Below are positions 1-64,000 of a stretch of 64,000 bases of DNA, one piece after another. The notes under the pieces were generated by a model that was not told the DNA's origin, did not search any database, and saw only the letters and a program-made list of their open reading frames with translations. This DNA is from Closterium sp. NIES-65. Its lineage: Eukaryota > Streptophyta > Zygnematophyceae > Desmidiales > Closteriaceae. Location of the stretch: NCBI GenBank assembly GCA_948144175.1, contig CANXME010000043.1, positions 1,673,501-1,737,500 of the forward strand, written 5' to 3'. A program made the position numbers and the translations under genes. Position 1 is the stretch's first letter. Each line of letters starts with the position of its first letter.

Positions 1-315
1 CCGTAGGTGCAGCTGTACCGCATCCGTCACTATCGAAGCAGCACTAACAGCAATATCGGATCGGCCTGTATCAAGGGCAGGAAGGTCAACAGTCACTAAG
101 TTCAACTGTCGCGACTGTTGACTATCTGGACCGACGACTCACCAGCCGAGAATGGCAAGAGGCGTAACCGCCTCTACGGTTATACAGACCGACTCGGTAA
201 CAAGAAGAGCAATAGTCAGACTCACTGTAAACCTCATTGTAAAATCAATCTTGTCATTTACACCCACTATGCACAAGGTTCCTACCACAAGTCTTCCGCT
301 ACCAAAACTCTCTAA
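1..315. other. Unassigned sequence before first MITE
   Basis: No gene, RNA or repeat that I can support. Short open frames on both strands have no recognisable motif and look random. Confidence 0.4.
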
Positions 316-455
316 GAGCGTGTTCCTATGCGTCTTGTAAAGCGAACCTCTTATCAGGCTCACACTGGAAATTCCCCTAAACCCAAAATCCCTCGCCAGT
401 TTTACCAGGCAAGTCTGATATGTGGTTTCTTTATATGAGGCGTAGGAACACGCTC
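316..455. mobile_element. 140-bp Harbinger/Tourist-like MITE
   Basis: Terminal inverted repeats of about 27 bp begin GAGCGTGTTCCTA at the left edge and are mirrored at the right edge with a few mismatches. The element is flanked by a 3-bp TAA duplication (313-315 and 456-458), the TWA-type target typical of the PIF/Harbinger superfamily. There is no coding capacity. The family assignment rests on TSD and TIR form only. Confidence 0.75.
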
Positions 456-794
456 TAAGGCAATGTAAGAACCTCACTCTAACATTTTTTAACGTAATAC
501 AGACAAACCTTAGCAAGTACGAAGGCGAAGAGGCACAAGTAATCCAAGGTTCAAAGTCAGGGGCGATTGAAGATGGTTACTAGCATAAACATATTCGAAA
601 TGTAAAAAGCGGGAACAATTTTAAACCAAGTTTCCTCGTCGCACAGTTGCGATGAATCGGCAATCACAGAATGCATCCATGTTAGTATATGGCTAGATAG
701 GACCTTTTGAATTCCATGTAATCATATAAGAACCGTTGAAACGTCTTGTTACAACTATTTTTATCATTTTGCATTACATTCAATCTGACATGTG
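456..794. other. Unassigned AT-richer spacer
   Basis: No supportable gene. The last five bases (790-794, ATGTG) are the left target-site duplication of the following TRIM. Confidence 0.4.
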
Positions 795-1141
795 TGTCAG
801 AGGTCCACTGGTGATCCCCGATTGATCCTAGGGAAGGGTTACAGGCACGTTGGTCTGGGGGTTTATGGGCGCACTGACCCACTACTTAAACAAGCCCTTT
901 TATCCCAATGGTCTAGTGGTTGGGATTCTGACATGGTATCAGAGCGAAGGTCTCGGGTTCGAATCCCGGTGTATGCACTTCGGGCATCCCAGTGCGGGGG
1001 GGTGTCAGAGGTCCACTGGTGATCCCCAATTGATCCTAGGGAAGGGTTACAGGCACGTTGGCCTGGGGGGATATGGGCGCACTGACCCGCTACTTAAACA
1101 AGCCCTTTTATCCCAATGGTCTAGTGGTTGGGATTCTGACA
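795..1141 (+). mobile_element. Complete TRIM (miniature LTR retrotransposon)
   Basis: Two 139-bp direct repeats (795-933 and 1003-1141) begin TGTCAGAGG and end TTCTGACA. They differ at about five positions. A perfect initiator Met-tRNA primer site TGGTATCAGAGC follows the left LTR directly (934-945). A G-tract (GTGCGGGGGG, about 993-1002) abuts the right LTR like a polypurine tract. The internal region is only 69 bp with no coding capacity. A 5-bp ATGTG duplication flanks it (790-794 and 1142-1146), so it is a whole inserted element and not a solo LTR. It must have been mobilised in trans, plausibly by the Copia elements in this window, which share the TGTCAGA start and the primer site. Orientation is set by the primer site. 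Confidence 0.9.
909..966 (+). promoter_or_regulatory. tRNA-like Pol III A and B boxes in the TRIM
   Basis: TGGTCTAGTGG at 909-919, inside the 5' LTR, matches the tRNA A-box consensus. GGTTCGAATCC at 956-966, in the internal domain, matches the B-box consensus exactly. The 47-bp offset is compatible with a type 2 Pol III promoter. The primer binding site lies between them. The surrounding bases resemble the halves of a Glu-type tRNA, but no acceptor stem forms, so this is not a tRNA gene. Activity is inferred. Confidence 0.55.
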
Positions 1142-1202
1142 ATGTGTCACAAATCAACACCTGAGATCAACCCTAAGCTGCATCTTGTCCAAGTGCCTTA
1201 TG

Positions 1203-1334
1203 TGTCATAAATAGTGTGTAGGAATGATTGAGTAGGATGCAAGGATAAGTACAAGTATTAGGTCTGACCCTAAAGTGTTCTACTCAGTAGAGACTATCCT
1301 ACTACAGGTTAGAGATATAAAACACAGTTTGACG
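1203..1334 (-). repeat. Copia-3 3' LTR
   Basis: 132-bp LTR matching 7798-7934. On the minus strand the terminal dinucleotides are TG...CA-like, with one end mutated (GACG instead of GACA at the inner edge on the plus strand). Confidence 0.8.
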
Positions 1335-1579
1335 CACCCCCATCGGCAAAGTGGGCGATAAAAAGAACAACCAACAGTCACAAGACCAGTCAAGCAAGAA
1401 AACAAAGCAAAGCAAAGCTCGTGGTGGATCTCAATATCACAGTGTTGTCTGAGCACAAGCAAGCGGCCACAAGGCCAGTTCAAATGCAGAGTTATAAAGG
1501 CACAAGCAATACATTAATCACAATCTAGCAATAGTGAACATGCGGGTATAGATATATAAATAACAGTACAAAGGCAAAG

Positions 1580-4500
1580 TCAGGCAGTAAGCAAGTGAGG
1601 CGGAATAGGCAAAAGGCCTAGAGCAGTGCAGAAACGCTGATGATCACCAGACCCAAGAGCCTTGGTCAATATAACAGCAGTGTTGGCCCGAGAGGCCACA
1701 TAAGCAAGATGGAGCTGACCACATTGTTGTAACTCTCGAGCATGAAAGTAGCGAAGAGCAATGTGCTTCGTGCTGTGCTCCATTCTTTGCTCTCGACACA
1801 AGGCAATTATGGTCTTGTTGTCAACGTACAGAACTGGAGGAGTACGAGGCCGCTCACTCAAGTCGGCCAGTAGGTAGGTCAGCCAGCGTAACTTCTATGC
1901 AGCCATAGTCGCAGCGTAGATCTCAGCCTCACAAGTCGAACCAAGCACAGAGAACGAAAGAGTGGACCTCTACGAGACAGAACCGGAGCCGCGATTAAAA
2001 GAGTAACCCTGTGACGACCGCTGGGTCGCCTGGTCGTCGGCCCAAGAAGCGTCGGAGTGTCCTGTGAGTACTACTGGACCTCGTCCTCCAAGCACAAGCT
2101 CCATGCACGATGTAATGCACCAGTACCCTTTGCGCAGCTATCCAGTGCTCCTTTCTGTGTCTCTCGAGGGCGACGAAGCGAGCAAGGATGCTGAGAGGGT
2201 ACGCGAGTTTAGGTCATGTGCACGTCATCAGGTACATGAGGTAGCCCACAAGCTCTAGATACGGGCCACACGACTCTACGGACCCGTCCGAAGGTGGAGC
2301 TGAGAGCGAGTGGCCTGTAGGCAAAGGAGTTGATTGTGGCGAGGAGAACCGAAAGCCGAAGTGTTGAAGGACCTGATGCATCATGTGTGACTGAGTCAGA
2401 GTGATGGTGCACCGTGCTTTGTCCCGGGTGATCTGCAGGCCAAGATAGCTACGCAGCTCACCTAGGTCAGTGCAAGTATGTCTCTTCTCCAGCTCCGCCC
2501 TCACAAGGGTCAGTGCCTCAATGTCGGCAGTAGCAAATACCAAGTCGTTGATGTACACTAGGATGTAGAACGGCGGCAGAGAAGGGTCGGTGCACAAAAG
2601 CAGCGGCGGGTCAGCAGTAATAGGAGCAAACCCAAGAGCCGCAAGTATCGTCCTTAGTGTGTCGTGCCACTCGTGGGGTGCGTGGCGAAGACTGTAGACT
2701 GGCCGGAGGCTCCACTGGGTACCCTCAGGAAATGACCTAGTGAAGCCAGGTGGGCGGCGCAGCCAGATCTCCTCATGAAGGCTGCCCTGCAAGAAAGCTG
2801 CGGAGAAGTCGAGGGAGTGCAGCTCATAGTCACGCAGTGCTGCAACGTGTAGCAACCACAGAAGAATAGTCATCTTCGGGGTGGGGAAGAAGGTCTGGAA
2901 GAAGTCGACCCCCTGTCGCTAACTAAAGCCTCAAGCAACGTAATGTGCCTTGAAGGCATGCGGAGAACCCGGCGGCCGCTTCACTCTGAAAAGCCACATG
3001 CCATCGACTATGTTCGCCCCAGGAGGAGGAATATCGTCAACGTAGGTGCATGTAGACTTACAGGTAGCCATCTTTGCGTCCATGGCTTTTTGCCGCTGAG
3101 AGGAGTACTCACACGTGATTGCCTCTGCGTAAGAGCGTGGGGTAGGGATGTCAAGTGCATCCAGGTCTCCGTCAGGGCAAGCATGGACGCAAAACAAGGT
3201 TTCGCAAGACATTCAAGCTCAAACTGTCTGTCCTCAAGGACGTCACTGCTAAGGGCAAGCTCACCCCCGACAGACGGAGGACAGACAGACTCACACTCAA
3301 TAGCAAGACTCGCGACGTAGTCGAGACGACGGGTACCATCAAACTTAACTATCGCAGGGTAAGGAGACGGAGCAGGCAGTGGGGAGCCAGGCAGTAGCGG
3401 TGGTTGTGACTGGTCAGGCGGTGGACGCAGGCGAGGCGGAGTAAGGCTAGTGGAAGACGGAAGGCTAAGAACCCGACGACGTGCAGAGTCAGGCGGTGGC
3501 AGGGACGACTTTGGCTGCGGATAGAAAAACATTCGTCGCGGCGCAATACCCATACCGTCAGCAGCTCCAGCACCCCCGGCTCCTCCAGCTCCAGCACCTC
3601 CAGCACTTCCAGTACCTCCAGTACCTCCAGCTCCAGCACCCGCAGCAGCAGTAGCTCCGATACCTCCTGCACCTCCAGCTCTAGCACCTCCGAAACCAGC
3701 AGCTCCATTACCTTTAGCGCCTCCAACACCTCCAAATCTAGCACCTCTAGCACCAGCAGCTCAAGTACCCGTAGCACCTCTGACTCTAGCACCTCCAGCA
3801 CCAGCAACTCCAGTACCGCCGGCAACTCCAGCTCTACCACCTTTAGCTCCAACAGCTCCAGCACCTCTAGCGCCAGCAGCCCGGCCCTGTCGAGCAACCC
3901 AGTCGCGAAGCTGCTGCGGCGAGAGAGTCTCTTGTCGACGAGACTGCTGCTGTTGTCCAACGCGAGAACCTCCAGTAGGAGCACCTACGACCCACCACCA
4001 CTAGGTTTCGCAGCACCCCCAGTGTCAGCACCCTCAGACTTAGCACCCCTAGAACCAGCACCCCCAGACTCAGCAACCCTAGGACCAGCACCTCTAAGAG
4101 TCCGCACCCCCAGTGTTACCACCCCCAACAGCACCAGAGTCCACAGCGACAGGTTGCAGAGGCGGCGAAGACAGACGAGGCGGAAAACCAGGAGGGGTCA
4201 CCGAGCCGAGTGGCCGCCGTGTCGTCAGCAGAGGGGTCATCCCCCTTGGCTGGGCCAAAGGTGTCATAGGAGACCTCCAAAGGCTCAACTAAAGGGGGTA
4301 GGTCGACCTGAGACAACGCTGAGGGAGCAGGACCCTGTAGGGGGAGGGGTTCTATCAGTGGGGGACCTGGGACCAGGAAGAGGGATGGCGGGGAGAGTGG
4401 GGAAGACGCGTGCGGGTGGAGACGGTAGAAGCAGACAAACTCGTCAAAGGTGACGACCTATGAGGACAGTGTGCGTCGCGAGGCAGGGTGGTAAAACTGC

Positions 4501-7094
4501 TAGGGCGGGGCGTCGGTGGGGAAGCCAAGGAAGACGCAGCAGAGAGTGTGGGGAGAGAGCTTGTCCGCGGTGGTATCACGGACAAGGCAGAACACGCCCC
4601 AGACCTGAAACGCCGACGGACCGCAAACATCCCCCGTCCAACGCAGTGTAGGTGGCATAGAGAAACGGGGCCAGCGGTTGAGCTGATGCGCGGCTTATCG
4701 GACAGCAAACGGCCACAGAAAATGGGGAGCAGCCGCATGGATCATGAAGGTGCGAGCAACCTCCATGATCAAGCCCATACGATGCTCAGCAATCCCATTC
4801 TGCTGTGGGGAGAACAGAAGCGTGAACGACTGGGCAATGCCCTCCACACGACAAAAGTCCTCAAGGAGCTGGGAGGAGATGTCAGAGTGCGGTCGCAGGA
4901 CCAGGAGGTCCTGCTGAAACCGCGCGCTTAACTGGCGACGAACAATAGTGATCGAGTTGATCAAAACACTGCGGACATCCGCCTTGGTCCGTAAGGGGAA
5001 GACCGTGGTGTAGCTCATGTAGCCGTCAACAACCAGTAGAAAATAGCGCGCTCCTGGTCCTATCCACGGACGCTGGCTGGGCCCCACACGTCCATGTGGA
5101 GGGTCTGCACAGGAGAAGTAGTCGGCGGAAACGAGGAGGAGTGAGGGGCGGCGCGCTGCCGCCCCTCGACGCAAGGAAGGCACGGTAGTGTAAGCGAGTG
5201 TGGGAGCGGGGGAGGCTAGAGACAAGTAGACACGAGTGCATTTCACGCAGGCGTGGAAGGGAGGGGTGACCAAGACGGTGGTGCCAGAGGAGAGTCTCGT
5301 GCGAGAGTAGCCGACACAAAAATGACGAGGTTAATTGATCCGACGCACCCACCTCACCTTACGCAGCCACATGTGTAGACTCGGTGGTCAGTGTGTAAAG
5401 GCTGGACCAGGCCTCTGAGTGAACGTGGCGAACAGCTCGTTAGTGCGTGAGTCAGAACAGATCGCCACACGCTCACCTCTATGAGTAAAGGTACTAACCA
5501 ACTGGTCCTGGAGGACAACTTTACTCACCAAGTTCTTAGAGAACGAGGGGAGGCGGAGACTTGAGAAAGAGCTGGAGGGGACCGTCGAACAAGGGAGGAC
5601 AGTGGAGGCTCGTGCAACGACTGGGCCCCTAAAAGGGTCAGCCAAAGAGACTGAGACAGGTGATGTGAGCGGTGTGACTATGGTGCGATTGCGAAAGAAG
5701 CAGCGAGACGCACCTGGAAGGTGTGCAATGCCTCAGCAAAAGCAGTACATGCGGCAACAGACTCGCAAGCACCTAGAGCAGGGGCCTTTGCACCAGCAGC
5801 GCGCGAGACACACGAGTAACATTCACCCTTAGCACTAATAGAACCAACATACATAGCATAGATTCCAGCATTGATCTTGTCAAAGTCAAGAGCAAACACA
5901 TCCACCCCCTTCCCTAGCAGTGCTAACCCATTGGAGATCTCCTGCTCATCTCCGTACTCAGTCCGCCAGGCATCCTTGAGATGGCAGAAGTAACGATACT
6001 CAGTGTGTCCAGTCTTCCCACAGTGCTCACCAATCCTAGGACCCGAGCGCCTGATGTACTGATGTACGGACAATGGACATTACCCTCAGTGGAGCCACGT
6101 TGAACAGCCCACTCACGAAGCTCCTAAGGGGTGCGTGGCTCCTGCTGGCATGGCTGCTGCTGTTGTCAACCCCCCATAGCCTCCGCCCTTGCCAGCTTCT
6201 CCGCGACTGCCACCTGAGCCCCCTCCGCCCACTCCACCACCTCGATCACCCCCGCCACCACCGCCTCTGGCCCCGCCACCACCAGCGCCTCCACCCCAAC
6301 ATCCACCACCGCCACCACCCCCGCCTGTGCCCCCCCACCACCCTTACCTCCCTTGCCCTTGCCGTTGCGGCGCCTTCCACTAGGAGCAGACGCAACACTG
6401 ACCTCCTCAGCACAAAGGAAGTCAACAGCAGCAGTAGTAGCAATGGAGGCCACGAGAAGGGAGGGAGTACACCCCTCAAAGAGGGGGGAGCGGGGAGTGC
6501 CACGAGAGGCAGCTACAGCGACAGTGTAGTCTCGGCCTCGCGGAGATGCTCCTCCAGCAAGGCAAGGGTGATCTCGGCGGGGTCAAGAGCAAGGAAGTGA
6601 TCCCTAACAGCGCGGAGGGAGTCAAGGAGGCGGGTAACGAGGTAGTAGAGAGTGATGTACATCGGAGGAGGGTTAGCAGCGAGAAAGCTTGAGAGCGGCA
6701 TGGTAGCGAACGTCACTAGAGTGAAGGTGGGTCAAGAGGTCAGCAACAGTATGGAAATCCGACAGCTTAGGAAAGAGGTGAGGGGAGGAGTTACGAGCAA
6801 CTACGGCGTCATTGAGTTCCTTCATCGTCTTAAGTTGGCCAAAATGGACTCGTTCCTCTAGCGGGAGGGCATGCGGACAGAAAGGCGAGCGGTAGCATCG
6901 CGCATGAGCCACTAAGTACGAAGAATGCGCTCAGGTGACTCCTCAGGGGCAAGGCAAGAACCGGACGTGTGCTCTAACAGTGAAACGTCCTCCCTAGCCA
7001 TGCTCTGCAGGTACAGCTGAAGATCCTCGAGCCAGCAATCAAACCTAATCAGGCGCCCCTCTACATCAAAGGTAAGGACATTAAGTGTAGCCAT
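1580..7094 (-). pseudogene. Copia-3 gag-pol remnants
   Basis: Broken polyprotein. From the 5' end: gag start at about 7094 (opening MATLNVLTFDVEG); gag pieces to about 5680; a protease-adjacent segment near 5645-5388; an integrase with WHHRLGHPS and PQQNGIAE (5352-4695); a degraded proline/alanine-rich hinge (about 4450-3550); reverse transcriptase (about 3210-2214); and RNase H containing YVDNK (1861-1580). The reverse transcriptase active-site box reads YIND instead of YVDD, so one catalytic aspartate is lost. Many frameshifts separate the pieces, so it cannot make a functional product. Confidence 0.88.
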
Positions 7095-7095
7095 A

Positions 7096-7690
7096 ATGGG
7101 CAGTAGCAGTGGCAGCAACAGCAGCAGAAGTAGCAGCAGCAGTGGTAGCAGTAGTAGCAGCAGCACCAGGGCGGTGCCGCTCGGCTGGGCGGCGCGGCTC
7201 GGGCGGCGCAGCGCGGCACGGCTTGGCAGAGCAGGGCGGCGTAGCACGGACGGCAGCACCAGCTTAGCAGCAGCTGCAGCGTGTGCAGGGTGCAGGCTGT
7301 GCGCTGGCGCGGGCTGTGCTCAGGCAGGGCGCGGGATGTGCTGGTCGTAAGGGCATCGTGCAGACGGTGCCAGCAGCGTCCAGGCAGTGCGCAGGCAGGG
7401 CGCGAGGTACGCGGGCAGGGTGCCGGCGGTGCAGACAGCGCGCAGGCAGATCGCGGGCGGGGCGAGCAGCGCGTGGGCAGCAGATGCAGCGCGCGGGTAG
7501 AGCAGGCAGCGCGCAGGCAGCGTGCAGGCAGCGGGCGCAGCGTGCAGGCAGGGCGCGCGGCAAGCTCAGGCAGCGCGCGAGCAGGCAGCACGAGCAGGGC
7601 AGCGTGCGGGTCGTGCACTAGGCAGCAAGCGGGCAGCGCGTAGGGCAGGGCAGAGCGCGTGGGGCAGCTCAGGCACGGCAGCATGAGGAA
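7096..7690 (-). repeat. GC-rich repetitive leader of Copia-3
   Basis: Between the 5' LTR and the gag start lies a stretch built from short, degenerate GCAGGCAGCGCGCAGG-like units and CAG-rich runs. It is the equivalent of the repeat-built leaders of Copia-1 and Copia-2, although the unit sequences differ. The long open frames within it are a composition effect. Confidence 0.6.
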
Positions 7691-7797
7691 CGCTGTTCGA
7701 GCAGGGCAGTATGGGCAGTTCTGGCAGCTCGGGCAGGTCTAAACTAGCGGTGGGCCCTAACGGAGCGGTCCTACGGATGGACCCGCTCTGAATACCA

Positions 7798-7934
7798 TGT
7801 TAGAAATAGTGTGTAGGAATTATTGACTAGGATGCAAGGATGAGTACAAGTACTACAGTAGGTCTAACCCTAAAGTGTTGAACTCAGTAAAGGCTACCCC
7901 GATACAGACTACAGATATAGAACACGGTTTGACA
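7798..7934 (-). repeat. Copia-3 5' LTR
   Basis: 137-bp LTR partner of 1203-1334, followed on the minus strand by the initiator Met-tRNA-like primer site. Confidence 0.8.
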
Positions 7935-8750
7935 CTATGTAAGTGACGTGTTTGATGGTCATTCTGATAGATAATATTCGCTTTGTCCCCCTTTTGTAGT
8001 GCCTCCAAATAAACCAGCTCTGACATTTGACAATGCCATACCAAGCATGGCGGTTTTGGCTGCAGCATCTCTATAGGGAGCAGGCATGGGAAGTACTAGA
8101 AGGTTTATAGGCGCAATGACCAGAGGGGGTAATGTTGTTTTTTGCTTGCATGTTGTTTTTGTAGTGTAAAAAATGGCATGTACTGTTCTTGATACCCACC
8201 ATGAGTAAAGGAACGTGACTTATTGACCAAGCTCATGACCGTAGAAACTTACCTCCTCTGCTTGGGAGTGGGTATTTGCAGCAGTGCTTGCTGCTACTGT
8301 CGGTGGTAGGTGTTCTTAACAAAAAAAAAAAAAACACACACACACACACAAACAAACAAACAAAAAAGGGTATCATGAACTTCAGCATCCTTCCAATTTC
8401 AGTCCGCATCAACTTGTGGTCATCGGTCTACAGATGCCGACTACTCATGCGTAGGAGCTTCGCTCTCACGGTCAGGAAGCCATGACACCACCTCGCGTGA
8501 TGGCGCACGAGGTCCTTGTATAGAACAAGGTGGTGAAGGCGTTTCGGCTCTGGGAATGTGTTTGTGACTCGACCTGCCTTGTCACCAGTTCTGGAGAAAA
8601 TTCCATGCCAGGTTTCTAGGTACTGAAGCTCACTCTTAATTAGCAAAGGATGCTCATGATCGTGATTATGAAGAATACATAATATTTACATAGAAATACT
8701 AAGGGTATATATGAAAGGGGACGGCATGGGGATAGCAGGTGAAAACACAT
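7935..8750. other. Spacer with simple repeat and one unrecognised short frame
   Basis: Contains an A-run followed by (AC)n and AAAC repeats at 8320-8366. A minus-strand open stretch at 8428-8646 has a non-repetitive composition (includes HHLVLYKDLVRHHARWCHGF) and could be an exon or gene fragment, but I do not recognise it and see no convincing start. Confidence 0.3.
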
Positions 8751-8812
8751 GCCAACAAGCTGCCTGTATAAGGGGACTCCATTTAGAAAGAGCTGCACCT
8801 GTGATGCCCTCT

Positions 8813-9081
8813 GCCACCAGCAGCACCCCTTGACTCACTCTTCTTTATTCCCAACCGAATGCCTTGGCCTCTCCCCCCTATGCCAGCAGCAGCACCTGCA
8901 GACTAACACTGCTTTATACCCAGCTAAACTCCTTGGTTCTCCACGGTGGCACCAGCAGCAACCGCAGAGTCACACTGCTTTATTCCCAGCCAAATGCCTT
9001 GGCCCTTCCCACCTGTGCCAGCAGCAGCACCAGCATAATCACAGTGCTTCATTCCCAGCTGGATGCCTCGGCTTTCACCCC
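8813..9081. repeat. Four-copy tandem repeat of about 67 bp at the 3' end of the split gene
   Basis: Four imperfect copies start near 8813, 8881, 8946 and 9012, each with CACCAGCAGCA..., a TTTATTCCCAGC-like core and GCCTTGG. The paralogue at 23.1 kb has about one copy at the matching place (about 23080-23150), so the array expanded in this copy only. It overlaps or directly follows the C-terminal codons on the minus strand. Confidence 0.7.
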
Positions 9082-9226
9082 CTAGGGCCCCTCATGTGTC
9101 GCTCAAGTTTGAACTTCTGCAGCAGTGCACGGCGCTCGTTCACTCTCCCACTCTTGCTCTCACCACAGGAAATCGTCCGCACTGCACCACCAGCAACAGC
9201 AGCACCACCACCGCCACCAGCAACAG

Positions 9227-9265
<39 letters not shown>

Positions 9266-10422
9266 ATGGACACGAATCATTCCGACTGAGATGCTTCGGG
9301 CCTCTCCCTTCATCATCCCCCCCTCCAGCCTCTTTCTCTGCTTCGTCTGTCTCTTCACGCTCCGGGCTCTGCCCCAGCCGAAGGGAGAGATCCAGTGAGG
9401 CACACGCTGGGCGTTTGGCTGGTCCGGGATTTCTTGCCAGAGTTGTGACTGGAGAAGGACGGGCGGGTGGGCTGTTGCTTAGATAGGGGGTGGCAGCATG
9501 GGTCGAGCGGGCAGGTGAGTAGCACAGAGAGTGTGTGCTTATAAAGGGAGAAGCGAGAGGCGTTGTGGCAGCAGCAGCTGCACCGGAAAAGGCAGCGGAT
9601 GGCTCTGAGGCTGTATGCAGATCTAGAGCGTCTTGAGGGCTGCCAGAGTGTACGTTGGCAGCAGGGCGAGGGGCAGAGGGAGGAATGGCACGGGGTTGGA
9701 ACTGGTGTTAATTGCCTCTAATGAAAGCCGTATGAAGGGGCAAAGGACTTTGCTGTGGCGAAATTACTTCTGCATGTGCTTGCGCACCCTGCTGCTGCTG
9801 CTGCTCCTGCCAGTTCCGCGAGCCAGTCCAGTTGTGCCACCTGGAGGTGGTTCTTGGATTTCTCCCACCACCAGCGCCGCGTTCCTCCTTTCCCTTCAAG
9901 CAAAAGGGCCAACTTCCCGCCCTTCCTACCCTTCCTGCCCTTCCTGCCCTTCCCCCACTTCCCCTGTTTCCCCCGCCTCTACCGCTCCCCTCCTTTCCCC
10001 CACTCTCCCCGCTCCCCACGCTTCCCCCGCTTAGTTCCCCTGCCGCATCCCCCACGGCCATAGTTTCTGCCAGCTGTCGTCCATCCCAATTCCGTACAGC
10101 CGCTACCATCTCCGCCAGAGTGTAACCCTGGGGACCACCACCACCACCACCACCACCACCACCACTAACCCATCCACGCAAGGCATTGCTGCGCAGTAGA
10201 TCCGTTTCACTGGAAAGCTGCGCCTCTGCCTCGCCTTGCTGGCCCCAGCGTGGCACTGGGGGGAGGCGGCCAATGCTGTGCGGCCCGGCAGTGTTATTAG
10301 TACTGGTGATGGTGTTGCACGCCCCTTGAGGCACCGCAGAGACAAGAGACGGCCTTTGAGGCAGCTCAAGAATAACAGACGCCCTTTGAGGAGCCTCAGG
10401 AATAAGAGACGCCGTTTGAGGC

Positions 10423-10549
10423 TGTCAGAACATTATAGCTTATGCTGTTGTGAAGGCTATAGTGGGGTATCCCATAGGGGGTACAACCCAATTAGGGTTA
10501 GTACTTGTACCCACTTCATTCATAGTTCATTCATTCTCGTTTCTTCTCA
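10423..10549 (+). repeat. Copia-1 5' LTR
   Basis: 127-bp LTR, TGTCAGAAC...TTCTTCTCA, followed at once by the primer binding site. Confidence 0.9.
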
Positions 10550-10639
10550 TGGTATCGAGCAGGTTCCCGAGTGGGAACGCTACCTAGGGCCCACCATGAT
10601 ACCCTTTTTTTTTTCCTGCCCGGAGCGCGCTTCACCCTA

Positions 10640-11540
10640 GACCGAGTCGCGCGCGCCCCGCGTGCCCTCCCTACAGTCGCGCCGCCCTTGGCGGCCTCTC
10701 TTACGGCCCCTTGAGCCGTCCTTAGCGGCCCCGCGCACCGCCCTTTACGGCCCCGCGCATCGCCCTCGCGGCCCCTTGCGCCGCCCGTCGACCCCGCGCG
10801 CCGCTCTAGCGGCCCTTGGTGCCGCCCGTCGACCCCCCGCGCCGCCCTACCGGCCCCTTGCGCCGCCCGTCGACCTCGCGCGTCGCCCTACCGGCCCCTT
10901 CCACCGCCCGTCGACCCCGCGCGCGCCATCCTAGCGGCCCCTTGCGCCGCCCGTCGACCCCGCGCGCCGCCCTCGTGGCCCCTTGCGCCGCCCGTCGGCT
11001 CCACAAGCCGCCCTAGCGGCCCTTCTAGCCGGCCGTCGGCCCACCGTGCGCCGCCATTGCGGCCACTTGCGCCACCCTAGCGGCCCCGGCGCCTACTCCT
11101 ACGGCCCCGGCGCCGCCCTTCCCGGCTCCGGAGCCACCTCGGCCCTGCCGTCCCCACGCCGCTCTGTCACCTACCAGCGGCCCCGCCACCTACCTGTACG
11201 GCGCAGGCGCCGTCGCCGGCTGCAGCGCCGGCCGTCACCCGAGCCGCCCGAGCCGTCTCACCCAGCCGAGCAGCAGACCGCCGCGCTGCCCTGCAGTAGC
11301 ACAGCCGAGCCGCCCAGTGACCGAGCAGCCGGACAGCCGAGCCGTCGAGCCGCCCAGCAGCCGTGCAACCGAGCCGCCGAGCCGCCGAGCCGCTGAGCAG
11401 CCCAGCAGCAGAGTCGCCGAGCCGCCCAGCAGCCGAGCAGCCGAGCCGCCGAGTCGCCCTACCGCCGAGCCGCCGAGCCGCCGAGCCGCCGAGCTGCCCT
11501 ACCGCCGAGCCGCCCGAGCAGCCCTGTCCGGTGAGCACAG
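10640..11540 (+). repeat. GC-rich tandem repeats in the Copia-1 leader
   Basis: The first half repeats GCCGCCCGTCGACCCCGCGC-type units (about 10780-11060). The second half repeats CCGCCGAGC-type 9-mers (about 11270-11520). This fills the space between primer site and gag ATG. Open frames here are rich in Arg/Pro/Ala in every frame, as expected from the repeats. Confidence 0.75.
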
Positions 11541-11598
11541 CGCCTCTGTCACTGCACTGCCCTTTCCCTACTGTCTGCGCTGTTAGTCTACTGTTGTC

Positions 11599-14500
11599 AT
11601 GGCTACCCCTAGTGTCCTCGCTTTTGACGCTGAGGGTCAAGCCATTGACTTTGACGTCTGGGTAGATGACCTGCAGCTGTTCTTACAGTGCGATAGGGCA
11701 GACGGTCTCTCTCTCTCTTTGATCTCACCTCTGGCGCCTCTCCTGCCCCTGCTGCTGATGCTGACGCCACTGTTCGCTCCCAGTGGGCCACGCGCGACGC
11801 TGCTGCATGTCTTGCTGTGCGTCGCCACCTCCCTACCTCCGAGCGTGCGCACTTTAGTCAGTACAAGAGTGCTCAGACCTTGTACGACGCTGTAGTTGCG
11901 CGCTACTCCTCCCCTGCCACTGCTGCACTGAGCCGTCTCATGCTACCGTACCTCTTCCCTGACCTTGCTGCCTTTCCCACAGTCGTTGACCTCATTACGC
12001 ACCTCAGCACTAGTGACACTCGCTACCGCGCTGCTCTTCCTGCTGACTTCTGCGCCAAGAACCCCCCCCCCATGTACATCACTCTCTACTACATAGTCAC
12101 TCGCCTCCCTGACTCCCTTCGCGTAGTCAGGGACCACTTCCTCTCAGTCTGTCCCACCACTCTCACTGTTGACCTCCTCGAGAAGTCCCTCCTAGCGGTC
12201 GAGAAGAGCATAGTCGCTGTAGGAGCTTCTCGTGGTGACCCGCGCACCCCCATCTTTGAGGGGTGTTCCCCCTCCCCCCTTCTGCCCTCTGTTGCCTCTA
12301 CTGCTGCGGCCGACCTCCTTGGTCTTGAGTCGGTCGGTGCGGCGTCTGCCCCTAGCGGGAGATGCCGCTCTGGCAAGGGCAAGGGGGGCAGGGGCGCTGG
12401 ATGGGCGAGCGGGGGCGGTGGAGGCGGAGGTGGAGGCGGCGGGGGGAGTGGGGGTGGCGGTGGGAGTGGAGGTGGGGGTGGAGGTGTCGGTGGCGGCAGT
12501 GGTGGCGGAGGCAGCGGCGGCGATGGCGGTGGGGGCGGAGGTGGCGGAGGTGGCGGCGGGGGAGGCGGCGACGGTGGCGGCGGAGGCGGCGGAGGCGGCG
12601 GGGGTGGCGGTGGAGCCGGTCGCGGGTCTGCGCAGAGGAGTGGCTCCGGGGGTGGTCCGCACCAGCAGCAGCAGCGCGGTCGTGAGACCCTGTCCCCTCA
12701 GCAGCTCCGTGAGTGGTCCACTGCACGCCAGCGGGGTGGGGGTTTTGGTCCGTGCACCTACGTCCTACGCACCGGCGACCGTGCGGGTGAGCAGTGTGGG
12801 GGTGCGCACCCCACCCAGCGCTGCTTTGGCCGCCTCACGGACGCGTGGCGTCACCAGTTCCCGGAGGCCACAGAGATCCCTCGCTGGGGCGAGCTGTCTA
12901 GGGCGGGAGTTGCCATCTATGATCTTGATTTTGATGCTATCCTTTCTGCCATGTATGCTGTGTCTATTAGTGATAAGGGTGACTGTTACCGGTGTTTCCC
13001 GCCCGATCCGGGCATTGAGACTGCTGCTCTGGGTACTGGTGCGGCTGCTGCCCTGGGTGCTTGCGACGCTGCTGCTCTAGGTGCTAGTGCGTCTGCGTCC
13101 TCAGGTACTGGTGAGTCTGCGCTCTCAGGTACTGCGTCGGCTTCGGCCTCCCTCACCTTCACCCTTGACTCTGGGGCGTCTCGCTCCTTCTTTCGGGACC
13201 GCACCACACTCACGCCGCTTAGTCGGCCGGTTGCGGTGTCTCTGGCTGACCCCTCTGGGAGTCCTGTCCTGTCTCACTTCTCCACAGTCCTCCCGTGTCC
13301 GCGGGCTCCCTCTGGCACCCTGTCTGGTCTCTACCTCCCCTCGTTCTCTACAAACTTGGTGAGTGGTGCTGACCTACAGGATGCGGGAGTACACCAGTTC
13401 ACTCCTGCGAGTCAGCGGGTGACGCACTGCACAGAGGCTAGCACAGGCCGCCACCTGGCTACGTTTAAACGTCAGCCAGGGTCGAGCCTGTACACACTGA
13501 CCACTGCGTCTCCTCCAGTTGCTGAGTCTGGTAGGGTAGCTGCGTCGGGCAGGTGTTTGCTGCAGCGTCCAGGTCTGGTCCTGAGTCTGCCCCCTGTTCG
13601 TGTCGTCTCCTGTCTCACGAGACTCTCCTCTGGCACCACCGCCTTGGTCACCCCTCTCTGCTTCGTCTCAGAGGCATGGCCTCCCGTCTTCTTGTTTCGG
13701 GTCTCCCCCGGTCCCTCCCTCCCCTTCCTCAGGGCCCTGGCCCTACCTGTGTCCCCTGTGTCGAGGGGCGCCAGCGCGCTGCCCCTCACTCCTCCCAGTT
13801 TCCTCCGAAAGAGGCCCCGTTGCAGACGCTTCACATGGACGTGTGGGGCCCAGCCCGCGTCCGTGGACAGGGTCACGAGCGCTACTTCCTGCTCGTTGTT
13901 GACGACTACTCGCGTTACACCGCGGTCTTCCCCTTGCGCAGCAAGGGTGATGTCACTGAGGTGCTGATCGACTGGATCCGCGCAGCTCGTCTCCAGCTCA
14001 GGAGGAGCTTCGGCTCGGACTTTCCTGTTCTGCGGCTGCACTCGGACAGAGGCGGGGAGTTTTCCTCTGGCCTTCTGAGAGCCTACTGTCACGCACGAGG
14101 CATCCGTCAGACCTTCACGCTTCCGGACTCCCCGCAGCAAAATGGGATTGCTGAGCGCCACATTGGCATGGTCATGGACGTCGCTCGTACATCTATGATA
14201 CATGCGGCTGCTCCCCATTTTCTGTGGCCGTTTGCGGTGAGGTACGCGGCGCATCAGATCAACCTACACCCCAGGGTCTCCAGGCCGGAGACCTCCCCAG
14301 CCTTGAAGTGGACGGGGAAGGTTGGCGATGCGTCGGCGTTCCGGGTCTGGGGATCTCGGGCGTTTGTCCGCGACTTGTCTGCGGACAAGCTGTCCCCTCG
14401 TGCTGCTCCTTGCGACTTCCTGGGGTTCCCCCCTGACGCGCCTGGGTGGTAGTTCTACCACCCCACCTCTCGCCGTGTTCTGTCCTCCCAGGACGTCACG

Positions 14501-17500
14501 TTTGACGAGTCGGTCCCCTACTACCGCCTCTTCCCCTACCGCACTCCGTCCCTACCCCCGCCGCTGCTCTTCCTTGTACCAGGTCCCCCTCCGGTAGACC
14601 CCCTCCCCCCTCAGGGTCCGTCCCCTTCAGGTGTGTCCCAGGTAAACGCAGTCGAGCCTGTCGAGGTCACTGGTGACTCTGGTGGTGCTGAGGGTGCTGA
14701 GCCTGGGGGTGCTGACTCTGGGGGTGCTGACTCTAGGGGTGCTGAGCCTGGGGGTGCTGAGCCTGGGGGTGCTGAGCCTGGGGGTGCTGAGCCTGGGGGT
14801 GCTGAGCCTGGGGGTGCTGAGCCTGGGGGTGCTCGGCCTGGGGGTGCTGAGCCTGGGGGTGCTTTGCCTGTGGGTGCTACACCTGGGTGTGCTGAGCCCG
14901 GGGGTGCTGAGCTTTGTGGTGCTCCCCTTGGAGGTTCTCCGGGTGCTTCGTCTCTGCGGGAGGCACTCTCTCCACAGGAGCTGCGCGAGTGGTTTGCCCG
15001 GCGCTGGAGGCGTGCTGCTGGTGTTGGAGGTTCTTCGGCTACTCAGGGTGCTGCTGTCGCGGGTCCCGGAGGTGCTCGTACTGGGAGTACTGGTGCTGCT
15101 GGACCTGCGGTTTCGACTTGAGCTGGTGCTGCTGAGGGTGTTGGTGCTGAGACTACTGCTGGCGGTCCTGCTGGGGGTCCTCCTGGTGCTGCTGGAGGTT
15201 CTGGAGCTGCTGGAGGTGCAGCTAGAGCGGGTGCTCCTGCTGGGGGTACTGGTGCTGTACCTGCTGTGTCTAGCGTCCCCGCGCGGCCTCGACCGTACTT
15301 CGTTCCACTCCTGCAGCAGGTTCTTGGTCTTCCGCCTTCTACTGGTCCTCCTCCTCCTTTTGAGTGTCCACAGCCAGTCCCGTCACAGTTAAAGTTGCAG
15401 CCTAACTCCCCTTTGCCTGCTCCTTCTCCCTACACTGGTCCTACTGGAGGTCTTGCTGAGCGTCGTGAGCCTTCGTCTCGCCCTGCGTCGCCTGTCCGTG
15501 CTGCTCGCGCTAGTGGTCGTGGTTCACGTCCGCGTCCTCCTCCTGTCCCTGGCACGCACAGGATGTCTCTGCATCCGTCCACTGCTCCTCTGCGTGCCCC
15601 TTTGCCTTCTCCTCCTAAGTCCTCTCTTCCTACTCTTGCCGACCCGGAGTCGGACTCTCTTTGTGCTGCCAGTCCTACTGTCACGCGTCTCCTGGCTACT
15701 GTCGTCACTGACCCTTCTTTCGAGTCCACTGCTGCGTCTGCCCTAGTTGTTGAGCTCGTCGACTTTGCTGCTCGCTGTCGCCTAGACTACGCTACTAGTC
15801 TTGTCGCTGAGTCTGAGTTTGTCTGTCCTCCGTCCGTCGGGGATGAGTGTGCCCTTGGCACGGACGTCCTTGAGGACAGGCAGGAGGAGTTCCAGTGTCT
15901 GGCAGCTGCTTTACCTCATCTCGTGTCCGTACTGCTTACCCCTGAGGGAGACCCGGATGCACTTGACATCCCGACTCCGCGCTCTTACGCGGAGGCGATA
16001 GAGGGTCCCTACTCCTCTCAGTGGCAGGCAGCTATAGACACAGAGATGGCTTCCTGGAAGTCCACAGGCACCTACGTTGATGAGGTTCCCCCGCCTGGGA
16101 CGAACATCGTCAGTGGCATGTGGATCTTCAGGGTGAAGCGGCCGCCGGGTTCTCCGCCTGTCTTCAAGGCACGGTACGTGGCTCGTGGCTTCAGTCAGCG
16201 GCAGGGAGTTGACTACTTTCAGACCTTCTTTCCCACCCCGAAGATGACCACTCTTCGGGTACTGCTACACGTTGCTGCTCACCGTGACTACGAGCTGCAC
16301 TCTCTCGACTTCAGCACAGCTTTCTTGCAGGGCAGCCTGCACAAGGAGATCTGGCTGCGCCGCCCACCTGGCTTCACTGGGTCGTTCCCTCCTGGTACCC
16401 AGTGGAGTCTCCGGCGTCCAGTCTACGGTCTCCGCCAGGCGCCACGTGAGTGGCACGACACACTGAGGACTACGCTTGCGGCTCTTGGGTTTGCTCCGTC
16501 TACTGCCGACCCGTCGCTGTTTCTACGCACCGACACCTCTCTGCCGCCGTTCTACATCCTCGTGTACGTCGACGACTTGGTCTTTGCCACAGCTGACACT
16601 GCTGGACTCGCCTACGTAAAGTCCGAGCTGCTGAAGAGACACACGTGCACAGACCTGGGTGAACTGCGCAGCTACCTTGGCTTGCAGATCACCCGGGACA
16701 GAGCACGCCGCACCATTACCCTGACTCAGTCACACATGGTGCAGCAGAGCGCTTCGGCTTCACGTACTCCTCGCCTCAGGCCACTCCTCTGCCTACTTGC
16801 CACTCGCTCTCAGCTCTACCTTCGGATGAGTCCGTAGAGTCGAGTGGCTCGTATCCAGAGCTTGTTGGCTGCCTCATGTACCTGATGACCTGCACTCGAC
16901 CTGACCTTGCATACCCTCTTAGCATTCTCGCACGCTATGTTGCTCCTGGGAGACACCGACCAGAGCACATGGCTGCAGCGAAGAGGGTGTTGCGCTACTT
17001 GTGCAGTACGTCGGGCATGGGACTAGTGCTTGGAGGGCGGAGTCCAGTGGTCCTCACTGGGCACGCGGACGCTTCTTGGGCTGACGACCAGGCTACTCAG
17101 CGGTCGTCACAGGGTTACACTTTCAGCCTTGGTTCCGGCTCTGTTTCATGGCGGGCTACTCGCTCGTCTTCTGTTCTCGGCTCCAGTTGTGAGGTTGAGA
17201 TCTACGCAGGGGCCATGGCTGCACAGGAGCTTCGCTGGCTCACCTACCTGCTGACCGACCTTGGAGAGCCGCCTCGTTCTCCTCCAGTCCTGTACGTAGA
17301 CAACAAGGCCATGCTGGACTTGTGTCGCGAGCAGAGACTGGAGCACAGAACAAAGCACATTGCTCTTCGCTACTTCCTTGCTCGTGAGCTACAGCAGCGT
17401 GGTCAGTTGCGGCTTGCGTACGTGGCTTCTGAGGCCAACACTGCTGATGTCTTCACCAAGGCACTTGCGCCTTGTGATCATCAGCGCTTCTGCACCCAGC

Positions 17501-17541
17501 TGGGTCTTGTACGTGTCTTGCCTCACTTGCTCACCTCTTGA
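11599..17541 (+). pseudogene. Copia-1 gag-pol polyprotein, broken
   Basis: Starts MATPSVLAFDAEGQ at 11599. Compared with Copia-2 it carries a small indel in a CT run near 11700-11715, a one-base loss near 13550 just before integrase, in-frame stops at 14450 and 15119-15121, and a 7-bp deletion near 16746 inside reverse transcriptase. All catalytic boxes survive in pieces: protease DSGAS (13160s), integrase WHHRLGHPS and SDRGGEF, reverse transcriptase YVDD (16570s) and RNase H DASWADD and YVDNK. Gag is very Gly-rich (12400-12620). A GGAEP repeat hinge lies at 14690-14900. It is probably non-autonomous now. Confidence 0.9.
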
Positions 17542-17757
17542 CCTTCCTTGTATTGTTACATATATATATATATACCTGCTCTTGCTTGTCTAGCCTTATA
17601 TATATATGTGTACTCCTGCATGTGAACTGGCCTTGTGGCCTTGAACTTGTGCTCGGAATGTGTGGTGACGTTGTGATCCACCCTGAGCTTGCTTTGCTTT
17701 GCTTTGCTTGACTGGTCTTGTGACCCTTTGTTCTCCCCCACTTTGCCTATGGGGGCG

Positions 17758-17883
17758 TGTCAGAACATTATAGCTTATGCTGTTGTGTAGGCTATAGTGG
17801 GGTATCCCATAGGGGGTACAACCCAATTAGGGTTAGTACTTGTACCCGCTTCATTCATAGTTAATTCATTCTCGTTTCTTTCA
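17758..17883 (+). repeat. Copia-1 3' LTR
   Basis: 126-bp partner of the 5' LTR, preceded by a purine tract. Confidence 0.9.
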
Positions 17884-17889
17884 GAGGCG

Positions 17890-18590
17890 CCTCAGAAGCA
17901 AGAGACACCTTTTGTCGCAGCTGAAAACCAAGAGATTCCTTTTGAGGCACGTCAGGAATAAGAGGCATCCCACAAGGCGAATGAAGCGTAGCCTCCATCA
18001 TCTTGGAGTGAGCACAATAGCTCTCCTACGGCTGCTCCCCCGGCTCTCCTTGCACTAAGACACGAGACACTGGTTGAGGCACCTCAGAGACAAGGGATTC
18101 CTTCTGTGGCGAACGAAGAGCAGCCTCCATCATCCTGAAGTGCTCTCTATAGCTCTTTTGCTGCTGCTCCCCTCCCTCCGAGACAAGAGTCGCAGTTTGT
18201 GGCGCCTCAAAGACAAGAGACTTTTTCTGAGGCGAACGAAGAGCAGCCTCCATCATCCTGAAGTGCGCACAATAGCTCATTTGCGGCTGATCCCCCAGCT
18301 CTGAGACATGAGATGCCATTTTGTGGCGCCTCAGAGACAGGAGAATCCGTATGAGGGGAACTAAGGGCAGCCTCCATCATCTTAAAGTGCGCTCTGTAGC
18401 TCCTTTGCTGCTGCTTTTGAGGTGCCTCAGAAAGTGCTCTATTACTCTTTTGCTGCTGCTCCCCTGGCTTTAAAACACGAGACGCCGATTGAGGTGAAAG
18501 AAGAGCAGCCTCCATTGTCTTAAAGTGCTCTCTGTAGCTCTTTTGCTGCTGCTCCCCCGGCTCTGATTCCCGCGGCCTCTTCCACACCTC
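17890..18590 (-). repeat. Tandem coding repeat (YREHFRMMEAALRSPQ units)
   Basis: At least five units spaced by roughly 120-150 bp encode, on the minus strand, variants of GEQQQKSYREHF-MMEAALRSPQ followed by SLVSEAPQ. Remnants of the same SPQ/VSEAPQ-like DNA continue on the other side of Copia-1 at about 10320-10422, confirming that the element landed inside the array. No such array is seen in the intact paralogue. Confidence 0.65.
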
Positions 18591-19013
18591 CTCTACCGAC
18601 CGCCACCGCTAGTGGGCGGTAACAGGCGACGCAGCCGCCCAGGTTTCTGCGTAAGTGGCCGGCGGCAAGGCGAATGCGCTGGAACCAGGCGTGCCGCCTT
18701 GGAATTCCATGAGCGAGTTGTGCCGCGCTGCAGCGCACTCGAACGGGATGCCGGCCGACACGGCGTGTTCAGTTCTAGGGGGAAGGGATGATGTGTCATT
18801 GCTTCTTCCGCCCATGTCCACGTGGTGGATGCTCACACCGCCGGCCCCGCTACTAGTTGGACCTTCCAGAGGGTCGTTATGTGGCGGGCTTGCGATGAGT
18901 GTGTGCAGATGGTGGGCATTATCAGGGAGGTTATTGGCTGCCATGCGTGTGGAAAGCGGCGGATGCAGTCTGAATGACGCTTTCTCAGTTGCTCGAGCGT
19001 GGCTCACGCTCAC

Positions 19014-20453
19014 CCCAAAGCTGTCTTCTGGGTGAGGTTTTAGACTCGTGAGGTATTCTTTGAGGGTAGGTGTTTACCTGGGTCGGGCTGTCCCCTTTTT
19101 CGCGCCCAGCGGCGGCGGAGACCGAAGGGCCACAGTGGAGGTAGTAGCAGGAACAGCAGGAGCAGTGGCCTAGGAAGCGGAAGAAACGGCAGCGGTGGCG
19201 TTGCTCGGGCCGTGACGGTTCATGCAGTGATCGCGAACAGACGTGCTAGTCGCAGTAGCGGACTGACTGACGTGAAGGACGATTGGCCATGACCTTACAA
19301 ACATTTGTTTTCTTGATTGCATTGAGCAGAACCAGATCGCATTGGTGATGAAGTAAATAGTATGTGGAGCACATTGGGAGCTGACACCCCGGATATTTCG
19401 AGACATCGGGGGGACCGCTCGACTCAAGACCAAGTGTTGTTTGCGAGCGACAATCAGGCATTGCATTCTTTCGATTCCCGCCGAAACAGACACACATCAT
19501 GTGCCAGCTCCGCCGAGGAGTCCTCGCAGCTCGCGGCGCGACGCCACAGTCCCAAGTCAAACACTCCTGGGTCCAACGATGCATACTACACTGTCAGTCA
19601 GTGTGATTGTGAGACTCTGAGCTGTAGTAGTAGTGCGCGTCACTAATCCGGGAGCACTGGCAATCACGTGAGTCGAAATCGCTATGTGGGGATACAGTCA
19701 TTCGTGCCACGTCATACAGACGTGTCTTTTTTATATCGGAATAGCGGCATGCCGCCTGAGTTCGTAATTCAGGGGTGCGAGCGGCACCGGGTTCGTGCAC
19801 GTGACTATCCACATGGCAAATTCCTCTATTTACGGCTTCCAATTGGGCCTAAATGATTACCCTCGCTTTCCACGGTCGCTAGAGGCTTGTCGCCGCAGTC
19901 GCGTGAATGCAAGCTGCAACTTCACATGCTAGCAAGAAAGTCAGTGTTGGCGGTAGTGTGGTAACTTCCAGTCGACAACCAGACGACAGCTGTTTTTGAA
20001 GCGAAAATCGAAGATAATATTGAGATTCTAGACTATTATATAATCAGATCCAACACTCTGCTGATTCCCTTCTGGAACGCGGTACAATACATTACAACAC
20101 AGCCTCGTGAGCGCGGGAAAAAGGGGTGAGGGAGTGGCGGGGGTTGAGGTGGAAGGAGGGAGATGGCTAGCTGAAAACCTGGAAAGAGGGGTCGGGATAC
20201 CTGTCCCCGCTAAGCTGAAAACCCTCTTCAACTTGTCTGCTCCGCAGACCCTAGAAACAGCAGGCTGTTAACCGATCCCCTTATACCGAGCAGGAGAAGA
20301 TCCAATGCTAGGCGTGGCTACCTCGTTATGATATATCCGAAATAGTTAATAGCCATGTGTAACAAGAACACCAATGCACAGTTACACCGCTGGTATCGCT
20401 ATATAATATTTGCATACATATCCAAGTGTCTCATCAAACCTTGCGGCCCCTAA
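19014..20453. other. Unassigned region upstream of the split gene
   Basis: No gene can be supported. Open frames at 19170-19856 are short and overlap on both strands without recognisable motifs. Bases 20451-20453 are the left TAA duplication of the next MITE. Confidence 0.35.
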
Positions 20454-21311
20454 GGGTGCGTCAGATCCGTTGGCCGGATCAATCCGGCCGGCCGGATCTA
20501 GCGAAGGTTACACATTCACGACATTCGTAAGGTATTTCTTTAATTTCGCACAATCCGGCCACTTGCTAAAATTTTGATGGCCGGTTTGATGGCCGGTTTA
20601 GCATTCGACAACTTTTCCGACGTGCAAACGAATCGAGAGTCGACCACTTTGTTGACTCATCAGCGCTACAGTACCTATGCGACTTGGCCAACATACCCAA
20701 GCGACTCAACGTGTCACAAGGACGACTCGCACGGCGCTTTCAGCGCCGTTGAACATGCCCGGAACACTTGGTAATCTCTCTCGTCAGCGAAGTCAAGGAG
20801 TAAGGGCACCATGACACCGACTGCAGCATCCAAGGGGTGAGCACAATGTGCGTGAGTCCGATTGCTAAACGGCGTGCCCATCTGGGTGTGAAAGGATCCG
20901 CCATGTTGGATAATGGCTAGAGTGTAGGGACGTTCCGGTTTTTGTATGCTCTCGTCACACTCAGTTCGGGTAGACGACACGATCTCGCCGAGCCGGTTTG
21001 TAAATGGGGCCGCAGCTCACATCTTGACTCCCTGATCGTAGTGTGCACAATAGCGGTTGTGTCACTTCAGTAACAATACGTGCGACTCCGTCGCACAATC
21101 CGGCCAACTGTGCGACCTGTAAATTTGACACTTCTGCAAACCGGCCTGTAAATCGGCCACCAAATCTGTCAGATTTCAACACCTTGTAAATGTGGTTGGA
21201 TGGTGGTCGGTTTAGCATTCGACCATTCTGTCGACTTTGGCGAAAAAAGGAGTCGACCAAAAGGGCGACAAATTTGCAGCCAAATCACATTGTAGCGGAT
21301 CTGACGCACCC
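20454..21311. mobile_element. 858-bp Harbinger-like MITE (MITE-A)
   Basis: Terminal inverted repeats GGGTGCGTCAGATCCG at both ends, flanked by TAA (20451-20453 and 21312-21314). GGCCGG-rich subterminal motifs and a shared GGTTTAGCATTCGAC segment occur near both ends (about 20595 and 21205), pointing inward in the same orientation. No transposase is encoded. Confidence 0.8.
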
Positions 21312-21447
21312 TAACACACGCGTGATGTGTTGAATGCGCTTTGCCTGTGGTTGCGGTAAGTCTATTCAACCTGCATTGGTGCATTCCACACTTGAAAATC
21401 TCACACGAACTTAAGCGTGCTTTCAGTAAATTGTAAGGCCATTCTTA

Positions 21448-22130
21448 GGGCGTATCCCTGGGTGGTGGCAGGACCACTGTAGATGGCAGGCGGTTTTTGC
21501 GGATGCCACGAATACCTATAACGGCAGGTTGGTGGCAGAAAACTGACGCGCATAGGCAACAAGGCGATTGGTTGAACGAACCTATCGCCTGGTTGGGTTG
21601 GGTCACACGGTCCAATCACCACAACGCATATCCAAATCTCCCTCGCAAACTGGGCTCGCACACACCACGTTCGAGCTCTCACATGCCGGTAAAATTCCCG
21701 GCCCACCAACCGCTGTCATTGGTCGGGACAGGAACGTGCATAACCCCTCCCCGAAGGGTCACCCAACTTCATTGCATCAGCTTGGCGGGAAAGTCATCAC
21801 CACCCTAAACCGTTTGCCAATATTGCATTTCTCTCAACCACTTCATGCCTGCCAATTTACAGGCCTTTCGTGAGCGTCAAGTTTAGCTGTTGCCGGTGCC
21901 AGGTGTCGAAGAACCCAGATTTTATTAACCGGTTGGACATTTGGAGTGGTATCGCACGCTTGTTGTGATTGGTTGGTTCTTTCCGTGTGCGACTTTCGCA
22001 CATTTTGTTGTGGTTGCCACGAACTGCGAGCCGCGGGCGGTTTGGGCACAAAGTTGATGGCATGCGGTTTTCCCGCATGCCACCAACAGTGACTGCTACA
22101 GTTGCCCTGCCACCACCCAGGGATACGCCC
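21448..22130. mobile_element. 683-bp Harbinger-like MITE (MITE-B)
   Basis: The first 25 bases (GGGCGTATCCCTGGGTGG...) are perfectly mirrored at the right end. TTA duplications lie at 21445-21447 and 22131-22133. Non-coding. Its right TTA is also the left TTA of the next element. Confidence 0.82.
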
Positions 22131-22133
22131 TTA

Positions 22134-22682
22134 TGGTACATTCCGCTCTCAACACTTTCTCAAAGAAAGTGTCTGAATCGATCGGGACATGAAGTTACAG
22201 CATATGCTGCCAGGTGTCCGAATTCCGGACCGCTCTTGTTTGTCGCAAAAAGTATTTTTCATTGGGTGGCGTGAAACGCGGAACTGACGCGGGCTACCGT
22301 AATTGCACGCCAACTCAACACACACCAGCCATCGCACGCGGTGCGAAATGTCAATCCATGCTGAATGCACCTGGTCATCATTCTACAGGGACGGATTTCA
22401 GTAGCTACGTGTACTCTGAAACCTGATTGGCCACGTTATTGACCATCCCGCTCATTTCGCGCCCACAGACCTTCCGCCCAGGTGCGTGTGACGCGCAGGT
22501 TGAGTGGGCAACTCACACAACAGACCAATCACATTCCTTCACACAAAATTGTTCGCGAGGTCGCCGTGGGTCGCAGTACATCGATCGATTGGGACATGAA
22601 GTTCCGAGATATTGGAGGGCGACTCGGGCCAAAAGTGATTCGGACACTTTCTTTGAGAAAGTGTCCACAGCGGAATGAACCC
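22134..22682. mobile_element. 549-bp Harbinger-like MITE (MITE-C)
   Basis: Long imperfect terminal inverted repeats of about 47 bp contain CATTCCGCT and an internal palindrome ACACTTTCTCAAAGAAAGTGT-like. TTA is present at 22131-22133 and 22683-22685. It abuts MITE-B and shares one TTA with it. Confidence 0.78.
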
Positions 22683-23110
22683 TTAGTAGAAAACAGTTTT
22701 TTTCTTAGAGTGGGACCTGACTTCAGCGAACTGTCATATGGATGTCTGAAACAAGCCTAGAAACAGATGAATCTAGCTAGGCAATGCCTCAGCGCCAAAT
22801 TCGCCTACAGCTGCAGCAAAGTCAACTGGGTCCTTTGCCAACGGCGAAGGCATGCTGTGCTGAATGGTTTGAAGGCACGATTGAGCGGTGATACGGTATT
22901 AACATGTATACTGGGTAAGGTATATACAGAGCCAGACTATATACAAGTGGGCAGTTAGTGGGGAGAGCATGGGTCGGTAGGCAGCTGAATAGCATGCCAG
23001 CAAGCCACCCCTTAAAGGGCTGCTTTATTCCAGCTGTGATAAGCTGGCCATGTGTCCCTTCGAACTCATTTTCTTCTACACCAGCAGCAGCACCAGCAGC
23101 CTCACACCAC
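22683..23110. other. 3' flank of the EAR-motif gene
   Basis: Between MITE-C and the stop codon at 23111. Parts near 22970-23030 resemble the 3' flank of the split paralogue at about 8740-8800 (CATGCCAACAAGC versus CATGCCAGCAAGC), so the gene duplication included the downstream region. No other gene. Confidence 0.45.
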
Positions 23111-24607
23111 TCACTCCCATTCAGATGCTTTAGCCCTCTCCCCTTCACCCCTCATCATCCTTTCGCCCCTCATGTGGCGATCCAGGTTGATTTGGTACAG
23201 CAGTGCATGGCGCTCGTACACACTCCCGCCCTTGCCCTCACCCCAAGACAGGGATTCCCCTGACCCAGCAGCAGCAGCACCGGCAGATGTAGCATCAGCA
23301 GCAGGAGGCTCACACTCCCAAATGCTATCCTGCACCAGCATATACCCCTCCCCACGCGCCCCAAGAAATCCCCCCATCAAACCACATCCCCCATTGCCTG
23401 GCATGCTCTCCACTCCCCCTGCTGACACCCCCTTTCTCTCCTCTGCTCCACCTACACTTCCTTCCCCATTTCCGCAGCCAGAATTTTGCTCTCGACACTC
23501 CGGGCTCAGCCCAAGACGAAGGGAAAGATCAACTGAACCACACGCATCGTCTCTCGTTGATCCCGGGGATTGGGGAGCTTCAAGAGTTGCCGGTTCTCTG
23601 CCTAGTCCTGGGTTCCTTGCAACGCAGGTGACTGCAGCGGGTGTGGCAGATGGCAAGACAGCAGCAAGCGGCGTTGCAGGTGTGCTTGCCTTATGAGGGA
23701 CTTCAAGGTTCCACTGGTGCGGAATACCCCCCTTTCCTTGCGCTGGTGCGCCCTGCAGCAGCAGCTGCTGCTGCTGCTGCTGCTGCCAGCCTTGCAAGCC
23801 AATCAAGTCGTGCCACATGGACACTGTTTCAGAGCTCATTCCCCCACAAGCTCCACGCTCCCCGCTTCCCTCAGTTGAATGCGGCCAACTTTCCGCCCTT
23901 CCCGCCCTCCCCCTCCTTCCCGCCCTTCCCCACCTCCCCCCGCTCTCCGCCCTTACCCAACTTCCCCCACGTCCCGTGGCCCCCCCGCTTCCTCGCCCTG
24001 CCCCGTCACACACACCCACCACTTCGCCTTCCGACACCAAACATCCATTCCGCCCCCGCGCGACTTCTATCTCCGCCGAGCCCGCGGTAACAGCCCAATT
24101 CCGCCACGCGCCGCGCTGACGGTCCCTGTCTGGCGCCTCGGTCGCGCGATGCTGACTGATAGGCGTATTTGTGAAGCCCCGCGGGTTTTCCGCCCATTCT
24201 GATTCCAACGGTCGCTTCCGCGCCTCCCGCCCCCGCCACTCGGGGGGGATGGGCGTGGCGAACGCGCTGGGACCGTCCGCGGTTCCGCGTACGCCAACTC
24301 GAAAGGGATCCGCGTCTCCGGAGTCATGGCCATGCGCAGAGCTTGACGGGGCCGGACCGCGGATGAACAGCTCGTGCGGTTGCGGTACAGCCGCGCGCAT
24401 AGGCGGCGCAAAGTCTCCCCCGACGCGCTTCTCCAGGCCCACGTGGTCCGTTGTGGGGGAAATGAATGCGCCAACGTTTACGCCCACGTCACCGTGGCGG
24501 GCGTGCAGACCGCCGCGCGGGGGTGTATCCGCCGTTGGACCAAAAAGTGGAGGGTTCGCGCCGAGCGCGCGGAGATAATCATCATCAGGGAAGTTCTGAG
24601 CCCCCAT
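23111..24607 (-). CDS. EAR-motif protein, intact copy, function unknown
   Basis: Single-exon ORF of 498 aa from ATG 24607 (MGAQNFPDDDYLRALG). The N-terminal 170 residues are mixed and charged. The centre is Gly/Arg-rich, followed by a poly-Gln run. DLSLRLGLSPE near residue 375 fits the LxLxL EAR repressor motif. The C-terminus has YERHALLYQINLDRHMRG, matching the split paralogue at 9.1 kb. Shared N-terminal, EAR-like and C-terminal blocks with fast-changing linkers suggest a real, selected protein. I recognise no DNA-binding domain. A role as a transcriptional co-repressor is only an inference from the EAR motif. Introns cannot be excluded. Confidence 0.6.
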   Translation of the reverse strand: MGAQNFPDDDYLRALGANPPLFGPTADTPPRGGLHARHGDVGVNVGAFISPTTDHVGLEKRVGGDFAPPMRAAVPQPHELFIRGPAPSSSAHGHDSGDADPFRVGVRGTADGPSAFATPIPPEWRGREARKRPLESEWAENPRGFTNTPISQHRATEAPDRDRQRGAWRNWAVTAGSAEIEVARGRNGCLVSEGEVVGVCDGAGRGSGGATGRGGSWVRAESGGRWGRAGRRGRAGRAESWPHSTEGSGERGACGGMSSETVSMWHDLIGLQGWQQQQQQQLLLQGAPAQGKGGIPHQWNLEVPHKASTPATPLAAVLPSATPAAVTCVARNPGLGREPATLEAPQSPGSTRDDACGSVDLSLRLGLSPECREQNSGCGNGEGSVGGAEERKGVSAGGVESMPGNGGCGLMGGFLGARGEGYMLVQDSIWECEPPAADATSAGAAAAGSGESLSWGEGKGGSVYERHALLYQINLDRHMRGERMMRGEGERAKASEWE

Positions 24608-26300
24608 GATATGCGGGAGCCGGCAAATGCGCGAGCGTAAAGCACGGCAAGACTCACGCTCAGCCTGGCGTGCGGAGGAGCAGCAGATGGGACGTAGAGA
24701 AGGCAGCAGCGTTGTTCGTGGGTGCCACGTGCGTCAAATGGCACGTGGTGCTACGGAATGGCACGTGGCACGTGGCATTTTGAAACGTGTAAGGTCTCAG
24801 TCGTCGCGATGCCGGTGGACTGACGCTCTTTGCTAGAAAAGAAGCTACTACTAACTAGTATAATGTGAAGGCGCCTGGGCTGAGACGATTCTTGAGGCGC
24901 CTCAAAAGGCGGACTGACACGCTGTTTTGATAAGAAGCGCAGCTACTAACTAGTATAATGTGAATAGGCATGGATCGGGCATTCTGGGCCAAACGCATTC
25001 GGAAGTTATGCCAGGGTTTAGGGTGAGGACGAATTACTGACTGCAAGGAAACGGATTGCTCTAAATACAGGTGAGGAATGATAGGAAATTACTCGACGCC
25101 ATATGCATTTTGAGAATTCGGAGTATCGACCCACAGGACCAATGCATTTCCCTCAATTTCTTGCCATATAAACGGACAGCATCCAACCGCCATTCGTACC
25201 GTACTTTGCGGCGACGCGGAAAGCACAGAGCTGCTGGGACCCAAAAGATAAGGAAGCCTTTTCTGTCCACCTTCTCGAATGCAGCGCGCGTGGGCTAGCA
25301 AGCACGTGGGCTGAAATCGCAATCGTCGTGCGATCTGGCTGACATAATCGATGGCGCCACCTTGAAAGGAGATCGGCATCTCGGAAATGAATGCCGACCG
25401 GCGAGACCAGCCAATGGGGGAGCAGCCTTCGCACCCTGTTGTTACCCATAAAGCTGCCTGTTCTGCTATTTCCGATCTCCGATTGGTCGTCAAGAAAAAT
25501 GACCGACTTTCCTCGAAGGTAACAAGACGATTGTTCCCAGAAACGCGTGCCGAAGACGGACCTACGAATCCAAGCTGTGCTTTCGGCGCAAGAATAGAAT
25601 CAGACATGGTGGTTGGTTAGCTTCCAATTGACAGAGTGAAGACAGCTGGATAGAGTGCGGAAATCGAAAATACTGTAGGGTTGAGATCTCAGACGATCGG
25701 ATTTGAAATGCCGAGTGGCCGGGATTTCTCTTTTGAGTAGGCACTGAGGAAAGAAGGGCGGGATGACTGGCGGGGAAAGGGGGAATTGGGTCGGTTCGGA
25801 AAGGGGGGCCAGCTGGGAGGTTAGGGAGGGAAGGCGGGAAAGTTGGGAGAAGGGGGAAATTGCCCAGCTGGGAACATGTCGGTGCGGCAATGGGGGGGTA
25901 GGGAAGAGACGGAGGAACATGAGAAAGGGGGGTTGAGGGGAGGAGACGGAGGAACTTGAGAAAGGGGGGTTGAGGAGTTGTGGCTTTGAGGGGAGCGGGG
26001 ATAGGGCAGTATGGGATGGCATGGGATGGGAAGATGAGAGTTGTGAGCGAGGAATGGGGGATGTGGGGAAAGATGAGGGGGGGGGGGGGGGATTTGCGCT
26101 GATTACAGAAATGAGGGGGTGCGGGGGATGGAGGATCGCTTCGGCGTGCACATGTGTGTGGCGAATGACATTCAATTCCAGCACTGTAAAGATTTTGAAA
26201 TCGAATTTAGAGGAATATTATATCTTCGCCCCCCCAAAGCTGTACAGTAGTTGTTACCACTTGTGAATGTACGGGAATCCGCTATGTCGTGGTTGGGATG
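24608..26300. other. Spacer between the EAR-motif gene and Gypsy
   Basis: Contains a direct repeat of about 22 bp (CTACTAACTAGTATAATGTGA) at about 24850 and 24943. A minus-strand frame at 25089-25607 (172 aa, opening MSDSILAPKAQLGFVG) has a good translation context (ACCACCATG) but no motif I recognise. A GA/G-rich tract lies at 25740-26120 and includes a run of about 14 G; open frames there are composition artefacts. Bases 26296-26300 (GGATG) are the Gypsy target duplication. Confidence 0.4.
25089..25607 (-). CDS. Hypothetical 172-aa ORF
   Basis: ATG at 25607 lies in a favourable ACCACCATG context. The product (MSDSILAPKAQLGFVG...) has scattered cysteines and no recognisable domain, signal peptide or repeat. 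It lies between a gene-like ORF and a transposon. It could be a real small gene, a first exon, or chance; I favour neither strongly. Confidence 0.25.
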   Translation of the reverse strand: MSDSILAPKAQLGFVGPSSARVSGNNRLVTFEESRSFFLTTNRRSEIAEQAALWVTTGCEGCSPIGWSRRSAFISEMPISFQGGAIDYVSQIARRLRFQPTCLLAHARCIREGGQKRLPYLLGPSSSVLSASPQSTVRMAVGCCPFIWQEIEGNALVLWVDTPNSQNAYGVE

Positions 26301-26639
26301 TGTTAGGCCCGACGGCCTAAGTCCGCTAAAGAATTAGCGGGGTCGACTAAGTCGAGGATGAAACGCGGCGGAAGACTTTGGCGAAAGAACTATTGGCGAA
26401 ATAGGCGAAGAAGTTACTGAGTAATTGAAGAAGAGTTGAATGAGAATTGATTGATAATGGCAAGTACAAGCGAGGTTTATATAGCATGCAAGAAACAAGG
26501 TTGGAAAGTGGAATGTGGGACCAAGAATTGGAGTGCAAGAAAAGTAGAGTGCCGCGTGGCACTAGAGAATCTGAGAAGATAAGGATAATGGTGACTAGGA
26601 ATGTACTGTTCGGAATGAACAGTAAACACCCCTCTAACT
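26301..26639 (-). repeat. Gypsy 3' LTR
   Basis: 339-bp LTR. Its outer end holds three successive short palindromes (TTAGGCCCGACGGCCTAA, CCGCTAAAGAATTAGCGG, TCGACTAAGTCGA). The inner edge reads CTAAC-T where the partner has CTAACA. Confidence 0.92.
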
Positions 26640-29600
26640 CTACCCCCCGCCCAAGGAGGCGACGTCCGCGGCGCCTGCAGACTGAAGGTACGCTTGGAGG
26701 CAAGCGTTGTCAGGAGACAGCGAGGACGAAGGAACCCAGCTGTCGTCTGCTGCGTCGTAACCACGCCAACGAACCAAGAAGTCGATGAAAGTGACACCCC
26801 CCTGGAGACGGCGACGGTGCCTAAGGATGCGCTGGATCTGGTAGTCGGGCTCGTCGGTGTCAACAGCTACCGGCAGTGGAGTGCGATCACGGCCCGAGAA
26901 GGTGGCATTGGGATCGGTGTATGGGCGAAGGAGAGACACGTGGAATGACGGGTGCATGCGGAAATGTGCGGGAAGGCGAAGGCGGTATGCGACTGGACCA
27001 AGTGCGCGCTCAATGACGAATGGACCAATGAAACGTGGACGAAGCTTGCTGTCCTGTGGCAGTCGGAGGTTGCGGCTATCCAAGAGAACACGGTCGCCGA
27101 CTGCGAACGACACCTCACGACGGCTGCGGTTGGTGGTGCGTGCCATGCGTGCATTTGCGAGCTCAAGGTGCTTCCTCACGTGATCATGAATGAAGATGAG
27201 ATGCTGGTGGAAGTTGTCCGCACGAGGGACTGTGGGTGTGAGATCGACAAGAGTGGGGACATTGGGGTGCTGACCGTAAAGTGCAAAGAACGGTGACATG
27301 CCTGTGGCGGAGTGGTGCGTGTTGTTGTAGCCGAACTCTGCCATGCTCAGCTTCTTGTCCCATGCGGCTGCGTCGTGCATCGTGATGCTGCGAAGGATCT
27401 GCTCCAAGGTCTGGTTCACACGCTCGGTCTGTCCGTCTGTCTCTGGGTGGTACGCAGACGACATGGCTAAGCGAGTCCCAAACAGTGCGAAAAGCTGCTT
27501 CCAGAACTTCGAAGTGAAACGAGGGTCGCGGTCTGAGATGATGGAATCTGGAACCCCGTGCAGTCGGACTACGTTATCTACGAACAGCGTCGCGGCTTCC
27601 TCTGCTGTGACCTTGCCGTGCGTGGGGATGAAATGCGCTGCTCGAGAAAACTTATCCACTACTACGAAGATGGCGTCGTGACCCCCAACTGTGCGCGGTA
27701 AAGCCATGATGAAATCCATGGTAACTACCTGCCAAGGGCGGTCGGGCGGTGGAATCGGCTGCAAGAGTCCTGCTTTGCGCTGGCGAGAGGACTTCGTACG
27801 CTGACACGTGTCGCACGAGCGAATGTAATCCTCTACGTCTGCTGCAAGCCCGGGCCAGTAGTACGTGCGACTAAGCGTCTTAGCCGTCTTATCTGCTCCG
27901 AAGTGCCCTGCACTAACTACGTCGTGCGCCTCTGAGAGAAGGAGCTGTCGAAGAGGGCGGTAGGCTGGAACCCAAATCCGTGTGGTACCCTTCCGTATGT
28001 AGACACTACCCTGCACCTCTGCTCCTGCGGGCGGCTGCGGTGTGAAGTCGGGATCTACTGTGTAACCGTGCTCGAAGAGTGCTGTGAGAAGTGGGTGGCC
28101 AGCAGTGACTGTGAGACTGGCGAGCTGACAACTAGGGCGAGTGAGCGGATCTGCTGGGTTGCGCACGCCTGGCTTGTACTCTATCCTGTAGTGAAAGCTC
28201 CCTTCCATGAACTCCATCCACCTAGCCTGGCGACGACTTAGCTGCGGCTGCGACTTGAGGAAACGAAGCGAACAGTGGTCCGTGCGTATAACACTATCTG
28301 CCCCCTCTAGGTAGCACCTCCACACCTTATACGCATGGATGATCGCGAGCGCCTCCTTGTCGTGTATGGGATAGTTCAAATCCGCTCCCCTAAGCTTACG
28401 CGACTCGTACGCGATCGGCTGCAACCCGCGTCCCTGGTCCTGAAGAAGCACTGCTCCTATGGCCTGATCGGAAGCGTCGGTCACTACAACGTATGGGCGA
28501 GTGGGATCAGGGTACGACAGTGTCGGTGAAGACGTGAGCGACTGCTTCATCTGCTCGAACGCCTGCTGCTGCGCTGGACCCCAAACGTACTCTACGCCCT
28601 TCCGAAGTAGGTCGGTGAGTGGACTAGCGATCGATGCGTAACCCTGAACGAAACGACGGTAGTAGTTCGCGAAACCGAGGAAGCTTTGCAACTCCTTGAC
28701 TGAGGTCGGTGCTACCCAATCCTGTACTGCTGCGATCTTCTTCGGGTCAGTCCTAATGCCACTAGCGGATACGACGTGTCCTAGGAACTCGACCTCTGGA
28801 AGGAAGAACTCGCACTTCGACTGCTTAGCGTATAGCTGCTCCCTCCGTAAGACCTCGAAGACCTTCTGCAAGTGCTGCACGTGCTCATCTTTCGTCTTAG
28901 AGAACACTAGGATGTCGTCTAGGTAAACGACAACGAACGACCCTAGGAACTCGGAGAGGACTGTGTTCATGAGCGTCTTAAACTTCGCTGGGGCGTTGGT
29001 CAATCCGAACGGTAGAACCCTAAACTCGTACAACCCCTGCTTCGTACGAAACGCCGTCTTGTGCTGGTCCTCTGGAACTACTCGAATCTGGTGGTAACCC
29101 GAACGAAGGTCGATCTTTGAGAAGACTCTAGCGCCCTGCACTGCATCGAGAATATCCTCTACTCTCGGCACCGGGAATCTATTCTTGACGGTGGCGGCGT
29201 TCAGTGCGCGGTAATCTATGCACATCCATAACCCTCCGTCTTTCTTGGGTGCGAAAAGTATCGGTGCGGCCCAAGGCGATCTAGATGGCTGTATGAAACC
29301 CTGTGCGAGAAAGTGCCTAACTTGCTGCGTCATCTCCTCTGTCTCCGCTGGACTCAACCTCCACTGCGGCTTCGCTACTGGCCTGCTCCCCGGCTCCAAT
29401 TCTATTCGATGGTCTACTGCTCGGCTGGGAGGCAACCCTGGGGGCAACTCGTCGGGGAAGACGTCTGCGAACTCTGCTAACAGTGCACTCACCTCAGCAG
29501 GAAGAGTCGCCTTCTCACTAACTGCTGCACTCCCTCCTTTCCCCTCCTCAGCTTCCACCTCCTCAAGAAAAACCGCGAAGATCCGTGCCGCACGCTTCAC

Positions 29601-30158
29601 TAACTGTCGCACACGAACAGCATTAATGATAGCTGTGGATGATGTGGCCCCATCGCTCCACTGTGGCAGCTCCCGGAACTCCCCGTCTACCTTGACGCTG
29701 CAGCTTCCCTGAGCCCAATCGAACTGAGTACTAACCGTCCGTAGCCAATCTCTCCCGAAGATAAAATCGTATCCGTCCAGCGTCGCAGAGTCGAAATCAC
29801 GCCTGACTGTGATCGGTCCTAGCACTACGCGCAACTTGCGGATGATCGGTCCTATGTGAAGTGGCGTCCCATCTACCATGCGAGCGTCCTTGAAGTTGAC
29901 TGCTGAATCTGCTTCGAGATGGAGACGAGAAACTAACGATGAAGAGACGAACGAGTGGCTAGCTCCGCTATCTACGAGAATCTTAACAGGAAATCCGCGA
30001 AGCTTCCCTAGAAGCACGACTGGACGATCAACAGTGTCTACCTCGTTCTCCGTAGATGACTGCTGCAAAGCCGTCTCCTCTACGTTGGTAGACGTGGCGG
30101 GTACGGGAACCTCCACACCAGCTAGCGACCCGCTATCTACTGGCGGTTTCCGTTTCCC
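26640..30158 (-). CDS. pol: Gypsy pol polyprotein (PR-RT-RH-IN-chromodomain)
   Basis: One open frame of about 1170 codons. In order: aspartic protease with DSGASHSF near its start; reverse transcriptase with CIDYRALN and the YLDD catalytic box (about 28920); RNase H with VTDASDQA; integrase with the HHCC zinc domain (HFGADK... CDTCQRTK) and an intact-looking DDE region; and a C-terminal chromodomain ([10 protein letters not shown]... FLVRWRGYD, about 26760-26850). There is no ATG at the start: the first codons after gag are in the -1 frame relative to gag, so translation probably enters by frameshifting at 30152-30158. The stop TAG lies in the purine tract next to the LTR. No disabling mutation is visible. 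Confidence 0.93.
30152..30158 (-). promoter_or_regulatory. Putative -1 ribosomal frameshift heptamer G GGA AAC
   Basis: On the minus strand, in the gag frame, the bases read G GGA AAC, an X XXY YYZ slippery heptamer, five codons before the gag stop (30137-30139). Pol is open in exactly the -1 frame and has no nearby ATG. A downstream stimulatory structure was not established. Confidence 0.6.
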
Positions 30159-30664
30159 TGCTGCCGCTCCTTAAGCTGTGGGCAGTCTCGCTTCATGTGT
30201 CCCTGCTTTTTGCAGTAGTGACAGTTCCCCCTAAATCCCATTTTCTGTGAGCCGTCACTGTTAACTGCACCAATCTCCATGGGCGATGGTCCGTCCCTCG
30301 ATCGAGCGTCGTTGATCGGTCTGTTGTATCCCCTATCGCGATCGTCACGACCCCGTCGGCTTCGTACTGCGTCGACGCGTTCTGCTGCTGCGACTACCGA
30401 CTCGAAGGTGGACAACCCGTGAATCGCAATGACTTCCGCTATGTCCTGCTTCAACCCTTCGAGGTAGCGATCGCGCATCTCTGCTTCCGTGATATCGTCT
30501 ATCTCGTTGCAGATGCTCAAGAACCGTCGTGTGTACTCCTGGACGTTGCCTATCTGTCGGAAATGACGCAGACGCTTCCTAGCAGCTTCGGAGGCGTTCA
30601 CCAAATCGAACCTACTTTTCAGCGCCGCTTCAAATCCTTCCCATGTGGTCGGAACCGTGGTAAC

Positions 30665-30795
30665 TGTGAAACTATGAGCAGAGGAATGAATTGACTAAGT
30701 CAGAGTTGGGTACAAATACAACCCTAGCAAACTGTACCCCATATGTGCTACCCCACTATGGCCTACAAACATGCATCAGCTATAATAATCTGACA
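30665..30795 (-). repeat. Copia-2 3' LTR
   Basis: 131 bp, TG...CA bounded, identical to 38010-38140. Confidence 0.95.
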
Positions 30796-30999
30796 CACCC
30801 CCATAGGCAAAGTGGGGGAGAACAAGGGGTCACAAGACCAGTCAAGCAAAGCAAAACAAGCTCAGGGTGGATCACAAAGTCACCACACAGTCCGAGCACA
30901 AGAGCAAGGCCAGAGGCCAGTTCACATGCAGGAGTAAAGACATATATATAAAACTAGACAAGCAAGAGCAGGTATATATATGTCAAAGTACAAGTAAAG

Positions 31000-33900
31000 T
31001 CAAGAAGAGAGCAAGTGAGGCAAGACAGGTACAAGACCCAGCTGGGTACAAAAGCGCTGATGGTCGCAAGGCGCAAGTGCCTTGGTGAACACATCAGCAG
31101 TGTTGGCCTCAGAGGCCACGTAAGCAAGTCGCAACTGACCACGCTGCTGCAGCTCACGAGCAAGGAAGTAGCGGAGAGCAATGTGCTTCGTTCTGTGCTC
31201 CAAGCGCTGCTCTCGACACAAGGCCAACATGGCCTTGTTGTCTACGTACAGCACTGGAGGAGAACGAGGCAGCTCTCCAAGGTCAGTCAGCAGGTAGGTG
31301 AGCCAGCGAAGCTCCTGTGCAGCCATGGCCCCGGCGTAGATCTCAGCCTCACAACTGGAGCCGAGAACCGAAGACGAGCGAGTAGACCGCCACGAGACAG
31401 AGCCGGAACCAAGGCTGAAGGTGTAACCCTGTGACGACCGCTGCGTAGCCTGGTCGTCAGCCCAAGAAGCGTCTGCGTGCCCAGTAAGGACCACTGGACT
31501 CCGCCCTCCAAGCACTAGCCCCATGCCCGACGTACTGCACAGGTAGCGCAATACCCTCTTAGCTGCAGCCATGTGCTCTGGTCGGTGTCTCCCAGGAGCA
31601 ACATAGCGTGCAAGGATGCTCAGAGGGTATGCAAGGTCAGGTCGAGTGCAGGTCATCAGGTACATGAGGCAGCCAACAAGCTCTGCATACGGACCACTCG
31701 ACTCTACGGACTCATCCGAAGGCAGAGCTGAGAGTGAGTGGCGAGTAGGCAGAGGAGTGGCCTGAGGCGAGGAGTACGTGAAGCCGAAGCGCTGAAGGAC
31801 CTGCTGCACCATGTGTGACTGAGTCAGGGTAATGGTGCGGCGTGCTCTGTCCCGAGTGATCTGCAAGCCAAGGTAGCTGCGCAGTTCACCCAGGTCTGTG
31901 CACGTGTGTCTCTTCAGCAGCTCGGACTTCACGTAGGCGAGTCCAGAAGTGTCCGCTGTGGCAAAGACCAAGTCGTCGACGTACACGAGGATGTAGAACG
32001 GCGGCAGGGAAGTGTCGGTGCGAAGAAACAGCGACGGGTCAGCAGTAGAAGGAGCAAACCCAAGAGCCGCAAGCGTAGTCCTCAGTGTGTCGTGCCACTC
32101 ACGCGGTGCCTGGCGGAGACCGTAGACTGGCCGTCGGAGGCTCCACTGGGTGCCAGGAGGGAAAGTCCCAGTGAAGCCAGGCGGACGGCGCAGCCAGATC
32201 TCCTCGTGCAGGCTACCCTGCAGGAACGCAGTGCTGAAGTCGAGAGAGTGAAGCTCGTAGTCGCGCTGAGCGGCAATGTGCAGCAGCACCCGAAGAGTGG
32301 TCATCTTCGGGGTGGGAGAGAAGGTCTGAAAGTAGTCAACTCCCTGCCGCTGACTGAAGCCACGAGCCACATAACGCGCCTTGAAGACAGGCGGCGAGCC
32401 CGGCGGCCGCTTCACCCTGAAGATCCACATGCCACTGACGATGTTCGCCCCAGGAGGGGGAACCGCGTCAACGTAGGTGCCTGTGGACTTCCAGGAAGCC
32501 ATCTCTGCATCCATAGCTGCCTGCCACTGAGAGGAGTAGGGACCCTCTACGGCCTCCGCGTAAGAACGCGGAGTCGGGATGTCTAGTGCATCCGGGTCTC
32601 CCTCAGGGGCTAGCAGTACAGACGCGAGACGAGGTGAAGCAGCGGCTAGACACTGGAACTCCTCCTGCCTGTCCTCTAGGACGTCCGTGCCAAGGGCACA
32701 CTCACCCCCGACGGACGGAGGACAGGCGGACTCAGACTCAGCGACAAGACGAGCAGCGTAGTCTAGACGACAGCGCGCAGCAAAGTCGACAAGCTCAGTG
32801 ACAAGGGCAGACGCAGCAGACGACTCGAAGGAAGGGTCAGTGACAGCAGTAGCAAGGAGACGCGTGACAGTAGGACTGGCAGCACGAAGAGAGTCCGACT
32901 CCGGGTCGGCAAGAGCAGGAAGAGAGGAAGCAGGAGGAGAAGGCAAAGGGGCACGCAGAGGAGCAGTGGACGGACGCAGTGACATCCGGTGCGTGCCAGG
33001 GACAGGAGGAGGACGCTGACGCGACCCGCGACCACTAGCGCGCTCAGTACGAACAGGCGACGCAGGACGAGACGCAGGCTCACGACGCTCAGTAAGACCT
33101 CCAGTCGGACCAGCGTAGGGAGAAGGAGCAGGCAAAGGGGAGGCAGGCTGAAGCTGTGGCTGTGACCGGACAGGCTGCGGACCCTCTAAGGAAGGAGGAG
33201 GAGGTGTAAGACCAAGAACCTGCTGCAGGAGCGGAACGAAGTACGGTCGAGGCCGCGCGGCGACGCGAGAAACAGCAGGAACAGCACCAGCACCCCCGGC
33301 AGGAGCACCCACTCCAGCAGCACCTCCAGCAGAACCACCAGAAGCTCCAGAACCTCCAGCAGCAGCACCAGGAGCACCGTCAGTCGGACCACCAACCGCA
33401 GGCTCAGCGCCAACGTCCTCAGCAGGACCAGCTCCAGGAGAACACTCAGACCCAGCAGCTCCAGCACCCACAGGACGAGCACCGCCAGGTCGCGTGGCAG
33501 CAGCGCCCTCCGCAGCCGAAGAACCACCAGCACCAGCAGCACGCCTCCAGCGCCGGGCAAACCACTCACGCAGCTCCTGTGGAGAGAGCGGCTCCCGGTG
33601 AGACGAAGCACCCCCAGGCACAGCACCTCCAGGCTCGGCACCTCCCGGCTCAGCACCCCCAGGCTCAGTACCCCCAGACACAGCACCCCCAGGCACAGCA
33701 CCCCCAGGCTCAGCACCCCCAGGCTCAGCACCCCCAGGCCCAGCACCCCCAGACTCCGCACCCCCAGGCTCCGCACCCCCAGGCTCAGCACCCCTAGACT
33801 CCGCACCCCCAGGCTCAGCTCCCGCAGCAGCACCGGAGTCACCAGTGACCTCGACAGGCTCGACCGCGTCTACCTGAGACACACCTGAAGGGGCAGGACC

Positions 33901-36900
33901 CTGAGGGGGGAGGGGGACTACTGGGGGGGGACCTGGTACCAAGAAGAGGGGGGGTGGGGGGAGGGACGGAGTGCGGTAGGGGAAGAGGCGGTAGTAGGGT
34001 ACCGACTCGTCGAACGTGACGTCCTGGGAGGACAGAACACGTCGAGAGGTGGGGTGGTAAAACTGCCACCCAGGGGCGTCGGGGGGGAACCCGAGGAAGA
34101 CACAGGGAGAAGCACGAGGGGACAGCTTGTCCGCAGACAGGTCGCGAACAAACGCCCGAGATCCCCAGACCCGGAACGCCGACGCATCGCCAACCTTCCC
34201 CGTCCACAACAGAGCTGGGGAGGTCTCCGGTCGAGAGACCCTGGGGTGGAGGTTGATCTGGTGCGCAGCGTACCTGACCGCAAACGGCCACAAAAAATGG
34301 GGAGCAGCCGCATGCATCATGGACGTACGAGCGACGTCCATGACCATGCCAATGCGGCGCTCAGCGATCCCATTCTGCTGTGGTGAGTCCGGAAGCGTGA
34401 AGGTCTGACGGATGCCTCGCACACGACAGTAGGTACTCAGGAGGGCCGAGGAGAACTCTCCGCCTCTGTCCGAGTGCAGACGCAAGACAGGGAAGTCAGA
34501 GCCAAAGCTTCTCCGAAGCTGAAGACGAGCTGCGCGGATCCAGTCGATCAACACCTGAGTGACCTCACCCTTGCTGCGCAAGGGGAAGACTGTGGTGTAA
34601 CGCGAGTAGTCGTCAACCACTAGCAGGAAGTAGCGCTCCTGACCCTGTCCACGGACGCGGGCTGGGCCCCACACGTCCATGTGAAGCGTCTGCAACGGGG
34701 CCTCTGTCGGAGGAAACTGGGAGGAGTGAGGGGCAGCACGCTGGCGCCCCTCGACACAGGGGACACAGGCAGGGCCAGGGCCCGGAGGAAGGGGAGGGAG
34801 GGACCGGGGAAGACCAGACACAAGGACCCGCGAGGCCATGCCTCTGAGCCGAAGCAGAGAGGGGTGGCCAAGGCGGTGGTGCCAGAGGAGGGTCTCGTGA
34901 GACAGACGACGACACGAACAAGGGGCAGACTCAGGACCAGACCTGGACGCTGCAGCAAACACCTGACCAGACGAAGGGGCCCTACCAGACGCAGTACCTG
35001 GAGGAGAAGCAGTGGTCAGTGTGTACAGGCTCGACCCCGGCCGACGTGTAAACGTAGCCAGGTGGCGACCTGTATCCGCCTCCGTACAGTGGGTCACCCG
35101 CTGACGAGCAGGGGTGAACTGGTGGACACCTGCATCCTGGAGGTCAGCACCACTCACCAAGTTCGTCGAGAACGAGGGGAGGTAGAGACCAGTCAGGGTG
35201 CCAGAGGGGGCCGCCGGACACGGGAGGACAGTGGAGAAGCGAGACAGGACAGGCCCCCCAGAGGGGTCCGCCAGGGACACCGCAACAGGCCGACTCAGCG
35301 GCGTGAGAGTGGTGCGGTCCCTAAAGAAGGAGCGAGACGCTCCAGAGTCAAGGGTGAAGGTGTGAGAGGCCGAAGCCGACACAGTACCTGAGAGGGCGGA
35401 CTCACCAGTACCTGAAAGCACAGACGCACTGGCACCTAGAGCAGCAGCCTCACTAGTACCTGACGCGGCAGTACCAATGCCCGGGTCGGGCGGGAAACAC
35501 CGGTAACAGTCATCCTCATCACTACCAGTCACAGCATACATAGCAGAGAGAATAGCATCAAAATCAAGATCATAAATAGCTACACCAGCCCTAGACAGCT
35601 CTCCCCAGCGGGGGATCTCAGCGGCCTCCGGAAACTGCTGACGCCAGGCGTCGGTCAGGCGGCCAAAGCAGCGACGGGCTGTGTGGGCGCCTCCACACCT
35701 CTCCCCTGCACGGTCACCAGTGCGAAGAACGTAGGGGCAGGGACCAAGCGCACCACCGCGCTGACGCTGCAAGTACCACTCACGGAGCTGCTGAGGGCCG
35801 GGGACGGTGCGAGAGCGCTGCTGCTGCTGCGGCTGCTGCTGTGGCTGCTGCTGCTGCTGCTGCTGGCGCTGACCACCCCCAGAGCTGCTCCGCTGGGACG
35901 AGCCACTCCGACCCCCTCCTCCACCGCCACCCCCGCCTCCACCGCCACCCCCGTCGCCACCGCCACCTCCCCCACCAGGACCGTCGCTCCCACCGCTCCC
36001 ACCGCCTCCTCCGCTACCACCTCCGCCGCCACCTCCGCCTCCACCGCCGCCACTACTACCTCCACTCCCGCCACCACCCCCCCCGCCACCCCCACTCCCC
36101 CCTCCACCCCCACCGCCTCCTCCACCGCCCCCTCTGGCTCCACCCGCTCCCTTGCCCCCCTTGCCCTTGCCAGTGCGGCGTCTGCCACTGGGGGCAGACG
36201 CCGCGCCGACCGACTCAAAACCAACGAGGTCGGCCGCAGCGGCAGAGGCGACAGAGGGCAGCAGGGGGGAGGGACCACACCCCTCAAAGATGGGGGTGCG
36301 AGGGTCACCCCGAGAGGCCCCTACAGCGACAATACTCTTCTCAGCCGCTAGCAGGGACTCCTCAAGGAGGTCGACAGTGAGAGTGGTGGGACAGACAGAG
36401 AGAAACTGGTCCCTAACGACACGAAGGGACTCAGGAAGACGGGTGACGAGAAAGTAGAGAGTGATGTACATGGGAGGAGGGTTCGCAGCGCGGAACTCAG
36501 CAGGAAGGGCAGCGCGGTAGCGGGTGTCACTAGCGCGGAGGTGGGTAACGAGGTCAGCGACCGTGGGAAAGGAAGCGAGGTCAGGGAAGAGAAACGGTAG
36601 CATGAGGCGGCTAAGGGTAGCGGAGGAAGGGGAGGAGTAGCGCGCAACTACAGCGTCGTACAAGGCCTGAGCGGTCTTGCACTGACTAAAGTGGGCACGC
36701 TCAGAGGAAGGGAGGTGGCGACGCACAGCAAGACGTGCAGCAGCATCGCGGGTCGCCCACTTGGAGCGAACGGCAGAGTCAGCATCAGCAGGCGGGGCAG
36801 GGACAGCGCCAGAGACAAAGTCAAAGAGAGAGACCTCATCTACCGCATCACACAGTAAGTACAGCTGCAGATCCTCGATCCAGACGGCAAAGTCAATGGC

Positions 36901-36942
36901 CCTCCCCTCAGCGTCAAAAGTGAGAACATTGGGGGTGGCCAT
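31000..36942 (-). CDS. Copia-2 gag-pol polyprotein, intact
   Basis: 1980-aa polyprotein from ATG 36942 (MATPNVLTFDAEGRAID); the frame extends seven codons further upstream but without an ATG. Gag occupies roughly residues 1-500, with a long Gly-rich block, a Gln-rich run and a cysteine/histidine motif C-X13-C-X3-H-X4-C near 400. The protease has DSGASRSFF near 530. Integrase has WHHRLGHPS...CVPC near 690 and catalytic-region motifs HMDVWGP, SDRGGEF and NGIAERR (750-860). [11 protein letters not shown] repeat hinge lies near 1035-1115. Reverse transcriptase has STAFLQGSL and YVDD near 1570-1655. RNase H has DASWADD and YVDNKAM near 1825-1900. It ends shortly before the 3' LTR. Domain order (IN before RT) defines Copia. 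Confidence 0.96.
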   Translation of the reverse strand: MATPNVLTFDAEGRAIDFAVWIEDLQLYLLCDAVDEVSLFDFVSGAVPAPPADADSAVRSKWATRDAAARLAVRRHLPSSERAHFSQCKTAQALYDAVVARYSSPSSATLSRLMLPFLFPDLASFPTVADLVTHLRASDTRYRAALPAEFRAANPPPMYITLYFLVTRLPESLRVVRDQFLSVCPTTLTVDLLEESLLAAEKSIVAVGASRGDPRTPIFEGCGPSPLLPSVASAAAADLVGFESVGAASAPSGRRRTGKGKGGKGAGGARGGGGGGGGGGGGSGGGGGGGGGSGGSSGGGGGGGGGGGGSGGGGGSGGSDGPGGGGGGGDGGGGGGGGGGGGGGRSGSSQRSSSGGGQRQQQQQQQPQQQPQQQQRSRTVPGPQQLREWYLQRQRGGALGPCPYVLRTGDRAGERCGGAHTARRCFGRLTDAWRQQFPEAAEIPRWGELSRAGVAIYDLDFDAILSAMYAVTGSDEDDCYRCFPPDPGIGTAASGTSEAAALGASASVLSGTGESALSGTVSASASHTFTLDSGASRSFFRDRTTLTPLSRPVAVSLADPSGGPVLSRFSTVLPCPAAPSGTLTGLYLPSFSTNLVSGADLQDAGVHQFTPARQRVTHCTEADTGRHLATFTRRPGSSLYTLTTASPPGTASGRAPSSGQVFAAASRSGPESAPCSCRRLSHETLLWHHRLGHPSLLRLRGMASRVLVSGLPRSLPPLPPGPGPACVPCVEGRQRAAPHSSQFPPTEAPLQTLHMDVWGPARVRGQGQERYFLLVVDDYSRYTTVFPLRSKGEVTQVLIDWIRAARLQLRRSFGSDFPVLRLHSDRGGEFSSALLSTYCRVRGIRQTFTLPDSPQQNGIAERRIGMVMDVARTSMMHAAAPHFLWPFAVRYAAHQINLHPRVSRPETSPALLWTGKVGDASAFRVWGSRAFVRDLSADKLSPRASPCVFLGFPPDAPGWQFYHPTSRRVLSSQDVTFDESVPYYRLFPYRTPSLPPPPLFLVPGPPPVVPLPPQGPAPSGVSQVDAVEPVEVTGDSGAAAGAEPGGAESRGAEPGGAEPGGAESGGAGPGGAEPGGAEPGGAVPGGAVSGGTEPGGAEPGGAEPGGAVPGGASSHREPLSPQELREWFARRWRRAAGAGGSSAAEGAAATRPGGARPVGAGAAGSECSPGAGPAEDVGAEPAVGGPTDGAPGAAAGGSGASGGSAGGAAGVGAPAGGAGAVPAVSRVAARPRPYFVPLLQQVLGLTPPPPSLEGPQPVRSQPQLQPASPLPAPSPYAGPTGGLTERREPASRPASPVRTERASGRGSRQRPPPVPGTHRMSLRPSTAPLRAPLPSPPASSLPALADPESDSLRAASPTVTRLLATAVTDPSFESSAASALVTELVDFAARCRLDYAARLVAESESACPPSVGGECALGTDVLEDRQEEFQCLAAASPRLASVLLAPEGDPDALDIPTPRSYAEAVEGPYSSQWQAAMDAEMASWKSTGTYVDAVPPPGANIVSGMWIFRVKRPPGSPPVFKARYVARGFSQRQGVDYFQTFSPTPKMTTLRVLLHIAAQRDYELHSLDFSTAFLQGSLHEEIWLRRPPGFTGTFPPGTQWSLRRPVYGLRQAPREWHDTLRTTLAALGFAPSTADPSLFLRTDTSLPPFYILVYVDDLVFATADTSGLAYVKSELLKRHTCTDLGELRSYLGLQITRDRARRTITLTQSHMVQQVLQRFGFTYSSPQATPLPTRHSLSALPSDESVESSGPYAELVGCLMYLMTCTRPDLAYPLSILARYVAPGRHRPEHMAAAKRVLRYLCSTSGMGLVLGGRSPVVLTGHADASWADDQATQRSSQGYTFSLGSGSVSWRSTRSSSVLGSSCEAEIYAGAMAAQELRWLTYLLTDLGELPRSPPVLYVDNKAMLALCREQRLEHRTKHIALRYFLARELQQRGQLRLAYVASEANTADVFTKALAPCDHQRFCTQLGLVPVLPHLLSS
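33590..33840 (-). repeat. 15-bp coding repeat (GGAEP hinge) in Copia-2
   Basis: About 15 copies of a 15-bp unit (GGGGGTGCTGAGCCT-like on the coding strand) encode [15 protein letters not shown] pentapeptides between integrase and reverse transcriptase. Copia-1 has the same array at 14690-14900. Confidence 0.85.
35890..36145 (-). repeat. Gly-rich low-complexity block in Copia-2 gag
   Basis: GGN-codon run encoding poly-Gly with scattered Ser, matching 12400-12620 in Copia-1. The opposite strand shows spurious Pro-rich frames. Confidence 0.85.
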
Positions 36943-37009
36943 AGCAGCAGCTGAAAGTCTCACCGGGATGGGAGAGTCGGGTAGGTCAGCAGCAGGCGGC
37001 TCGGGCTGC

Positions 37010-37900
37010 TCGTGCAGCTCAGGCGGCTCGGGCTGCTCAGGTACCGGGCGGCTCGGCTACTGCGGGGCGGCTCGGCTACTGCGGGGCGGCTCGGCTGCTG
37101 CTGGGCGGCTCGGCTGCTGCGGGCAGCTCGGCTGCTGCTGGGCGGCTCGGCTGCTGCTGGGCGGCTCGGCTGCTGCTGGGCGGCTCGGCTGCTGCTGGGC
37201 GGCTCGGCTGCTGCTGGGCGGCTCGGCTGCTGCTGGGCGGCTCGGCTGCAGTGCAGTGGCGGGGCCGGGACAAGGCCGGCGGTAGGGCCGGCGGTAGGGC
37301 CAAGTAGGAGCCGGCGGCGGGCCGAGTAGGAGGCCGGCGACGGGCCGAGTAGGAGGCCGGCGGCGGGGCCGAGTAGGAGCCGGCGGCGGGGCCGTGTAGG
37401 AGGCCGGCGGCGGGCCGAGTAGGAGGCCGGCGGCGGGCCGAGTAGGAGCCGGGGCCGGGCCGTGTAGGAGGCCGGCGGCGGGCCGTGTAGGAGGCCGGCG
37501 GCGGAGCCGAGTAGGAGCCGGGGCCGGGCCGTGTAGGAGGCCGGCGGCGGGCCGTGTAGGAGGCCGGCGGCGGAGCCGAGTAGGAGCCGGCGGCGGGGCC
37601 GTGTAGGAGGCCGGCGGCGGGCCGAGTAGGAGGCCGGCGGCGGGCCGTGTAGGAGGCCGGTGGCGGGCCGAGTAGGAGGCCGGCGGCGGGCCGTGTAGGA
37701 GGCCGGCGGCGGGGCCGAGAAGGAGGCCGGCGCGGGGCCGCGTAAGGGGCCGAGTAGGAGCCGGCGGCCCAGGGCCGCGTAAGGGGCCGGCTCGGAGCCG
37801 CGTAAGAGGCCGGCGCAGGGCCGCGTAGGAGCCGGCGGCGCAGGGCCGCGTAAGGGGCCAGCGCGGGGCCGCGTAAGGGGCAGGCGGCGGGGCCGCAGGG
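37010..37900 (-). repeat. GC-rich tandem repeats in the Copia-2 leader
   Basis: Two arrays between primer site and gag. About ten copies of a 20-bp GGCGGCTCGGCTGCTGCTGG unit (37060-37250), then many copies of a roughly 23-bp GAGTAGGAGGCCGGCGGCGG-like unit (37300-37720) that become less regular towards 37900. Confidence 0.85.
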
Positions 37901-38009
37901 GAGAGGGCGACCCGAAGGGTCGCTAAAACAAAAAAGGGCGCGCCTCGGGGCGCGCTTCGGTGGGCCCAAAAAAAAAAATTCGGTCCTGGAGGGACCTAGC
38001 TCTATACCA

Positions 38010-38140
38010 TGTGAAACTATGAGCAGAGGAATGAATTGACTAAGTCAGAGTTGGGTACAAATACAACCCTAGCAAACTGTACCCCATATGTGCTACCCCA
38101 CTATGGCCTACAAACATGCATCAGCTATAATAATCTGACA
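38010..38140 (-). repeat. Copia-2 5' LTR
   Basis: 131 bp, identical to the 3' LTR, followed on the minus strand by the primer site. Confidence 0.95.
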
Positions 38141-38754
38141 GTAACACCCAAAGCTAAACTCCCTAAGCTCGAAGTTGCAGCTGCATGCCCCACGCCCTGT
38201 TGATGCCCGTCCGTCTGAGCCCTTCTTACAGCAGTTTGAGTGAGTTGGCGCCACCACTCCAAGGCCGGGCCCCTCAGCAGTGTAACAACGTACTCGATCC
38301 GCTGCTGCGCGTCCGCCTCTTGCACCCCGCTCGCGGCGAAGTAGTTGTTCAGCATGAAGAGCCACGTCCGCACGTTCGCGTCGCGTTGACTTGGGTCGAA
38401 CGACTCGGGTTTCTGCGGCTTGAGTGCGCTTCGACGTTCCGGCAGCGCTTCCGCGCCAGTCGACGTGTTGGGCGCAAGAGTTGGTGTGGCATGACCATGG
38501 GGGTTAGAAGCCAATTCACGAAACTGTTGCATTTCAGCTCGTACCTGTCGATTTTCCAGCGTCAACTCTTGAAGTTGGCGCATGAGTTCGGCAAGCGTGT
38601 TGCCCATGTCGTGGGGGACTGCGTGCATGGTTTCGTCCATGTTCGCTCAACGACTCCAAGTCTGCAAGTCGGCACCGCGGGACGATGACGTCGTAGTCTC
38701 GTCGTCGACGGTCGCTCGTTGGAAGTCGCTCCCCGCGAAGGCTGTGATACCAAG

Positions 38755-39093
38755 TGTTAGGCCCGACGGCCTAAGTCCGCTAAAGAATTAGCGGGGTCGA
38801 CTAAGTCGAGGATGAAACGCGGCGGAAGACTTTGGCGAAAGAACTATTGGCGAAATAGGCGAAGAAGTTACTGAGTAATTGAAGAAGAGTTGAATGAGAA
38901 TTGATTGATAATGGCAAGTACAAGCAAGGTTTATATAGCATGCAAGAAACAAGGTTGGAAAGTGGAATGTGGGACCAAGAATTGGAGTGCAAGAAAAGTA
39001 GAGTGCCACGTGGCACTAGAGAATCTGAGAAGATAAGGATAATGGTGACTAGGAATGTACTGTTCGGAATGAACAGTAAACACCCCTCTAACA
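38755..39093 (-). repeat. Gypsy 5' LTR
   Basis: 339 bp, nearly identical to 26301-26639; upstream of the primer site on the minus strand. Confidence 0.93.
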
Positions 39094-39098
39094 GGATG

Positions 39099-39377
39099 TG
39101 TAGCTGTAGCTGTACAGTATCTGTACGCGCTGGAGAGTGCCGAGCCTCCACATGGAATCTTCGGGCCTTCCAGACGTCCACCTTCGTGTCATCCGCGCTG
39201 GATCATAGGTCCGACACGACCACTCTGAGAACCTGACCACCGAGAGTGACTTCCAACGTGGTCGGTGGTCTTGTAGCTGAATGGCTTCGAGTGGCTCATC
39301 TTCCAAGGCACCTTCAACCTCGTTATTGTTAGCGCTTCATCGTACATTCCTGTCGTACGCACCAAATATGAAACATT
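39099..39377. other. Spacer between Gypsy and MITE-D
   Basis: No gene or repeat recognised. Confidence 0.35.
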
Positions 39378-39908
39378 GGCGGTGTTCGCCAGCACATTTC
39401 TAAGCAAAAACGAGGGGATGACGACGGGATCAGGAAGGAAAGTCTCGCCTTCCTGATCCCGTCAGTTAGGGTTCGCTAACCTCCGTCAGCCTGGTCAGCC
39501 CGTAAAAATGCTGCCGAGCCTCTTATGCCGTCAGAACCTCTTAGAAAAGTGAGGGCGTGGCGAACGCCTCCAATTTTCACCCATTTCGAAATGCTTGACC
39601 GCATATGGAAACGGGGTCGCAGTTTCCTCCCCTGGCAAAAACCTTACCCCTGCGATGCCATCGCCATTCACCTATCCACGGTGAATGGCGATGGCATGGC
39701 TGTGGCATTGCACGGCAGACGGGAACAACGGCAGGTGGGGCTGGGGATTCCATATGCGGTTGCGAATTTTCCCATTTTGGGAATCGAAGTTTCGCGGACC
39801 GCATTACGCCCAGACCTCTTGGGCGGGTTCCGCCCCCGTTTTCAGATGCGGTCACCATACCAGCCGCCACAATGCCATCTATTTTAAAATGTGCTGGCGA
39901 ACACCGCC
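39378..39908. mobile_element. 531-bp hairpin-rich MITE (MITE-D)
   Basis: The first 22 bases (GGCGGTGTTCGCCAGC...) are perfectly mirrored at the right end. A 3-bp ATT lies on both sides (39375-39377 and 39909-39911). Two internal near-perfect hairpins are present: a 16-bp stem GACGGGATCAGGAAGG with a 9-nt loop (about 39422-39463), and a stem of about 17 bp, TGCCATCGCCATTCACC with a short loop (about 39656-39695). No coding capacity. The superfamily is uncertain because ATT is not the usual Harbinger target. Confidence 0.75.
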
Positions 39909-40192
39909 ATTGATGGTGCTACTTCCCCGAATCATGACAAATTTAAAGTGCTACGCAAAACCTATAATGAAATGGTGAAAGTCTAACTAGTTTAGGCGTG
40001 AGAGTGCCCTGAATCATCCAAGATTGCTTCCCGGATGATTCAGACACTCCTGGAACCAGCACCATCCTATCCATCTGCAATGCTAAACACAAGTACCATG
40101 CCCTCAATGCATGTCACATGTCAAGAATGTTACTGGTCGTGCTATCACTGTGTTGGTCAACATCACCTGTTAGCGTTTCCTATTCAAAAATA
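39909..40192. other. Spacer with a short inverted repeat
   Basis: CTGAATCATCC (about 40010) is mirrored by GGATGATTCAG (about 40033), giving a small hairpin. Nothing else recognised. Confidence 0.4.
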
Positions 40193-41068
40193 TCAGGTAG
40201 CGGAGCTCAGCAGAACCATCCGACGCGGAGCGCGAATAGGGGATCCAATTCGAGGACCATTTGTGCGTCGAGGAAGATGCCACGTCGCAACAGGGAACCC
40301 GCTGCCTGCCGTGCTGCAAGCGGCGAGATGAACATTTCCAGAGGCACGCGCAGTGGGGGAGAGGCAGCTGCTTCGTTGACGGAGCTCAAACATCGGGTCG
40401 CTTTTCCGAGGGCTATGTGCCGTTCGCTGATTGGTTCCCACGTCCAACAGCGACCTGCGCGGAACGGCTGGCGTGTCCTTAACGCAAGCGCCGGTTTGCT
40501 CTCTTTCCTCCTCGCCTGCCCTCGTTGCGGCGAGAGCTACGCGGCATGCGGAAGGGGGCGTTGAAGGCGGAACGAACGCGGATATCGGAAGCGCAGGAGG
40601 CGGGAGGAGGAACGAGTCGAGCGAGTCTAGAGCTGCGTCGCTCGGCGTCGCACAGCGGCTGAACGAATATCGTCGGACTTGACGCGGTTGCTGCAATTCG
40701 AATGTCGGCGCATGGTGCGGGGAAGGGGTGGAGAACGTCGGGATGGCGGGCGCCGGGAGTTCGAGTGCGGCGGGGAGGTCAATGGTGGATGGCGCGGGGA
40801 GGGAGTTATGGCGGATAACGCGGAGAGTTGGCACGCGCTTGGCGCTAGCGATTGCGGTGCTCTCTTGCGCGCGCTTGGCATGGCGCATAGGAGAAGACAC
40901 TGCGCGCCGAGCGCGGGAAGAGCAAGGTGAACCAGGGAGGTCGCGAGACCGCGATCGCTTCTGCGCGCCGGCTTCTTTCGGCGATGGTGTTGCGGGGGAG
41001 GGAGGAGCGGAGAACATTGGGTCCGCCCACTCCCGGAGAGACGGCGTGGAGTCCAATCGGCGCTCCAT
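40193..41068 (-). CDS. Hypothetical Ser/Pro-rich protein
   Basis: 291-aa ORF from ATG 41068 to TGA 40193. The product is rich in Ser, Pro, Ala and Arg with no predicted membrane segment. It contains basic phosphosite-like motifs (RVIRHNSLP, RRYSFSR) and a DSLDSFLLPPPALP segment, giving a disordered-protein character. The composition is less repetitive than that of the spurious frames nearby, which favours a real gene or exon. I do not recognise a family. It could also be an exon of a larger gene. Confidence 0.4.
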   Translation of the reverse strand: MERRLDSTPSLREWADPMFSAPPSPATPSPKEAGAQKRSRSRDLPGSPCSSRARRAVSSPMRHAKRAQESTAIASAKRVPTLRVIRHNSLPAPSTIDLPAALELPAPAIPTFSTPSPHHAPTFELQQPRQVRRYSFSRCATPSDAALDSLDSFLLPPPALPISAFVPPSTPPSACRVALAATRAGEEEREQTGACVKDTPAVPRRSLLDVGTNQRTAHSPRKSDPMFELRQRSSCLSPTARASGNVHLAACSTAGSGFPVATWHLPRRTNGPRIGSPIRAPRRMVLLSSAT

Positions 41069-42324
41069 CTGGATTATAACTCGAGAAATTGTGAAATGGA
41101 GATGGAAATTAGAGATGGAACTTGGAGTTGAAATTAGCGCCTATGGCAATGAGGCTGAGAAAGATCAGGAGGTGTGGTAAGCGCGAGAGAAAAACGGTCC
41201 TGAGCTGACTGAGGGAGGGAGCTTGTGTATGCGATGAGCAAGAAACCACTGCGATATCTGAATGAAATGCTGCTTGGATGAGTTCAGTCGCACTATGGTC
41301 GTCCTTATGAGCTCTCCATCGCTTGAAGTGCAAGCGAGAGGGGAAGCGAGGGATGCGAGATGAAGCGATGAATCTTGTCGTCATGCGAGCAACCGAATTG
41401 TGCGCGGGAAGTGGTTCGACTCCCCACCGACTCTACTTCACACCTTCCTACGACGTTCGACGACGTCGAACGGCAGTTGATGCGACGTCGCCTGGCAACT
41501 GTTTACAGAAGTTGGGACGGAGGAGGTGGCGCCCCGTCGCTCGCACCAATCCCTGCGAGTCCACGTTTCCGCGTGCGGCTTCGAGGCAGACTTCCGGGAA
41601 ACAATTCTTCTCGTGGGTGAGGTGGATTGCTGTGCGACCAGGGCGACGGTATGGCTTCCTGACGCAGCAGCCATCCAGCCCAGCAAAAGTATAGCGACGT
41701 CAGTTGGTGAACAGCACATGTCGTCGCAGGCAGACTGCCAGTCGCAGTCCCGAAGCAGACAGAACAGTAGCAGCGAGAGGCATGTGCCGCATTTTCTTTT
41801 GAGCAATGAGCATCTTCCTGCGACTGCCGAGTCCAGCAACCGCCCTCGTAGATAGTACAGTTGTTGAATCTAATTGGTTACCCTCATGCGAGCCAGCTCA
41901 AGTCCATGTGCGAAATTCATTCTGTTTTCTGTCAGGCATGCCCTGCAAAAATAGTTTTGGCAAAGTTCATCCACCAATCTCAAGCAGATGAGAAAGGGAT
42001 AGGGGTCAGCGTGGAGGTTGATGAATGGATTGTGTGTGAGTAACAGTCCGATAACAAACAAAGCGGACCGCATGGACCAACAAAAGTCAGGCAGGATGTA
42101 AACCGACTTTGAAGAAACTGCCGCCAAAACAGCCCAAGTCAAATAACGGTGTCGCGCGACCCGCTTGTAGTGTACAGTACTCATATCATCAACCCCTTTG
42201 CATGAACCACTACGATACGTTTGTCAAGTTTGGAGTGCTTTTAGTAAGTCTAATTTATCCAGCACTTGTCACGTTTTAAACAAAAATGCTAACAATGATC
42301 TGGATGCTAAATGCTACTGACGAA
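41069..42324. other. Intergenic region downstream of CCT5
   Basis: Contains the 3' flank of CCT5 and about 1.2 kb without a supportable gene. Confidence 0.4.
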
Positions 42325-45300
42325 TCACTCGTATTGGGATGGTGAGATGACATCATCAATCTTGAGAATCATCTTCACAACCTGTGTAGCCAGCAACAGC
42401 TGTTGCTTCTTGCCAATCAACGTCTCAAATACCTTCTGCTTGCGCATGTCATTTGTCCCTGCATCCATGCAATCCACTCCCAGGTATGGACAGTTCTCCT
42501 GAGAGCCATGGGAGAGCGGGGACACAGAAAATGTTTCAATAAATTGCCACTGTATCAACACCATTTCATCAATCGCCTAGCCACTGTTCTCCGCCGGATG
42601 CCAGACTCTTTCAGGCCAAAGCTACTGCCTGCTACATTGATATAGTGAACATTAGTCCACTAGTCACTGTTGACTTAATCAATATGCAGAGGGTAGAGGG
42701 GTGTGAGAGAGGACCCATTTGTCTCACCTTGACCTGTTGTGCCTTGATGCTGGACACCGTGTCGATGGGTGGCAGGCCGCTGTTCTCCGCCAGAGCCATC
42801 GGCACCGCCTCTAGTGCCTCTGCAAAAGCCCTCATGGCGTACTGGCGGGTGGAGGGACAGGAGATGGGTGATAGAGCCACAAGGGGACAGAAAGGCAAGA
42901 AATGGGCACGGGAGAAGGGAACAGGGCTACCATGGGCACCGCCTCTAGTGTCTCTGCAAACGACCTTATAGCATACTGGAGGAGGGAAGGGGTTGGAATA
43001 CAGGGGTTAGGGAGCATGGGGAAACAAGGGGAGAACTAGGCAATCAGCAGGGAAAAAGAGGAGGAAATAACTGCCATTGACACCGCTTCCAGCACTCACC
43101 TGCTCCACCCCCGGGAACCTTGTCGGCTGCTGCCTCGACCACCAGCGAGCATGTGAGCTCGGCCGAAACCCCCCCCATACAGGATGAAGTTGTCTTGGAT
43201 GAGGTTCAGATGGGACTAGACTCACACTCACACATGCCAGGTGCGCCTCACCTGCTCCACCCCGGGAACCTTGTCGGCTGCTGCTTCGACCGCAAGTGAG
43301 CATGTGAGCTCCGCGGAGCCTCCCCCGTACACGATGTGGTTGTCTCGAATGAGATTGCGCGCCACACACAGGGCGTCGTGCAGGCTGCGCTTGGTCTCCT
43401 CCACCATCATCTTGCTGCCTGCCATGTGGAGAGGGAAGAGGTGGAAAGGGATGGAGAACGGTCAGCAAGGGTTGATAGGAGCCACACACACACAGGGCGT
43501 CGTGCAGGCTGCGCTTGGTCTCCTCCACCATCATCTTGCTGCCTGCCATGTGGAGAGGGAAGAGGTGGAAAGGGATGGAGAACGGTCAGCAAGGAATGAT
43601 AGGAGCCACACACACACAGGGCGTCGTGCAGGCTGCGCTTGGTCTCCTCCACCATCATCTTGCTGCCTGCCATGTGGAGAGGGAAGAGGTGGAAAGGGAT
43701 GGAGAACGGTCAGCAAGGGTTGATAGGAGCCACACACACACAGGGCGTCGTGCAGGCTGCGCTTGGTCTCCTCCACCATCATCTTGCTGCCTGCCATGTG
43801 GAGAGGGAAGAGGTGGAAAGGGATGGAGAACGGTCAGCAAGGGTTGATAGGAGCCACACACACACAGGGCGTCGTGCAGGCTGCGCTTGGTCTCCTCCAC
43901 CATCATCTTGCTGCCTGCCATGTGGAGAGGGAAGAGGTGGAAAGGGATGGAGAACGGTCAGCAAGGGTTGATAGGAGCCACACACACACAGGGCGTCGTG
44001 CAGGCTGCGCTTGGTCTCCTCCACCATCATCTTGCTGCCTGCCATGTGGAGAGGGAAGAGGTGGAAAGGGATGGAGAACGGTCAGCAAGGGTTGATAGGA
44101 GCCACACACACACAGGGCGTCGTGCAGGCTGCGCTTGGTCTCCTCCACCATCATCTTGCTGCCTGCCATGTGGAGAGGGAAGAGGTGGAAAGGGATGGAG
44201 AACGGTCAGCAAGGGTTGATAGGAGCCACACACACACAGGGCGTCGTGCAGGCTGCGCTTGGTCTCCTCCACCATCATCTTGCTGCCTGCCATGTGGAGA
44301 GGGAAGAGGTGGAAAGGGATGGAGAACGGTCCGCAAGGGTTGATAGGAGCCACACACACACAGGGCATCGTGCAGGCTGCGCTTGGTCTCCTCCACCATC
44401 ATCTTGCTGCCTGCCATGTGGAGAGGGAAGAGGTGGAAAGGGATGGAGAACGGTCAGCAAGGGTTGATAGGAGCCACACACACAGGGCGTCGTGCAGGCT
44501 GCGCTTGGTCTCCTCCACCATCATCTTGCTGCCTGCCATGAGGAGAGGGAAGAGGTGGAAAGGGATGGAGAACGGTCAGCAAGGGTTGATAGGAGCCACA
44601 CACACACAGGGCATCATGCAGGCTGCGCTTGGTCTCCTCCACCATCATCTTGCTGCCTGCCATGTGGAGAGGGAAGAGGTGGAAAGGGATGGAGAACGGT
44701 CAGCAAGGGTTGATAGGAGCCACACACACACAGGGCGTCGTGCAGGCTGCGCTTGGTCTCCTCCACCATCATCTTGCTGCCTGCCATGTGTGTAAGGTGG
44801 GGAGCATTCGAAACTATTTTGTGAGGAAGGAGGGTGTCAGGGGTACCGAAAAGATGGCAAAGGGATGGGGGGAAAAGAAAAAGCAAGGCATGAAGAGGGT
44901 GGGGGAAAGGGCAACGAGTCTTGCTGCTTGTGCATATGACAGTGTGTGTGGGGCCGGGGGGGGGGGGGAGGGGGAGGGGAGAGGACGATGGACAAACCAG
45001 CTCCTGATGTCACACTAACCCTCCAAGAAATACCCACATCATCTCTCTGCATACCCCAGCACCGCGATGCATGAACCCCCACTGCTCTACATGCCGCCCC
45101 ACCGCTCTTGATGCCCAAGAACCACTCTGCATGCCGCGTCACCGCTCAACATGCCCGACCATCTCTCTGCATCCTCACCCACCACTCCGCATACCTCCGC
45201 GGATGAAGATGGTGACGGCGCGTGAGTTGGCGCACCCCTCAATGTAGAGCATGCGGTCCTTGGTCGTTCCAAACGCCTTCTCCCGCACCACACCAGCCTG

Positions 45301-48300
45301 GATGGGGGGGGAGCAGGGACGGAGTGGAAGCATGGTAAGGGGTGGTGCGAGCGATGTGTGTTGGCAGCATGGGTTGGCGCACCCCTCAATGTACAGCATA
45401 GCATACGATCCCTGGTCGTGCCAAAAGCCTTCTCGCGCACCACTCCACACTGGCCCACATGGGGGGCAGCAGAGAGCAGGTGGAAAGTGGTGGAGCAACG
45501 GGCGGGTAAAAGCTTCCCGAGGGCGGGTAAAAGCTTCCCGAGGGCGACCCCACTGGCCCACATGGGGCGAATCCACTGACCCTATGAGTTAACCCCATCC
45601 AGCTACCATCTCAGACCCTGTGAGTCCCGAATCAACCTCCACACCCCACCAACCTTGCCCACCCTCCTCATTCCCCGCACCTTGCACCCCCCCCCCCCCC
45701 ACCCCATCCTCCCCCCACCCCCCCCTCAAAACCTTGCCCACCCTCCGCCCACCTTCCACAACCCCCCTCACCTTGCCCAGCTTCTCGGGTGTGAGCTCTT
45801 GGAAACGAGGTACGATGCGGCCGCCTGCACCAAGGAAATGGCAGGGAAAGAGAGGGGGGGAAGGGGAGAGGGGGGTACAAAGGGAGAAGGGGAGAAGGGT
45901 GGAGAGGGGGGGAGACGGGTAAAGAGGGAGGGAGAGAAGGTCGAGCGGGGGAGAGGGGAGTAGAGAGGGTGAGCGAGGGAGAGGAGGAGTGCGAGTGGGG
46001 TGGGAGCGAGAGAGGGAGGGAATGAGGGGGATTGAGGCGAGGGCGTTCGGCCAAGAGCGATCATGGGACAAGTTGCCTTTTCTTTTGGGGAATTGAAGTA
46101 GATTCAGTGGTGCAGCGGATCTTGCAGCGGCGCAGACGTGCATGAGCAGCAGTGATGTATGCCACATGACGCAATGTATGCTCTGCTCACCAGTGAGAAT
46201 CGTGACAAGATCCTCTAGCTCCACCCCTTCACCCAGAGGGCCAAGCCGCGGTGCAGGTGGTTGCGTGCGGCCCACAATAACAATCCACCGTGACTCACCA
46301 GTGGCAATGGCGATGAGCTCCAGCTCCACGCCTCCCACCCAGCGCACGGCAGGCAAGCCTCGGTGCATGAGCAGATGATTGGCCTCGTCGTCAAACCCCC
46401 ACTGGCAGATCACCAGCGTGGCGCCCGCGTCCTGGGAGAAAGAAAGGGGGGGGTGGGTGAGAGAAGATGAAGAGTGATGTGAGAGCATGATAGCAGGTGG
46501 TTGGCCTCGTCATCGAAACCCCACTGGCAGATCACGAGTGTGGCGCCCGCGTCCTGTGAGGGTGGGGTTAGCAGAGAGATAGGGGAAAAGAGGAGGTGAT
46601 GAGAGTAAGGGGAGGGTGTTGTGAGAAAAAGATGAGCAGAAGGTTGGCCTCGTCGTCAAACCCCCACTGGCAGATCACAAGCGTTGCACCCGCATCTCGT
46701 GAGTGGTGAAGCCTTGTACCCCGTCCCTAGCCCTCTCTCTCGCCCGCCACCCTCTCACCTTGCACTGCTGCACCATATCGTCAAAATATTTCCGCTCCGA
46801 CTCCTGCAGCCGCTCGTACTTCTCCACGGTATCAATGTCCACCTTATGCTTCGTCTTGGGCCTCAAGAGAGCACGGTGCCCCTAAACCCCCAACCCCCCA
46901 ATAAACCCCAAAACCGTGTCATTCTCACCTTGCACTGCTGCACCATATCATCAAAGTACTTCCGCTCAGACTCCTGCAGCCGCTCGTATTTCTCCACCGT
47001 GTCAATGTCCACCTTGTGCTTCGTCTTGGGCTTGGGCGGCTCAAACGGGCACGTCAGAATCGCAATCTTGGCGTCCTCAATCCGCTTGGGCATCTGAGGG
47101 TGGCTGAAGTCCTTGTCCACGATAATCCCTCGGACGAGCTCCGTCTCCTCCAGCCGCCCGCCCGTCTTGCCCTCCACTTTAATGAGCTCCAGATTCACGT
47201 CGCGGCGTTCCAAGTCCGCTACAGCCAACACTGCCTGTACAGCAATCTCAGCCATCTGGCGCTTGCAGCGCCCCACACTGCGTTGGGGGATGGGAAGTGA
47301 GGGGAGGGGGCAGAAAAAAAGGTGAGGGCGATTGCAATCTTAGCGCCCTCGATTCGCTTGGGCATCTGAGGGTGGCTCAAGTCCTTGTCCACGATAATCC
47401 CTCGCACCAACTCCGTCTCTTCCAGCCGCCCGCCAATCTTGGCCTCCACCTTGATCAATTCCGGATTCACATCCCGGCGTTCCAAGTTTGCTACGGCTAC
47501 CACTGCCTGTACCGCGATCTCAGTGATCTGCCTCTTGCAGCGCCCAACGCTGGGATTTGGAGGTGGGAGGAGAGAAGGGTGAGTGCAGGAAAGTGAATGG
47601 GGGAAAGGGGGCGTTCCAAGACTGCCACTGCCAGCACTGCCTGCACTACAATCTCCACCAGCCTCTTGCAGCGCCCCACACTGGGTCGCAAAGGGGAAGG
47701 ACAGGAGAGGCGCGAGAACATATAGCAGACAGCACAGCACGCACACACACCTGCACCTAGCAGCATCACACTCACATCTTGGTATTTTCAAGTGCCTCCC
47801 TGATCGCACGCCCTGTGACAAGCAGGCCTACACCTAGCATCACCCGCCTACACCAAGCAGCACCGTACTCACATCTTAGACGAGAGCGTGGTCATGCACG
47901 TCTCGACGAGCGGCTCGAAGTTATCCTTGGAGAATTCGAACGTCTCCGCGATCGCATCCAGATGCGCCGCCGCGATCTTGGACGCCATCTCGTACCCCTC
48001 CGCCACGCGGATGGGGTGGATGCCGCGGTCGAGCAGAGCTTCCGCCTGTGAGGGGTGGAACGAATAGGAAGAGGGATGGATTGAGGGGGTCGAGCGGGGC
48101 GCAGAAACAACGAAAGAGGATGCGTGGGTGCGATCTTGGACGCCATCTCGTAGCCCTCCGTCACGCGGATCGGTGGATCCCACAGTCGATCAGAGATTCC
48201 GCCTGGGGTCGAGGGGTTGGGTGAGCGGGCAAGGAGGAAACGGGCAGAGGAAAGTAGTGAGGATGCCACGCAAATCGGGTGGAACCCGCAATCGAGCAGC

Positions 48301-49879
48301 GCCCCGGCCTGGGGAGTGGAATGAGAGTGCGGAAAGGTCGATTGAGGAGGCAAAACGGGAGGAAGAAGCGAGCATGACTCGTGAGCGAAAACTCCGTAAA
48401 ATCAAAGGGGGAGATCGAGTACAGCGCCGCAAGAAGACAAACAAGTCAGGCGTGCTCTTGACGGAAAGATTCACGTCGTCCTCCAATTCATCCGCGCGTA
48501 GACCTGCTCGCGCTACACGTCCGCACCTGCTTTAGCAGTGCGTCCTTGACGGGACGAGACTGACTTTATCCTCCTTGGGGCATACCTGCTTGCTCACACA
48601 CACGTGTACGCCGGCACGCACCTGCTCGAGCAGCGCGCCGGCGGTGACGACGACGCCGGTGGTGCCGTCGCCGATCTCGAAGTCCTGGCTCTTGGACAGA
48701 TCCACCATCGGCCGCCCCACGCGGCACCACCTCACATCAACGTCCATGACTCTCGCAACACACTCGCACCTGCTCTAGCAGCACACAAACGCACCTCTTC
48801 TAGCAGCGCGCCGGCAGTGACGACGACGCCGGTGGTGCCGTCGCCGATCTCGAAGTCCTGGCTCTTGGACAGATCCACCATCGGCCGCCCCACGCGGCAC
48901 CACCTCACATCAACGTCCATGACTCTCGCAACACACTCGCACCTGCTCTAGCAGCACACAAATGCACCTGTTCTAGCAGCGCGCCGGCAGTGACGACGAC
49001 GCCGGTGGTGCCGTCGCCGATCTCGAAGTCCTGGCTCTTGGACAGATCCACCATCAGCCGCCCCACGCGGTTCTCCACCTCCATCTGCTCCAGAATCGTC
49101 GCGCCGTCGTTCGCTGTGCAGGGGGGGTTAGAGGGAACAGGGGATTGGGTTTGGAAGGCATCAGCGCATTGGGGACGGATCGGGTTTCGACGCGCCTCCA
49201 CCTCCATCTGCTCCAGAATAGTCATGCCGTCTGTCGTTAGATCATCTGACGGTATGCGGGAAGTGGATATTCGGAAGGCATCAGGGGACGGGAATACAGT
49301 CGCCGTTGAAAATGAATCGGGTTTCGATGTGTGTGAAAAGATCACCGTATGCACGTCGGCCCTCCGACTCAATATGCTCCATAATCGTCGCCGCGAAGTC
49401 GTTTGCTGGTGGAAAACGAGCGAAAATGCAGAGAATGGGAGGAGTGGGGGGACTGGGAGGAATCGGGAATTGATCGACAAGGTCCACCGTCGCAGTTCTC
49501 TATCTGTCGCAGAATCGCCGCCATAATGGCTGTGACTGGGAAAAGTGCAGCTGCTAAGAAGAACGAGGAGAATTCGCTGGAAACGAACCGCCGATTTGCT
49601 TCCAAAAGGCAGATCCGATTTGATTTGGCTTATGTTCGAAGATCTATTGCCATTGCCTGACAAATAATAAATCTGCGTACTTATAGTGACGTCGCCATCG
49701 CCGCTCTGAAGCATCTTATCCATTCCCTTGGGCCCGAGCGAGCTGCGGAGAATCTTCGCGACGGATTTGGCGGCGAGGATGTTACCCTTCTGCGCCGCGA
49801 GACCCTTCACACGCGACTTGGTCTCCTGCTCACGTATGATTATAAACGGCCGACCGAACTCATCGAAAGCTAACGCCAT
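42325..49879 (-). CDS. CCT5: T-complex protein 1 subunit epsilon (CCT5)
   Basis: Subunit of the cytosolic group II chaperonin that folds tubulin, actin and other clients with ATP. Ten exons splice to 536 aa, the normal length: 49681-49879, 48968-49113, 47873-48045, 46929-47277, 46299-46431, 45772-45824, 45195-45297, 43252-43418, 42728-42841, 42325-42498. All introns obey GT-AG and all phases join. Visible signatures: [18 protein letters not shown] start, [20 protein letters not shown], the nucleotide-binding [37 protein letters not shown] and [13 protein letters not shown]. The odd feature is that most exon edges have additional truncated copies in the neighbouring introns; the exons listed are the only chain that keeps a full open frame. 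Start chosen as the first ATG, matching the conserved plant N-terminus. Confidence 0.95.
42923..42975 (-). repeat. CCT5 exon-9 shard (acceptor side)
   Basis: Encodes [15 protein letters not shown] after a CTCCAG acceptor, a copy of the start of exon 9 (42841 end), located upstream in intron 8. It then loses register. Confidence 0.85.
43095..43205 (-). repeat. CCT5 exon-8 shard (donor side)
   Basis: A diverged copy of the last two thirds of exon 8, ending in a GGTGGAGCAG|GTGAG donor like the real one at 43252. A G insertion and other changes break its frame. Confidence 0.85.
43367..44795 (-). repeat. 124-bp tandem array of CCT5 exon-8 acceptor shards (12 copies)
   Basis: A 124-bp unit is repeated 12 times, counting the real exon edge. 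Each copy contains the pyrimidine-rich intron end, the CATGGCAG acceptor, and the first 45-50 coding bases of exon 8 ([17 protein letters not shown]), then runs into a GT-rich stretch (ACACAC on the plus strand) and back into intron. Copies are nearly identical, with a few substitutions and one 2-bp deletion, suggesting recent expansion or homogenisation. Only the innermost copy (43418) continues into the rest of exon 8. 124 is not a multiple of three, so including a unit would shift the frame. Confidence 0.95.
45372..45455 (-). repeat. CCT5 exon-7 shard
   Basis: Copy of the first three quarters of exon 7 (MLYIEGCAN recognisable, frame broken) located upstream of the real exon at 45195-45297. 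A further fragment (ACTGGCCCACATGGGG) repeats at about 45550. Confidence 0.8.
46188..46253 (-). repeat. CCT5 exon-5 shard (donor side)
   Basis: Encodes [16 protein letters not shown], a decayed copy of the exon-5 end [14 protein letters not shown], followed by a GTGAGC donor. Lies just downstream of the real exon. Confidence 0.8.
46499..46697 (-). repeat. CCT5 exon-5 shards (acceptor side, two copies)
   Basis: Two extra copies of the exon-5 start ([16 protein letters not shown]) at 46499-46553 and 46640-46697. The nearer keeps a CACAG acceptor; the farther has a changed acceptor. Confidence 0.85.
46759..46864 (-). repeat. CCT5 exon-4 shard (donor side)
   Basis: Near-perfect copy of the last 105 bases of exon 4 ([20 protein letters not shown]...) including the GCAAG|GTGAG donor, located downstream of the real donor at 46929. 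Confidence 0.9.
47326..47680 (-). repeat. CCT5 exon-4 shards (acceptor side, two copies)
   Basis: 47326-47549 repeats about 220 bp of the start of exon 4 ([20 protein letters not shown]... to [10 protein letters not shown]) with an open frame and an AG acceptor. 47608-47680 repeats only the first 70 bp or so ([18 protein letters not shown]) with a deletion. Intron sequence between copies also matches. Confidence 0.9.
48130..48308 (-). repeat. CCT5 exon-3 shards (acceptor side, two copies)
   Basis: 48130-48202 is a copy of the exon-3 start ([18 protein letters not shown]) with a 1-nt deletion; 48261-48308 is shorter and more decayed ([14 protein letters not shown]). Divergence rises with distance from the real exon at 48045. 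A donor-side fragment of exon 3 also lies at about 47770-47790. Confidence 0.85.
48600..48910 (-). repeat. CCT5 exon-2 shards (donor side, two copies)
   Basis: Two nearly identical copies of the last 110 bases of exon 2 ([22 protein letters not shown]...GALLE) with donor-like ends, spaced 171 and 177 bp from one another and from the true exon end at 48968. Both lack the exon's 5' part. Confidence 0.92.
49185..49545 (-). repeat. CCT5 exon-2 shards (acceptor side, three decaying copies)
   Basis: Upstream of the true exon-2 start (49113) lie three copies of its first 45 bases or so. They encode [13 protein letters not shown] (about 49192-49240), [15 protein letters not shown] (about 49365-49410) and [13 protein letters not shown] (about 49493-49540), in order of increasing distance and decay. 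Intron flanks are also repeated. Confidence 0.8.
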
Positions 49880-50642
49880 GGCGGCTCCTTCGACGTCAAA
49901 CCGGACGAATCAAGAGCGAGATCTGTGAGAAACGACGACGGAATAAGGGAAGCCCGAATCCTGCCTGAACCAGAAAAACTGGATTTCCAGAAAACCGAAT
50001 CAAAGCTCTGCACGACGAGGAATGATGGAAGGAGAAGGCCTTGGGAGCTCCCAGCGCAAGCCCGACCTGAATCTGAAATATGATTGAAAGACGAATTGCG
50101 TGAGGCGAGGTGGGGTAAGGCGAAGTGGGGTTTGGCGAGGTGAGAGGGTTCACAGATCTGAGGGAATTGGACTGACAATGGTCGAGGGATGCAATCTGTA
50201 ACAAGAAGTGTACACCTGAGGTAATTAGGCTAACTGTTTCCCAAATGTTTAGACATTTTAAACCATGCTACCATAAATACGCACAAAACTGTGCCCAGGC
50301 AGGGCTTCAACATAGACAAAAACGGATACACGAAAGTGACTTGCCTACAGCTGTGCCTCCAGAGCCTACAGCCACGAATATGGTGAACAAATGCAACGTT
50401 TTACCTAAGCTTGCAGATTGAGCTGCCTTCAACTAGGCTTCACCTCCATTGTTTGCCCAACAGTTCTACGTTAACTATGCATTTGCACATGCATGTGTAT
50501 GTGTGTGTCGAGTCTATGTATGTGATAGCTTGCATTCCCACGCAAAGTGAGATATGTGGTGGGTGCATTCTTCCTCCACCTGTGAGTAGAGCACCCATCC
50601 CCTCATTTCCATCGATCTTGCCCCATATTCCTCCAGCAAGGA
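49880..50642. other. CCT5 5' flank
   Basis: Probable CCT5 promoter and 5' UTR region. No TATA box close to the start that I would defend, and no other gene. Confidence 0.4.
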
Positions 50643-51848
50643 TCACTGCACATGTGCTGTGCGGGTATTCAATGGCACGCCTTTCCTGCACCGCGTTGCA
50701 CCGCATCCAACCGCACTGTGTGCTGCACTGCTTCCATGGACATGTCCCCACCCATTTCGGGGTAACTTCCTCCACGGGTCACCCTCTCCAAGAAACAAAT
50801 TCCTTGCTTCCTCTAGCCACAAGACGATGGGGCTTGTCGCTCCCCCGTCCTCCCTTCGCACCGCGTTCTCAGATCCAGCCGTTGATTCGCCTGCCGCGCA
50901 TTTGGTTGACGTGACTGCGCCTCCTCCACTCGCCTGCACCGTCGCAGCCTCGCCGTCGCTAGGGTGAGATGTCTCATTCGTGAGACGCGCCGGCGCCGTG
51001 ACTGTATGTCGCAGAGAGCGAGTATATGACAGCTGCTGCGACTGCCGCGAATGCTCGACCTGAGGCGGCCACGTCAGCATTTGTCCCGCCCACTCCCACA
51101 GAGACTGAAGCTCCCACGCGCTTCCCGCAGCGGCGGCGCGCGCAGCCGTCCACCCGCTCGGCGCGCTCTTGGCTCCGCTCCCGCCCGGCTTGCGATACTC
51201 CCCATGCGCCGCTGCCTCATATTCCCTGCTTCCTTCCCCAAGAAGCGAATCTTCGGCGCACTTGCCGCAGGGACGGCCTCGCGGCTCGAGAGAACGATTA
51301 CCTTCAATGGAATGGAAAGGCGGAGAGCTGGACGAGTAGCCAGTCATAGCGAGTTCCATCATGCGACACGGCAAGTTGCGGATATCCAGCCACGTGGTGA
51401 AATCGACGATGTCGCTGCTGTTGCTACTACCTTGGTCCAGATTTGAGGGGCGTGACGAGACGAGTTGCGACGACGATGGGTGGGCGGAAGCAGCGGTTTG
51501 GGGAGGAAACGAACTGGGGAGGAAAAGGTGGCACGTGCGACATGGCGGGATGGATAACAGATTGCATACGTGGCAGCGCTGCAGCACGATGCGCTTGGGA
51601 TTGCGCGCGGCTGCCGTGGCAGGCGATCGAACCTTCGTGAGGGCGAGGTCCGGCTGAGCTGGTAGGAGAGGGTGGGGATTCTTGGGGCGAGAGAGCGAGG
51701 CGGCGGAGGAATCGAGGTCGTCGGGTAGCTGGAGCGCTGGCGGGCGTAACCTTTCGAGCTTGCTCATGGTGATCATGCTGCTGCTTCTGCCGCCGCTTAA
51801 GGCTTCTGACGGTGTGCAATTCTCTTCTCTTAGTCGCCTATGACTCAT
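50643..51848 (-). CDS. Hypothetical 401-aa protein with CxxC motifs
   Basis: Uninterrupted ORF from ATG 51848 (MSHRRLREENCTPSEAL) to a stop at 50643, between NAGS and CCT5 and on the same strand. Features: a cysteine cluster RCHVCNLLSIPPCRTC near residue 95, which could bind a metal ion; an Ala/Trp-rich segment (AAAGSAWELQSLWEWAGQ) near 245; and otherwise Ser/Pro/Gly-rich sequence suggesting disorder. I recognise no family. Length and uneven composition favour a real gene, but GC-rich DNA makes chance frames of this size possible. Confidence 0.4.
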   Translation of the reverse strand: MSHRRLREENCTPSEALSGGRSSSMITMSKLERLRPPALQLPDDLDSSAASLSRPKNPHPLLPAQPDLALTKVRSPATAAARNPKRIVLQRCHVCNLLSIPPCRTCHLFLPSSFPPQTAASAHPSSSQLVSSRPSNLDQGSSNSSDIVDFTTWLDIRNLPCRMMELAMTGYSSSSPPFHSIEGNRSLEPRGRPCGKCAEDSLLGEGSREYEAAAHGEYRKPGGSGAKSAPSGWTAARAAAAGSAWELQSLWEWAGQMLTWPPQVEHSRQSQQLSYTRSLRHTVTAPARLTNETSHPSDGEAATVQASGGGAVTSTKCAAGESTAGSENAVRREDGGATSPIVLWLEEARNLFLGEGDPWRKLPRNGWGHVHGSSAAHSAVGCGATRCRKGVPLNTRTAHVQ

Positions 51849-53725
51849 GCTCAATCAAGCGTGTGAGGATTGGATCGTCCAGTTCAGATCACCTTGAAGA
51901 TACCTGGCGGACCGCGTCGAAACAATGACTTCGCAAATATCAGTTCGAGCTTTCCAGTACAGCAGCAGCTGCGGGGTGGATTATAGGAGACAACAGCTCC
52001 TGCCCAGAATTTGAGCCCCAGCCAGGGGGAGCATATGTGGTAGAGTGGAGCTCGGTTGGGAGACCTGAAAGGTGCTGACCACCTTGCCCAGGGATGGATG
52101 GATGTGGTTGCACGTCGAGCTCATGCTTGCGTCACCATTGCCCTCCGATGAATCATCGGGAATTAGCATCGACGGCTGATAGGAGGAGAGGGAGGATCGA
52201 GGTGCAATGCAGATGTGACATGCATGGGAGGTGGGGAGGTGGGGGTGAGGGGGGAGATGGTTGGCCCTCGCTGTTTTTCAAATTCACCCGTTGCGGACCG
52301 ACCATACACGGTAGCCCAATACAGTCGTAAGTGGCATCTAAACGTTATGGAGTTTCTGCAGTCTGGGCTGTAAACGGCCTTCTTTTACAGTGGAACGAAC
52401 CCATAAATCACGGGAGCAATTTTTGGAACCGTTTCACCAGGGTCAAACCGCCCTATAATCCTTCTGCCGTTGTGCGGAAAGGATCCGTATGGCATGGTGG
52501 AGCCTGATCTGCTGGGAGGCCCAAACCTGCGGTCCGTCATGCGATTTGAAGGGAGCCGCGACTCGGTATGCCAAACGGTGTGCGCTGCGATCCAATGATT
52601 CCATCAACTGGGTGGCAAGTTCGGGTTTCACCAGTAGCCACCTTGAGTGTTTCGAGGTGGTCGTTCGAAGGAACCACTGAGGCCAAGCCATTTGGCAAAC
52701 GACCTTGTCCACGAGTAACGAACTCCTCCAGCTGATCAGCACAAATCGGCACTCCTAAATCGTTTCAGTAGCGCCCTCGCACGCAACCGGGACAGGTATT
52801 TTTCGGCAGACATTCCCCCTGTTGATTCGCATCCTCCAAAGAGTGTATCGCAACAGAGCGAAGCGGGTGTGGGGTTTCTGCGGGCATATGTAGAGCCCTT
52901 GATTGAAACAGTTGCAACACTTCCACTCGAGTCAGGCACAGAGCGCCTGTGGGATAACTCATGAAAACCCATCAGGTTGTTATCTTAAACGTCAATACAC
53001 TCCACTTCAGCCAGCTGCTCAATGCTGCGCTGCTAGCTGGGAGTTCTTTGGGTTCTGATAGGCTTTTCGTTATCTGCGTTGAAACGGTTCTCCGTTGAAC
53101 GCAGCTGTTTCACCTAAGTGTGAGCAGCTGGAACGTTCCAGAGGAGCTCTCTCTCACAGGACCTCTCCTACATCACACCACCACTCCCCTCGTCCCGTAC
53201 CATATTCGCAGCCACCAACCAGCCACGATGGCCAAGAAAATGCACCAGCCAAGCCTCACCCAAAACTTTGCTGCACTACAAGCATACTATGCGATTGAAA
53301 TGGTACACATTTCATCTCAATTATGCATACATAACTCTAACACTTCATCCAGGGAGGTTATTTCCCTGTTTGTAGTGCCATACAATGCTCCACTGACCAC
53401 TGAGGTTCCTTCCCCTGCTACATTCAGACTACAAATTCCTATCAATGGTGCTTTTGATATTCTAGGACACCTTATTGCCATCTCAACACCTAAGCACAAA
53501 GCTGCACAGCTGCACATGCGATTGCCGCGCTTTTATGCTAAGCCAGTTCTTGACGAACACCACTACCACCCCTACCCCTCCTGCCCAATAATGATCCGTC
53601 AGATAGCCAAGATCATCGCCCCCTCAGCTGCTATCTGCATCCTCCTCGTCGTTCATCTCCATTCCCTTTGCAGCGATATTGCTCCGCAGGCTACGACCCA
53701 CTCTTGATTGTCACCATCACTCCAC
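51849..53725. other. Spacer downstream of NAGS
   Basis: No supportable gene. Plus-strand open frames at 53095-53707 look accidental. Confidence 0.35.
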
Positions 53726-53729
53726 CCAT

Positions 53730-54400
53730 TGCTCCATTGGTCGGCAGTCCCACATTGTCCCACTCCTTGTCACTCTCCGCATCCTCCCCATCGCCCACTT
53801 CTAGGCTCTTCATCCTCCTTTTTTTTAGAATTCTCAAAAAGCACTCTCTGCATCCTCCCCTCCTTGCTCACTTCCAGGCTCTATATCATCCAAGTGCAAC
53901 CCAGCTCCCGAATACCGAGTTGCTCCACCGTTCATGCCTACGAGTACTAGGGAAGGTCGGTGGGCAACCCATCATCGTCCCACTCCTCATTGCTGTCTGC
54001 ATCCTCCTCATCGCTGTCTGCATCCTCCTCATCGCTGTCCGCATCCTCCTCATCGCTGTCCGCATCCTCCTCATCGCTGTCTGCATCCTCCTCATCGCTG
54101 TCCGCATCGCATCCTCCTCATCGCTGTCTGCATCCTCCTCATCGCTGTCTGCATCCTCCTCATCGCTGTCCACATCCTCCTCATCGCTGTCTGCATCCTC
54201 CTCATCGCTGTCTGCATCCTCCTCATCGCTGTCTGCATCCTCCTCATCGCTGTCTGCATCCTCCTCATCGCTGTCTGCATCCTCCTCATCGCTGTCTGCA
54301 TCCTCCTCATCGCTGTCTGCATCCTCCTCATCGCTCACTTCCAGGTCCTTCACAAAGCTCTTAAGCCGCCCTGGCTGCTATCTACTCCTGTCCGGATCAC
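53730..54400 (-). repeat. Downstream copies of the NAGS terminal-exon tail with a 21-bp array
   Basis: Beyond the NAGS stop, the tail KDLEVSDEEDADSDEEWDDAG is copied again. The nearest copy (about 53940-54360) has its DEEDADS heptapeptide expanded into about 17 tandem 21-bp units, with one 5-bp slip. Farther copies near 53755-53815 (KSLEVGDGEDAESDKEWDN) and 53840-53890 are progressively decayed. Confidence 0.85.
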
Positions 54401-54415
54401 CGCCACCACTCCAGC

Positions 54416-57400
54416 CTAGGAATACTTCGGAAGATCAGTCGGTAACCCGGCGTCATCCCACTCCTCGTCACTGTCTGCATCCTCCTCATCACTCACTTCT
54501 AAGTCCTTCACAAAGCTCTTGGAACCGCGGCTGCGGTCCACCTTCTTCAGCTTCTCCTCTGGTAGCCTCTCCAGGTCACACGGTGCAAACCCCCGGTGCA
54601 CGAACCTGCAGGCACGGGGGCGAATCATGAGAGGCATGGAGAATACCGCGAAGAGATGAGTGGACATGGGCTGGTGAAGAGATGAGTGGACATGGGCTGG
54701 TGAAGAGATGAGTGGACATGGGCTGGTTAGGCGGCTCACAGCAGCACACAGAACCACGGAAGGAGGAGAAAACTGGCAGAGGAGACCGTGGGTGTGTGGA
54801 AGAGAGGGCATATTGATTGGCCAGCACAGCTCTCACCATTGCCGCTGATAAGCCTTCCTTTGGAACGTCCCAACACTCATCACCTCTCGGAAGGCAAAAG
54901 GTGAAGCCAGCCCGAGCTGCATCTTGTTCCTCAGTGTCCCATCCACTCACCAGTCGGCCGTGCGTGTGGTCACGAGGAACAGCTTCGCCATGCCCATGCC
55001 CGCCACCACCTCTCCGTCAAACACCCACACACTCTCACACCACCCCCTGCCAGCATCCCCCTCAGCACTCACCAGTCACCACCCCTGCCAGCATCCCCCT
55101 CAGCACTCCCGCTGGGAAGAAGCACGCCAGCATCCCGCCATGCACACCTTCACCTCTTCTGCAAGCACATCACACCCCTGCTCTTCCAACCCCCCTTCCC
55201 CCCCACCCACTCACCAGTCAGCAGTGCGCGTGGTCATGAGAAACAGCTTCTCCATGCCCATGTCCACTGCGCGCTTCTCCAAGTATGCTGCCAGAGGGGG
55301 AAGGGGAGGGGGAAGAGAGAGCAGGGGAAGCGGGGTGGAAAGGGTTTGAATAATGTGAACATACAACTGGTAGACAGAGGGGCAGACACACAGAAAGTGT
55401 TGAAATTTAGAAGCTCAGGGTTTTTACATGTCTTGACCATCTCTATAGCTTAGCCTTGCCAGTTCATACCCTGTCAGTGCTCACACTTCATACCCACCAC
55501 CCCCTGCAGCGCTCCCATACTCACCAGTCACCACATCACTCCCCCTCGTCACATCATACCCCACCCCACCCCACAGCACAGCACAGCACAGCACAGCACA
55601 GCACAGCACAGCACAGCACAGCACAGCACAGCACAGACCACAGCACAGACCACAGCACAGACCACAGCACAGACCACAGCACAGACCACAGCACAGACCA
55701 CAGCACAGTCCACAGCACAGACCACAGCACAGACCACAGCACAGACCACAGCACAGACCACAGCACAGACCACAGCACAGACCACAGCACAGACCACAGC
55801 ACAGCCCACAGCACAGACCACAGCACAGCACAGCACAGACCACAGCACAGACCACAGCACAGCACTCACCCAACAGGTTGTCCCCGCGCCCATTCCCTCG
55901 CGATGCAGGCGAGACGGCAAAGGCAGCGACTTCAGCCATGCGGGCAGAGGGGAAGGGGAAGAGCGCCGCACAGGCGATGGTATGGCCGTCCCTCTCCACC
56001 ACCGTGAAGAACGGCAGCTCCCTGCGCAGCTGGTAGGGCAAGGGGGGGTGGATGGAGAATGGAGGAAGTGGAGTATGAGTGTGTGGAGTAAGATCAGCGC
56101 ATCATCAGCATGAGTGCACATGCGATGGTATGGCCGTCCCTCTCCACCACCTAAAGAATGGGAGCTCCCTGCGCAGAGGGAGGACGAGTGGAGGGGAGGA
56201 AGACGAGTGCAAGGACGAGGAGGAGGAGGATTCGTCAGAGTACACACGGTATGCTGCGGCAGTCGCTCTCCCTCGATATCCACTCACAAAGGCACACACA
56301 ATCACACTGTTCCCCCTAACCTGCGCACACCGAGTCAAACCGAGTCAAGGCCTGCTCACCTGCTCGTCCCCTCTAGGAAGCAGCACCCCAGCGGCCTCCA
56401 GAGGCTCCAGCAGCGCTCTGATGCCCGGCATGTCCGACACCTGCTGCCGAGGCCTGGAGGGCGCTCACAGCCACTCTAACACCCACACTCACACCCACAC
56501 ACACCCACACACACCGAGTCAAACCGAGTCAAATTTCTGCTCACCTGCTCGTCCCCTCGGGGAAGCAGCACCCCAGCGGCCTCGAGGGGTTCCAGCAGTG
56601 CTCTGATGCCCGGCATGTCCGACACCTGCGCAGCCCGCGTGCCCTCGTATAGATCACTGTTGTAAAGGGGGGGGGGGGGAGGGGGGAGGAACGGGGAGGG
56701 GACGGAGTCAGGAGCGGGAGGTAGGAGATCATAAGTAGGTGATGTGAGTCTACAGGTGCATGCCATTGTACAGATTGCTGTGTCTGGAAAGGGGTGGATG
56801 GGAGGGGGAGGGGGAGGGGGAGGGGGAGGGGGACAAGCGGGAATGGATGGAGGAGGAAGACCAGAATCAGTCTATACGTTTGGAGTGTTATATAATGTGC
56901 GTTGCCTTGACTCATGTGCTGAACCGCGTTTCAAGCCCATGCAAAAACCGTACTGCACCCCTGAACACCATGGTGCCGACGCCGTCCCGAGTGTAGAGAG
57001 CTCCATGCACGACCACAGCACAGGGCACGTGGGCCAATCCCACCTGCCAATCCCACCTGCCAATCCCACCTGCCAATCCCACCTGCCAATCCCTCCCCTC
57101 ACCTCGACTACCCCTCGCTCCCCCCTCACCTGGACACCATGGTGCCCACGCCGTCCCGTGTGTACAGCTCCAGCAGCAGCAAGGGGCACGTGTGGCACCG
57201 CATGCGCTGCCTTGATGCCCCCTTGCCCCCGCCCCCACCCCCTCACTTGGGCACCATGCCTGCCACCCCCCCACCCCCTCACCTGGAGACCATGGTGCCG
57301 ACGCCGTCCCGTGTGTACAGCTCCAGCAGCAGCGTGCCCTCCACTCCACTGTCTAGTAGATGCACCCGCCGCACCCCGCCCTGTTAGCAAGGGAGTACAG

Positions 57401-60400
57401 AGGGGTGAAGAGGGGTGACGAGGGGTGAAGAGCGTCAGAGGCACACAGCAGCAGTGTGCCCTCCACTCCACTGTCCAGTAGATGCACCCGCCGCACCCCG
57501 CCCTGCGATCAGAAAGGGATGGAGAGAGATGGAGAGGGGTTAAGAGAACTTATGAGGGGCACACAGCAGCAGCATCCCCACTCACCTGTCACCCATCATT
57601 CACCCAGCACATCCCCTCACTCACCCGGCAGGCATACACAGCAGCAGTGAGCTCTGACAGGAATCCGTATCGATGCACCGACCGCTCCTCTCCGCCCACC
57701 GCAAACCCCCGCCTCTCCTCCGCCCTCCCCGCCGCGCCACCCCCCCCATTCCCCCCCCAACCCCGCGCAGCACTCTCCCCAAACCCCGCCTCCGCCAAAC
57801 CGCCATTCCCCCAGCTCTCCCGCGCGCCCACTCCCTCCGCGCCCGCGGCATTGCCCCTGCCGTTGCCCCTCTCGCTCCACACGTCCCTCCCCTCTCGCGC
57901 TCCACTGAACGTGGGGAGGGGCGGGCCAGGCTTCTCAAAGCTCATGCTATACAGAGCCCGCTGCGCCTTCCATCTCTCCATACTTGCTGCGACCTCCTCC
58001 TCCTCTTCCTCCTCCTCCTCTCCTTCCCCTCCCCCCCCTCCCCTCCCCCCCTCCCCCCACTCCTCCCCCCGCTTCTTCTTCCCCCGCTTCCCCTTCTTCC
58101 GCCTCCCCTCCCCCGCGCCCTCCCCCTCCGCGCCCCCCGCGCCCTGCGCGCCGACGAGCCCGAGGCTCCTAATATACTCCTCTCCGGCGACGGCTTTAAC
58201 GTACTCCGCGGCAGCATAGCTCTGCGTGGCGCGGTTCCTTATAATCACATCCGCCTGCTGCAGCGTCATCCAGCGGATCAGCCGCCCGCGGTTGTCCGCC
58301 ACTGCGCCGTCCAGCAGGCAGATCAGCTTGTCCGCTCCTAGACCTATGGCGCATGCCGTGGCGACCTCGTACGTGCTGCGAGGGGGAAAGAGGGGAGGGG
58401 CAACGAGGGGATGGGAGGAAGAGGGGAGGGGCACGGAGAATGAGCTTGTCCGCTCCTAAGCCGCTGGCGCACGCTGTTGCTACTTCATACGTGCTGGGAG
58501 GGGGAAAAGACGGGAGGGGAGGAAGCGGGGGGCGGAGGAAGGGGGAGGGGAAGAGGATAAGCCTGCTGCAGCGTCAGCCACCGAATGAGCCGCCTGCGGT
58601 TGTCCGCCACTGCCCCGTCCAGAAGACAAATCAGCTTGTCCGCTCCTAGGTCTATGGCATATGCTGTAGCGACCTCATATGTGCTGGGAAGGGGAAATGG
58701 GGGGATGGGGAAAAAGGAGGATAAGCTTGCTGCAGCGTGAGCCACTGAATCAGCCGCCCGCGGTTGTGCACGACTGCCCAGCAGGCAGATCAGCTTGAGC
58801 TTGGCAGATCAGCCGAGTGAGGACGCGGTGAAAGTGGAAAATCGATCGCCTAATGATCGTTTTTTAGCGCGGTTATAAAAGGTTGTGTACATTTTGTTTC
58901 CAGAACGCGGGTTTCAGTGCAGTGACCGAATCGATCTACCCCCGATCGAGCACTTTCACCGCGTCCTGAGGAGCAGCAGAGCAGCACGGCACTCACTTGC
59001 TGTTGCTCAGAAGAACGAAGAAGCTGCTGAGGAGAAACGCTCTGTGCCACTAACGAATGGGTAGCAGCAGAGCAGCACGGCACTCACTTGCAGTTGAGCA
59101 CCTCGCCCGCGGGGGTGAATCCCAGGTTGCTCAGCAGCACGACGCAGCTGCTGTCGAGGCGGCTCCTGATGCGCGCCACGTCCACGCGCTTCACCTCGCC
59201 CGTCGCCCCGTAATCCACGCCGCCCACCACGCCCCGCCGCTGCTCACCACCGCACATAACCGCACGGAACCGCACAGAACACAGAGAACGCGGTTTTTGG
59301 CGACAGAAAGTGAGGAGGGGTGATGCAATGGCGCAGAAAAGCGTGTCAGGTTACAGTGACCTTGCCATTCCATCCAACCGCACGCAACCGCGCCCCACCT
59401 TGGCGTGCACGAAGTTGCCGCTGGCGACGCTGATGCCCACTTCGTGCCACTTCTCGCTCTCGCCGTGCCTTCGCAGCACCGGGATCACCGGGCCGCGCGA
59501 CAGCTTCGCCTCGATGTCCACGCGCGTGCGCCCCGACGCCTCCATCGCCGCCGCCAGCGCCTCCGTGTCCGTCACGCGATACGCGCCGTGAAACACGGAC
59601 GCGACGCCGCGCTCCTCCAGGAGATCGTTGATCTGCACGTGGCTCCCCGGCACGAGCACGATGCGCACTCCCAAGCCGTGCAGCAACGCTACATCCTGCA
59701 AGGGGGGGAACCGAAGGGGGGGTAAGGGGGGTGGAGGGGGGATGGTGGGGCGGAGGTGAAGAGGAGACGGAGCAGGGAGAGCTGGGTTGATTGTCGATTC
59801 ACATTCGAGGGACCTAGGGTCGAGCCTGCATGATCAAACCAGGTCGTGTTATTCACATTCGTTCTTACAACGGGAAGCAAGACAGCAACCCCTGTTTGTT
59901 CACATTCTGGCGATCCGAGGTCGAAACTGCAAGATCGGGTCAGGCCATTCGATTAACATTCGTTTCTATAACGGGGAGCATGAAAACTCCCTGATTGTTC
60001 ACATTCGAGGGATCCGGGATCGAACCTGCAGGATGGAGTCGAAGATCTGACGGTTCGCGACGACGTCCCCGGGAACGACGATAACGAACGTGCTACCGCG
60101 ATGGCCCTGAATGTACGGCCACGCCTCGCGGAACCACCGCACGAACTGCGCCTCCTTCAGCGCGTCGCGCAGATCCTCCGCGCGCGTCGCGTCCTCGTCC
60201 GACGACGCGTCGCCTTCCGTCCGGTTACCGCCTTGGTAGCCCTGAACTGCGACTCGGATGTTCGTCTGGCGGCGAGAAGCCATCTTGGTCGTCGATCCCG
60301 TCTTCTTCGACGGTTGCTGATGCTCCTGATGCTTCGAATTCGCCTTCGCGGTGATTGTGAGGTGCTGCGAGGAGACGACAGCGCCAACTGCGGTGGGAAC

Positions 60401-60553
60401 GGACACGTGTAATCTTCCCGGTTGCGGGACGTTGGCCAATGAGAGGCCAAAGAATGGCGTATGGAGGGTGGCTTGATGATCTCGAGACGACGAAAGCGCT
60501 GGGTCGTGAATTGATGTGATCGCCGGCGATATACATTGTCGCAGAGATGCCAT
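54416..60553 (-). CDS. NAGS: N-acetylglutamate synthase, probably chloroplastic
   Basis: Catalyses acetyl-CoA + glutamate to N-acetylglutamate, the first step of arginine synthesis. Nine exons: 60026-60553, 59399-59695, 59088-59239, 57625-58375, 57283-57380, 56545-56656, 55870-56029, 55215-55287, 54416-54605; GT-AG throughout, 786 aa. The N-terminus (MASLRQCISPAITSIHD) resembles a transit peptide. Residues of about 130-420 form the amino-acid-kinase domain (FVIVVPGDVV, GLGVRIVLVPGSHVQIN, EVLNC/NTYEVATACA, GADKLICLLDG). Residues of about 580-760 form the GNAT acetyltransferase (GVRRVHLLDSG, TRDGVGTMV, YEGTRAAQVSDMPGIRALLE, AEVAAFAVSPASRGNGRGD, LFLMTTRTADWFVHRGF). Between them is a long low-complexity Gly/Glu-rich linker. 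The tail is acidic. Truncated exon copies lie in most introns. ATG 60553 is the first in-frame ATG. Confidence 0.93.
54947..55000 (-). repeat. NAGS exon-8 shard (donor side)
   Basis: Copy of the last 45 bases of exon 8 (GMAKLFLVTTRTADW) with a donor. It lies downstream of the true exon 55215-55287. Shorter CACTCACCAGTCA donor-edge fragments recur near 55065 and 55520. Confidence 0.85.
55575..55866. repeat. AGCAC and 12-bp minisatellite in NAGS intron 7
   Basis: (AGCAC)n followed by about 17 units of a 12-bp ACCACAGCACAG repeat, ending directly at the exon-7 donor (55870). Cys-rich and His-rich open frames in it are artefacts. Confidence 0.9.
56120..56176 (-). repeat. NAGS exon-7 shard (acceptor side)
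   Basis: Copy of the first 55 bases or so of exon 7 (LRRELPFF, then a frame break) upstream of the true exon start 56029. Confidence 0.85.
56352..56455 (-). repeat. NAGS exon-6 shard (donor side)
   Basis: Copy of the last 90 bases or so of exon 6 (MPGIRALLEPLEAAGVLLPRG) ending in a GAGCAG|GTGAGC donor, downstream of the true exon 56545-56656. A degenerate acceptor-side copy may lie at about 56744-56770. Confidence 0.88.
56958..57180 (-). repeat. NAGS exon-5 shards (donor side, two copies)
   Basis: 57125-57180 repeats LLLELYTRDGVGTMVS with a GTGAGG donor; 56958-57008 is a more decayed copy whose donor is lost (CAG|GGG). True exon: 57283-57380. Confidence 0.85.
57448..57498 (-). repeat. NAGS exon-5 shard (acceptor side)
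   Basis: Copy of the first 50 bases of exon 5 (GGVRRVHLLDSGVEGTLLL) after a CGCAG acceptor, upstream of the true exon. Confidence 0.88.
58441..58800 (-). repeat. NAGS exon-4 shards (acceptor side, three copies)
   Basis: 58441-58495 repeats TYEVATACASGLGADKLI. 58556-58685 repeats about 125 bp (TYEVATAYAIDLGADKLICLLDGAVADNRRRLIRW). 58727-58800 is a degraded piece containing the LIRW/LTLQQA region. True exon start: 58375. A donor-side fragment of exon 3 lies at 58966-59000. Confidence 0.9.
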
Positions 60554-62226
60554 GATCGCAATGGAAGAGACGACAATGGCTGAACAGCGCCAAGTGAAAA
60601 CTGACGTTGCGACTCGCAGTGGAATCAATATACGCAAGAGAGCTAATACAAAATGATGCAGATGGAATTTAATAGACGTGATGTTGGAATGATCAGCGAG
60701 GAAGGGACGACAGCGAAGTTTGGAGCTTGAAGGACAACCGAAGCAGCGGCTCTACCAATAGAGATGAAGACTGAATGGAATGAATTCATGAAGGTTGGAA
60801 ACTCGCAATAGAAGCACGATAGCAGAGAGACGCGAAATACAAGATGCAGAGCAGCCATGGCTGGCAGTGAAGGGGCTTGGTTGGCAAGCAGTGCGCGCTT
60901 GAAGCAGAAGCGAGCGGAAATGAGGTGCGCGCGACAGTCGGTTCAGGTGGGGAAAGTCAGGGCCAGCGGGATGCGGATGGCGGGAGACTGGCGCGGGTCT
61001 GCGCGGACGCTGGTTAGGAAGAAATCTGCGACTCCGCCAAACGGAAGCTGACTGGCCCGGGGCCCAGGGTGTGTGGGTTTGCGCGCTAGTTTGGGCTTCA
61101 CCGTACCTATATCTATCCGCTTCGGGGAGGAAGACGTGTCAGAAGCGATCCCGCATTCGCCCGTGTTTTACTGTAGTCCGGGCGTATGAACCTTTGAGGC
61201 CGAGGGACCTGTGGTTTGCATAAAACGGGATGTCTGGAACGAGGTTCGGACCCGGCGCAGCCTCCTCATCCCCCAGCTTCGAGCCACGCCAAACTTCGAG
61301 CCAAGCCCAGTCATTCGTCCCATACTGCATTGCTGCCTCCGCTAAACCCAAACTTGCCTCCGTGGTTTTACGACAAATCATCGTGCTCTCATTTCGGCGG
61401 CGACCACGCGCAGCACACGATAAAATTGCCACCTGGCAACTCAGCATACGCCATCGGCTTTCGGACACGGCGATATGAGGCCAACCTGCGTCAGACAAAT
61501 TCCCAGCCGAAAATTGGAGCGCAGCAGGCATTTCTCTCCTAACCACGTGGTCAGACACATGGGTCAACTAAGTCCTAAACCACCAATCCGTCTCGCCAAT
61601 CTCCAGAGATTGAGGATGCTGAAATCATCCCCGGTACAGAACTAGTGTGAGATTGTCATGCCTCGAGACAATTGGGGGATCAGCGGTGTTCACAACGCTA
61701 CCGTAAGTTTCCCCATTCAACGACCATCTGCATTTACTCATTTGACTGATGAGCTCAACATTCAGTCCACTGTATGCAAACTACTGAAGAGCGGTGTTGA
61801 GTAGCCGAACAGAAATGATTCAAAATAGATGCACACCAGGAAAGCACATAATGGAGCTCACTAAAAGGCTGCCATGTGAGAATGACCTCAGCATGAGGCG
61901 GCAAATTACAAATCTGCTTCATCTCCACCAGACTCTGTACATCGGCGTCTGCACTTGTGTGCATCTCCACACCACTGCTACCTACGAGTCCACCATTGTG
62001 CTCTGTATAACCTTCTGAGCTGAGCAAAAATGCATGTGAGAACCACACTAATCTGAAGGCAGCCCAGTATCGGTGACCTATGCTTATTGTCCTCTGTACA
62101 AGCACGTCTCGTCGTCCGCGCTTCACCAGCTTCCTTTTCGGCACTGTGACAGCGTCCTGCTCACAAGGCTTGCGCCCATGCTGTGAGCACACTCTTCCCA
62201 CACAGTGCTCCACTTCCTCAGCATCG
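60554..62226. other. NAGS 5' flank and intergenic region
   Basis: Holds the probable NAGS promoter and the kinase 3' UTR. Open frames at 60857-61051 and 61139-61567 have no recognisable features. Confidence 0.4.
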
Positions 62227-63748
62227 TCAGGGAGCATCAGCAGCAGGATTATCACCACAGCTGGTCCCCGGACAGAACTGCTCTTGCAGCGCAGCGATTT
62301 CCTTCACGACCTCGTCAAAGTCAGGCCGCGCCTCAGGGCACTTATCCCAGCACTGCTCAATCAGCCGCCGCAGCCCCACTGGGCAGTCCGCCGGGATCGT
62401 CGGGCGCAACCCGTTAAGCGCCACCGCCACCGCGGCTTGTAACGGAGTGTAATCCTCAAACGGCAGTTGACACGCGACGAGTTCCCAGAGCACGACTCCG
62501 AAGCTGTACACGTCGCTCTTGAGCGTCACGTGCCACGGGCTCGTGCCGAACGCTTCGGGCGCCATCCAACGGTAAGTTCCGACCTCCTTGGTCATGTCGC
62601 CGCGCTCCCCCTTCAGCCGCGCCACGCCGAAATCGCCGACGACGGCGCGGCCGGCGGAATCGAGGAGGACGTTGGCGGATTTCAGGTCGCGGTGAATCAC
62701 GCCGCGCCCGTGGAGAAACGACATCCCCTCTGCGACATCGTGCGCGATTCGCAGGGCGTCGCCGAGCGGGAGTCGCTCGCCGTGGCGACGTCGCACAAGG
62801 TCGCTGAGCGTGCCGCCCTCCATGAGTCGCGTGACGATGCACATGCGACGGCGCGTGTCGAGGCACACGCCGACGAACTCGAGCAGTCGCGGGCACTCGT
62901 CGCACGACATGAGCGTCTGCACTTCCTGCCGGAATTCAGTCGCGCTGGCGTGGCGATCGATAGTATCACCCTTCATTACCTTCACGGCCACCGCCTTCCC
63001 CTCGTAGCTGCCGCGGCGCACCTCGCCCGACGCGCCGACGGCGATAAGCGCGCCGATTTCGAGCTTGAGAGGGTTGAGGAGGAACTCGCTGAATTGGTTC
63101 GACGCGCTGCGGCTGTTGAAGAGTAACACCTGCAGGAGGTCGTTCGCGTCGCCTGCGATGCTCTTCGACGACGGGACTCGAGTAGTGAAACGTGGACTAA
63201 CAGGCGGCTTCCGCGCCGAGCTGTCAGAAAAGAGGGTTGGTCTATCGAGCGCTGACGTGGACAGTTCTGACTGGCAGTTAGGGATTGTGGTCGGAATGGA
63301 CGTGGCGGAGCGGGGTCGCGAGGTCTGCTTGCCGGCGACCGTAAATATCTCCTCTATTTGCCGCTTCGATATCTGCGATATAGCCGCTCGGACGGTGAAA
63401 AAACCCAATGTGTACCCGTGGACTGTTCGGAACACGGAGCAGTCTAAAACGCGGACGCCGGTGCGCTGGAAGGCCGCGGTCAAGCTCCGCTTGCAGACGC
63501 GCGCGCTGCACGCGAAACTGATGTTCATAATTCCCGTGCACGAAATGTCGTCCACTGACAATAACGAAAACCCGCCAATCGACGAGTCGTCCGTTTCGCT
63601 TTCGTCACCGGTCATCGTCGAGTCGCCGCTGTCGGTCGCGCGCATGTCGAGCCGCAGTGCAGGCACGCCCTCTTTAAGCGCCGACGCCTCCTTAAGCAGG
63701 TCCATGTGCTGCAGCACGTCGGACCGCGAATAGTTCTTGGCAACATAG
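62227..63748 (-). CDS. Raf-like ACT-domain protein kinase, last exon (partial)
   Basis: 506 residues of a tyrosine-kinase-like Ser/Thr kinase, resembling plant STY8/STY17/STY46-type Raf-like kinases. The exon starts after a CCCTGCAG acceptor at 63749. An ACT-like segment (MNISFACSARVCKRSL... HGYTLGFFTV) lies near 95-150. The kinase domain follows a Ser-rich linker: G-loop IAVGASGEV, lysine in VAVKVMK, catalytic HRDLKSANVLL, DFGVAR, activation-segment end GTYRWMAPEAFG, and subdomain IX DVYSFGVVLWEL. All catalytic residues look intact. A stop at 62227 follows CGDNPAADAP. Earlier exons lie beyond 64000 or upstream of the intron. Unlike its two neighbours, no shard copies are visible in it. Confidence 0.9.
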
Positions 63749-64000
63749 CTGCAGGGAGGGACAGGGGGGTATAGAAACGGAGGGCGAAGACATGGGTCAG
63801 ATAAGAGACTATGAGTCGACCAGACGAGGTACGGACTGAAGCTGTGTTGGCTTGAAGTGGCTCTCCCACTCTCTCGCTTCATCACTCTAGGCTCGCACGA
63901 AAATTGAAATTAGGGGGAGCAAACTCAGCATAACCATCGACATCTATTCTCCCCTCCCGTTCTCGCAGCGCTCGCAACGATTGCATTGAAGAAGACTGCT
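63749..64000. other. Kinase intron / upstream sequence
   Basis: A pyrimidine-rich intron end precedes the exon. No further exon could be assigned before the window ends. Confidence 0.45.

Follow-up and report, generated by a model that had tools for sequence, protein, structure and literature searches.

Stacked partial copies of exon edges in CCT5 and other genes of Closterium sp. NIES-65

Results

Partial exon copies at the CCT5 locus

The DNA analyzed here is a 64,000-nucleotide stretch (the window) of the nuclear genome of Closterium sp. NIES-65, taken from contig CANXME010000043.1 (positions 1673501-1737500) of assembly GCA_948144175.1, which has 874 Mb in 2400 contigs. It carries a CCT5 gene on the minus strand, running from 49879 to 42325 in window coordinates, with 10 exons, GT-AG introns throughout, and 1611 coding nucleotides specifying 536 amino acids plus stop. 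The predicted protein is identical to an NCBI protein of Closterium sp. NIES-65, agreeing with an earlier note, made from the sequence by itself, that one open, canonical 536-aa chain runs through the gene. The same chain is found with 99-100% identity in proteins of NIES-64 and Naga37s-1, following long N-terminal extensions, and a Yama58-4 protein matches it from exon 2 onward.

Many of the introns contain truncated copies of the neighboring exon, which we refer to as shards: a head shard carries the acceptor side and the start of an exon, and a tail shard its end and the donor side. In a BLAST search of each exon against the gene, exons 2, 3, 4, 5, 7, 8, and 9 proved to have head shards upstream, and exons 2, 4, and 8 to have tail shards downstream; an old exon 5 tail emerged from a matrix of exon-versus-intron scores. 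The earlier note had listed shards at these same exons, placing copies of exon starts upstream and of exon ends downstream, and this arrangement is borne out, with the orientation always direct. Exon-versus-intron scoring found no shard of exon 1 (49681-49879), exon 6 (45772-45824), or exon 10 (42325-42498, including the stop codon).

All of the CCT5 shards lie on the minus strand, as do the exons. Exon 2 (48968-49113) has two head shards, E2u1 (49196-49231; 92% identity), which starts at exon nucleotide 6, and the far E2u2 (49352-49408; 75%, AG retained), together with two tail shards, of which E2d1 (48735-48911; 96%) includes the donor and a spacer in a 173-bp unit, and the outermost (48618-48738) has an intron flank unlike the E2d1 spacer. 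Exon 3 (47873-48045) has head shards at 48119-48205 (85%) and 48265-48324, both retaining AG, and a weak donor-side copy of its last 5 nt plus 32 intron nt at 47744-47780 (81%). Exon 4 (46929-47277) is preceded by E4u1 (47331-47592), which contains 219 exon nt and ~40 intron nt with 22 synonymous and 12 nonsynonymous differences, and by a second head shard at 47610-47686 (80%, AG retained); its tail shard at 46753-46861 (93%) has eight synonymous and no nonsynonymous differences and retains GT. The exon 5 (46299-46431) head shards are at 46485-46560 (87%; seven synonymous and no nonsynonymous differences, AG retained) and 46632-46696 (91%; five synonymous and one nonsynonymous, acceptor AG gone), and its old tail shard at 46191-46255 retains the donor GT. 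Exon 7 (45195-45297) has a single head shard, E7u1 (45367-45475; 77%). Upstream of exon 8 (43252-43418) is an array of 11 head shards (43487-44790), each with 56 exon nt and an AG, repeated with a 124-nt period, the outermost having a differing upstream flank; the exon 8 tail shard (43095-43206; 85%) carries the donor GTGAGT. Exon 9 (42728-42841) has a head shard at 42930-42990 (82%, AG retained), and a weak match at 42580-42603, scoring 30 against a control maximum of 25, is possibly an old piece of the same exon.

As a test against chance similarity, we determined the best local score for each of the 10 exons against each of the 9 introns, and compared adjacent cells with non-adjacent and reverse-strand cells. 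Scores of at least 30 were obtained in 12 of the 18 adjacent cells, compared with a maximum of 25 both in the 72 non-adjacent same-strand cells and in the 90 reverse-strand cells, and the presence of exon-edge shards in CCT5 is confirmed. With low complexity filtered out, the gene contains 24 pairs of direct repeats that are 35 nt or longer, of which 23 involve an exon, one is between two shards, and none is intron-only; shorter or simpler intron-only tandem repeats do occur (e.g., 45077-45187, 45500-45546, and 47826-47864). Recognizable copies account for 2752 of the 5944 intron nt (46%), the nearest shards sit 46-89 nt from the intact exon, and each shard bears just one exon edge.

The earlier note also proposed that many shards keep the splice site and some of the flanking intron. 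The first part holds, with the splice dinucleotide present in 9 of 11 distinct heads and all 5 tails (E7u1 having been re-read by eye and E2u1 left unscored); outside E4u1 and the arrays of exons 8 and 2, the matching intron flank is short (0-22 nt). The decoy acceptors and donors that it had pointed to are indeed plentiful, and exon 8 has 12 near-identical acceptors, 10 of which are preceded by an identical 25 nt. A natural guess is that the exon 8 donor would select among these through exon definition.

A second CCT5 locus, on contig C1794, is 99.6% identical to the window locus across 11.9 kb and has the same shard structure. Neither the exon 8 array nor that of exon 2 showed a copy-number difference between the two contigs; the 21-nt repeat at 45500-45546 does differ in copy number between them. 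The earlier note had named an assembly artefact as a way in which its observation could fail, and the equal structure at C1794 speaks against this, although as a partial check, both loci deriving from the same read data. Even with a single sequencing project as the source, shards that differ from their exons by up to ~30% and recur both on a second contig and in many genes leave an artefact with virtually no credibility. The genome paper of this Closterium complex reports PacBio assemblies and extensive copy-number variation (PMC10407611), and in the part of it available to us, partial exon copies are not mentioned. Among the titles and abstracts in our literature search, in which subscription papers were thinly covered, we recognized no prior description of such exon-edge stacks.

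Exon-edge copies are widespread but uneven

Partial copies of exon edges are not peculiar to CCT5, and are widespread but uneven among other genes. Chaperonin loci were drawn from 166 candidates, 87 of which were scored, and all were taken except for a third copy (C821) and a duplicate (C1882). In nine other chaperonin loci (one per duplicate pair), shards are present at 25 of 41 HMM anchors, 20 upstream and 19 downstream, with no inverted shards in the nine loci tested. Tail copies precede head copies between all 10 of the neighboring anchor pairs that have both, and likewise in 3 of 3 CCT5 introns with both. This order is informative as to whether the introns themselves were born by tandem duplication of AGGT-bearing exon segments, a known mechanism that leaves direct repeats between intron and exon (PMC3443670). 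Such a birth predicts the downstream head before the upstream tail, the reverse of what is seen, and several of the repeats contain intron sequence, indicating that the intron came first; we give this origin very little credence. One chaperonin locus, L027, is on a 110-kb contig with zero short-range direct repeat, and is possibly not nuclear Closterium DNA.

Among five tRNA synthetase stretches, shards are present at eight of nine anchors, with 26 direct rows (some overlapping) and one inverted. Three of the five (L044, L046, and L048) were chosen for overlapping HMM hits; the two that were not (L045 and L047) have shards at four of five anchors. Five kinesin loci, drawn from the hit list regardless of shards, have them at only 2 of 16 anchors, all in L040, where one extra copy is inverted, and we count these near shard-free genes against the explanation that we favor below. 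The kinesin HMM hits C511:712945-713361 and C1052:556971-557362 cover an equal range head to head, as inverted partial copies. Within the window, the neighboring gene (~55850-58800, minus strand) also carries shards. It has a Pfam match to the GNAT domain, and presumably resembles plant N-acetylglutamate synthase. Its exon-like repeats include 58253-58412 with 58561-58722 and 56326-56444 with 56510-56629, and a head shard of its exon at ~56029-55859 lies at 56116-56176 on the minus strand, extending the pattern beyond CCT5.

The earlier note held that its reading would fail if shards were equally frequent away from exon edges, and here the outcome is divided. Ten arbitrary 5-kb segments of the genome average 23% short-range direct repeat (range 0-63%, median ~16%, a few being satellite-rich), close to the 27% in chaperonin loci; the remainder of the window is poorer, with 4% to the left of CCT5 and 16% to the right. 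The arbitrary segments contain 72 direct pairs and no inverted ones. As random DNA is also rich in direct repeats, exon edges need not be special targets, and the exon shards are part of a tendency toward local direct duplication that runs through the genome.

This abundance is what would be expected if contiguous tandem duplications arose at random sites in a genome with short ancestral introns, with purifying selection on one copy and neutral decay of the others, the exon half having a conserved template and so staying recognizable for longer. Both the geometry of the shards and the order of tails before heads then follow automatically, and polymorphic tandem units exist, some of them intron-only. 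The flanks and the divergence of the shards, described below, fit this account less well.

Arrays and intron flanks

Two CCT5 arrays, the youngest in the gene, have one more exon piece than they have spacers. Counting the true exon, the exon 8 array has 12 heads and 11 spacers and the exon 2 array has three tails and two spacers, and in both the outermost flank is unrelated. A contiguous duplication must copy the intron tail, and n pieces with n-1 spacers thus sits badly with it. Of 16 CCT5 flank comparisons, four (E2d1, E4u1, E7u1, and one inner exon 8 unit) give a match above controls at the 5% level and the other 12 do not; for older shards a lost match is expected anyway, and the telling cases are therefore the copies farthest out in each of the two young arrays.

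Among heads that extend to the exon edge in the other chaperonins, the eight with the least divergence (pS up to 0.21, based on few sites, and three of them from one exon) have just 2-20 nt of matching intron, mostly pyrimidine-CAG. Of contiguous duplicates simulated at pS 0.05-0.18 with realistic indels, 1-15% have a flank match no longer than 15 nt. Matches of 20-60 nt past the edge are seen in 10 of 20 edge-reaching tails and 6 of 25 heads, those heads all having pS of at least 0.29, and in none of the eight least diverged heads. Contiguous-looking duplicates, which E4u1, E7u1, E2d1, and the inner exon 8 units also resemble, and heads with unrelated flanks therefore both occur; in L011, four similar heads lie behind three types of flank, as read by eye. 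The longer matches are those that random contiguous duplication predicts, and the eight low-divergence heads, as well as the two arrays, are those that it does not.

Low divergence together with unrelated flanks may mean that heads were joined from different copies, or that gene conversion was confined to the exon part. Alternatively, breakpoints could be fixed by splicing or by RNA, for example in repair templated by nascent or partly spliced RNA, such that edges are copied with little intron. Homology starting within ~20 nt of the acceptor in the eight heads is consistent with this, but the bases shared before the acceptor are splice-signal-like, so that chance similarity is possible, and other shards have longer flanks; we consider RNA- or splicing-set breakpoints improbable.

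The earlier proposal of tandem duplications spanning exon-intron boundaries, persisting because an intact inner copy remains, accordingly survives in part. The duplications are local and tolerated thanks to the inner copy, and many tails and older heads do come with their flank. It does not account for the spacer counts of the two youngest CCT5 arrays or the short flanks of the least diverged heads elsewhere, and it foresaw neither the protein-preserving divergence nor the recombination between shard and exon.

Shard divergence preserves protein sequence, but current change is neutral

We compared 60 shards with their exons at ten chaperonin loci representing nine genes, including both L021 and one anchor of its duplicate L022, and having dropped the remainder of L022, the 25-nt satellite rows of L023, and rows with fewer than 40 coding nt. 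There are 320 synonymous differences at 1106 sites and 193 nonsynonymous differences at 3395 sites, distributed over the codon positions as 104:79:330. The position-3 share of 0.643 is well above that in a neutral simulation (0.449, sd 0.022, maximum 0.500 in 60 runs), which used the mutation spectrum measured between duplicate loci plus a CpG bias and gave 386 differences per run, compared with 513 observed. The tRNA synthetase shards behave similarly, with differences of 47:35:144 (144 of 226 at position 3). Indels in the chaperonin shards number 31, fewer than the 58-137 expected under neutrality, although local alignment undercounts them. Not all shards follow this trend, and E2u2, with one synonymous and eight nonsynonymous differences, looks neutral, as do some other CCT5 shards. 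Detection bias as the sole cause does not yield the synonymous excess in the simulation, and CpG mutability is insufficient to explain the position-3 excess even at ~4.8-fold, an estimate inflated by ascertainment.

Recent changes have a different character. Between near-identical duplicate loci, shards have 18 mismatches in 5464 sites, against a background of 302 in 63800, and these fall 5:7:6 by codon position ('exon' mismatches of L011 and L017 that map onto an extra unit were set aside by hand). Present selection on the shards is unsupported by these numbers, and shards seem to have passed only part of their divergence as non-coding DNA. Could the shards nonetheless be functional, as alternative or regulatory exon edges conserved at the protein level? 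The synonymous bias of their divergence and the retention of most splice sites would agree with such a role, but current mutation lacks codon bias, 18 of the 60 are frameshifted, those in CCT5 have one exon edge apiece, and the annotated NIES-65, NIES-64, and Naga37s-1 proteins contain the intact chain with no shards; we regard a function of this kind as very improbable.

The excess at position 3 and the shortage of indels, together with the flank results above, weigh against random contiguous duplication with neutral decay, and on balance we think that account unlikely, if a serious contender. Comparing an exon with two of its shards gives 55:38:118 for shard-specific changes and 6:5:34 for changes that are exon-specific or ancestral; this is suggestive, but the changes are unpolarized and we do not lean on it. 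That the synonymous changes in shards are unpolarized also counts against the explanation favored below.

Recombination between shards and exons

L017 and L018, which are duplicate loci, have 99.2% identity across 8.4 kb, and L018 contains a head shard and spacer (136 bp) that are absent from L017. The L017 exon is chimeric: from the upstream intron across the acceptor and into the first codons it matches the L018 shard, and after a switch inside a 20-nt shared tract it matches the L018 exon instead. The simplest reading is that in L017 a deletion by homologous recombination made the acceptor and first codons of the shard the working edge, with the protein unchanged. The polarity is assigned by parsimony, and the opposite is disfavored because it would require a new unit whose spacer had diverged far beyond its surroundings. 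A difference in unit number is seen between L011 and L012, with four heads in the L011 array and five in that of L012.

The L011/L012 and L023/L024 duplicates are mosaics, with blocks that are 94-99.6% identical, hinting at recombination between lineages of differing age. Short inserts with a palindromic core of the TTTTGAGNNNNCTCAAAA type are present in introns or shards of L012 (2761-2837), L016 (5071-5114), and L021 (4513-4565; strand coordinates), and also near 8100-8300 in both L017 and L018. Those in L012, L016, and L021 are each in one duplicate locus only and look like small mobile elements.

Discussion

How exon-edge stacks could arise

The explanation we favor, to which we would give an even chance, is that the shards form non-coding stacks of exon edges that recombination has reshaped, with part of them deriving from diverged functional copies. 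A founding event, in a genome where short direct repeats are abundant, would set a second exon edge (an acceptor with its head, or a tail with its donor) beside an intact exon. Recombination between edges could then add units, as in the 12 heads and 11 spacers at exon 8, remove them, or swap sequence, and could turn the splice site and first codons of a shard into a working exon edge. Splicing would join the innermost intact edges and ignore the rest; if only these are spliced, shards would be tolerated and decay like intron. In part of the stacks, the edges brought together would have diverged while each was still functional, either in alleles or in related lineages in which the exons still pair and the introns no longer do.

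We infer this diverged source from the mostly synonymous differences and from the least diverged heads having unrelated flanks. A hybrid strain and recombination between lineages within the complex are described in section 8 of the genome paper (PMC10407611). Against a diverged source, it would require synonymous divergence (often 0.2-0.4) that is high for alleles that recombine, and the most diverged duplicate pair is ~94% identical in parts; for CCT5, no diverged donor emerged among the assembly matches listed, which comprise just the two loci that are 99.6% alike. Gene conversion limited to the exon could operate without a diverged source, but alone gives no synonymous excess. Should the diverged source fail, we would fall back on plain tandem duplication with decay and conversion, which would leave the synonymous excess without an explanation.

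A stronger version would have exon edges behave as recombining cassettes, acceptors with heads and donors with tails, that come from diverged functional lineages, since exons alone still pair between these, and are exchanged with the working edge, with introns growing as they archive former edges. We advance this tentatively, and rather doubt it; flank homology in half of the tails and some older heads has lowered our confidence in both the diverged source and the cassettes.

Relation to known systems

Gao and Lynch in 2009 and Hellsten in 2011 reportedly described internal gene duplication and the gain of introns through tandem genomic duplication. Tandem genomic duplication can yield introns with intron-exon repeats, according to a review (PMC3443670). 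The Closterium shards are similarly direct partial exon copies beside a parent exon and involve splice sites. They differ in that the introns pre-exist and grow by stacked edges, with no new intron position seen, in that the order is opposite to the AGGT model, and in that most junctions of some genes are affected. Tandem or mutually exclusive exons likewise repeat exon sequence, splice sites included, within a single gene, but the Closterium copies are truncated, have one edge, are neutral now, and are often frameshifted, and none could replace the exon as is.

The arrays at exon 8 and exon 2, with head-to-tail units of 124 bp and 173 bp, respectively, resemble minisatellites with unequal exchange, and the copy-number variation typical of minisatellites is seen in the L011/L012 array. 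Unlike minisatellites, the Closterium unit holds an exon edge together with its splice site, and the working edge can be replaced when a unit recombines with the true exon. In plants, filler DNA and patch-mediated break repair produce local copies that are short, direct, and separated by other sequence, as seen here, but the Closterium copies include a splice site and differ mainly at synonymous sites. The CCT5 shards, compared within CCT5, match only their own adjacent exon, which speaks against introner elements.

These genes offer a natural test bed for how a spliceosome chooses one of up to 12 near-identical acceptors, and an example of intron growth from a non-transposon source. They may also preserve traces of recombination between diverged lineages within the group of algae nearest to land plants, and if the cassette reading is true, then splice sites turn over through recombination and not by mutation alone. 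Exon-like sequence beside true exons can also mislead gene predictors and spliced-read aligners.

Elsewhere in the window, a Ty3-type retroelement ORF at 26640-30116 has Pfam matches to RT, RNase H, integrase, and chromodomain, and a protein kinase ORF of 552 aa occupies one open frame at 62227-63885.
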